Shown: positions 1-32,969 of the stretch, one piece after another | Position numbering within the stretch: the first letter of the stretch is position 1 | How the letters are laid out: every line of letters begins with the position of its first letter | DNA from: Pseudobutyrivibrio sp. YE44 | GTDB lineage: Bacteria > Bacillota > Clostridia > Lachnospirales > Lachnospiraceae | Reading direction: 5' to 3' | Assembly: GCF_900104335.1 (NCBI RefSeq) | Contig: NZ_FMXT01000018.1 | Coordinates: forward strand, 1 to 32,969 | Length of the DNA: 32,969 nucleotides | The notes under the pieces: model-generated | Database searches by the model: none | Seen by the model: the letters and a program-made list of their open reading frames with translations, nothing else | Told to the model about the DNA's origin: nothing | Position numbers and translations under genes: made by a program

Positions 1-79
<79 letters not shown>

Positions 80-259
80 AAAGTTTAATTCCGAATCAGT
101 ATAAAACTGACTTGTTTACTAATAAAGGTTTGTATTGTTTCGTCTAGAAACTAAATGAATTTCAAGGATACATGTTTTAAAACTTGTATTAATTCAAGGT
201 TTGTTTCACTGTTCAGTTATCAATCTTCGTTTTGCTTTGTGACTTGCTGTCCCTCAGCG

Positions 260-295
260 CTCGATTATAATATCATCTCATTCAGCTCTTGTAAA
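260..295 (-). promoter_or_regulatory. rRNA operon promoter
   Basis: On the minus strand there is a -35 box TTTACA (290-295), a 17-bp spacer and a -10 box TATTAT (267-272), placing transcription start near 260 and giving a 16S leader of about 180 bases. This is the best promoter in the region upstream of the 16S gene. Confidence 0.7.
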
Positions 296-513
296 CACTT
301 TTTTTCAAATTTCTTGAAGTAAATCTATTCACCTTATAATTCCATTTTGTTCGAATTGAGCTAATTTTATACTCAATTGCTATATAGCATTTCTATTATG
401 TAAAAACTCGTCATTTTACACCCTTTAGTATTTGAAAGCTTTCTTAATCTATACGGAAGAATCTGTTCTTTAGTACACAATTCATACTCATATACAATCA
501 TAATAACCATTTT

Positions 514-542
514 TTGCATTTTGTTTAATAAATAGGTATAAT
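514..542 (+). promoter_or_regulatory. Promoter of the 74-aa protein gene
   Basis: TTGCAT (514-519), a 17-bp spacer and a perfect TATAAT (537-542) lie about 60 bp before the ATG at 602. The -35 box is a weak match and the -10 is perfect. Confidence 0.6.
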
Positions 543-601
543 ACCATTTGTATCAGAAATTATATTTCAACTTTCATTTATATGGAGGGGAGGACTGAAT
601 T

Positions 602-826
602 ATGACAAATAGCAAATCAAACACAAGTAAACCTAAATTTTCTGCAACTATTCAGTATCAGAACCTTGAGTTCTCTGAAGCAGAATGCTTATCAAAAGCT
701 CAAGCTCAGTGCAAGAAGGATTATAAGAATATTGAAATTACAGATATCAATATCTACATTAAACCTGATGAGCACAGAGTTTATTATGTAGCCAACGGAG
801 ACAAAACCGGTTCAGTGGCGCTTTAA
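602..826 (+). CDS. Small DUF6465-like protein (74 aa)
   Basis: A short soluble protein of unknown function. The C-terminal half, with the pattern DINIYIKPDEHRVYYVANGD, resembles the small Lachnospiraceae/Clostridia proteins classed as DUF6465, which share an IKLYVKPEE..AYYVIN-type motif. The N-terminal 12 residues are Ser/Lys/Thr-rich and probably disordered. It has a good ribosome binding site (GGAGGGGAGGA) before the ATG, its own promoter and its own terminator, so it is a single-gene unit. The family assignment is from memory of the motif. Confidence 0.75.
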   Translation: MTNSKSNTSKPKFSATIQYQNLEFSEAECLSKAQAQCKKDYKNIEITDINIYIKPDEHRVYYVANGDKTGSVAL

Positions 827-851
827 TTAAGAAATAGACTAAATAAGCTTT

Positions 852-887
852 AAGAGATGCATTTATTTTAATAATGCATCTCTTTTT
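852..887 (+). terminator. Rho-independent terminator after the 74-aa gene
   Basis: A 12-bp stem AAGAGATGCATT (852-863) / AATGCATCTCTT (873-884) runs into a T run. Confidence 0.85.
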
Positions 888-902
888 CAATAAGGAGAAT
901 TT

Positions 903-1748
903 ATGATTCAAGATATCTTCCCTAAACAACTAAACAATTCTTTTCAACCTTCGTTACAACCATATGCTGATAGCATCGTTCTTGTTTACAAAAACGATAG
1001 CTTTTTGGTTAAGCTGGAATCATCTGAATCACAAATAAAGTTTCCAAAAGTAAAGGATTTTAGAAATAATTTAAATCTTACTTATTTATTCTCTATTGAT
1101 AATGAAGACTTTTTCCTTTCAACAGATGCATTAGAACCTAATAATATTATTTTTTCAGATGGATATTCTTTTTACGATATTGTCAAACTACGCAATTCTA
1201 CTCTATCTCCTAAATATTATGTGTTTGCAATCTTCACTGCCATCCAGCTTGCTCGTTGGTATGAGAATACAAAATTCTGCGGAAAATGCGGTACTCCTAA
1301 TGAATATTCAAAAACAGAACGAGCAAGAGTTTGCCCAGTTTGTTCTAATACAATATATCCACGAATTAATCCTGCAGTAATAGTAGGCGTAACTAATGGA
1401 GAAAAACTTTTACTTACTAAATATAGGAAAGGATTTGCTCATAACGCTCTCGTTGCAGGATTTACTGAAATTGGAGAAACTGTCGAGGAAACCGTTATTA
1501 GAGAAGTTCAAGAAGAGACGGGGCTTAAAGTTAAGAACCTTCGTTATTATAAATCTCAACCTTGGGGTGTCGCTAGCGATATACTTCTTGGGTTCTTTTG
1601 CGATGTGGATGGTGATGACACTATAACGATGGATGAAAGCGAACTAAAATATGCACAATGGGTACCTCGTAATGAGATTGAATTACAACCACAAGACTAT
1701 AGTCTGACAAATGAAATGATGAAAATATTTAAAGAGGGCTTGATATAA
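903..1748 (+). CDS. nudC: NAD(+)/NADH diphosphatase, Nudix family (NudC-like)
   Basis: A cytoplasmic hydrolase of the NudC family, which splits NAD(H) to NMN(H) and AMP; in some bacteria it also removes NAD caps from RNA. A zinc ribbon has cysteines at about 126, 129, 144 and 147 (CGKC...CPVC). The Nudix box at about residues 186-208 follows GX5EX7REUXEEXGU (GFTEIGETVEETVIREVQEE). The family SQPW motif follows, but here it reads SQPWGVASDI rather than the E. coli SQPWPFPQS, so part of the usual specificity motif differs. The length of 281 aa is normal. The ribosome binding site AAGGAG is 6 bp before the ATG. It is monocistronic and ends inside its own terminator. Confidence 0.9.
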   Translation: MIQDIFPKQLNNSFQPSLQPYADSIVLVYKNDSFLVKLESSESQIKFPKVKDFRNNLNLTYLFSIDNEDFFLSTDALEPNNIIFSDGYSFYDIVKLRNSTLSPKYYVFAIFTAIQLARWYENTKFCGKCGTPNEYSKTERARVCPVCSNTIYPRINPAVIVGVTNGEKLLLTKYRKGFAHNALVAGFTEIGETVEETVIREVQEETGLKVKNLRYYKSQPWGVASDILLGFFCDVDGDDTITMDESELKYAQWVPRNEIELQPQDYSLTNEMMKIFKEGLI

Positions 1749-1760
1749 GCCCTCTTTAAT
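1731..1760 (+). terminator. Terminator overlapping the nudC stop codon
   Basis: An 11-bp stem AAAGAGGGCTT (1731-1741) / AAGCCCTCTTT (1747-1757). The TAA stop (1746-1748) sits at the base of the loop. It lies between convergent genes and may work in both directions. Confidence 0.75.
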
Positions 1761-1812
1761 TTCTATATCTATGCCTCATTCCTTGATTTTATATGCAAGA
1801 AATCCTGCATTT

Positions 1813-3357
1813 TTAATTTTTCTTATTAAACATAATATCATTTAGCTGCTCTGCAGTGTATTGTCTCTGCTGGAAATTGTTAAATGAATTTTTTTCAGCT
1901 TTACTTGAAACCTTTACGGATGTTCCTTGTTCTATAATCCTGCATATATAGCCTATGCTATCTTCGATTGGATCTAATGATTCATTGTCTAATCGTTGTT
2001 TATATGAACTGAACACCTGCATCATGTATTGACCATCTTTATTGTTTCTCTTTGCACACGCCGTAATTCTAGATATTTCGTTATCATTGAAATCTAGTTT
2101 GGAAATAGCACAAAGCATTTTGATTTCCGAATATAGCTCCTTATCTATATTTTCACTAATAGATTGAGACTCAATAAGATTATCTTCATCTATCACACGC
2201 GCTTTAACATCAATGAATCTATTCTCTTTGATTTCGAACCTGAAACCCTGTATCTTTCCTGTTTCCGGAACTCTTTTTACATTAACTGAAAACTCACTAT
2301 CTGGAAGATTGTTTACTTTTTCTTGAGCTTCCTTTAGCCTTCTCCAAATTCCTCGTGCTTCAGTGTTTGCGTCAACTTTTAATTCATACCTAGCTTCCTC
2401 AACTGAGAGCTCTTTCACGCCTGGGATTGCACCTTTATACTTGGTATATCCTTTGTTACGCGCACAGAACATGTACAATGCTCTAGCATATCCCTTTAAG
2501 GAGCGAGATATCTTTCTATTCCAATGTGTTCCATGAAGGATCCCTGATGATGACATAAGAACTCGGTAGAAATCATTTGTGTATACATCGAAATGTGCTT
2601 TCTCGCCGGTACGCTTGTTGTTTCCTACCCATTCTGCACCATCATTCCAGTGAATCATTATGTTATGTCCATCTCGATCTGGATCTGGAATATCAAACTC
2701 TAAATTTGTTTTCTTTAGCTCTTCTGCACCTTTTTTAAAGGCATTGTATAATGCTTCATCAGACTTATAATTAGTGTAGGGTTTTAAATCATCTGCCGTT
2801 AATCTGAAGTATGAATCCTCAGGTTTAGATGATTGTAGGGCCGACAGTGCCTCCCATAAAGTATTCGCCTCCTCAGAAAATTGGACAATCATGTGATCCA
2901 CAAGAATATCTGTCATGTAGGCAATATCAATACCACCTCTTTTTAAAGGAGTTGCATTTGACTGTAGGGCTAATAATAGGAACATTGCCTCTCGGGAAGA
3001 TTCTCTATATGTACGAATGAAATTTCCATAGGTAAGCTTTTCTTTTGCAATTGATGCAATAACTAAGCCATCAGCATCAAATTCAATTCGACCATTCTCA
3101 TCAACAATATTAAAATGCTTCTGATCCAAATCGATGGTTCGTCCGTCCTCAGTCAGAATTGTTTGATGCTCAATCTGATCAACTATACTTGATCCTTGTG
3201 CTATTATGCTTGTTTCAGATTCTGTATTTGATGATGCAACCAAACCAAAATTTTCCTCGACTTCATAAGGTCTTATTGGCTCACCGATAAATCTCTCAGA
3301 ATCAGTATCATATTTTTGGTACCAATTGTTTGCGTTTACCCTTGTAATGATTCCCAT
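1813..3357 (-). CDS. Plasmid-type replication initiator (Rep_3/RepB-like)
   Basis: A 514-aa protein. The central part (SYFRLTADDLKPYTNYKSDE through HWNRKISRSLKGYARALYMF and ELSVEEARYELKVDANTEAR) has the look of Rep_3-superfamily initiators: two winged-helix domains that bind iterons and open the origin. The N-terminal 90 residues and the tail are not recognised. The start is placed at 3357 because AAGGGAGA lies 6 bp upstream; the in-frame ATG at 3384 has no such site. A promoter (TTGTAA, 17 bp, TAAAAT) sits just upstream, and the iteron array lies immediately beyond it, the usual arrangement for an autoregulated iteron initiator. Family membership is inferred from motif appearance and context. 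Confidence 0.82.
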   Translation of the reverse strand: MGIITRVNANNWYQKYDTDSERFIGEPIRPYEVEENFGLVASSNTESETSIIAQGSSIVDQIEHQTILTEDGRTIDLDQKHFNIVDENGRIEFDADGLVIASIAKEKLTYGNFIRTYRESSREAMFLLLALQSNATPLKRGGIDIAYMTDILVDHMIVQFSEEANTLWEALSALQSSKPEDSYFRLTADDLKPYTNYKSDEALYNAFKKGAEELKKTNLEFDIPDPDRDGHNIMIHWNDGAEWVGNNKRTGEKAHFDVYTNDFYRVLMSSSGILHGTHWNRKISRSLKGYARALYMFCARNKGYTKYKGAIPGVKELSVEEARYELKVDANTEARGIWRRLKEAQEKVNNLPDSEFSVNVKRVPETGKIQGFRFEIKENRFIDVKARVIDEDNLIESQSISENIDKELYSEIKMLCAISKLDFNDNEISRITACAKRNNKDGQYMMQVFSSYKQRLDNESLDPIEDSIGYICRIIEQGTSVKVSSKAEKNSFNNFQQRQYTAEQLNDIMFNKKN

Positions 3358-3385
3358 TATTCTGTCTCCCTTAATACTGTACATA

Positions 3386-3414
3386 ATTTTATATTAAGAA
3401 AGAACTATTTACAA
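3386..3414 (-). promoter_or_regulatory. Promoter of the replication initiator gene
   Basis: On the minus strand, TTGTAA (3409-3414), a 17-bp spacer and TAAAAT (3386-3391). A hairpin GTGTC/GACAC (3422-3445) and the first iteron (3463) lie just upstream, so Rep binding could feed back on this promoter. Confidence 0.6.
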
Positions 3415-3462
3415 GAAAAACGTGTCTGCTTTTTTGTGCTGACACTCTTTTTTAAACTCAGC

Positions 3463-3938
3463 ACTCATATCTTCGACTCAATCATATTCTAATTTTCATT
3501 TATGATTTTCATGTATATGACAGACGTTTTCTAGTAATTTCATTTAACTCATATTTCTGACACAGTGGAGAATGTGAGTTAGTATTAATATATTGACTCA
3601 TTTACTCATATTTGCGACTCATATTCTGATAGTAAGCCTGTTTATTGCATTGATGCACTCATATTATTAACACACCTTTCGCATCTGAGTCGTTTTTTCT
3701 TCTTTAACTCAATCACTCATATTCCCAACTCAATTATATGAACTACATATTAAATCCCCTATTTACTATATTTCAACCACTCATATTTGTAACACAGTAT
3801 TGTCATTTGTGTTATTTATACTATGTCAACTCATTTACTCATATTTGCGACTCACAACTAATATTGTCGACTCGATTACTAATATGAAAGGCGCATTTAC
3901 TCATATTTACAACTCAAAATACTCATATTCCTAACTCG
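3463..3938. repeat. Iteron array (putative replication origin)
   Basis: Eleven copies of an 18-bp direct repeat with consensus ACTCATATTNNNNACTCA, all in one orientation. Starts: 3463, 3547, 3604, 3657, 3715, 3779, 3837, 3857, 3878, 3899 and 3921; a possible twelfth overlaps at 3617. The two ends share the half-site ACTCA, 13 bp apart. The right half varies (ACTCA, ACACA, ACTCG). Spacing is irregular on the left and close to 20-22 bp on the right (3837-3938), about two helical turns, which would put bound initiators on one face. The array lies directly upstream of the rep gene. Nothing else in 3385-4066 looks coding. Confidence 0.88.
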
Positions 3939-4025
3939 TCATATTCCTTGAAATCCCTATAAAATAAGGCTTTGCTTGATACCTCTTTTACTTTATATAC
4001 TCTTTTTTACTTTTATTATTCTTTC

Positions 4026-4060
4026 CAGAAAGAAAAAGAGAACCCATTGTAGAGTTCTCT
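4026..4060 (-). terminator. Terminator of the par operon
   Basis: On the minus strand, stem AGAGAAC/GTTCTCT (4037-4043 and 4054-4060) followed by a T-rich run, just after the stop codon of the partition gene. Confidence 0.75.
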
Positions 4061-4066
4061 CATAAT

Positions 4067-4696
4067 TTAATACCATTCATCATCATTTAATATTGCCTGA
4101 TGTATTATATATGCACAATATCTTTGTACTGATAATCTATGTCTAATTGAATTCTTTTTTATTTGCTGTTTGATATCTGTTTTTACTTTAATACTTGTGT
4201 TTACAGATAATGATAAACCTTTAAATTCTGCATGTTTTTCATCTGATAAATCTATTTTTTTGGCTTTAATATCTTCTGTATCTGCCTGGATTAATGATAC
4301 AAAGAAATCAGATGTAGACATGTCTAGTTCTGTGGATCTGAATTTTAAGTAATCTCGCTCTTCCTGAGTTACCATAAAAATATTCATGTATACTTCATCA
4401 TTTGCGGCAGCTACAATACTTTTGGGATTTTTTAATGCAACTGGAGTTTCAACTTTAGCCTGAGGCTTTGATATTTCTTTCTTAGCTTCTTTTGGAGTTG
4501 TTTCTATTGGTTTACCAGAAGCTTTTGTTTCAACTGGTTTTGTTTTAGCCGCAGACGGTTTATTAGTTATTTTAGGAGTTGGCGCCATTTTATTTTCTAC
4601 ATCATTCTCTTTGCTTGGCTTTTCTTCTGACGGAAGTCCAGCAAATAAGCCTGTAAAATCTGTCGAAAATGCATTTCCACTATGTCCTTTTGCCAT
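4067..4696 (-). CDS. Plasmid partition protein, probable ribbon-helix-helix DNA binder
   Basis: A 209-aa protein encoded 16 bp downstream of parA, the position of the centromere-binding partner. Residues 20-95 are a Lys/Pro/Thr-rich, low-complexity linker. The C-terminal half has two segments that look like ribbon-helix-helix units: a strand plus two helices in IFMVTQEERDYLKFRSTELD...SDFFVSLIQ, and LSVNTSIKVKTDIKQQ...LSVQRYCAYIIHQAI. It has no ParB N-terminal or HTH motifs. Its role is inferred mainly from position: bind a parS-like site and stimulate ParA. The ribosome binding site AAAGGGAA precedes the ATG. Confidence 0.72.
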   Translation of the reverse strand: MAKGHSGNAFSTDFTGLFAGLPSEEKPSKENDVENKMAPTPKITNKPSAAKTKPVETKASGKPIETTPKEAKKEISKPQAKVETPVALKNPKSIVAAANDEVYMNIFMVTQEERDYLKFRSTELDMSTSDFFVSLIQADTEDIKAKKIDLSDEKHAEFKGLSLSVNTSIKVKTDIKQQIKKNSIRHRLSVQRYCAYIIHQAILNDDEWY

Positions 4697-4712
4697 AACT
4701 TATTCCCTTTCT

Positions 4713-5489
4713 CTACTGTTTTTCGTAGTTGATAAATTCTTCAACTAGTTTCTTGTAATCTAATGCACTATTACAATATGGCGAATATCGCACAACAAAA
4801 TCGCATTTATCGATGGCTTCTTGACCTTTAGCACATCCTCTGATTTTTGTATCATAAAGCCTTGTGCCAAGCTGTGCAGCGATTCTTTCAGCGTTATTTA
4901 ATGCATTTTTACCGTTATTTGTGGAACCTTGGTAGTGTATCATTACCATTCCGTTAATAGTTAGATTTGGGTTAATTTCTTCTTTTACACGTAGTATTAC
5001 TTGGTATATGTCTGCAAGACCCTTTACAGCCAGCATATCGCCTTTTAAAGTTACTAATATCTCGTCAACAGATGCTATAACTGATCTATTTATAAAACCT
5101 GTCAAATCTGGTGGACAATCAACTAATATATAATCATAGCCTTCAATTTGGTTTAAAACTTTTGTTTTAAAGTCGTTCAATTTGATAGTTGAATCATAAA
5201 TCTTCGAAGTGATTTCGGATATTAATGAGTCTCCGGCTATAATATCGCCTTTTTCAGTGTGTTGAATACATTCCATCGGACTCATTGGACGTCTTACTTC
5301 AATCCAACAATCGTATAATGTTGCTTCGTTCTCAACTTTTGCTCCGTAGAGAAGAGAACTGTTGCACTGAGGATCGCAATCGATTACTAAAGTTTTATAT
5401 CCTTTTTCATTTAACAGATAAGCTAAGTTACATGTAGTAGTAGTTTTCCATTGGCCACCTTTACCAATGCATATTGCTAATGATTTCAT
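4713..5489 (-). CDS. parA: ParA-family partition ATPase with altered Walker A
   Basis: A 258-aa MinD/ParA-type ATPase that would segregate this replicon by dynamic binding to the nucleoid. The deviant Walker A is at residues 10-17: KGGQWKTT, with Trp where KGGxGKT has Gly. The motif VIDCDPQCNSS (about 37-47) and the Walker B-like YILVDCPPDLT follow, with the usual spacing. The signature lysines K10 and K15 are kept. The ribosome binding site GGGAGG lies 4 bp before the ATG. It is first in a two-gene operon with the partition gene. There is no N-terminal HTH, so this is a small (type Ib-like) ParA, whose partner rather than itself usually represses the operon. Confidence 0.93.
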   Translation of the reverse strand: MKSLAICIGKGGQWKTTTTCNLAYLLNEKGYKTLVIDCDPQCNSSLLYGAKVENEATLYDCWIEVRRPMSPMECIQHTEKGDIIAGDSLISEITSKIYDSTIKLNDFKTKVLNQIEGYDYILVDCPPDLTGFINRSVIASVDEILVTLKGDMLAVKGLADIYQVILRVKEEINPNLTINGMVMIHYQGSTNNGKNALNNAERIAAQLGTRLYDTKIRGCAKGQEAIDKCDFVVRYSPYCNSALDYKKLVEEFINYEKQ

Positions 5490-6095
5490 TATGCCTCCCA
5501 GTCTTGCTCTAATTTCTTTATTACAATCAATTCTATCATAATTTTAACAATAATAAAACCTCTAATTCAATTAATAATTCTAATTATTATTAAATCATTT
5601 AATACAATGATTTCTACTATATCCTTTATAATTTTTATTATTTTAATGTCCTTTAAATCCACTTTACGTTTTATTTATTTAATTTACATTCCTTCTATTC
5701 TTTCTACTATTTTTAATATACTCTTAATTATTATTATTTTATTTATTATCTAAATACACAATATACCTACTAAACCTATAATGCTTACAACGAATATAAT
5801 AACCTTTATTACTACTACAGGCGTTATCGATATTACGCGCTTAAGAGATATAATAGGTATAAAATATATTATATGCAATATATTAATAATAACGATTACA
5901 AGTTGGAACGATATAAGATGCATAAATAATATAATCGATATAAAAACGATTACACCTATTTATGGGTTTTATGCTGTAAAGAATCTAAAAACTATCAAGA
6001 AATTAATTAGTGTAAAAAGTGTAAAGTCTACAAATAGTGTAAATATTGAAGAACCCAGCAAAATCAAGAAAAGCGTAATAAAAACACGAAAGAAA
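5490..6095. other. AT-rich region upstream of parA: candidate centromere or unwinding element
   Basis: About 600 bp with no convincing gene. 5520-5760 is very AT-rich (few G or C in runs of 50 bp). 5820-5960 carries several CGAT-centred motifs: a near-palindrome around TATCGATA (about 5827-5834), AACGATTACA twice (near 5890 and 5944), AACGATATAA and AATCGATATA. 6010-6045 has GTGTAAA three times. A 106-codon frame at 5781-6101 has no ribosome binding site and a composition that follows the DNA bias (Ile, Thr, Asn, Lys), so it is not called a gene. The position next to par suggests parS or par-operon control; this is inference. Confidence 0.5.
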
Positions 6096-6710
6096 TTATA
6101 GTTCGTTAATTAAAATAGAAACTTTTTGCCAATCAAATTTGCGTAAATAGTAAGAAATATTATTGACGATTTCTTGTTGATGAGCAGAAAGTTTGTATTC
6201 ATTTAAGGTTTCAATAATAAGCTCAAGACCATCATAATCCATTGCAGAAGAGATTTCTAGTAGAGCAATACGGGCTTCAACAAGCTCATCAGGGGATATA
6301 GAATCCTTTTTTGAATTGTTTTTATCATACATATATTTTGATAACTTTTGCTCGTAGCTTCGAAGATGTGATAAAAAATCATCAATATTGTCTTCTATAA
6401 AACATAAGTTGTTTGATTCACCAGCTCGTTCTAATAAAGCTGCTTCATCAGAAAGGGTATTTGCACCAATTATCTTAGCGCTTGTTTTCAATGCATGGAC
6501 TTTGGTTGTGAACAAGTTGAAGTCTCTATTTTTAAAAGAATTTTCTAATTCAGATGCTTTATATGGAATATCAATATAAAAAGATGACAAAAACTTATCG
6601 AAGGCCTTCCAGCTGCCACAAAAAGTTAATCCTGAAGAAATGGATATTCCTTTAATTTCGTTTAAACCTGAGTATTCAGTTGGAATAACAATTTTATCTG
6701 GCAATGACAC
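6096..6710 (-). CDS. Orphan histidine phosphotransfer (HPt) protein
   Basis: A 204-aa protein. The HPt signature is VHALKTSAKIIGA at residues 71-83, with the phospho-accepting His at 72, inside a predicted four-helix bundle (about 20-120). The lead-in (GLNEIKGISISSGLTFCGSW) matches the segment before HPt domains at the C-terminus of large receiver/hybrid kinase proteins in this family of bacteria, but no kinase or receiver domain is attached. The start is GTG: AAGGAG is 7 bp upstream. It has its own promoter, so it may be a true stand-alone phosphorelay carrier or a captured C-terminus. The C-terminal 80 residues are helical and unrecognised. No partner kinase lies in the window. Confidence 0.78.
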   Translation of the reverse strand: MSLPDKIVIPTEYSGLNEIKGISISSGLTFCGSWKAFDKFLSSFYIDIPYKASELENSFKNRDFNLFTTKVHALKTSAKIIGANTLSDEAALLERAGESNNLCFIEDNIDDFLSHLRSYEQKLSKYMYDKNNSKKDSISPDELVEARIALLEISSAMDYDGLELIIETLNEYKLSAHQQEIVNNISYYLRKFDWQKVSILINEL

Positions 6711-6750
6711 TGTTGGACTCCTTGATTTTTTAATAGTACAAACTATTCAA

Positions 6751-6779
6751 ATTAAAGCAGGAGAAGTAGAAAAAGTCAA
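6751..6779 (-). promoter_or_regulatory. Promoter of the HPt gene
   Basis: On the minus strand, TTGACT (6774-6779), a 17-bp spacer and TTTAAT (6751-6756), about 40 bp before the GTG start. Confidence 0.6.
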
Positions 6780-6889
6780 AGCATTATGTATATTTCGTGA
6801 ACTTTACCACACATATATTATAATGTTGTAGTATGAAAAGCTCAAAGAATAAGTTTTTACTGACAAAATGATAATAATTTGTGATGCTG

Positions 6890-6898
6890 TGTTATACT
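6890..6898 (+). promoter_or_regulatory. Extended -10 promoter of the gene at 6943
   Basis: TGTTATACT is an extended -10 (TG, one base, TATACT), about 45 bp before the start codon. No clear -35 box is seen. Confidence 0.45.
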
Positions 6899-6942
6899 AA
6901 AAAAAGAGGATAATTATAAATAAAATGGGATGGAGGATGAAT

Positions 6943-7593
6943 ATGATAGGTGCATCGGCCAAAAGAATGAAATTAGCTAATTATATGAGTTCTCTACCAG
7001 AGATTTATGAGGTTATAGAGGACAATTTAGGGGAAGAAGAACCGTCCATAAAGCTACAGACAAAAACAAGGTCTATTTTTCTTTATTGCGATAGTAAGGG
7101 AAATGTTGTAGAAAGCTTCGAGATGCTAGAGGGTGGTGGAACTAAAGAGGATTTCATTGCGAAAAAAGAAGCCTATGATGCTATTAGAAAGTATTATGAG
7201 GATTATTATACTGGAGCTAGAATAACGAAAAGCTCATTTGATGAAGGATTAATTAAGCTTCAGGTTGATGATAGGATAGTAACACTTACATATGATTATG
7301 AAAACAAAGGTGTTGATGAAACAGATAGGCTTAGACCAAGGAAAAAGACTGAAAAGAAAAAGGAAACAATTGATCAAAATCAATTGTCCATTTTCGACAT
7401 AAAGAAAGAGGATACTCATGCCGGCACTACATATGATAAATGGTTAGAGGGAACAATTGTAAAGAATAGATACAATCAAAAGAAGTATACTGTTAAGAAA
7501 GATTTTGGAAATACCATCGAAGTGAAAGATGGTGAATATGGATATATAACCATGGCTAGAGCAGATTTGGAAAGAGATATTTTTTCAGAATAA
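6943..7593 (+). CDS. Unknown protein with possible sliding-clamp-binding motif
   Basis: A 216-aa protein not recognised as a known family. The start at 6943 is chosen because GGAGG is 6 bp upstream; the ATG codons at 6925 and 6937 lie before or against that site. It seems to have two domains. Residues 1-115 are mixed alpha/beta with EVIEDNLGEEEPSIKLQ and KYYEDYYTG. A charged, Lys-rich linker (RPRKKTEKKKETIDQ) leads to QLSIF, which resembles the beta-clamp-binding pentapeptide QL(S/D)LF. A short C-terminal domain follows (YDKWLEGTIVKNRYNQKKYTVKKDFG...), ending in YGYITMARADLERD. The clamp motif suggests a link to replication or repair, but one short motif is weak evidence. Confidence 0.7.
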   Translation: MIGASAKRMKLANYMSSLPEIYEVIEDNLGEEEPSIKLQTKTRSIFLYCDSKGNVVESFEMLEGGGTKEDFIAKKEAYDAIRKYYEDYYTGARITKSSFDEGLIKLQVDDRIVTLTYDYENKGVDETDRLRPRKKTEKKKETIDQNQLSIFDIKKEDTHAGTTYDKWLEGTIVKNRYNQKKYTVKKDFGNTIEVKDGEYGYITMARADLERDIFSE

Positions 7594-7634
7594 TGTTCAG
7601 ATAACCTTCACATAACAGTCATTTGAAAAACATT

Positions 7635-7728
7635 AAAGGGGAATAATATATCACCATCGCAGGAAGCGATAAACAAAACTTTTTCATATATCATTCTCCC
7701 TTTGGCCGCTGGAAGCGGCCATTTTTTT
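7635..7728 (+). ncRNA. Candidate structured RNA ending in a terminator
   Basis: An imperfect long stem pairs AAAGGG-GAAT-ATATAT (from 7638) with ATATAT-ATTC-CCCTTT (to about 7703), one mismatch and one bulge. Inside it is a small hairpin ATCGC-AGGAA-GCGAT. Immediately after comes the strong terminator hairpin. The two small hairpins both show CGC(A/T)GGAAGCG, i.e. a GGA in the loop. It could be a small RNA or the 3' untranslated region of the gene at 6943; no clear promoter precedes it. Confidence 0.35.
7703..7728 (+). terminator. Strong rho-independent terminator
   Basis: Stem TGGCCGCT (7703-7710) / AGCGGCCA (7714-7721), loop GGA, followed by seven T. Confidence 0.92.
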
Positions 7729-7971
7729 GTCATTTATTGAAAAATAATTAGAAAAGGCATAATCAGAATAATATAATAAAACATAAGGAATAGTATACAC
7801 ATAAATAGCATTTGTATGTATAAATGCAAGGAGTATTTCTTGCAAAAATAGATGATGCAAGAATTGGGTTACGAAAATACAGAAAAATGGCGGGTATCAA
7901 AACAATCGATAGAATATTCGGACAATGATAAAGTGTAAAAAAGAGTATTTCTAGAAAAAGAGGTAGGGAAA

Positions 7972-8511
7972 ATGAGCACATTAAAATTGATAAATGAATC
8001 TTGTGCAGAACAGAAAGTGGATGCTATTGTGAATGCTGCTAATAAGTATTTAGCAGCAGGTGGGGGTATATGTGGAGTCATATTTAATAAGGCAGGAGTT
8101 AGAGAACTTACGGAAGCATGTAATAAATGTAATCTTCCATTAAGGGATGGGGAAGCAGTCATTACTCCGTCATTTAATATAGAAAATTGTAATTATATAA
8201 TTCATGCTGTTGGACCGAATTTTGGAAGTACGCCAAAGGCTTTTGCAGAATTATATGAGGCGTATTATAATTCATTGCTTCTATTAAAGAAAAATGAACT
8301 ACACAGCATATCGTTTCCATTAATAAGTGCAGGTATCTTTGGTGGCACATTAGCAGATGCGCCAGGTGAGTCAACCAAACAATGTGTAAGGGCGTATAAT
8401 AAATTTGTATCTTGTTTTCCAGATTATGATATAGAGGTAATTCTTTGTGCATATGGAATGGAAGAATTCATATCTTCCAAAAAAGTATTTGAAAATAGTA
8501 AAATTCAATAA
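7972..8511 (+). CDS. Macro-domain protein (ADP-ribose binding)
   Basis: A 179-aa single-domain macro protein, likely a cytoplasmic O-acetyl-ADP-ribose deacetylase or mono-ADP-ribosyl hydrolase. Seen: DAIVNAANKYLAAGGGICGVI (residues about 17-37, with the catalytic-type Asn/Asn and Gly loop), GEAVITPSF, YIIHAVGP and ISFPLISAGIFGG (the second phosphate-binding loop). The length suits the family. The ribosome binding site AGGTAGGGA precedes the ATG. An aldehyde dehydrogenase gene follows after 46 bp on the same strand, so the two are probably co-transcribed. Both proteins handle NAD-derived chemistry, but a shared pathway is only a guess. Confidence 0.92.
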   Translation: MSTLKLINESCAEQKVDAIVNAANKYLAAGGGICGVIFNKAGVRELTEACNKCNLPLRDGEAVITPSFNIENCNYIIHAVGPNFGSTPKAFAELYEAYYNSLLLLKKNELHSISFPLISAGIFGGTLADAPGESTKQCVRAYNKFVSCFPDYDIEVILCAYGMEEFISSKKVFENSKIQ

Positions 8512-8557
8512 AAGCATAGAAATCAGCATTAGATTTAAAGGAGTGTTCGATGGGTCT

Positions 8558-9967
8558 ATGACACAAGAGAAAATAAAATCAATCGTTGAAGAACAACGAA
8601 ATTTTTTTAAGACAAACAAAACATTAGATATGAGTTTTCGCATCGAGGCCTTGAAAAAATTAAAATCCATGGTGATTAACAATGAGAAGGAAATGGAAGA
8701 AGCGTTAGCCCAGGATTTAGGCCGTCATTTTGTTGAAGCTTATTTTTGTGATATTGGGAGCATAATATTAGAAATAAATGAGACCATATCAGGACTGAAA
8801 AAATGGGGAAGGCCAGAAACACACTTTAGTGGTCTAGCATGTTTTCCAAGTCTTATTACAAAAGTATATAAAATGCCATATGGCACCACGTTGATAATTA
8901 GCCCTTTTAATTTTCCATTTCTATTATCTATAGGTGTCCTGATTCCAGCTATTGCTGGGGGAAATACCGCAGTAATAAAAGCTAGTTCAAAAAGTAAAAG
9001 TTGCACTAGCCTGTTGAAAAAAATGATCAGTGAAACGTTTCCAGCAGAGTATATTACTGTCGTTGATGGTGGGCATGATGTGGCAGACTATTGCTTAGAA
9101 GAGCGATTTGACAAAATCTTTTATACTGGGTCTCCTAAAGTGGCAGTACATGTAATGGAAATGGCGGCAAAGAATTTGACACCAGTAGCCTTGGAATTGG
9201 GTGGTGAAAATGGAAATTGGTGTATTGTAAGAAAAGATGCTGACATAAAAGATGCAGCAAGAAAGATAGCTTTTTTCAAAGCCTTAAACAGCGGACAGAT
9301 TTGCATTAATATAAATCAGGTTGCGGTAGCAAGTGAAATAGCGGAGGATTTTATAGAGGAGTTAAAAAAAGCCTTCGATAGGAGTCTAAGTGACAATTCT
9401 ATAAATAATCCAGAATATCCGAAACTGATTACGGCAGAGGCATATGACAAATGTGTTGCTGAAGCTGAGGAATATAGAGATCGAATACGATATGGAGGAA
9501 AAGGGGATCGGGATTCTAGAAAATTTGAGCCTACTATTATCTTTCCGGTAGATATAAAGGAACGGATAGCAAATCATGAACTATTTAATCCACTACTTCC
9601 AATCATTCCTTTTAAGGATAACGAAATCGACAAAGTGATTGAGGAAATATCTAACAGAGAACATGGTTTGGCACTATATGTTTTCACCAATAACAAAAGA
9701 TGGGCTAAACATATTTTTCAAACTATGCAATATGGAGGTGGATGTTTAAATGAAGTATGCATCCACTTGATGGTGAAAGGTGTACCTTTTAATGGAGTGG
9801 GACATTCGGGCATGGGTGCCTATCATGGACATTGGGGATTTAGTGAGTTTACTCATCCTTCAACTGTGCTATATGGCAAAACAAAGTTCAATCTGTCATT
9901 AAGAGAGCACCCATATGAAGAGCAATCTGGAATAAAAATGAAAATGTTAAAGCTATTTGAGCGATAA
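8558..9967 (+). CDS. Aldehyde dehydrogenase, class 3-like
   Basis: A 469-aa NAD(P)-dependent aldehyde dehydrogenase resembling the class 3/fatty aldehyde group. The catalytic residues are present: Asn in SPFNFPF, Glu in LELGGE and Cys in SGQICI. GHSGMGAYHG near the end matches the class 3 pattern. Several motifs depart from consensus: LELGGENGN replaces LELGGKSP, and ININQV follows the Cys where IAPDYV is usual. Start: the ATG at 8558 follows AAAGGAG at 14 bp, a long spacing; the open frame reaches back to 8447 but overlaps the macro gene and lacks a better site. Substrate unknown. Confidence 0.9.
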   Translation: MTQEKIKSIVEEQRNFFKTNKTLDMSFRIEALKKLKSMVINNEKEMEEALAQDLGRHFVEAYFCDIGSIILEINETISGLKKWGRPETHFSGLACFPSLITKVYKMPYGTTLIISPFNFPFLLSIGVLIPAIAGGNTAVIKASSKSKSCTSLLKKMISETFPAEYITVVDGGHDVADYCLEERFDKIFYTGSPKVAVHVMEMAAKNLTPVALELGGENGNWCIVRKDADIKDAARKIAFFKALNSGQICININQVAVASEIAEDFIEELKKAFDRSLSDNSINNPEYPKLITAEAYDKCVAEAEEYRDRIRYGGKGDRDSRKFEPTIIFPVDIKERIANHELFNPLLPIIPFKDNEIDKVIEEISNREHGLALYVFTNNKRWAKHIFQTMQYGGGCLNEVCIHLMVKGVPFNGVGHSGMGAYHGHWGFSEFTHPSTVLYGKTKFNLSLREHPYEEQSGIKMKMLKLFER

Positions 9968-10064
9968 AAATTTTGATTGAAATAAGACGATGTGCTATCA
10001 TTTGAAGAATAATCCGACAAGTGCTAAAATTAAACCCAATAAAGAAATCGGAGAATTGTATTAA

Positions 10065-10367
10065 ATGGTAAAACACATCATAATATGGACGCTGCAGGAT
10101 AAGTGCTTTGGTCCAAATCTTGTAACTATTAAAGAAAATATGAAGAGCAGATTAGAAGCTTTAAATGGCCAAATACCTGGTCTTCAGAGCATTGAGGTTC
10201 ACACAGATTGCTTTAGTTCATCTAACGGCGATGTGGTAATGGAAGCTGTGTTTGATGACGAAGATGCTGTTAAATCTTACAAGCAAAATGAATTAAGATT
10301 GGAAGCTACGAAAGATGTAGTGGTACCATTTGTAGATACAACAACTCATGTGGAGTTTGAATTGTAA
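10065..10367 (+). CDS. Dabb-family (stress-responsive A/B barrel) protein
   Basis: A 100-aa protein of the Dabb family, dimeric ferredoxin-like barrels of mostly unknown role. Typical features are MVKHIIIWTL at the start with the family His, the helix with LEALNGQIPGLQSIEV, and the closing strand THVEFEL. The ribosome binding site (CGGAGA) is weak and about 14 bp away. It follows the aldehyde dehydrogenase by 97 bp and may be in the same transcript, ending at the hairpin at 10432. Confidence 0.88.
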   Translation: MVKHIIIWTLQDKCFGPNLVTIKENMKSRLEALNGQIPGLQSIEVHTDCFSSSNGDVVMEAVFDDEDAVKSYKQNELRLEATKDVVVPFVDTTTHVEFEL

Positions 10368-10431
10368 TTTGGATTAGATAATAGAAGACTTTCTATAGTT
10401 CTTATAAAACTAGAAAAGCGTTGAAGGATGT

Positions 10432-10463
10432 AAGCCCAGCTGTGATAGCAGCTGGGCTTATTC
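10432..10463. terminator. Bidirectional terminator between convergent genes
   Basis: A perfect 11-bp stem AAGCCCAGCTG (10432-10442) / CAGCTGGGCTT (10449-10459) with a 6-base loop. It lies between the Dabb gene (+) and lrgB (-). The T runs are poor on both sides. Confidence 0.7.
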
Positions 10464-10512
10464 TATATAAAAAGTAATTTAAAAGACAAGACAGGAGTGA
10501 AGGCGATGCGCC

Positions 10513-11205
10513 TTACATGAAATTGGCAAATACTGAAGCTAATGCGACTGTAAATATACCCGCAACTGCAATAGAAAGGCTACTCATAGCACCTTCGATT
10601 TCTCCAATTTCCATTGCCTTTGCTGTTCCGATGGCATGTGTAGCTGTTCCAAAAGCCAGTCCCTTTGCGATAGGCTCGTGTATTCTGAATACCTTGCAAA
10701 TCCATTCACCAATAATATTTCCAATAACACCTGTGATTACGATTACAGCGACAGTTATTGTCACATATCCTCCTAATTCCTCAGAAACGCCCATACCAAT
10801 TGCGGTGGTGATTGACTTTGGAAGCAATGTAACATACTGCTGATGAGTCAAGCCCATAAGCTTTGACAACAAAAGAACTGTTCCAAGGCTGGTGATGACT
10901 CCACAAATAATACCAATAATAACTGCTTTAGCATTTGCTTTCAAAAGTTCATATTCCTCATATAAAGGAATTGCCAGGCTAACAGTGGCTGGTGTCAAAA
11001 GCCAAGTTAAAAGGCTAGAGCCTGATTTATATGTTTCATAATCTATGCCAGCTACTACTAAAAATAAAATTGTGCATACTATTGAAATAAGCAATGGATT
11101 GAATAATCCAAGCTTAAATCTTCTTTTAAGCCAATTTCCTAATCCGTATGATACTAAGCTTACGGCTACTGCACTATAGGCTGATTCACTAAAAAACTGC
11201 TCCAT
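10513..11205 (-). CDS. lrgB: LrgB-family membrane protein
   Basis: A 230-aa polytopic protein of the LrgB/CidB family, linked in other Firmicutes to control of murein hydrolase activity, cell death and lysis, and to export of pyruvate or glycolate. It has about six to seven hydrophobic segments, and the conserved TPATVSLAIPLYEEYELLK, LPKSITTAIGMGVSEELGG and GLAFGTATHAIGTAKA segments. The start is at 11205: AAGGAGG lies upstream and the ATG overlaps the lrgA stop (TAATG), so the pair is translationally coupled. Confidence 0.95.
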   Translation of the reverse strand: MEQFFSESAYSAVAVSLVSYGLGNWLKRRFKLGLFNPLLISIVCTILFLVVAGIDYETYKSGSSLLTWLLTPATVSLAIPLYEEYELLKANAKAVIIGIICGVITSLGTVLLLSKLMGLTHQQYVTLLPKSITTAIGMGVSEELGGYVTITVAVIVITGVIGNIIGEWICKVFRIHEPIAKGLAFGTATHAIGTAKAMEIGEIEGAMSSLSIAVAGIFTVALASVFANFM

Positions 11206-11561
11206 TACTTTGCCTCCTTGTTGCGTCTTATAATCCATTGAGAGATTAGCCCGGTCGAAATCATAACAGTAAATACAGTTACAACAGTAATAACGCTAAC
11301 CTGCATAAGAATAGGCTTTAAGTCGCCCCAAGAAACCATCAAGCCAACTCCAGCTGGTATAAACATAACAGGCATTATTTCTATTAAAAACTTTCCAGCA
11401 TCCTTTACCTGCTCAAGCTTAATAACACCTGTAAGCAGACACACAAATAAAATCACCATTCCATATATACTTGCAGGGATAGGCAATGATATTGTTGCTT
11501 TCAATATTTCTCCAATAAGGGAGATTAGTAGGATAATAAAAAATTGCTTTAAATACTTCAT
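11205..11561 (-). CDS. lrgA: LrgA/CidA-family holin-like protein
   Basis: A 118-aa membrane protein with four hydrophobic segments and the family patterns LPIPASIYGMVILF and FIPAGVGLM. It is the usual partner of LrgB and is thought to act as a holin-like or antiholin-like subunit, or as part of a small-acid transporter. The start at 11561 has AAGG at about 8 bp; an in-frame GTG at 11570 is less likely. First gene of the lrgAB operon. No LytS/LytR-type regulator gene lies nearby. Confidence 0.94.
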   Translation of the reverse strand: MKYLKQFFIILLISLIGEILKATISLPIPASIYGMVILFVCLLTGVIKLEQVKDAGKFLIEIMPVMFIPAGVGLMVSWGDLKPILMQVSVITVVTVFTVMISTGLISQWIIRRNKEAK

Positions 11562-11595
11562 ATTCCTCACCTTGATTATTCATATACTGATGGCT

Positions 11596-11604
11596 ATTCT
11601 AGCA
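11596..11604 (-). promoter_or_regulatory. Extended -10 promoter of lrgAB
   Basis: On the minus strand TGCTAGAAT: TG, one base, TAGAAT. It lies about 35 bp before the lrgA start. No clear -35. Confidence 0.45.
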
Positions 11605-11705
11605 TAATTATCAAATGATGAAGCACAAAATATTTCATAAAGATAAAGCACACAAAGTTCTGTATTCCTTAAATATTTACAAATATCCCCGAGAGATTAT
11701 ACTTG

Positions 11706-11741
11706 AACAAAAAAATTCCCCTGCACTCTAGCAGGGGAATT
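11706..11741 (-). terminator. Terminator of the 640-aa secreted protein gene
   Basis: A perfect 11-bp stem AATTCCCCTGC (11714-11724) / GCAGGGGAATT (11731-11741), followed on the minus strand by a run of seven T. Confidence 0.92.
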
Positions 11742-11762
11742 GATCAAATATGATTTATGAGG

Positions 11763-13685
11763 TTATTTTTGGAAGAAGAACATATGAGGATTGATGAATC
11801 CTGTTCCATGTGTACCTACTAGCTTAATAGTTTCATTTTCAGCACCTGTTTTGGTAATTCTTACTGCCTGCATTGTATAATCATAAGGTGGAGCACAGTA
11901 TCCGCTACTATAATAGGTTTTATAAGTGAAATCCTGAGGACCGTATGGCATGTAGACCATGTCGCTATTTCTAAACTGTTGTTTCATGGTGACAGCTCCG
12001 CGATGTAAATGATGTGTAGTGAAGTTCTCATCAATTTTTCCGCTTATGCCATTACTAAATCGTTTCCTCAAAGATTCGTTTGGTACAATGTCCAATTTGA
12101 ATCCAACATTATCCAGAAGGAGACTGTATATTGTTATGTTCCTAGTATTTGCATAAGTATATAATCTCTTCATCTGTTCTTCTTTTAATGGGAAGTTTTT
12201 CTGCTGGGCTACGGCGTCCTTTAATCCCATTTTTCCATTGCTACTATATTTTTCATAATCCATTATTACGTATATGTCTTGTTTTAGAGCTACGTGTCTG
12301 CTTGTGTCAGACGTTTGATCCACAAATATGTATCTGCTTCTGTTAAAGAACTTTTCATACTGACCAAATACCCCTGGGTTGTTGGCATTTATTACGCCAT
12401 CGAAAACTCCACCAGTATCTTCCAGCATTGTTTTGCGAGTTTCTTTTACAGAGCCAACTGCTGTTGTTGCTTCGCAACAATCCAAAACCGTATTTATTAA
12501 ACCGTAGGCTTGTAGATATGTAGTAAGCTGTCTTATAAGATAAGGAGTAACTCGGTCTATTACTTCACCAGAAAACATTGCATGATTACACTGAACATTA
12601 TAGGTTGCATCAAAGATTGAGATTTTGTCTACTGTATAATTGGTTTCCTCAAAGAATGCATTTGTTGTTCCGGATAACGCCAGTGTAACGGCTGAGTATT
12701 CAGTAGAATTATATAGTGCAGCAACTTGTTTATTGAATTCCTCCTCTGTGATTCTCCCTTCTTGATAATCATCTAGCTTGTCGCCAATTTTAACTTTTAA
12801 AGGACGGATTGAATCTTTCAAATTTTGGAATCTTTCGCCTATAGCAGTCATAGCCGCTACATCTTCTACATGATATCTTTGATCAGATTCTATGCGCTTA
12901 AGCTCATCATCAATTTCTTTTAATTTATCAACAATTATTTTATTAGAATCCTTAGAACCACCTAATCCAAAAATTTCTCCAACTATTGCCTTTAATGGAC
13001 CTGCAAGGAGGGCAAGTTCAGGACACTGTTTGCAAAGAATATCAATCATAGAATTCATGGAGCTTTGTGCTAGTTTTTTACTGGTATTAACCATGTCATC
13101 GGTCGAATCACCATAGCACATTTCACCATAATATGGATCCACGTAACTCATATCCACCATAAATAGATGGCCTTGAGCATCCCTCCAACAAAGACTGCCA
13201 TAATCCCAAGTATACTCGTTTCCGTTTTCATCCTTCCAAGGAGTTTCAAGGTCTGTATCCTGACTTTCAATGATGAACTCTCTATATACTCCGTTTACCT
13301 CTCCAAAAATTCTTTCATGTCTTGGTGGAAGTTCATCTTCTTCGTCATCCTCTTCCTTTAAGACTTCTTCCAGTTCTTCTTCTGTTTCCTCATCCTCATT
13401 CAGAAGATCATCCTCGGTCGCTTCACTTGTTTCAGGAGAGATTTCATCATCTGATATGTCTACTAATGTAGGAGTTTCTTCTGGGAGCTGATCCTCTATT
13501 GTTACTTCAGAGGATTCAATCGTTGTCTCTTCGACGGAGTTTTCTTCAGCGGCCTGTTCAATATATGTATATTCTTCATCAGGAAGCTCAGCTGCCTGTG
13601 AAAGAAGTGGTGTGAATGAAGTCATAATCATTATGACTGCCATTCCAGTTGATAGTACCCTAACTTTAAAATTTCCCTTTCTCAT
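11763..13685 (-). CDS. Large secreted acidic protein, possible pore-former
   Basis: A 640-aa protein not assigned to a family. Residues 1-32 are a clear signal peptide (basic start, hydrophobic MAVIMIMTSF, cleavage near SQA-AE). About 34-120 is an extremely acidic Glu/Asp/Thr/Ser-rich stretch, probably disordered. About 150-200 has Trp/Tyr-rich segments (WDYGSLCWRDAQGHLFMVD). Then comes a hydrophobic helix (ELALLAGPLKAIVGEIFGLG) followed by long amphipathic helices (IIVDKLKEIDDELKRIES), the order seen in the N-terminal helical bundle of Cry-type and related alpha pore-forming toxins. There are no cell-wall anchor or transmembrane tail signals. The ribosome binding site AGGAGG precedes the ATG. 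It is a single-gene unit with a strong terminator. The pore-former idea is inference. Confidence 0.8.
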   Translation of the reverse strand: MRKGNFKVRVLSTGMAVIMIMTSFTPLLSQAAELPDEEYTYIEQAAEENSVEETTIESSEVTIEDQLPEETPTLVDISDDEISPETSEATEDDLLNEDEETEEELEEVLKEEDDEEDELPPRHERIFGEVNGVYREFIIESQDTDLETPWKDENGNEYTWDYGSLCWRDAQGHLFMVDMSYVDPYYGEMCYGDSTDDMVNTSKKLAQSSMNSMIDILCKQCPELALLAGPLKAIVGEIFGLGGSKDSNKIIVDKLKEIDDELKRIESDQRYHVEDVAAMTAIGERFQNLKDSIRPLKVKIGDKLDDYQEGRITEEEFNKQVAALYNSTEYSAVTLALSGTTNAFFEETNYTVDKISIFDATYNVQCNHAMFSGEVIDRVTPYLIRQLTTYLQAYGLINTVLDCCEATTAVGSVKETRKTMLEDTGGVFDGVINANNPGVFGQYEKFFNRSRYIFVDQTSDTSRHVALKQDIYVIMDYEKYSSNGKMGLKDAVAQQKNFPLKEEQMKRLYTYANTRNITIYSLLLDNVGFKLDIVPNESLRKRFSNGISGKIDENFTTHHLHRGAVTMKQQFRNSDMVYMPYGPQDFTYKTYYSSGYCAPPYDYTMQAVRITKTGAENETIKLVGTHGTGFINPHMFFFQK

Positions 13686-13948
13686 GTTGAGCCTCCTTTC
13701 TATAACTGGTATAAAACGTTATATCTTTTGTTTGATTTAATAATAGCAGCATATCTATCACAGAAGTATCACACGAGGAAGATGACTTAAAATCTATCGT
13801 AAAAGCCGGTACATATGCATCTACAGGAATGGGAAAGGAGAGCCCAATCATTACTACATATTATTACAATTTTGTTGCGATAATATTGCAAAATGATATA
13901 TAATATCAATTGGACGGATATTATAAAATCATTTAGGGGGAAATAATT
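13686..13948. other. Divergent intergenic region
   Basis: 263 bp between the secreted-protein gene (-) and the flavoprotein gene (+). It carries the + strand promoter below. No convincing minus-strand promoter, operator or small gene is seen in the rest. Confidence 0.5.
13875..13904 (+). promoter_or_regulatory. Promoter of the split-barrel flavoprotein gene
   Basis: TTGCGA (13875-13880), an 18-bp spacer and TATAAT (13899-13904), 45 bp before the ATG. Confidence 0.65.
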
Positions 13949-14461
13949 ATGTGGGAAATGGATTACGACAAAGCAGCTAATTACTGGATTGAGAAGGAAA
14001 AAAATGTAGATCATATGCCAGATGATATATTAAAGGCAAAAATAAGCTTATTTCTATCAGAGCATAATACTTGTGCTCTTGCGACAGCCTCAGCTGATGG
14101 CTTTGTAAGAAACACTCCTATCGAGTATAACTTCATTGATAACAAGCTCTATCTTTTTTCAGAGGGGGGATTGAAGTTCAAATGCCTCAAAGATAACAAG
14201 AATGTGAGTCTTGCTGTATTTGAACCATACTCAGGTTTCAGTAAGCTAAAGAGCCTTCAAATACAAGGTAAAGAGGAAGCGGTAGAACCATTTACAGATG
14301 AATATCTCAAGGTTATGGAGTATAGAAAAATTCCAGAGGCTGCCATGAGAAAATTGCCTGAACCTATGAATCTTATAAAGGTAACACCGACAAGCTTTGA
14401 CTATCTTGATTCTGAGCTTAAAAATGAGAAGTATGCATGTAGACAACACCTCAGCGTATAG
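13949..14461 (+). CDS. Pyridoxamine 5'-phosphate oxidase-like flavoprotein
   Basis: A 170-aa member of the FMN-binding split-barrel superfamily, cytoplasmic. Seen: LSEHNTCALATASADGFVRNTPIEYNF (first strands of the barrel), LYLFSEGGLKFKCLKDNKNVSLAVFEP (flavin-side strand and loop) and LQIQGKEEAV. These proteins bind FMN, F420 or heme and act as small oxidoreductases or sensors; the substrate cannot be told. The ribosome binding site TAGGGGGA precedes the ATG. Monocistronic, with its own promoter. Confidence 0.88.
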   Translation: MWEMDYDKAANYWIEKEKNVDHMPDDILKAKISLFLSEHNTCALATASADGFVRNTPIEYNFIDNKLYLFSEGGLKFKCLKDNKNVSLAVFEPYSGFSKLKSLQIQGKEEAVEPFTDEYLKVMEYRKIPEAAMRKLPEPMNLIKVTPTSFDYLDSELKNEKYACRQHLSV

Positions 14462-14481
14462 AACAGGCTTTTAGTAAGATT

Positions 14482-14739
14482 TTATAATAAAAATACAGCT
14501 ACAAATTTATATATTAAAAAGCCCGATGGCACTAAAGCTAACGCTGCAGCAATAAGTAAAACGATAACAATCGTTTTCTTTCTTTTTGATTCACTAAGAG
14601 TTTTACCTGTGTTTGCTAGAATAGTGCTGCTAATAATAGCTGTCACACCTATTGCTATAAGAAAAAGTACAAAACCTACAACAGCCAAGAAGGCTGCAAT
14701 CATCAATATGGTTACTAATAATATTCCAATAAAAGCCAT
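14482..14739 (-). CDS. Small membrane protein (85 aa)
   Basis: Not recognised. Two or three hydrophobic helices: MAFIGILLVTILMIAAFL running into VVGFVLFLIAIGVTAI, then a basic loop (SESKRKKT) and a second helical segment (IVIVLLIAAALALVPSGFLI). The ribosome binding site GAGAGG precedes the ATG. It stands alone on the minus strand, convergent with the flavoprotein gene. Confidence 0.7.
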   Translation of the reverse strand: MAFIGILLVTILMIAAFLAVVGFVLFLIAIGVTAIISSTILANTGKTLSESKRKKTIVIVLLIAAALALVPSGFLIYKFVAVFLL

Positions 14740-14798
14740 TCTATCATCCTCTCAATAGTATTATTCAGTTTAACATCTAAACAAAAAGATTTAAACAT

Positions 14799-14836
14799 AC
14801 TGTCAGTTTAACTTGAAAAACAGTTAATCTGACAGT
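14799..14836. terminator. Long inverted repeat at the edge of the accessory region
   Basis: An 8-bp perfect outer stem ACTGTCAG (14799-14806) / CTGACAGT (14829-14836), a T-T mismatch, then TTAACT/AGTTAA inside. T-rich DNA follows on both strands. It lies just past the 3' end of the DUF1016 relic. It may be a terminator, or an old element end. Confidence 0.5.
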
Positions 14837-14851
14837 GTTATTTTTATATAA

Positions 14852-15229
14852 TTAAACTATAGTTTTTTTGATGGTTTGCGTCACCAGTGGTGACATAAAG
14901 TTAGTGATTGCTTTTCCCTCACGCTTATATAAATTAGTGTCCAAGAAGTTTAATAGTACATCTCTGGACCAGTTATTCTCAATAGTTCTTCGCACATAAA
15001 AGAGCGCTTTTATTACATCCCCTTTACATTTATCAATTATAATTTTGTTATGGCCCCAAGGGATATTAAATATTAATCTCATAGAATCGTCCCCAACTTG
15101 GGGATGATTTGTGATTTCGTTAAAATCGTCCCCGACTTGTTGACGATTCTGGACAGATGGATACATTTCGTAGAAGTATCGCATATATTTCAAGTTTGTT
15201 GGAGAAAACGATTTTACATCTGGCAACAA
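14852..15229 (-). pseudogene. DUF1016 (YhcG-type nuclease) gene relic
   Basis: The 125-codon frame carries only the middle of a DUF1016/YhcG-like protein. FSPTNLKYMRYFYEMYP, IPWGHNKIIIDKCKG and ALFYVRRTIENNWSRDVLLNFL are typical. Intact members are about 330-370 aa, with more sequence before this block and a PD-(D/E)XK nuclease domain after it; both are missing. There is an in-frame stop just upstream, the only possible start is TTG with no ribosome binding site, and the tail after KAITNFM no longer matches the family. A short internal repeat (VGDD twice, from two copies of AATCGTCCCC) is common in this part of the family. Intact members are linked to defence and restriction loci. Confidence 0.85.
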
Positions 15230-15247
15230 TTTAGTTTATATTTCTCT

Positions 15248-15351
15248 CAAAATAAGTCAAATATGACTTAAGTTATAGCAAGTATAAACTTGCAACATTT
15301 TTTATATGGGTTTAAAATATTGTCAGAATAAGGCGGATATAACTTATTTTG
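15248..15351 (+). promoter_or_regulatory. Promoter flanked by inverted repeats (AbiEi operator candidate)
   Basis: Promoter TTGCAA (15290-15295), 17 bp, TAAAAT (15313-15318). It is bracketed by two inverted-repeat arms: CAAAATAAGT (15248-15257) with ACTTATTTTG (15342-15351), and TAAGTTATA (15269-15277) with TATAACTTA (15338-15346). A palindrome AAGTCA-AATA-TGACTT (15254-15269) adds a further site. AbiEi antitoxins are known to repress their own promoters by binding inverted repeats, so this fits autoregulation. Confidence 0.6.
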
Positions 15352-15366
15352 CGAGGTTTTTAAACA

Positions 15367-16143
15367 ATGAATTTATATTTTAAATTAGTAAATATGCCTG
15401 TTTTTTCAATTGCAGATGTTAATAAATATTATGATAACATTGGCAGTGCTCGCTCTGCAGTAAGGCGATTACTTAATGCAGGAATGATTAAGAAAATTCG
15501 TAACGACATGTACACCTGTGTGAACGGTGAGAATGGCGGTGTCGTTGCCAATAAATTCCAAATCGGATGTAGTATTAATGAAGGGGCTTACATTTCTCAT
15601 CATTCAGCTATGGAATACTACGGTATTATGGATCAAGTGTTTTATGATGTATATGTGACATCCACCAAATCATTCTCAGATTTTGAGTTTGAAGGCTACC
15701 GATATCATCATATTTACCCATCTATAGAATGTGGGGTTCAAGAACAAGAGTATTCTGGTGGTATTGTTGTTACTGATAAAGAACGCACTGTACTTGATAG
15801 TATCAAGGATATGGATAAGATTGCCGGAATTGAAGAGGTTCTTTCCAATGTTGAAGCAAGTGGGCGTCTTCAGGAAAAAAAACTTCTGAAATACCTTGAA
15901 CAATATAATAATCAGTTCTTATATCAAAAGGTGGGATATTTATTGAGCTTACCTCCTGATAAACACGGATTGTCTGAAACATTTTTTGAATTATGCAAAA
16001 CTAAGATACAGAAGAGTAAGCGATATTTGACGAAAGATGTTACGGGTGGTGAGTATGTTTCAACTTGGCAACTTATTGTACCATCAAACTTAAAAAATAT
16101 GAAAAATGGAGATATTTGCTGCCAAAGCGAACGCTCTTATTAA
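15367..16143 (+). CDS. AbiEi-family antitoxin/transcriptional regulator (first copy)
   Basis: A 258-aa protein with the AbiEi layout: an N-terminal winged helix (IADVNKYYDNIGSARSAVRRLLNAGMIKKIRNDMYTC, in two parts) and a C-terminal AbiEi domain (ISHHSAMEYYGIMDQVFYDVYVTS, VTDKERTVLDSI). Such proteins neutralise and repress AbiEii nucleotidyltransferase toxins in type IV-like toxin-antitoxin, phage-exclusion systems. The last 14 or so codons run out of frame into a remnant of the toxin gene, so the natural C-terminus may be altered. A GAGG site lies 12 bp before the ATG, a weak start signal. Its toxin is decayed, so it is now an orphan. Confidence 0.87.
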   Translation: MNLYFKLVNMPVFSIADVNKYYDNIGSARSAVRRLLNAGMIKKIRNDMYTCVNGENGGVVANKFQIGCSINEGAYISHHSAMEYYGIMDQVFYDVYVTSTKSFSDFEFEGYRYHHIYPSIECGVQEQEYSGGIVVTDKERTVLDSIKDMDKIAGIEEVLSNVEASGRLQEKKLLKYLEQYNNQFLYQKVGYLLSLPPDKHGLSETFFELCKTKIQKSKRYLTKDVTGGEYVSTWQLIVPSNLKNMKNGDICCQSERSY

Positions 16144-16264
16144 TAGAGCGGCCGCAAGAGACTTATATGATTTTAATAATATGATTGACGCAAAGCTGTT
16201 TGATGATTCTGAAATAGTAGCAAGAATAGAGCGTCATCCGATGGCTCTTTGGAAATGTCGATAA
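16106..16264 (+). pseudogene. AbiEii toxin C-terminal relic
   Basis: In the frame one base off the antitoxin, 52 codons read MEIFAAKANALINRAAARDL then YDFNNMIDAKLF..., ending at TAA 16262-16264. The EIFAAK...AL..RAAARDLYD pattern is the conserved C-terminal part of AbiEii nucleotidyltransferases. The N-terminal two thirds with the GGTSL catalytic motif is absent, so a deletion fused this tail to the end of the antitoxin gene. It contains a NotI-like GCGGCCGC. Confidence 0.82.
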
Positions 16265-16305
16265 TACACAAAAAAATATGTTTTTTGATTCTTGAGGAGT
16301 GCGTT

Positions 16306-16965
16306 ATGGGAAATTATTATTCGTATATGCGTATAAGCACCGATACGGAGAAGCAAAACTTCAATAGACAGATTAAAAGTCTGAGTCGCTATGCAAAAGA
16401 GCAGGACATAGAATACCTAGTTGAATTTACAAAAGAGAAGTCTGCTAAGAATTTTACAGAGCGACCACAGTTCCAAAAACTGGATAAGATTCTACAGAAA
16501 GATGATACTGTTGTTTTCAAAGACATCTCTAGATTCACCCGTGAAGCTGAGAATGGCTACATGAAATATATGGAATGGCTGAATCGTGGAATCAATGTTG
16601 TGTTCATTGATAATCCAACTGTGTCCAGCGAGTACATTAAGCAGATGTTGGATGTAGCCCAAGCGCAGGATCTAGTCACACGTACAGCAATGGAAGGAGT
16701 AATCAAATTACTTCTTATTGTAGAGCTGGATAGAGCAGAGCAGCAGCGCTTATACATTTCCAAGGCAATCAAGGATGGTATTGTTGCAAGTAATAAACGC
16801 AGCGGCAGAAAGCAAGGTCAATTTGATAAACTGACACCTGAGCTTAAGGCGGATATTCAAGCATATCTGCATGACCGTTCGATTAAGCAAGTGGATTTGA
16901 TGCGGAAGTATGGGATTTCTAGGAATACGCTGAAGAAGTATGTAGAGAGTGAACAAAAGCACTAG
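16306..16965 (+). CDS. Serine recombinase (resolvase/invertase family)
   Basis: A 219-aa small serine recombinase. The N-terminal catalytic domain starts YYSYMRISTDTEKQNFNRQI, with the nucleophilic Ser in RISTD, and DISRFTREAENGY follows. A C-terminal helix-turn-helix is present (IKQVDLMRKYGISRNTLKKY). It would resolve plasmid multimers, invert DNA or move a cassette. The start at 16306 follows GAGGAG; the frame reaches back to 16249 without a better site. Its 3' end is repeated as a relic at 18622-18675, beyond the AbiE pair. The stop codon is inside a terminator. Confidence 0.92.
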   Translation: MGNYYSYMRISTDTEKQNFNRQIKSLSRYAKEQDIEYLVEFTKEKSAKNFTERPQFQKLDKILQKDDTVVFKDISRFTREAENGYMKYMEWLNRGINVVFIDNPTVSSEYIKQMLDVAQAQDLVTRTAMEGVIKLLLIVELDRAEQQRLYISKAIKDGIVASNKRSGRKQGQFDKLTPELKADIQAYLHDRSIKQVDLMRKYGISRNTLKKYVESEQKH

Positions 16966-16990
16966 GCTACAGTACCTAGTGCTTCTAATT
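16957..16990. terminator. Terminator between convergent resolvase and abiEii genes
   Basis: A perfect 10-bp stem AAGCACTAGG (16957-16966) / CCTAGTGCTT (16975-16984). The resolvase stop TAG is within the stem. Confidence 0.8.
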
Positions 16991-16995
16991 TTAAA

Positions 16996-17901
16996 TTATT
17001 TAAAAATTTTTCTTGTAAATTTTAATACGAAGTCTTTTGTCTCATCATACGATATAGCATCTGTTATCAATTTCAAAGTTGTAAGTTCATAATCAGATTT
17101 ATAAAAATCTTTATCGCAGTATTCTTTGATTAAATCGGGAATACTATATTTAGAATCAGCTGAAGGAGCTATATCATTTTTCATCTGTAATCTGTGTTCA
17201 CGCACCGCTGGAATCAATGCTTTAAATGAATCATCGATTTCAACATGCTGCGCCAATTTATAGATATCATAAAGATGACGAGAATTTCTAGCAGCTTTAC
17301 CTTGAAGATAATAATCACAAGTGGCAAAGATTTTGTCTATTAAAGTTCGCTTTAGCGATTGCACCTGCATAGAAAAAGGTGCTAAATCGTAATCTGCGAT
17401 AAGTTCCGATTCATCATCTTTTAAGGCTTCGTAGATGTAATTACTTAGCAGTTGTTCTTCTGTAGGGAACGCATATGACATGAGCGCGGTTTCAAGTTTC
17501 ACAAAAGGAGTCAAAAATGAGTCCTCAACAATTGATTTGTAGCCATAATCATAGTGGTTGTATTCTTTGTTACTCTCGATGTCATCCCAGTTAAGGATTT
17601 TCAAGCCAAGCTTATCTGCCACGGGTCCAAGAATCTCATATTTTAATTTCTTTCTTCTGGCAACACCTATGTGCTCAGTAAATGTGATATCAATATCCTC
17701 AGAAAAGCGGTCAATTACACCATAGGCTTTAGATAACGAGGTGCCGCCCTTGAAACAAATTGGATAATCGCTTTCTGAAAGTTCTTTAAGAATGATTGTT
17801 ACATAATAGTCTTTTTCAATAATATCCTGCGCCTGTCCAGTTCTCTCAGCAGTGAGAGCGATAACATCTGCAAATAGTTCTTTATCTTCATGCAAGTACA
17901 T
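16996..17901 (-). CDS. AbiEii-family nucleotidyltransferase toxin
   Basis: A 301-aa protein. The nucleotidyltransferase core is clear: FKGGTSLSKAYGVIDRFSED (about residues 49-68), with the catalytic GGTSLSK and the DID aspartates, preceded by EKDYYVT. The conserved C-terminal part includes LIDKIFATCDYYLQGKAARN and HLYDIYKL. AbiEii/MenT-type toxins add nucleotides to tRNA acceptor ends or otherwise block translation, giving abortive infection. It overlaps the antitoxin gene by 14 bp, the standard order (antitoxin first). Appears intact. Confidence 0.93.
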   Translation of the reverse strand: MYLHEDKELFADVIALTAERTGQAQDIIEKDYYVTIILKELSESDYPICFKGGTSLSKAYGVIDRFSEDIDITFTEHIGVARRKKLKYEILGPVADKLGLKILNWDDIESNKEYNHYDYGYKSIVEDSFLTPFVKLETALMSYAFPTEEQLLSNYIYEALKDDESELIADYDLAPFSMQVQSLKRTLIDKIFATCDYYLQGKAARNSRHLYDIYKLAQHVEIDDSFKALIPAVREHRLQMKNDIAPSADSKYSIPDLIKEYCDKDFYKSDYELTTLKLITDAISYDETKDFVLKFTRKIFK

Positions 17902-18511
17902 TGTCTAACCTCAATTCATAATAGTATTTAAATGCTGTAAGCGGATAGTTTCTAATATATTTATCAATATCGCTCCGCTTGATATTATGTGCTTCTATAA
18001 ACTTTATAAAGCACTTTCTAGCTTCTTCATAATCGTAATCCAAATAAGAATCCAATTCTGAAAGAAGATCAAGCATTTGAAGAACATAAACATTGTTTTC
18101 ATCTATTGAAACAATAGGCTTTTTTACGCTAAATTTTCTGCTTCCAATAGTGACTGTCCTAGGAGCAGAATTTGTGTTATTACTTACAATTTCAACTACG
18201 TATGGAACCTGAGTAGAAATACCAAGCTGATTGGCAAAGGTGTTTCCTGCATAGAAGCCATCAATCTTTCCATTCTTCATAATGAATTTGTATTTAGCAA
18301 CAGTATCAGCAGTAGGACCTACAGCAGATTTCAATCTAGTCTTTTTAGGAATGTAATAAATGCCATTGTCATACTTAGCCAACATCCCCTTTTTACAAAG
18401 AGTGGCTAGCTGCTGTGTCAACGCAGGCTTTGAAATAGTTCCATCGTAAATGTCTGAGAAGAAGATTGGTTCCCCTTCTTTATAATGTTCAGTTAAGTAT
18501 GTGTATATCAT
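17888..18511 (-). CDS. AbiEi-like antitoxin (DUF6088 type)
   Basis: A 207-aa antitoxin with an N-terminal winged helix (FFSDIYDGTISKPALTQQLA, TLCKKGMLAKYDNGIYYIP) and a C-terminal domain (GFYAGNTFANQLGISTQVPY, KPIVSIDENNVYVLQMLDLL) typical of DUF6088 proteins paired with AbiEii toxins. It is unlike the AbiEi at 15367 in sequence and length, so this is a second, independent system. It is first in the operon, and its promoter region has repeats suitable for autoregulation. The ribosome binding site is AAGGCGGTG before the ATG. Confidence 0.9.
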   Translation of the reverse strand: MIYTYLTEHYKEGEPIFFSDIYDGTISKPALTQQLATLCKKGMLAKYDNGIYYIPKKTRLKSAVGPTADTVAKYKFIMKNGKIDGFYAGNTFANQLGISTQVPYVVEIVSNNTNSAPRTVTIGSRKFSVKKPIVSIDENNVYVLQMLDLLSELDSYLDYDYEEARKCFIKFIEAHNIKRSDIDKYIRNYPLTAFKYYYELRLDNVLA

Positions 18512-18522
18512 ATAATCACCGC

Positions 18523-18589
18523 CTTAACAAAATGATTTGTTATAAATAATCTGTTAAGTTTATTTTAGCATGGATTACTGAATTGTCAA
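18523..18589 (-). promoter_or_regulatory. Promoter and operator of the AbiE pair
   Basis: On the minus strand, a perfect TTGACA (18584-18589), a 16-bp spacer and TAAAAT (18562-18567). Downstream, between -10 and the start codon, are two direct repeats AAATGATTTGTTA (18530-18542) and AAATAATCTGTTA (18544-18556), enclosed by an inverted repeat CTTAACA/TGTTAAG (18523-18529, 18552-18558). This suits repression by the antitoxin. Confidence 0.65.
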
Positions 18590-18621
18590 TTGAACCATTG
18601 CATGTGTTTAAAGTGTGGAGA

Positions 18622-18675
18622 TATTGGATATCTAGAAATACGCTGAAGAAGTATATTGAAAACGAGAAGAAGTAA
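18622..18675 (+). pseudogene. Relic of a second resolvase 3' end
   Basis: Reads WISRNTLKKYIENEKK then stop, a close copy of the resolvase C-terminus YGISRNTLKKYVESEQKH. The DNA match is 18622-18665 against 16910-16953, including an identical AATACGCTGAAGAAGTAT. Both copies face the same way and flank the AbiE pair, so the AbiE cassette sits between two recombinase tails. Confidence 0.85.
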
Positions 18676-18692
18676 AATTGAATAATTGTTTA

Positions 18693-18732
18693 GAGACTCA
18701 ATTTCTTATTTTATGAGGAGTTGAGTCTTTTT
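18693..18732 (+). terminator. Terminator after the resolvase relic
   Basis: Stem AGACTCAA (18693-18700) / TTGAGTCT (18720-18727), with an inner CTTAT/ATGAG pair, then a run of T. Confidence 0.82.
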
Positions 18733-18749
18733 TATGAGAGAAAAGTGTT

Positions 18750-18770
18750 ATGTACAAAATTATGCACATA
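18750..18770 (+). promoter_or_regulatory. Palindromic operator upstream of the AAA+ gene (copy 1)
   Basis: A 21-bp element with arms ATGTACA and TGCACAT around AAATTA. It is matched at 18 of 21 positions by a second copy at 20892-20912. An extended -10 (TGATACAAT, ending 18784) begins 6 bp downstream, so the element covers the -35 region of the ATPase promoter. Confidence 0.6.
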
Positions 18771-18775
18771 AGCTC

Positions 18776-18784
18776 TGATACAAT
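18776..18784 (+). promoter_or_regulatory. Extended -10 promoter of the AAA+ gene
   Basis: TGATACAAT, about 55 bp before the ATG. No clear -35 box; the palindrome lies in its place. Confidence 0.5.
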
Positions 18785-18840
18785 TTCATATACAAATTAG
18801 GTTAAGTAGTTGTTTTTTCTTAATCGGAGGTTATATTTTT

Positions 18841-20892
18841 ATGCTTTGTTATACTGTAAAGTTTAAACTAACAGCTATTCCAGAAGAATTGGAAAAGGAA
18901 GAGGAGAGAAGGTCTAGTAGAAATACTGCGGATAGAGTTATAAAGAAAATAAACCAATGTATAAATGGGTTAGCAATAAATGGTGAATTCTATTGCTTTG
19001 CATTTAGAAGTAATGAAGAGTCTGTAGATATAGCAGTTTCCTTATGGCCAGATAAAATCACTCTTGCAGATGTAAATAAACAAATTCAAAAGGCACCGAA
19101 CAAAACTAAAGCTTATGTAATAGGCAAAGTGGTGTCAAATCGGGAAATTACTGCAAAATATTTCGTTCATTTACAAGAGGAAGCCGATAATAGAGGATAT
19201 TTTGACCATGGAATACGTCGCTCAGAATATGATTTACAGCTTGATTATTTCGATAATTCTTATTTTAAGATAAACGAATACATAGCAAAAGAAGGATACT
19301 TTTTGCAGAAGGATGCTATTGAGGAGGCAAAAAGTATCATGGCGGATAAGAGTTTGTTAGATGAGATAGAACGTATTTATTCTAGCGATAACGCTTTAAA
19401 GTTTTATGGACATCCTGTGCATTATAAAATTCAGGCAGGCGATCAGCAAACAGCCCTAGTCATCATTGATTTGATGGTTAGAATGCTTCATACGAGACAT
19501 AGGTCGCAAGGTGTAAGAATAAATGTTATCAGTGATTTAAGTGATAGAGCTTTTGACGAAACGGATTTGAAGAAAGTGTTTAAGCAATCGGGCGGAGGTA
19601 TCTTGGTAATTGATGCTCATGGGGATAATTGCTTTACTGGAAATTTTGCAAATAGTTATAAGAGATTAGTAAAGTTCTTAGGTGAATTAGCTACTGAATA
19701 TCATAAAAATACATTATTTTTCTTTTTAGAAGATTTAGCGAATCCTGGATTTTCGAAAGAACTACTGGCAAGAGTTTCAGAGGATCTTGATATTATCGGG
19801 ATTTCTGAGGGTGCAGGAAATAGAGATGAAGCACTCGCATATTTTAGGTTGCTTTCACAGAAAACTGAGTTCGCAGAATTAGTTGACGATTCAATAGATG
19901 ATTATCTTTCTCATAGTAAGAAAGTCTTTAAATGTTTCGATGTACAAAAAGCCTATAACAAATGGTCTAAGGAGATATTGAAGTCTAAAGTATATAGTGC
20001 TTACAGCAATTGCAAAATGGCGAAGATAGTTGAGAAGAAGAAAGGGACTGCATATGAGGAACTTCAGGATATGGTAGGGTTATCTGAAGTGAAGAATTTG
20101 ATTGATAGTATTATAGCCGCCTACAAGGTACAGAAATATCGAGAGACATATGGACTTTGCAAAACAAATATGGCTAGACATATGGTATTTACGGGGAATC
20201 CTGGCTGTGCAAAGACTACTGTTGCAAGGTTGCTAACGGATGTTTTGACAGAAGAAGGGGTCCTTAAGTCTGGTGCATACGTCGAATGTGGACGAAGTGA
20301 TTTGGTTGGACAGTATGTTGGTTGGACCGCACCTGCAGTTGTAGACAAGTTTAAGGAGGCCTCTGGTGGAGTTTTATTCATTGATGAAGCTTATTCGTTA
20401 GTAGAAAAAGATGGATTATACGGCGATGAAGCTATTAATACAATTGTCCAAGAGATGGAGAACCATAGAAATAGCGTGATTGTTATATTCGCGGGTTATC
20501 CAGACAAGATGAAGAAGTTTCTTGATAAGAATGAGGGTTTGAGAAGCCGAATAGCATTTCATTTAGGCTTCCCTGATTATAAACCAGAGGAACTCTTGGA
20601 CATAATGAGGCTCATGTTAAGGGAAAGAGGTCTAAAGGCTGATAAAGAAGCTGAACAGAAATGCCTAAGAATTTTTGAACAGGCTTATCAAATAGAAGAG
20701 TATGGCAATGGAAGGTTTGTGAGAAATCTGGTGGAACGAGCAATTCTGAAACAGGCTCAACGTTTGATGAAACGAAAGAATGCTACCCCAACAAGGGGGC
20801 AAATTATGAGATTAACGGCGGATGATTTTGATGAAACCATAATAGAGAACTTGGATAAGAAGCAAGGTGGAGTTATTGGATTTGCAGTTTGA
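18841..20892 (+). CDS. AAA+ ATPase of the CbbX/SpoVK type with degenerate first module
   Basis: A 683-aa protein. The C-terminal module is a classic CbbX/SpoVK/EccA-like AAA+ domain: Walker A GNPGCAKTT (about 451-459), Walker B GVLFIDEAYS (about 508-517) and an Arg-finger region GLRSRIAFHLGFPDY (about 565-580), then the lid (GNGRFVRNLVERAI). About 185-330 looks like a second AAA module that has lost its active site: HPVHYKIQAGDQQTA where Walker A should be, and GGGILVIDAHGD in place of the acidic Walker B. The N-terminal 180 residues are unknown, rich in charge. The ribosome binding site CGGAGG precedes the ATG. A nuclease gene follows after 113 bp. Related AAA+ proteins are hexameric remodelling motors; here a role in controlling the nuclease is inference. 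Confidence 0.9.
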   Translation: MLCYTVKFKLTAIPEELEKEEERRSSRNTADRVIKKINQCINGLAINGEFYCFAFRSNEESVDIAVSLWPDKITLADVNKQIQKAPNKTKAYVIGKVVSNREITAKYFVHLQEEADNRGYFDHGIRRSEYDLQLDYFDNSYFKINEYIAKEGYFLQKDAIEEAKSIMADKSLLDEIERIYSSDNALKFYGHPVHYKIQAGDQQTALVIIDLMVRMLHTRHRSQGVRINVISDLSDRAFDETDLKKVFKQSGGGILVIDAHGDNCFTGNFANSYKRLVKFLGELATEYHKNTLFFFLEDLANPGFSKELLARVSEDLDIIGISEGAGNRDEALAYFRLLSQKTEFAELVDDSIDDYLSHSKKVFKCFDVQKAYNKWSKEILKSKVYSAYSNCKMAKIVEKKKGTAYEELQDMVGLSEVKNLIDSIIAAYKVQKYRETYGLCKTNMARHMVFTGNPGCAKTTVARLLTDVLTEEGVLKSGAYVECGRSDLVGQYVGWTAPAVVDKFKEASGGVLFIDEAYSLVEKDGLYGDEAINTIVQEMENHRNSVIVIFAGYPDKMKKFLDKNEGLRSRIAFHLGFPDYKPEELLDIMRLMLRERGLKADKEAEQKCLRIFEQAYQIEEYGNGRFVRNLVERAILKQAQRLMKRKNATPTRGQIMRLTADDFDETIIENLDKKQGGVIGFAV

Positions 20893-20912
20893 TGTGCAAA
20901 ATAATGTACATA
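20892..20912 (+). promoter_or_regulatory. Palindromic operator upstream of the nuclease gene (copy 2)
   Basis: Arms ATGTGCA and TGTACAT around AAATAA, 18 of 21 identical to the element at 18750-18770. It begins at the last base of the AAA+ stop codon. A further TATGTAC at 20938-20944 makes an inverted repeat with GTACATA (20906-20912), and a partial third copy lies near 20962. Confidence 0.6.
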
Positions 20913-21005
20913 GAATAGTCACAGCTAGAGTTCATAATATGTACTATATGGGGAATTGATGCATGTACGAATTATTCATAATTAGGTATAGGTAGGAGAA
21001 CAGCT

Positions 21006-22454
21006 ATGGATACATTTACTAATTTGCTTAAAAAGGCTAGTAAATATATTACAGAGTATCAATCCGTTAATGAGATAAGGAAAAATGATTTTAATATCTT
21101 TAGAATCGAACGGATAGATAATAAAGAAGTCCTAATGTGCCGCTTTCTTCGAGAGTTGTTAGATCCAAAAGGAAGTCATGGGCAGGGGGATACTTTTTTA
21201 AAACTATTTATTGAAAATGTACTTAACTATTCGAGGATTGGTGATTCTGATTATAGTAATGCAAGTGTTGTTGCAGAATATCCTATCGATGGATTAAGAA
21301 GAATTGACCTATGCATAATAGCAGGAAGGAAATTTATTCCAATTGAGGTAAAGATATATGCAGATGACCAAGATAATCAATGTAGGGATTATTATGTGTA
21401 TGCCAAAGATAAGGATGAAGACACTAGAATATTTTACTTAACAATTGATGGTCATGAGCCGAGTGAAAGCAGTAAGGGCGAACTGAGGCCTAATGAACAA
21501 TTATGTTGTATATCCTTTGAAAGTGATATTTCTAACTGGTTAAAATCATGCATTGATTTAACAGAAAATGCTGATGTTAAAAGTATATTAAGACAGTATT
21601 TGGATGTGATTCAAGGTTGGTCTAAGCGGGAAGGTACTTGGAATAAAATGAGTGAGAAAGAACAAAAGGATTTAGTTAAAGAAATTTCAAAATCTTCAGC
21701 ATTATTTAATGCTGCATCGACAATAGAACAAGCTATAAAATACGTAAAAATAGAGAAGATGAAAGAAGTTTTTCGGGCTATAGAAAAACATATGGAACGA
21801 TATAGTGATATGGGACTTAAGCTTGTGACATTATATGAGGACCAAACAAAGGAATTCTACGAGAATAACCGGAGGTCTTGGCCAAGTCTTAACTACATTA
21901 TTCCATTATCTAAGTGGGGGATAGATAAAAACATTTCATTCAGAATTGAAATTGAATGGAAGATATATATGGGACTTACGCCTTGGTCTGGGTGCAATAA
22001 TTGGGATGTTCATAAAGAAGATATTATTCAAAGAATAATTGACGACAACGATTTAAGCTTGGCAGGAGCTCACGAAAAAGAAAATGGTAACTGGTATTGG
22101 TGGAAATACTTAAACGAAGAAACCGCTGTTAATTTTAGATACACCAATAATGATGAATATTATTCTTTGTATGATGAAGAAGATTTCGCAAAGTATATTG
22201 AGGGTATATGTTCTGATATAGATAGTTATTTCGGAAAACTAAAACATATATTGGAGGTATGTTGTGACAAAAAAATACTTAAAGATAGCATTGGCATACG
22301 TGGGAGTTATAGTTGGCGCAGGCCTTTCTTCAGGACAGGATTTGATGCAGTACTTCGTGAGTTTTGGAAAGCAGGGAATTATAGGTGTAATTCTTCTTGC
22401 AGTTTTAAATATAGTTTTTGGAAAAATCATTGTTACATTGGGGTGTTATTATGA
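21006..22454 (+). CDS. PD-(D/E)XK nuclease superfamily protein
   Basis: A 482-aa frame. The N-terminal 200 residues match the PDDEXK_4-type layout: FLRELLDPKGSHGQGDTFLK (about 48-67), then the catalytic core GLRRIDLCIIAGRKFIPIEV followed by K, with Asp near 100, Glu near 114 and Lys near 116. The rest is helical, followed by a Trp/Tyr-rich region (WYWWKYLNEETAVNFRY). The last 63 codons overlap the next gene out of frame and read like a frame shadow, so the original stop was probably lost near 22260; the natural end would be near YFGKLKHILEV. The ribosome binding site TAGGAGA precedes the ATG. Paired with the AAA+ gene; likely DNA cleavage in defence, by inference. Confidence 0.85.
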   Translation: MDTFTNLLKKASKYITEYQSVNEIRKNDFNIFRIERIDNKEVLMCRFLRELLDPKGSHGQGDTFLKLFIENVLNYSRIGDSDYSNASVVAEYPIDGLRRIDLCIIAGRKFIPIEVKIYADDQDNQCRDYYVYAKDKDEDTRIFYLTIDGHEPSESSKGELRPNEQLCCISFESDISNWLKSCIDLTENADVKSILRQYLDVIQGWSKREGTWNKMSEKEQKDLVKEISKSSALFNAASTIEQAIKYVKIEKMKEVFRAIEKHMERYSDMGLKLVTLYEDQTKEFYENNRRSWPSLNYIIPLSKWGIDKNISFRIEIEWKIYMGLTPWSGCNNWDVHKEDIIQRIIDDNDLSLAGAHEKENGNWYWWKYLNEETAVNFRYTNNDEYYSLYDEEDFAKYIEGICSDIDSYFGKLKHILEVCCDKKILKDSIGIRGSYSWRRPFFRTGFDAVLREFWKAGNYRCNSSCSFKYSFWKNHCYIGVLL

Positions 22455-23499
22455 TTCGGATAGTCACCAGGATGTCTTAGAACAGGTGGCGCATCCTATT
22501 ATTACAAAAATCATAGATTACACGTTGATTGTGTCTGGCTTTATCATTTTTTTCGTAATGATTGCAGGCGCAGGTGCAAATCTTCATCAGCAGTTTGATT
22601 TTCCAAACTGGTTAGGTGCGCTTGTTTGTGCATTGTTAGTTATTATTGTTTCATTTATGGACTTTGATAAAATTACATCTGTACTTGGAATATTTACTCC
22701 AATAATCATAGTTATGATTGTTGCAATCACTGCATATACTTACATTGGCCATAGCTATGATTGGAACAATATATATAGAGTAGCAGGAGAGCTTCCAGCT
22801 CCAATGCCAAAAGTAATTTTTTCAGCAATTAATTACTACTCACTTTGTGCCGTGACAGGAGTATCTATGGCATTTGTGCTTGGTGGCTCGGTAGTACGAA
22901 TAGGTGTTGCGGAAAAGGGCGGTGCTATAGGTGGAGCGTTAATTGGTGTGATAGTATTATGTGCTTATGGTGCTCTTTTGGCTAATGTGGAAAGTATTTC
23001 TAACGCAGAAATACCAATGTTGGCAATAGTGGCAAGTATAAATCCTGTTTTTGCACATATCTATACTTTTACAATATTTGCGTTGATCTTTAATACAGCT
23101 TTTAGCTTAAGCTATGCCTTGGCAAAGAGACTATCAGGAAATGATAATAAAAAGCTTCATATTATTTTGATTACAGTAGTGGTTGCTGGGTATCTGTGCA
23201 GCTTCGCAGGCTTTAAAAAGCTGGTATCATTGATGTACCCAGTTTTAGGCTATATAGGTATACTTCTTTTGGGCGTACTTCTTGTAGCATGGATTCGAGA
23301 AAAACAAAATATCATGAAAGAAAAAATGCTTCGTAGAAAGATGATTGCTGTAGAGAAGAAGAAATATGATGAAGATCAGGAATATACATTAAAGGATAAA
23401 AAGCTATTTAAGAAGCTTGCAGAGGAATCAGTGCTTGATGCTTCCGATATAAAACAAGAAGTGAAGGATGTTGTAAAGGAAGAACAGGATAATAATTAA
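22264..23499 (+). CDS. YkvI-like membrane protein, LeuT/APC-like transporter fold
   Basis: A 411-aa polytopic membrane protein with about ten hydrophobic helices. The start (IALAYVGVIVGAGLSSGQDL) has the glycine-rich unwound helix typical of the YkvI group and APC/LeuT-fold carriers. The C-terminal 70 residues are a charged cytoplasmic tail (KKYDEDQEYTLKDKKLFKK). Substrate unknown. The start is GTG at 22264: GGAGG lies 6 bp upstream. It overlaps the preceding nuclease frame by 191 bp, which is unusual, and the function looks unrelated, so it is probably the neighbour at the island boundary. Confidence 0.85.
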   Translation: MTKKYLKIALAYVGVIVGAGLSSGQDLMQYFVSFGKQGIIGVILLAVLNIVFGKIIVTLGCYYDSDSHQDVLEQVAHPIITKIIDYTLIVSGFIIFFVMIAGAGANLHQQFDFPNWLGALVCALLVIIVSFMDFDKITSVLGIFTPIIIVMIVAITAYTYIGHSYDWNNIYRVAGELPAPMPKVIFSAINYYSLCAVTGVSMAFVLGGSVVRIGVAEKGGAIGGALIGVIVLCAYGALLANVESISNAEIPMLAIVASINPVFAHIYTFTIFALIFNTAFSLSYALAKRLSGNDNKKLHIILITVVVAGYLCSFAGFKKLVSLMYPVLGYIGILLLGVLLVAWIREKQNIMKEKMLRRKMIAVEKKKYDEDQEYTLKDKKLFKKLAEESVLDASDIKQEVKDVVKEEQDNN

Positions 23500-23504
23500 A
23501 GGAG

Positions 23505-23545
23505 TAGCCCCCATAAGTAATAATAATTACATGGGGGCTATATTT
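23505..23545 (+). terminator. Terminator after the YkvI-like gene
   Basis: A 10-bp stem TAGCCCCCAT (23505-23514) / ATGGGGGCTA (23531-23540), followed by TATTT. Confidence 0.8.
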
Positions 23546-23555
23546 AAAAGAAGAA

Positions 23556-23645
23556 TTAGAAGCTTGGATTATGAAATACTTTTCTATAATGTGCGGGTGT
23601 TTGACCAACGTACTTTCTAAACTGCCGATCCTTCGCCATTTCCAG
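23556..23645 (-). pseudogene. AraC-family regulator C-terminal relic
   Basis: On the minus strand the frame reads EMAKDRQFRKYVGQTPAHYR then KVFHNPSF and stop (stop at 23556-23558). FRKYVGQTPAHYRK is the end of the AraC/XylS DNA-binding domain. A stop codon lies immediately upstream in frame and the first helix-turn-helix is missing. Only about 29 codons survive. Confidence 0.75.
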
Positions 23646-23652
23646 CACTTAG

Positions 23653-23704
23653 CCAAATACAAGTATTTGGAAAGGATATAAAGTAAGGCTATCTTCGGAT
23701 AGCC
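23653..23704 (+). other. Two hairpins between gene relics
   Basis: CCAAATAC-AA-GTATTTGG (23653-23670) and GGCTATC-TTCG-GATAGCC (23687-23704), the latter with a stable UUCG tetraloop. No T run follows directly, so they are not clear terminators. Confidence 0.55.
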
Positions 23705-23730
23705 ATCTGAATCCTTCTTATTTTTCTTAA

Positions 23731-24030
23731 ACTATTTTATTTCCTCAAGTTTTCATCGAAAATTGCAGACACAAACTAAGCCATAATCATTATGGCAAAA
23801 TAAATCACCAAAAATGTTTCATAAATGATTCGCCACGCATTATTTATTTAGCTAAAAATGAAATATACGCACGCCACGGATATATTTTTTCAGATTCAGA
23901 TTTAAATAATTATTTTATGTCCCAGCTCTGGTATATACCAGAGATAGCGCCAGCAGATTTTGACGACTCTGTTTTTAATGAGTATGAAAAGGCTAATTTA
24001 CAGTTACTATCTCAATTAGATAAGCACTAA
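23731..24030 (+). pseudogene. YARHG-domain protein relic
   Basis: An open frame without a start codon ends at TAA 24028-24030. It reads IIYLAKNEIYARHGYIFSDS then DLNNYFMSQLWYIPE...FDDSVFNEYEKANLQLL, which is the YARHG domain, usually at the C-terminus of secreted or membrane-anchored proteins. There is no ribosome binding site or signal peptide, so only the 3' end of a gene is left. The rest of 23540-24245 holds an AraC relic, hairpins and the promoter of the next gene. Confidence 0.82.
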
Positions 24031-24184
24031 GAGGTTTACTATTAAAAATCTTACAATTCAAACCCCTGATTTACCCTAATTTGCTATTTCAGACAATTTA
24101 CTGATTTTCAAACGATTCAAACGGATTTATCGAACCACCCTGAGAAATCAAAATTTATCGGACTAAATGTATACGAAAGATATA

Positions 24185-24213
24185 TTTACAATTATAATAA
24201 TTTAGATTATAAT
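24185..24213 (+). promoter_or_regulatory. Promoter of the DUF234-type ATPase gene
   Basis: TTTACA (24185-24190), a 17-bp spacer and a perfect TATAAT (24208-24213), about 30 bp before the start. Confidence 0.75.
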
Positions 24214-24245
24214 AATTTCAAATATAACTATTACAGGAGGTTCTC

Positions 24246-25631
24246 ATGTCAGCATTTATAGATAGAATAGATGAAATGGCAACATTAGAAAATGAATATG
24301 ACAGAGATTCACCCTCCTTTGTTGTTATTTATGGAAGACGAAGAGTAGGAAAAACTACGCTCATAAATCATTTTTGCGAAAATAAAAAAGCTATCTACTT
24401 CCTAGCGACAGAAGAGAACGAATCTGAGAATCGAAACACTTTCAAGATGCTTATCGCAGAGACATTTAATAATTCCCTATTAGCAAGTGCTACTCTTGAT
24501 TCTTGGGCACCAATTTTCAATATAATAGCGGATGAATCAAGAAATGAGAAAATCGTTCTTGTTATGGATGAATTCCAATATCTAGGTAAGGCAAATAAAG
24601 CTTTCCCTTCAGTAATGCAGAAGATTTGGGATGAGATATTATCAAAGTCAAACGTTATGCTGATTCTTTGCGGTTCACTTATCAATATGATGACTTCTCA
24701 GGTCCTCAATTATGATTCGCCTCTTTATGGTCGTCGAACAGCACAGATAAAGCTAAAGCAGATTGATTTCTCATATTATCATGAGTTTAATGAGTCTTTA
24801 TCTATGGAAGAGCAGATTCAGCAATATGCTGTTACTGGTGGTGTTCCTAAATATATTGAGTTATTCCATAAGAAAAAAGATATTTACACGTCAATCAAGG
24901 AAAACATTTTAGCGACAGGATCATTCTTATATGCAGAGCCTGAGTTCTTGTTACAAAAAGAAGTATCAGAGGTAGGTAGTTACTTCTCAATCTTGAAGAC
25001 TATAGCTGCAGGTAATCATAAACTCAGTAAAATTGCATCAGCACTTGGTGTATCTCAATCGAATCTGACAAATTATTTAAAGACACTTATAGATTTGGAT
25101 ATTATTGAACGTGAGGTTCCTATTACAGAAGAAAACCCAGAGAAAAGCAAGATGGGATTATATAGAATCAAAGATAATTTCATTTCTTTTTGGTTCAAAT
25201 TTGTATACCCAAATCGAAGCATGCTCGAATCGGGACATTCAGAATACGTAGAAGATAAGATTAAGAACAACTTCATCGACAATCATGTTTCTTTTATATA
25301 TGAAGATATTTGTCGTGATGATATATGGAGCCTTTTATCTGAGGGTATATCATTTAATCGTTCTGGCAAATGGTGGGGTTCAAAGGATGTGGAGATTGAT
25401 GTTGTTGCATACGATTCAACCGGAACAGACATTATCTTTGGTGAATGCAAGTATTCTAAAAATAAAAAAGGACTTAGTGTCCTAAACGATCTCCAGGAAA
25501 AAGCTAAGGTTGTTAACTGGAATAAAGATAATCGAAAAGAGTACTTTGTTCTGTATTCAAAAAGTGGTTTTACTGATGAATTAGTTGAATACGCTGCTGA
25601 ACACAAAAATGTATATTTGAAACAATTATAA
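24246..25631 (+). CDS. ATP-binding protein with C-terminal DUF234 domain
   Basis: A 461-aa protein of the STAND/AAA-like ATPase family often found in archaea and in accessory regions of bacteria. Walker A is YGRRRVGKTT (about 29-38), Walker B is IVLVMDEFQYL (about 98-108) and a sensor-like LILCGSLINMM follows. A winged helix is present in the middle (KLSKIASALGVSQSNLTNYL). The C-terminal DUF234 domain has a PD-(D/E)XK-like core: EIDVVAYDSTGTDIIFGECK (Asp near 385, Glu near 400, Lys near 402). The ribosome binding site AGGAGG lies 6 bp before the ATG. Single-gene unit with its own promoter and terminator. The biological role is unknown; a nuclease-type role in defence or element maintenance is possible. 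Confidence 0.9.
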   Translation: MSAFIDRIDEMATLENEYDRDSPSFVVIYGRRRVGKTTLINHFCENKKAIYFLATEENESENRNTFKMLIAETFNNSLLASATLDSWAPIFNIIADESRNEKIVLVMDEFQYLGKANKAFPSVMQKIWDEILSKSNVMLILCGSLINMMTSQVLNYDSPLYGRRTAQIKLKQIDFSYYHEFNESLSMEEQIQQYAVTGGVPKYIELFHKKKDIYTSIKENILATGSFLYAEPEFLLQKEVSEVGSYFSILKTIAAGNHKLSKIASALGVSQSNLTNYLKTLIDLDIIEREVPITEENPEKSKMGLYRIKDNFISFWFKFVYPNRSMLESGHSEYVEDKIKNNFIDNHVSFIYEDICRDDIWSLLSEGISFNRSGKWWGSKDVEIDVVAYDSTGTDIIFGECKYSKNKKGLSVLNDLQEKAKVVNWNKDNRKEYFVLYSKSGFTDELVEYAAEHKNVYLKQL

Positions 25632-25634
25632 TAA

Positions 25635-25670
25635 TGAAAGCACTTAGCAAATTAAAGCTACGTGCTTTTT
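25635..25670 (+). terminator. Terminator after the DUF234-type ATPase gene
   Basis: Outer stem AAAGCAC/GTGCTTT with inner TAGC/GCTA, followed by T. Confidence 0.75.
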
Positions 25671-25773
25671 GTAATGTATTTAACCCAAAAACCAGAATGC
25701 TAAGTTAAAGAAAATAGTGTAATTTTAGTGGAAAAATATACAGAAGTTGATAGCAAATGGCTATAAGATGCCT

Positions 25774-26841
25774 TTATTTCTGGCGCCAATTTCTAGACTT
25801 CTTAACAGCATCCTCCTTATCGCTGGCTCTGGCATAGATGTTAGTGGCAGCGATAGAAGCGTGCCCCATACGGTTTTGAAGAACCAGAATATCATGATCA
25901 GACTTATAAAACTCCATAGCAAAGCTGGAGCGGAGTTTGTGTACGCTGATATCGTTGCGGTGAAGGGAAGCTCTGACATATTTCTTTAACATCTGTTGAA
26001 TCTGACGTACTGAAAGTCTGTCACCATCGATGGTAGTGAAGAGAGGAGAGTTGCTATCGAATTTCTCTCCATGAATTTCCCTAGATTTAAGATAATCTTG
26101 TATATATTCTTTGGATTCATCAGAGAAATAAACCTTTGAAGGTGTTTTACCGGTTCTTTTTTTACCTTTTCTTAATGTGAGAACGAAGCATTCGTTCGCT
26201 TCATCTTTAATAAAATCATCATAGATGACAACATCATTAACATTAAGAGCCTGTAATTCGGATATGCGAAGTCCAGTGTCTAAAAACAGGAAAATGATGG
26301 CCAGATCACGTTTCTTATATTTCTCATGGAAAGCCAATTCGCGCTTTGAAAGCCCAGTACCATACTGTATACAATCTAAAAGCTTTGCCTGCTCATCAAG
26401 ATTTAAATAGGTAACAAAATCGCTTTGCTCAATGGAAATCCCTTCAGAGCCAGTAACTGGATTAAAGTCCAGCTTTCGCTCAGTATTAATCAGGTAATTA
26501 TATATTATGGAAACCGATGATCTGCGACGTGCGCAGGTTCGCTCAGACAATTCCTGTTTATCCTTCATCCATGTAACAAACTTATTGATGTCGTTTGGCG
26601 TAATTGACTTAAGGTTATCTATAGTAAGTTCCGCAGTTTCTTTTTCAGGGAAATATGGCAAGAAATTTACAGTATACTCAAAGAAATACAATAAATCCCT
26701 GGCATAATTAAGCTTAGTTAATATAGCCTTATCATGAGATCCAAAATCAAAGTATCCATGTATGCATGAAGGCAACTCAGCCTTTATTTCTTCAAGTTTA
26801 TCTATATTGGATTTAGGGTTAACATTGCCATGCTGATTCAT
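25774..26841 (-). CDS. Tyrosine recombinase/integrase (XerC/D-like)
   Basis: A 355-aa tyrosine recombinase. The N-terminal SAM-like core-binding domain (about 60-140) has SITPNDINKFVTWMKDKQEL and SERTCARRRSSVSIIYNYL. The catalytic domain has all active-site residues: Arg in DTGLRISEL, Lys in LRKGKK, His-x-x-Arg in VHKLRSSFA, His in MGHASIAAT and the nucleophile Tyr in NIYARA. The start at 26841 is chosen because GGGAGA is 6 bp upstream; the frame opens at 26862. It may serve in dimer resolution or be the integrase of a cassette. The 11-bp tandem repeat and a palindrome lie just upstream. Confidence 0.94.
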   Translation of the reverse strand: MNQHGNVNPKSNIDKLEEIKAELPSCIHGYFDFGSHDKAILTKLNYARDLLYFFEYTVNFLPYFPEKETAELTIDNLKSITPNDINKFVTWMKDKQELSERTCARRRSSVSIIYNYLINTERKLDFNPVTGSEGISIEQSDFVTYLNLDEQAKLLDCIQYGTGLSKRELAFHEKYKKRDLAIIFLFLDTGLRISELQALNVNDVVIYDDFIKDEANECFVLTLRKGKKRTGKTPSKVYFSDESKEYIQDYLKSREIHGEKFDSNSPLFTTIDGDRLSVRQIQQMLKKYVRASLHRNDISVHKLRSSFAMEFYKSDHDILVLQNRMGHASIAATNIYARASDKEDAVKKSRNWRQK

Positions 26842-26901
26842 ATGGATTCTCCCAAATAACATTTTTATTTGTTTCTATAGCTATTTTAAATTATCTATTG
26901 C

Positions 26902-26915
26902 ATATTTGCAAATAT
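26902..26915. repeat. 14-bp palindrome upstream of the integrase
   Basis: ATATTTGCAAATAT is a perfect palindrome about 60 bp before the integrase start. It could be an operator or a recombinase-binding site. Confidence 0.5.
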
Positions 26916-26959
26916 AACTTAAATTATACGCATAGATTTTTCTATCTGCCATTAATATG

Positions 26960-26981
26960 CCCCAAAAAGTCCCCAAAAAGT
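26960..26981. repeat. Tandem 11-bp repeat
   Basis: CCCCAAAAAGT occurs twice head to tail, between the integrase gene and the end of the HMA gene. Possible recombinase arm site or chance. Confidence 0.55.
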
Positions 26982-26983
26982 AT

Positions 26984-27235
26984 TTAAAACAATCCTAAGA
27001 ATTTCTTCTTATAAGGCTCTGAACTTATTGATTGTACAGAGTATCCTGTCTCTCCAATAGCGGCTACTAGCTTATTTTCATCAGGAATTTGCTCTGAGAT
27101 AAATGAACTTTCTCCTTTAGTGTGCGAACTCGTTACTTTTTTAGCATCTGGAAGGGCCTTTCGAATTGCATCGTTTACATGGGCTTCACACATGCCGCAC
27201 ATCATACCTTCAATTTTTAATATTGTCTTTGTCAT
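26984..27235 (-). CDS. Heavy-metal-associated (HMA) domain protein
   Basis: An 83-aa cytoplasmic protein of the CopZ/HMA type. The metal-binding motif is GMMCGMCEAHV (Cys near 13 and 16), in a ferredoxin-like fold of about 70 residues; ETGYSV marks the usual last strand. It may carry Cu(I) or another soft metal ion. It is the second gene after a 28-aa membrane peptide under a shared promoter with a DtxR-like operator. No metal-transporting P-type ATPase is in the window. Confidence 0.9.
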   Translation of the reverse strand: MTKTILKIEGMMCGMCEAHVNDAIRKALPDAKKVTSSHTKGESSFISEQIPDENKLVAAIGETGYSVQSISSEPYKKKFLGLF

Positions 27236-27252
27236 CAGTATTTCCTCTTTTT

Positions 27253-27339
27253 TTAATGTCTATGTTTGTGTAAATAATATTGCTGCCAAATTAAAGCACC
27301 GGCTAAGAATAGTATTGAAAGAATCTGCATAAGCGTCAT
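27253..27339 (-). CDS. 28-aa single-helix membrane peptide with His-rich tail
   Basis: Codes for MTLMQILSILFLAGALIW followed by QQYYLHKHRH. A perfect AGGAGG (27348-27353) lies 8 bp before the ATG. One hydrophobic helix ends in a basic, three-His tail. It starts 17 bp upstream of the HMA gene on the same strand and follows directly after the DtxR-like operator and promoter, so it is likely the first gene of a metal-handling operon. Function not known. Confidence 0.72.
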   Translation of the reverse strand: MTLMQILSILFLAGALIWQQYYLHKHRH

Positions 27340-27371
27340 AATAAACACCTCCTACTCTTCTATCTATATTT

Positions 27372-27409
27372 ATTATATCGTCACAAGTTAGATATGTCTA
27401 ACCCTAAAT
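27372..27409 (-). promoter_or_regulatory. Promoter with DtxR-like operator over -35 (HMA operon)
   Basis: On the minus strand, -35 TAGACA (27395-27400), a 17-bp spacer and -10 TATAAT (27372-27377). The inverted repeat GTTAGATATGTCTAAC (27387-27402) covers the -35 box. The same 16-bp element, one base different, covers the -35 box of the methyltransferase promoter at 29.3 kb. Confidence 0.75.
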
Positions 27410-27416
27410 AAAAAAT

Positions 27417-27446
27417 ATAGAGCTTCCGGCAGGAAACTCTATCAGA
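27417..27446 (-). terminator. Terminator after the VOC gene
   Basis: On the minus strand, ATAGAG-TTTCC-TGCC-GGAAG-CTCTAT followed by ATTTTTTATTT: an 11-pair stem with one wobble. A 26-codon frame runs through it but lacks a ribosome binding site. Confidence 0.75.
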
Positions 27447-27513
27447 ATGTTATCCTCGATGTAGACAGGTTTTATTTTATTCATCCATTTTTCAATATCC
27501 AAAAATGCCGTTT

Positions 27514-27897
27514 TTATTCATGAAGTTCTAAAGGTAATCCATCTGGATCGAAAAAGAAAGTCATTTTCTTATTTGTAAATTCATCAGTTCTGATTGGTTC
27601 GCATTCGATACCAAGTTCATTCAGTTCTGCTACTACTCTCTCTATTTCGTTTACTTTAAAGGCTAGATGCCTAAGTCCACAAGCTTCTGGAAAAGACGGT
27701 CTTTTAGGCGGATTTTTTGGAGCGAAAATCTCAAGCTCTGTCGTATCGTTTACTTTTAAATCAAGCTTCCAATCTTCTTTTTGTGGTCTATAGTTTTCGC
27801 GTATTACTTCAAACCCAAGCTTATCAACGTAGAAATCCTTTGATTTTTCATAGTCAGATACGATTATAGCGATGTGATGAATTGCAAATAAATCCAT
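27514..27897 (-). CDS. VOC (glyoxalase/dioxygenase-like) protein
   Basis: A 127-aa single-domain protein of the vicinal oxygen chelate superfamily. Two beta-alpha-beta-beta-beta units are visible: IHHIAIIVSDYEKSKDFYVD with GFEVIRE, and LRHLAFKVNEIERVVAEL ending in FFFDPDGLPLELHE. The usual metal ligands (His 7/8, His in LRHLAF, the final Glu of LELHE) are present. It resembles the SMU.1112c/glyoxalase-like group of Firmicutes. Substrate not known. The ribosome binding site is weak. Confidence 0.92.
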   Translation of the reverse strand: MDLFAIHHIAIIVSDYEKSKDFYVDKLGFEVIRENYRPQKEDWKLDLKVNDTTELEIFAPKNPPKRPSFPEACGLRHLAFKVNEIERVVAELNELGIECEPIRTDEFTNKKMTFFFDPDGLPLELHE

Positions 27898-28036
27898 ATA
27901 TTAATTCCATTCTTTCTTCAATATTGTAGTCTTCTGTATAAGCATAGATACATCTGCTTTACTCCTGAAGTATTAAATACAAGTTTAGCACTTCCTTTCG
28001 ATAATTGTAAAATTTTAATGAATTTTGGATGTTCGA

Positions 28037-28094
28037 TTGACTCGAATGCCTGTTCGGGTGTATATTGTCTGTACGAATATAGAACAAATATTCG
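28037..28094 (+). promoter_or_regulatory. Promoter with LexA-like boxes
   Basis: Promoter TTGACT (28037-28042), an 18-bp spacer and TATATT (28061-28066). The spacer holds CGAATGCCTGTTCG (28043-28056), which fits the Firmicute LexA/DinR box CGAACRNRYGTTYG at 12 of 14 positions. A second inverted repeat, CGAATAT-N7-ATATTCG (28074-28094), lies around the start of transcription and contains GAACAAATATTC. This layout suggests SOS repression. Confidence 0.7.
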
Positions 28095-28120
28095 AGAAGC
28101 GCTTAGGAGGTACTGGCAAT

Positions 28121-28405
28121 ATGAAAGTATATGACAAAGTGGAAGTGATATGTATCCACAAAGCCAATAATACAATCATTCCTCTCCGCTTCCGACTAAT
28201 GAATGATAATGGAGAATATGAAACATATACAGTAAGTGCGTTTAAGCCTGTACCAAAGACAGGCACCCGCACTACCAAAGATGGTATATACGTATCGAAC
28301 AGTGTAGATATCTTTGAGTGCAAGGTTCATATCTTTGGGCTAGAGAGAATTGTAAGATTGTACTATGATCCTAAGATTAACAATACTTGGAAGCTGGCTG
28401 TATAA
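28121..28405 (+). CDS. Small unknown protein, probably SOS-controlled
   Basis: A 94-aa protein, not assigned to a named family. It looks all-beta: VEVICIHKANNTIIPLRFRL, YTVSAFKPVPKT, IFECKVHIFGLERIVRLYYD and NTWKLAV. The start at 28121 is preceded by AGGAGG at 10 bp; the longer frame from 28025 would begin upstream of the promoter's own -35 box. The LexA-like boxes in its promoter suggest a role in the DNA damage response, but no polymerase or repair gene follows; the next gene is convergent. Confidence 0.8.
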   Translation: MKVYDKVEVICIHKANNTIIPLRFRLMNDNGEYETYTVSAFKPVPKTGTRTTKDGIYVSNSVDIFECKVHIFGLERIVRLYYDPKINNTWKLAV

Positions 28406-28479
28406 TGTCACTATATATTTGTTAATGTTACTGAGAGGAGCTTGAAAAAGAAGGTCTTTTAGGCCGATTCTTTGAAACT

Positions 28480-29259
28480 CTACCACTCAAATACAGCTAG
28501 TCGATTATTAATATTCTTGCCAATGATAGCAAATATCTTCCCGCGTATTGAGTACTTCTTCATTTCTTCATTATAGCTTGTTTCGGATATAAGGCGCATC
28601 CTTGGTTCAAGCTCCAAATATTCAAGTCCTGATTTTGTTCCCCAACCAAATGTAGCATTGGTATGTTTTACAGCATCATGATGGTTTCCATTCTTTTCAA
28701 GGAATGGTGAATGAAGTTCAGCGAGAAGATATCCATGTTCAAAGCTATCACAAAGCATATTGATACATGTCTTTACTTGCCCTTTTGAAAAATATTCAAG
28801 TACACCCTCCATAACTACGATGTTCATATCATGCTTTGGAAGCTGCTTAGTCCATTCCCCGTCAAGAGCGCTTCCTTCAAGCATTGTACATCTATCCCTG
28901 TCTGAGTATACTTTGCGTCTCTTCTCTATCTGATCAGGAAGATCCACATCAAACCATGTGATACGACCATTATCAACTTGTGTAAACTTATCATCAAAAC
29001 CACATCCAAGATTAACGCAAAGAGCATCTGGATATTTTTCGATAAGTCTTTTTAACTCATCTCTATACAATATTGTTCTTGCGACCACACCCTCATGAGA
29101 CATGAACGGGTCATACTTACTAACATCAACGCCAAGTGCATCAATAATCTCTTTTGCTTTAAAGTCAACTATTCTAGCATTTTCCCTCGCCGTCTCACTC
29201 GCTTTTATCGCAAGCGGAATAAGTGCTGTTTCCTGTACATCACCAAAAGTAAGATCCAT
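28480..29259 (-). CDS. LCM-type class I SAM methyltransferase
   Basis: A 259-aa protein of the leucine carboxyl methyltransferase-like group (PF04072-type). Seen: ISHEGVVARTILYRDEL-type lead (here MSHEGVVARTILYRDEL), motif I VNLGCGFDDKF (about 82-92), WFDVDLPDQIEKRRKV (acidic loop binding the adenosine) and NIVVMEGVLEYF (motif IV). Bacterial members are often in secondary metabolism or small-molecule methylation; the substrate is unknown. The ribosome binding site GGGAGG is 9 bp from the ATG. Its promoter carries the same DtxR-like operator as the HMA operon, which suggests metal-dependent control. Confidence 0.88.
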   Translation of the reverse strand: MDLTFGDVQETALIPLAIKASETARENARIVDFKAKEIIDALGVDVSKYDPFMSHEGVVARTILYRDELKRLIEKYPDALCVNLGCGFDDKFTQVDNGRITWFDVDLPDQIEKRRKVYSDRDRCTMLEGSALDGEWTKQLPKHDMNIVVMEGVLEYFSKGQVKTCINMLCDSFEHGYLLAELHSPFLEKNGNHHDAVKHTNATFGWGTKSGLEYLELEPRMRLISETSYNEEMKKYSIRGKIFAIIGKNINNRLAVFEW

Positions 29260-29299
29260 TGTTTCTTTCCTCCCTTTTTTATTTTTCTAATATGCTTAC

Positions 29300-29337
29300 A
29301 TAATAGCACTTGCAGTTAGTTATGTCTAACCTTAATT
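29300..29337 (-). promoter_or_regulatory. Promoter with DtxR-like operator over -35 (methyltransferase)
   Basis: On the minus strand, -35 TAGACA (29323-29328), a 17-bp spacer and -10 TATTAT (29300-29305). The inverted repeat GTTAGTTATGTCTAAC (29315-29330) covers the -35 box, as at 27387-27402. Confidence 0.75.
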
Positions 29338-29352
29338 TAAAAATAAAAAAGG

Positions 29353-29380
29353 CGCAAAAAAAGCCCTAAACGGGCTTTTC
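29353..29380 (-). terminator. Terminator after the EamA/YccF operon
   Basis: On the minus strand, AAGCCC/GGGCTT stem (29361-29366, 29372-29377) followed by seven T. Confidence 0.85.
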
Positions 29381-29385
29381 TATTT

Positions 29386-30315
29386 CTAGTCTCTATTTAC
29401 TACATAGATTCCTGCACTTACCAACACTAATGCGATTAAATATTGGACAGTAATCTTCTTCCATTCAGACAGAAAAAGTGCTGAAAGAAGTGCTCCAAAA
29501 ATTGGATTTGTGAATCCATAAATAGTCACCGATGAGACTGGATTGTATTTTAATAATATACCCCAAATTGAATACGCAACTGAGGAAATCAAAGCCATAT
29601 ATACTATCAGCGGTATTCCTGTGATAGACGTAATTTGCAATCTTCCACCTGCGAAATATCCAACCAATATCATGACGATACCGCCTATTATAAATTGATA
29701 ACCACTAAGAGTAACAGGATTTTCTTTTGTCGAATATTCCTTAATTAATACGGATGATATGGCATAAGAGATGGACGCTATAAGGATAAATCCTTCTCCG
29801 TTTACGGCAAATCCCTCTCCAAGATTTCCTCCAGCAAGACTCACCAAAATTACACCAATGGCACCCAAAACGCATCCGCTAATTTTGTTTATTGTAAGTT
29901 TTTCCTGCTTCCTTATAAGACAGGCTAAAAGTATAGCAAAAAAAGTGCTCATGCCATTTATTATTGAAGCTTTTACGCCTGAAGCATGCGCCAATCCCAC
30001 ATAGAAAAAGAAGTACTGTAAGATGGTTTGAAATACGCTAAGTGTCCATACCATCCTCCATGAATCTTTCTTTGGGAACAACATTTTTTTCTGCAAAAAA
30101 CTTCCAAATATTATGGCCATAACACCCGCTAAAAAGAAGCGTAACCCTGCAAATAAAATCTGTGACATACTATCACTAGCTTCAATTTCAAAAAGTTCGT
30201 ATCCGATTTTAATGCTTGGAAATGCACTTCCCCAAAGCAGACAACATAATATTGCCAAAAGGAAAACTATTAACTTATTTTTGAGTAGATTTTTATTAGT
30301 CATCCGTCCTCTCAT
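29386..30315 (-). CDS. EamA-family (DMT) transporter
   Basis: A 309-aa drug/metabolite transporter with ten predicted transmembrane helices in two EamA repeats. The first opens LAILCCLLWGSAFPSIKIGY; the second has ILIASISYAISSVLIKEY and ends FTNPIFGALLSALFLSEW. Such proteins export metabolites or amino acids; the substrate is unknown. The start at 30315 has AAGG at 9 bp; the ATG at 30303 is an alternative. It follows the YccF gene by 11 bp, so the two form an operon. Confidence 0.93.
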   Translation of the reverse strand: MRGRMTNKNLLKNKLIVFLLAILCCLLWGSAFPSIKIGYELFEIEASDSMSQILFAGLRFFLAGVMAIIFGSFLQKKMLFPKKDSWRMVWTLSVFQTILQYFFFYVGLAHASGVKASIINGMSTFFAILLACLIRKQEKLTINKISGCVLGAIGVILVSLAGGNLGEGFAVNGEGFILIASISYAISSVLIKEYSTKENPVTLSGYQFIIGGIVMILVGYFAGGRLQITSITGIPLIVYMALISSVAYSIWGILLKYNPVSSVTIYGFTNPIFGALLSALFLSEWKKITVQYLIALVLVSAGIYVVNRD

Positions 30316-30326
30316 CTAAATCGACC

Positions 30327-30695
30327 TTACGCAACCTTGACAACTTTTGTTCCAAATGGTGCAAGGGCCAGACTTGCAATTTTGAAATACTGAATTCCAA
30401 ATGGAAAGCCAATAATTGTGACGCATAGCATTATCCCAATCAGTGCATTACCAATAGCAAGCTCAAGTCCTGATACAAAGAACCATATTATATTTAATAA
30501 GCACGATACTGTGCCACCCTCATCCACAACATCTTTTCCAAATGGGTTAAGTGATATAGATGAGAGTTTAAAACACTGTAACCCTACAGGAATACCGATG
30601 ATTGTAATGCACCATAAAACTCCTGCCAGCCACCAGCCCAAAGCACTAAGCAGTCCGCCGCAAATTATCCAAATTATGTTTCCAATTAGTTTCAT
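30327..30695 (-). CDS. YccF-family inner membrane protein
   Basis: A 122-aa protein with two tandem YccF repeats: GWWLAGVLWCITIIGIPVGL with QCFKLSSISLNPFGK, and ALIGIMLCVTIIGFPFGIQY with FKIASLALAPFGTK. Four hydrophobic segments. Function unknown in all members. The ribosome binding site GGAGGA precedes the ATG. First gene of an operon with the EamA transporter. Confidence 0.92.
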   Translation of the reverse strand: MKLIGNIIWIICGGLLSALGWWLAGVLWCITIIGIPVGLQCFKLSSISLNPFGKDVVDEGGTVSCLLNIIWFFVSGLELAIGNALIGIMLCVTIIGFPFGIQYFKIASLALAPFGTKVVKVA

Positions 30696-30836
30696 TAATT
30701 TCCTCCATAAAACCTATTTAGCCGTGAGTGTTAGTTAAGTATTCTTTTAAGAGAATAATCCTCTTTTACCCACATTATGATTAGTATAACATAGACAATG
30801 AGAATATTGGACAGATTAAGCTTTTGATTTCTATAG

Positions 30837-30926
30837 GTTTTTGATGGTGTGCATTTCACTATTGAAGGGCATAAAAAATTTGCTGAATGTTTTCTGAAAA
30901 AGCTAGAAGAATTGGTTATTTTATAA
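30837..30926 (+). pseudogene. SGNH/GDSL hydrolase C-terminal relic
   Basis: Reads FDGVHFTIEGHKKFAECFLK followed by KLEELVIL and stop. DGVHFTxEGH is the block with the catalytic Asp and His of SGNH hydrolases. A TAG lies directly upstream in frame and the rest of the gene is gone. It faces the metallophosphoesterase gene tail to tail, overlapping by about 10 bp. Confidence 0.78.
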
Positions 30927-31662
30927 TCATCTGGGGCATCCATCTCAAAAAGTCTCCAGACACAAGAGAATACCGTATTCTCCGCTTCTTTCCTACTATA
31001 CTATCATGAAATCTGCTCTGACCATGACAGTGTCCATACACAACTTGCTCCACTCCGTACTGCTCTGCAATTTTAGTAAAGATGCTATTAGTCTGAAGGA
31101 TGTTAGTTGGCGGATAATGTAAAAACATTATAAATTTCTTATAACCATCCGCTTTAGCAGCTTCAAAAGAAGACACTAATCTCTCAGATTCTCTTTTTAC
31201 AAGTTTTTCGGCATGTTCCGCTTCCTTTTCATCCCACCCTTGAATATTTCCATATCTATCTACATAAAATGGTCCTTCAAAGGTATATCCCTTTGTTCCG
31301 ACCAGAGCATAGTCTTCATATGAGTAATAATTATTCTGCAGAAACAAAAGCTTTCCGTCAAAAGCGTTATTCAGTTGATTTGTCTTCTTGGCATCCCAAA
31401 ACATATCGTGATTTCCTCGAAGAAGAATCTTGCGACCTGGCAAAGCAATTATGTACTCTAAGTCTTTCTTACATTCTGTGAGATTTTTTCCCCAGCTGTG
31501 ATCTCCAACAAGCACAAGGGTGTCCTCATCCGTCATCAGACTGCAACAATTCTCCTTGAATATCAGCTCATGATTTTGCCATACTTTGTCTTCAATTTGA
31601 TTTCTCGCCTTAAGCTCTGATTGAAAATGTAAATGTAAATCTCCAATTGCGTATAATGACAT
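30916..31662 (-). CDS. Calcineurin-like metallophosphoesterase
   Basis: A 248-aa cytoplasmic phosphoesterase with the dinuclear metal site of the family: GDLHLH (start), LVGDHSWGKN, LLRGNHDMFWDA, FLHYPPT and VVYGHCHG. It resembles the YjgT/YkuE-like group in Firmicutes; the substrate is unknown. The start at 31662 has AAGGTGAT at 6 bp; a GTG at 31677 is less likely. It is directly downstream of the tRNA array terminator. Confidence 0.93.
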   Translation of the reverse strand: MSLYAIGDLHLHFQSELKARNQIEDKVWQNHELIFKENCCSLMTDEDTLVLVGDHSWGKNLTECKKDLEYIIALPGRKILLRGNHDMFWDAKKTNQLNNAFDGKLLFLQNNYYSYEDYALVGTKGYTFEGPFYVDRYGNIQGWDEKEAEHAEKLVKRESERLVSSFEAAKADGYKKFIMFLHYPPTNILQTNSIFTKIAEQYGVEQVVYGHCHGQSRFHDSIVGKKRRIRYSLVSGDFLRWMPQMIIK

Positions 31663-31703
31663 GACATCACCTTCCACTTATTATCGATATAATTTCATTA
31701 TAA

Positions 31704-31736
31704 CAAAAAACACTGAATCGATGATGATTCAGTGTT
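31704..31736 (-). terminator. Terminator of the tRNA array
   Basis: A perfect 11-bp stem AACACTGAATC (31709-31719) / GATTCAGTGTT (31726-31736), followed on the minus strand by a T run. Confidence 0.9.
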
Positions 31737-31742
31737 TTCTAG

Positions 31743-31816
31743 CGTGCGTGAGAAGATTCGAACTCCCGACACCTTGGTCCGTAGCCAAGTGCTCTATCCA
31801 GCTGAGCTACACACAC
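31743..31816 (-). tRNA. tRNA-Arg (anticodon ACG)
   Basis: Cloverleaf read on the minus strand: acceptor GTGTGTG/CACGCAC, anticodon loop CTACGGA, T loop TTCGAAT. CCA is not encoded. Last gene of the array. Confidence 0.95.
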
Positions 31817-31838
31817 ATATTTACAAACTTGAAGATGA

Positions 31839-31911
<73 letters not shown>

Positions 31912-31917
31912 TAGTAA

Positions 31918-31991
31918 TAGCGAGAGGGGGATTCGAACCCTCGACACCGCGGGTATGAACCGCGTGCTCTAGCCAACTGAGCTATCTCGCC
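31918..31991 (-). tRNA. tRNA-Met (anticodon CAT), elongator type
   Basis: Acceptor GGCGAGA/TCTCGCT with the G1-U72 pair typical of Firmicute elongator tRNA-Met, anticodon loop TTCATAC. It lacks the initiator's three G-C pairs in the anticodon stem. A lysidine-modified Ile tRNA is less likely. Confidence 0.9.
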
Positions 31992-32003
31992 ATAATAATA
32001 AAG

Positions 32004-32085
32004 TGGGTGGTGGTGGATTCGAACCACCGAAGCAATTAGCAGCAGATTTACAGTCTGTCCCCTTTGGCCACTCGGGAAACCACCC
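32004..32085 (-). tRNA. tRNA-Tyr (anticodon GTA)
   Basis: Class II tRNA with a long variable arm, acceptor GGGTGGT/ACCACCC, anticodon loop CTGTAAA. Confidence 0.95.
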
Positions 32086-32097
32086 CTAAAAAAATAA

Positions 32098-32170
32098 TGC
32101 GCGATCAGGGGTTCGAACCCTGGACACCCTGATTAAGAGTCAGGTGCTCTGCCAGCTGAGCTAATCGCGC
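32098..32170 (-). tRNA. tRNA-Lys (anticodon CTT)
   Basis: Acceptor GCGCGAT/ATCGCGC, anticodon loop CTCTTAA, discriminator A. Confidence 0.95.
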
Positions 32171-32202
32171 AAATTATTAAACTGTAAATTGCCAATGCAA
32201 AG

Positions 32203-32273
32203 AGCGGGTGATGGGAATCGAACCCACGTATTCAGCTTGGAAGGCTGATGTTCTACCATTGAACCACACCCGC
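32203..32273 (-). tRNA. tRNA-Gly (anticodon TCC)
   Basis: Acceptor GCGGGTG/CACCCGC, anticodon loop CTTCCAA, discriminator T. Confidence 0.95.
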
Positions 32274-32286
32274 ATATTAAGTTAAG

Positions 32287-32361
32287 TCGGGGTGACAGGA
32301 TTCGAACCTGCGACCCCCTGGTCCCAAACCAGGTGCTCTAGCCAAACTGAGCCACACCCCG
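32287..32361 (-). tRNA. tRNA-Pro (anticodon TGG)
   Basis: Acceptor CGGGGTG/CACCCCG, anticodon loop TTTGGGA, discriminator A. Confidence 0.95.
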
Positions 32362-32368
32362 ATATTAA

Positions 32369-32441
32369 TGGGACCTACAGGGCTCGAACCTGTGACCCTC
32401 TGCTTGTAAGGCAGATGCTCTCCCAGCTGAGCTAAGATCCC
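32369..32441 (-). tRNA. tRNA-Val (anticodon TAC)
   Basis: Acceptor GGGATCT/AGGTCCC, anticodon loop CTTACAA, discriminator A. Confidence 0.95.
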
Positions 32442-32460
32442 ATAACAACCAATCTGGTAA

Positions 32461-32534
32461 CGACCCCAGAGGGACTTGAACCCTCGACCTCCGCCGTGAC
32501 AGGGCGGCGCTCTAACCAACTGAGCCATGAGGCC
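32461..32534 (-). tRNA. tRNA-Asp (anticodon GTC)
   Basis: Acceptor GGCCTCA/TGGGGTC with G-T pairs, anticodon loop CTGTCAC, discriminator G as expected for Asp. Confidence 0.95.
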
Positions 32535-32538
32535 AAAA

Positions 32539-32624
32539 CGCAGAGGGTGGGATTCGAACCCACGCGCCCTTGCGGACAAACGGTTTTCAAGACCGCCTCG
32601 TTATGACCACTTCGATACCTCTGC
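32539..32624 (-). tRNA. tRNA-Ser (anticodon TGA)
   Basis: Class II tRNA with long variable arm, acceptor GCAGAGG/CCTCTGC, anticodon loop CTTGAAA, discriminator G. Confidence 0.95.
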
Positions 32625-32643
32625 ATATGTGTTAAATTTTGAA

Positions 32644-32716
32644 AGCCGATGATCGGACTCGAACCGATAACCTGCTGATTACAAATCAGCTGCTCTGCCA
32701 ATTGAGCCACATCGGC
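32644..32716 (-). tRNA. tRNA-Thr (anticodon TGT)
   Basis: Acceptor GCCGATG/CATCGGC, anticodon loop TTTGTAA. Confidence 0.95.
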
Positions 32717-32744
32717 ATATTACTAAGTATTGCCTTTAGGCAAA

Positions 32745-32816
32745 TGACTCCGACGGGAATCGAACCCGTGTTACCGCCGTGAAAGGGCGATGTCTTAACC
32801 GCTTGACCACGGAGCC
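32745..32816 (-). tRNA. tRNA-Glu (anticodon TTC)
   Basis: Acceptor GGCTCCG/CGGAGTC, anticodon loop CTTTCAC. A 7-bp hairpin GACAACG/CGTTGTC lies in the spacer before it (32822-32839), possibly a processing signal. Confidence 0.95.
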
Positions 32817-32842
32817 AAACTGACAACGCCTACGTTGTCTAG

Positions 32843-32915
32843 CTCCCCAAGTAGGACTCGAACCTACGACAACTCGGTTAACAGCCGAGTGCTCTACCAA
32901 CTGAGCTATTGAGGA
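32843..32915 (-). tRNA. tRNA-Asn (anticodon GTT)
   Basis: Acceptor TCCTCAA/TTGGGGA, anticodon loop CTGTTAA, discriminator G. Confidence 0.95.
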
Positions 32916-32940
32916 ATATTTTGGGATTTAATAATCCTAG

Positions 32941-32969
32941 TGGAGACGGAGAGATTCGAACTCTTGACC
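32941..32969 (-). tRNA. tRNA, 3' part only (identity not visible)
   Basis: The minus strand shows a T arm (GAGTTCGAATCTC), an acceptor strand CGTCTCC and discriminator A. The anticodon lies beyond the right edge. Confidence 0.85.

What the first reader, a model, noticed from the sequence alone, without database searches (positions are those of the whole stretch)
18750..22454. Candidate two-gene defence module: two-tier AAA+ ATPase plus PD-(D/E)XK nuclease under a shared palindrome
A CbbX/SpoVK-like AAA+ ATPase with one active and one apparently dead AAA module is followed by a PDDEXK_4-like nuclease on the same strand. Near-identical 21-bp palindromes (18 of 21 positions) lie upstream of each gene. 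The pair sits in a cluster of AbiE modules, a DUF1016 relic and recombinases. I do not recognise this combination as a named defence system. Motifs and repeats are read directly; the defence role is inferred from context.
Basis: partly seen in the sequence, partly recalled or inferred. Interest (0 to 1): 0.72.

Follow-up and report, generated by a model that had tools for sequence, protein, structure and literature searches.

The report
Orphaned pair from a WYL regulon
An ATPase gene and a DNA-cutting nuclease gene share a DNA switch that, in related gut and rumen bacteria, belongs to a variable regulator-controlled array of suspected anti-virus genes, but here the regulator gene appears to be missing.

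Summary
In detail: a CbbX-like AAA+ ATPase (18841-20892) with an inactive N-terminal AAA module, a PDDEXK_4 nuclease (from 21006), and two near-identical palindromes. It is not a conserved two-gene system: same-order adjacency was seen only here and in one other species of the genus; most homologues found sit apart. The palindrome explains the pairing. ATGTRCA-N6-TGYACAT marks a subfamily of WYL-domain regulators: in 80 WYL-seeded loci it occurs exactly 38 times, against 0 for each of 12 control palindromes, usually with a -10 element exactly 9 nt downstream and no -35. It precedes ATPase relatives, FtsH-like proteases, nucleases, WYL genes, and paralogues of DnaA, DnaB, PolC/DnaE and FtsZ. 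In the sister species the WYL gene directly follows the nuclease; here homology stops six bases before the nuclease's end, fused to a membrane-protein gene, and no close copy of that regulator was found in the genome. Best reading: an orphaned two-gene piece of a WYL-controlled, probably DNA-damage/ssDNA-induced defence regulon. WYL binding, activation versus repression, and phage defence are inferred, not shown.

The parts
18750..18769 (+). palindrome 1 (operator ATGTRCA-N6-TGYACAT)
   Evidence: exact match, one of two in the genome; same motif enriched at WYL-seeded loci
18774..18784 (+). extended -10 element T-C-TG-A-TACAAT, TANNNT starting 9 nt after palindrome 1, no -35 hexamer
   Evidence: sequence; matches the logo of 64 promoters and fixed spacing
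18841..20892 (+). AAA+ ATPase of the CbbX/SpoVK/EccA clade, 683 aa
19318..20010 (+). degenerate AAA module (about residues 160-390), G-x-P-V-x-Y motif
20050..20835 (+). active AAA module and lid (residues 404-665), Walker A GNPGCAKT, Walker B LFIDEA
20892..20911 (+). palindrome 2, overlapping the last base of the ATPase stop codon; no -10 element at the standard spacing
21006..22256 (+). PDDEXK_4 nuclease (PADLOC PDC-S26), homologous part; lacks the last codons and stop of the sister copy
22253..22256 (+). recombination junction GGAG, shared by the ribosome-binding site before the sister species' WYL gene and that before the membrane-protein gene
   Evidence: overlapping match ends and printed flanks
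22257..22454 (+). out-of-frame tail of the nuclease ORF inside the next gene; not nuclease

Best explanation
The two genes are a displaced piece of a WYL-regulator-controlled defence array. The palindromes are binding sites of a WYL-family homodimer. In intact arrays each site sits over the -35 region of a promoter that has a good (often extended) -10 but no -35, so the WYL protein most likely recruits RNA polymerase (as reported for SiwR and PafBC) when it senses DNA damage or single-stranded DNA such as appears in phage replication; repression (as in BrxR and CapW) is the alternative. Switched on, the array makes nucleases (here PDDEXK_4) and a two-tier ATPase whose dead upper module would bind a dedicated target and whose active CbbX-like lower module would remodel it; the nuclease would cut DNA. 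In this genome the piece was joined to another gene and no close copy of its regulator was found, so the pair is probably expressed only at basal level or by read-through. Shown by computation: gene identities, dead and active modules, operator enrichment, fixed -10 spacing, linkage to the WYL subfamily, the junction. Inferred: WYL binding, activation, the signal, the enzymes' targets, phage defence.
For: Operator: in 80 WYL-seeded loci (1.08 Mb) 38 exact, 87 at <=1 and 129 at <=2 mismatches; 12 shuffled-half-site palindromes gave 0 exact, 0-9 at <=1 and 5-55 at <=2; loci with a site at <=1 mismatch 52 of 80 against 0-8. 83 of 87 sites lie outside ORFs of 120 aa or more; 64 of 92 promoter-oriented instances have TANNNT exactly 9 nt downstream, next best offsets 19 and 11; after removing similar promoters 51 of 79, and none of those 51 matches TTGACA at 4 or more of 6 positions (random positions 13%). 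ATPase genes not found through WYL: 9 of 19 have a site (<=2) within 200 bp upstream (7 of 17 without the window and G301), control genes 0 of 246. 8 of 10 genomes with the WYL subfamily have a site (<=1) within 5 kb of it. WYL and full-length ATPase co-occur in 4 of 299 genomes (9 each; P 4.5e-5). 3 of 4 exact hits of the composite operator-promoter in the IMG/VR viral contigs lie at WYL, FtsH-like or HD genes of the same clusters. In G301 the WYL gene follows the nuclease directly. Own genome: best WYL match 28% identity. Literature passages: SiwR, a homodimeric WYL activator on a 19-bp palindrome upstream of -10; PafBC -26 motif and ssDNA activation.
Against: No binding or expression data. 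28 of 80 WYL loci lack a site at <=1 mismatch. Only 13 of 85 WYL genes and 12 of 17 WYL-seeded ATPases have a site within 200 bp upstream at <=2; 10 of 19 other ATPases have none. Palindrome 2 lacks the standard -10. Some sites in L081-L083 look like terminator hairpins (my reading). Extended -10 promoters can work unaided, which would fit a repressor. Known WYL defence regulators BrxR and CapW repress. The nuclease family outside the genus carries no such site (6 of 6). Loci partly share ancestry (for example L170, L175, L177).
Confidence: 0.7

Rival explanations
1. Same regulon, but the WYL protein is a repressor that blocks an otherwise active extended -10 promoter and lets go on infection, as BrxR and CapW do. 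In the window the pair would then be switched on constantly.
For: BrxR and CapW repress defence genes through palindromes (passages); TNTGN extended -10 in 27 of 79 distinct promoters can replace a -35 (general knowledge).
Against: Spacing to -10 is fixed at 9 nt in 51 of 79 distinct promoters, which repression does not need; CapW sites overlap -10, here they end upstream of it; geometry is closer to SiwR and the PafBC -26 motif.
Confidence: 0.35
2. The ATPase and nuclease form a real two-gene system whose parts act in one complex.
For: Same order in G301 over 3.5 kb at 88.8% identity; both genes under purifying selection (dN/dS about 0.08 and 0.16); a PDDEXK_4-type nuclease and the ATPase lie in one array in L170 and L164.
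Against: No other adjacent pair in 299 family genomes or 29 genus genomes (nuclease search); nuclease dS 0.08 against ATPase dS 0.96 shows different histories of the two genes.
Confidence: 0.15
3. The palindromes are single-stranded-DNA entry promoters of leading-region genes on conjugative elements, not WYL operators.
For: Hairpin-capable palindromes before many genes, and mobile contexts (recalled analogy, not tested).
Against: Strong link to one WYL subfamily; 7-bp arms with AT-rich centre and -10 outside the stem.
Confidence: 0.05
4. The junction at 22253-22256, and so the orphan state, is an assembly error.
For: One assembly, reads not available; 4-bp microhomology only.
Against: No WYL of the subfamily anywhere in the 99.94% complete assembly.
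Confidence: 0.1

Closest known systems
BrxR/CapW WYL-controlled defence loci (PMC9122601, PMC9122588; passages read)
   Same: WYL regulator linked to diverse defence genes; ~20-bp palindromic operators in promoters
   Different: Several operators per array, each before its own gene; operator over -35 with fixed 9-nt gap to -10; in the window no close regulator copy; Picton et al. list BrxR homologues in 6 of 607 Firmicutes genomes, so this subfamily is probably another branch (not tested by tree)
SiwR and PafBC WYL activators (PMC10693628, PMC11804915; passages read)
   Same: Homodimer on a 19-bp palindrome between -35 and -10 (SiwR); motif near -26 with no normal -35 contact (PafBC)
   Different: Actinobacterial, damage-response genes, not nuclease/ATPase arrays
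CbbX/SpoVK/EccA clade of AAA+ chaperones (PMC10659427; passages read)
   Same: Active AAA module and lid; GY sensor-1 signature; Asn four residues before the arginine finger
   Different: Extra degenerate AAA module in front; array context; target unknown
PADLOC PDC-S26 (PDDEXK_4) phage-defence candidate
   Same: Nuclease matches three PDC-S26 models at E 3e-53 or better
   Different: Here paired and under a WYL-type operator; no paper naming PDC-S26 in the library searched

Membership tests
WYL-controlled defence locus (BrxR/CapW type) | WYL regulator gene beside the defence genes | tested here: not met
   absent beside the pair and no close copy in the genome; met in the sister species
WYL-controlled defence locus (BrxR/CapW type) | palindromic operator in the promoter | tested here: met
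WYL-controlled defence locus (BrxR/CapW type) | operator overlapping -10 (CapW) | tested here: not met
   ends 9 nt before -10
WYL-controlled defence locus (BrxR/CapW type) | regulator represses | not testable with these tools
   needs reporters
CbbX/SpoVK/EccA clade | AAA module with AAA_lid_6, GY sensor-1, Asn before arginine finger | tested here: met
   signature
CbbX/SpoVK/EccA clade | dedicated protein target | not testable with these tools
   target unknown
PDC-S26 / PDDEXK_4 nuclease | model match and D-ExK residues | tested here: met
two-gene defence system | adjacency conserved across genomes | tested here: not met
   2 genomes of one genus only; loose co-residence in L164, L170
IetAS (weak PADLOC IetA match, E 3e-5) | partner serine protease IetS (recalled) | tested here: not met
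   AAA-level match only; neighbour is PDDEXK_4

The most novel reading that the evidence does not exclude
A WYL activator that senses ssDNA fires modular arrays, in Lachnospiraceae and Selenomonadaceae, that combine nucleases and AAA+ machines with altered copies of DnaA, DnaB, PolC/DnaE and FtsZ; these copies act as decoys or dominant-negative inhibitors that stop replication and division of an infected cell. The window pair is a mobile two-gene cassette of this regulon.
Probability: 0.25. Interest if true: 0.85.

Novelty: new variant of a known kind. Interest (0 to 1): 0.6.

Why it matters
The palindrome turns an isolated gene pair into an entry point to a regulon that can be recognised by sequence alone across two bacterial classes. 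It gives a concrete operator, a candidate regulator and a list of co-regulated genes, including replication and division paralogues not reported in this setting in the papers that my searches listed. If the WYL protein is an ssDNA-triggered activator, it would be a LexA-independent route from phage replication to defence in gut and rumen Firmicutes.

Tried and rejected
Two-gene system: rejected as the main reading because linkage does not extend beyond the genus. Phage origin: the nuclease had no relative by the peptide patterns used in viral contigs; the ATPase is full length (>=80%) in 2 of 11 matching phage records and 1 of 268 matching plasmid records. LexA-type and other known operators were considered from memory only. 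Rep protein against plasmids: no match. A claim that all the Pol III copies are dead was dropped: 8 of 20 keep PDxDxN, which I recall as the PolC form of the motif. The statement in my notes that the PDDEXK_4-like gene L141:9855 lies behind a palindrome is wrong; those that do are L105:6931, L115:454 and L120:6899. The whole-length ATPase model is poor (pLDDT 72.8, pTM 0.52) and its p97/ClpC matches are weak, so the two-tier reading rests on the N-terminal model. A second structural aligner was not available.
Full report
What is there. The window holds a 683-aa ATPase gene (18841-20892) and a nuclease ORF (21006-22454) on the + strand. The ATPase carries one canonical module, AAA plus AAA_lid_6, closest to CbbX and EccA1 among solved sequences. 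It has the clade signatures given in PMC10659427 (passages): the GY in sensor-1 and an Asn four residues before the arginine finger, both invariant in 17 aligned relatives (assigning R568 as the finger is my inference). Residues 1-398 fold confidently (pLDDT 84.5) and match CbbX and other AAA+ folds. In 35 of 36 family members a G-x-P-V-x-Y motif stands in this module. The nuclease is PDDEXK_4 and PADLOC's PDC-S26.

The palindromes. The two sites agree at 18 of 21 positions and are the only exact ATGTRCA-N6-TGYACAT sites in the 3.24 Mb genome. At one mismatch the genome shows 4 sites against 5 for the control.

A sister copy. G301, another species of the genus, matches 18749-22256 at 88.8%, starting at the palindrome and ending six bases before the end of its nuclease gene. 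There the order is ATPase, nuclease, WYL regulator, a 126-aa gene, a REase-ARP nuclease, a DnaA paralogue and a Pol III alpha fragment, with a third palindrome between the WYL gene and the 126-aa gene. In the window the nuclease instead runs into a gene at 22264-23499 (no Pfam match; its hydrophobic sequence suggests a membrane protein). The overlap of the two homologies is GGAG, part of both ribosome-binding sites. The two genes have different histories: nuclease dN 0.013, dS 0.084; ATPase dN 0.073, dS 0.96. Both are under purifying selection.

Not a two-gene system. In 299 family genomes, 9 had a full-length ATPase match (my reading: more than 500 residues aligned, E <= 1e-80; only up to three candidates per genome were scored, so a lower bound) and 6 a nuclease match; only the window's own genome had both. 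In the genus, 2 of 29 genomes hold the nuclease. Annotated full-length ATPases on a Selenomonas and a Lachnospira plasmid have no such nuclease annotated next to them. Against this, 2 of the 17 ATPase-bearing WYL-seeded loci hold a PDDEXK_4-type gene in the same array: L170 (30.8% identical over 260 aa) and L164 (a member of the blastp cluster of L115:454, which scores just below the Pfam cut-off).

A WYL regulon. Palindromes like these lay upstream of ATPases, WYL genes and other genes in several relatives. A scan of genome contigs with ten WYL proteins of this subfamily gave 80 loci, most titled Lachnospiraceae or Selenomonadaceae members. They hold 38 exact, 87 (<=1 mismatch) and 129 (<=2) palindromes; twelve shuffled-half-site controls gave 0, 0-9 and 5-55. 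83 of 87 lie outside ORFs of 120 aa or more. In 64 of 92 promoter-oriented instances TANNNT stands exactly 9 nt downstream; in 51 of 79 after removing similar sequences, and none of the 51 has a -35 match of 4 or more of 6, against 13% at random positions. The logo reads ATGTRCA-W6-TGYACAT-N4-T-N-TG-N-TANNNT. Palindrome 1 of the window fits it; palindrome 2 does not have the -10.

The link to the ATPase holds without WYL seeding: 9 of 19 such ATPase genes have a site (<=2) within 200 bp upstream, 7 of 17 without the window and G301, against 0 of 246 control genes; among WYL-seeded ATPases 12 of 17. Behind 75 operator-promoters lie 74 genes: ATPase 11 (near-duplicates included, such as L170, L175 and L177), FtsH-like 9, WYL 7. 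Of the other 56, I scanned 46 (dropped: 10 very short or near-duplicate): M41 protease 9, DnaB_C 3, DnaA 2, FtsZ 2, PDDEXK_4 2, DNA Pol III alpha 1, UvrD 1; PDC-S26 models match 3. Within +-8 kb of the 80 WYL genes the ATPase occurs in 17 loci, FtsH-like in 16, PolC/DnaE-like in 14. FtsH-like members keep Walker A and HExxH in 20 of 20; DnaB_C members lack a Walker A match in 3 of 11. A composite pattern hit four viral contigs, three of them at genes of these clusters.

The regulator is missing here. Among 20 genomes that I picked, mostly because they had matches, 10 carry the WYL subfamily (E < 1e-100); 8 of these have a site (<=1) within 5 kb of it. Summed over the 20 genomes there are 92 sites at <=1 mismatch against 28 for the control. 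The window's genome has only generic WYL proteins at 28% identity. In the 299 family genomes, WYL (E <= 1e-100, 9) and ATPase (9) share 4 genomes, P 4.5e-5 (the threshold was chosen afterwards; at E <= 1e-60 there are 14 and still 4 shared).

How it may work. SiwR is a homodimeric WYL activator on a 19-bp palindrome between -35 and -10; PafBC uses a -26 motif and is activated by ssDNA (passages). Here the near half-site would lie at about -28 to -22. CapW sites overlap -10 and repress; BrxR represses (passages). I therefore favour activation, with repression as the main rival. The ATPase as a remodeller with a dedicated target and the nuclease as a DNA cutter are inferences from their families. 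Phage defence is inferred from gene content and neighbours.

Print status. No paper in the library named PDC-S26. Searches combining WYL with FtsZ, DnaA or DnaB and anti-phage terms, and WYL with Lachnospiraceae or Selenomonas, listed no paper whose title or abstract start describes such arrays; the library is partial and I did not read those listed papers, apart from passages of PMC10693628.

Noticed in passing
window 1-79, 1816-5489 and 31742-32915: The window is a whole 32,969-base contig that begins at the 5' end of a 16S rRNA gene (minus strand) and ends in 13 minus-strand tRNA genes, with a ParA gene and a weak Rep_3 match (21.7 bits, cut-off 22.4) near the rRNA end. This would fit a small circular replicon carrying one rRNA operon, or a chromosome/chromid stretch between two rRNA operons. 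No terminal overlap.
   Followed up: partly
L076:11851-16810; L114:10202-11170; L170:505-1515; L040:6658-7512; L171:3888-6512: Paralogues or fragments of DnaA, Pol III alpha, FtsZ and DnaB sit in or near the WYL arrays; some lack catalytic motifs.
   Followed up: partly
window 18621-18672 and 16901-16941: Both stretches resemble the resolvase-side flank of AbiE loci in related genomes (L086), a sign of repeated rearrangement left of palindrome 1.
   Followed up: no
window 22253-23502: A single-gene stretch, bounded just before the ribosome-binding site and just after the stop codon, is 92-93% identical to L078/L079, with no match on either side.
   Followed up: no
window 7972-8511: A macro-domain gene; macro and ADP-ribosylglycohydrolase genes also occur in some WYL-seeded loci.
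   Followed up: no
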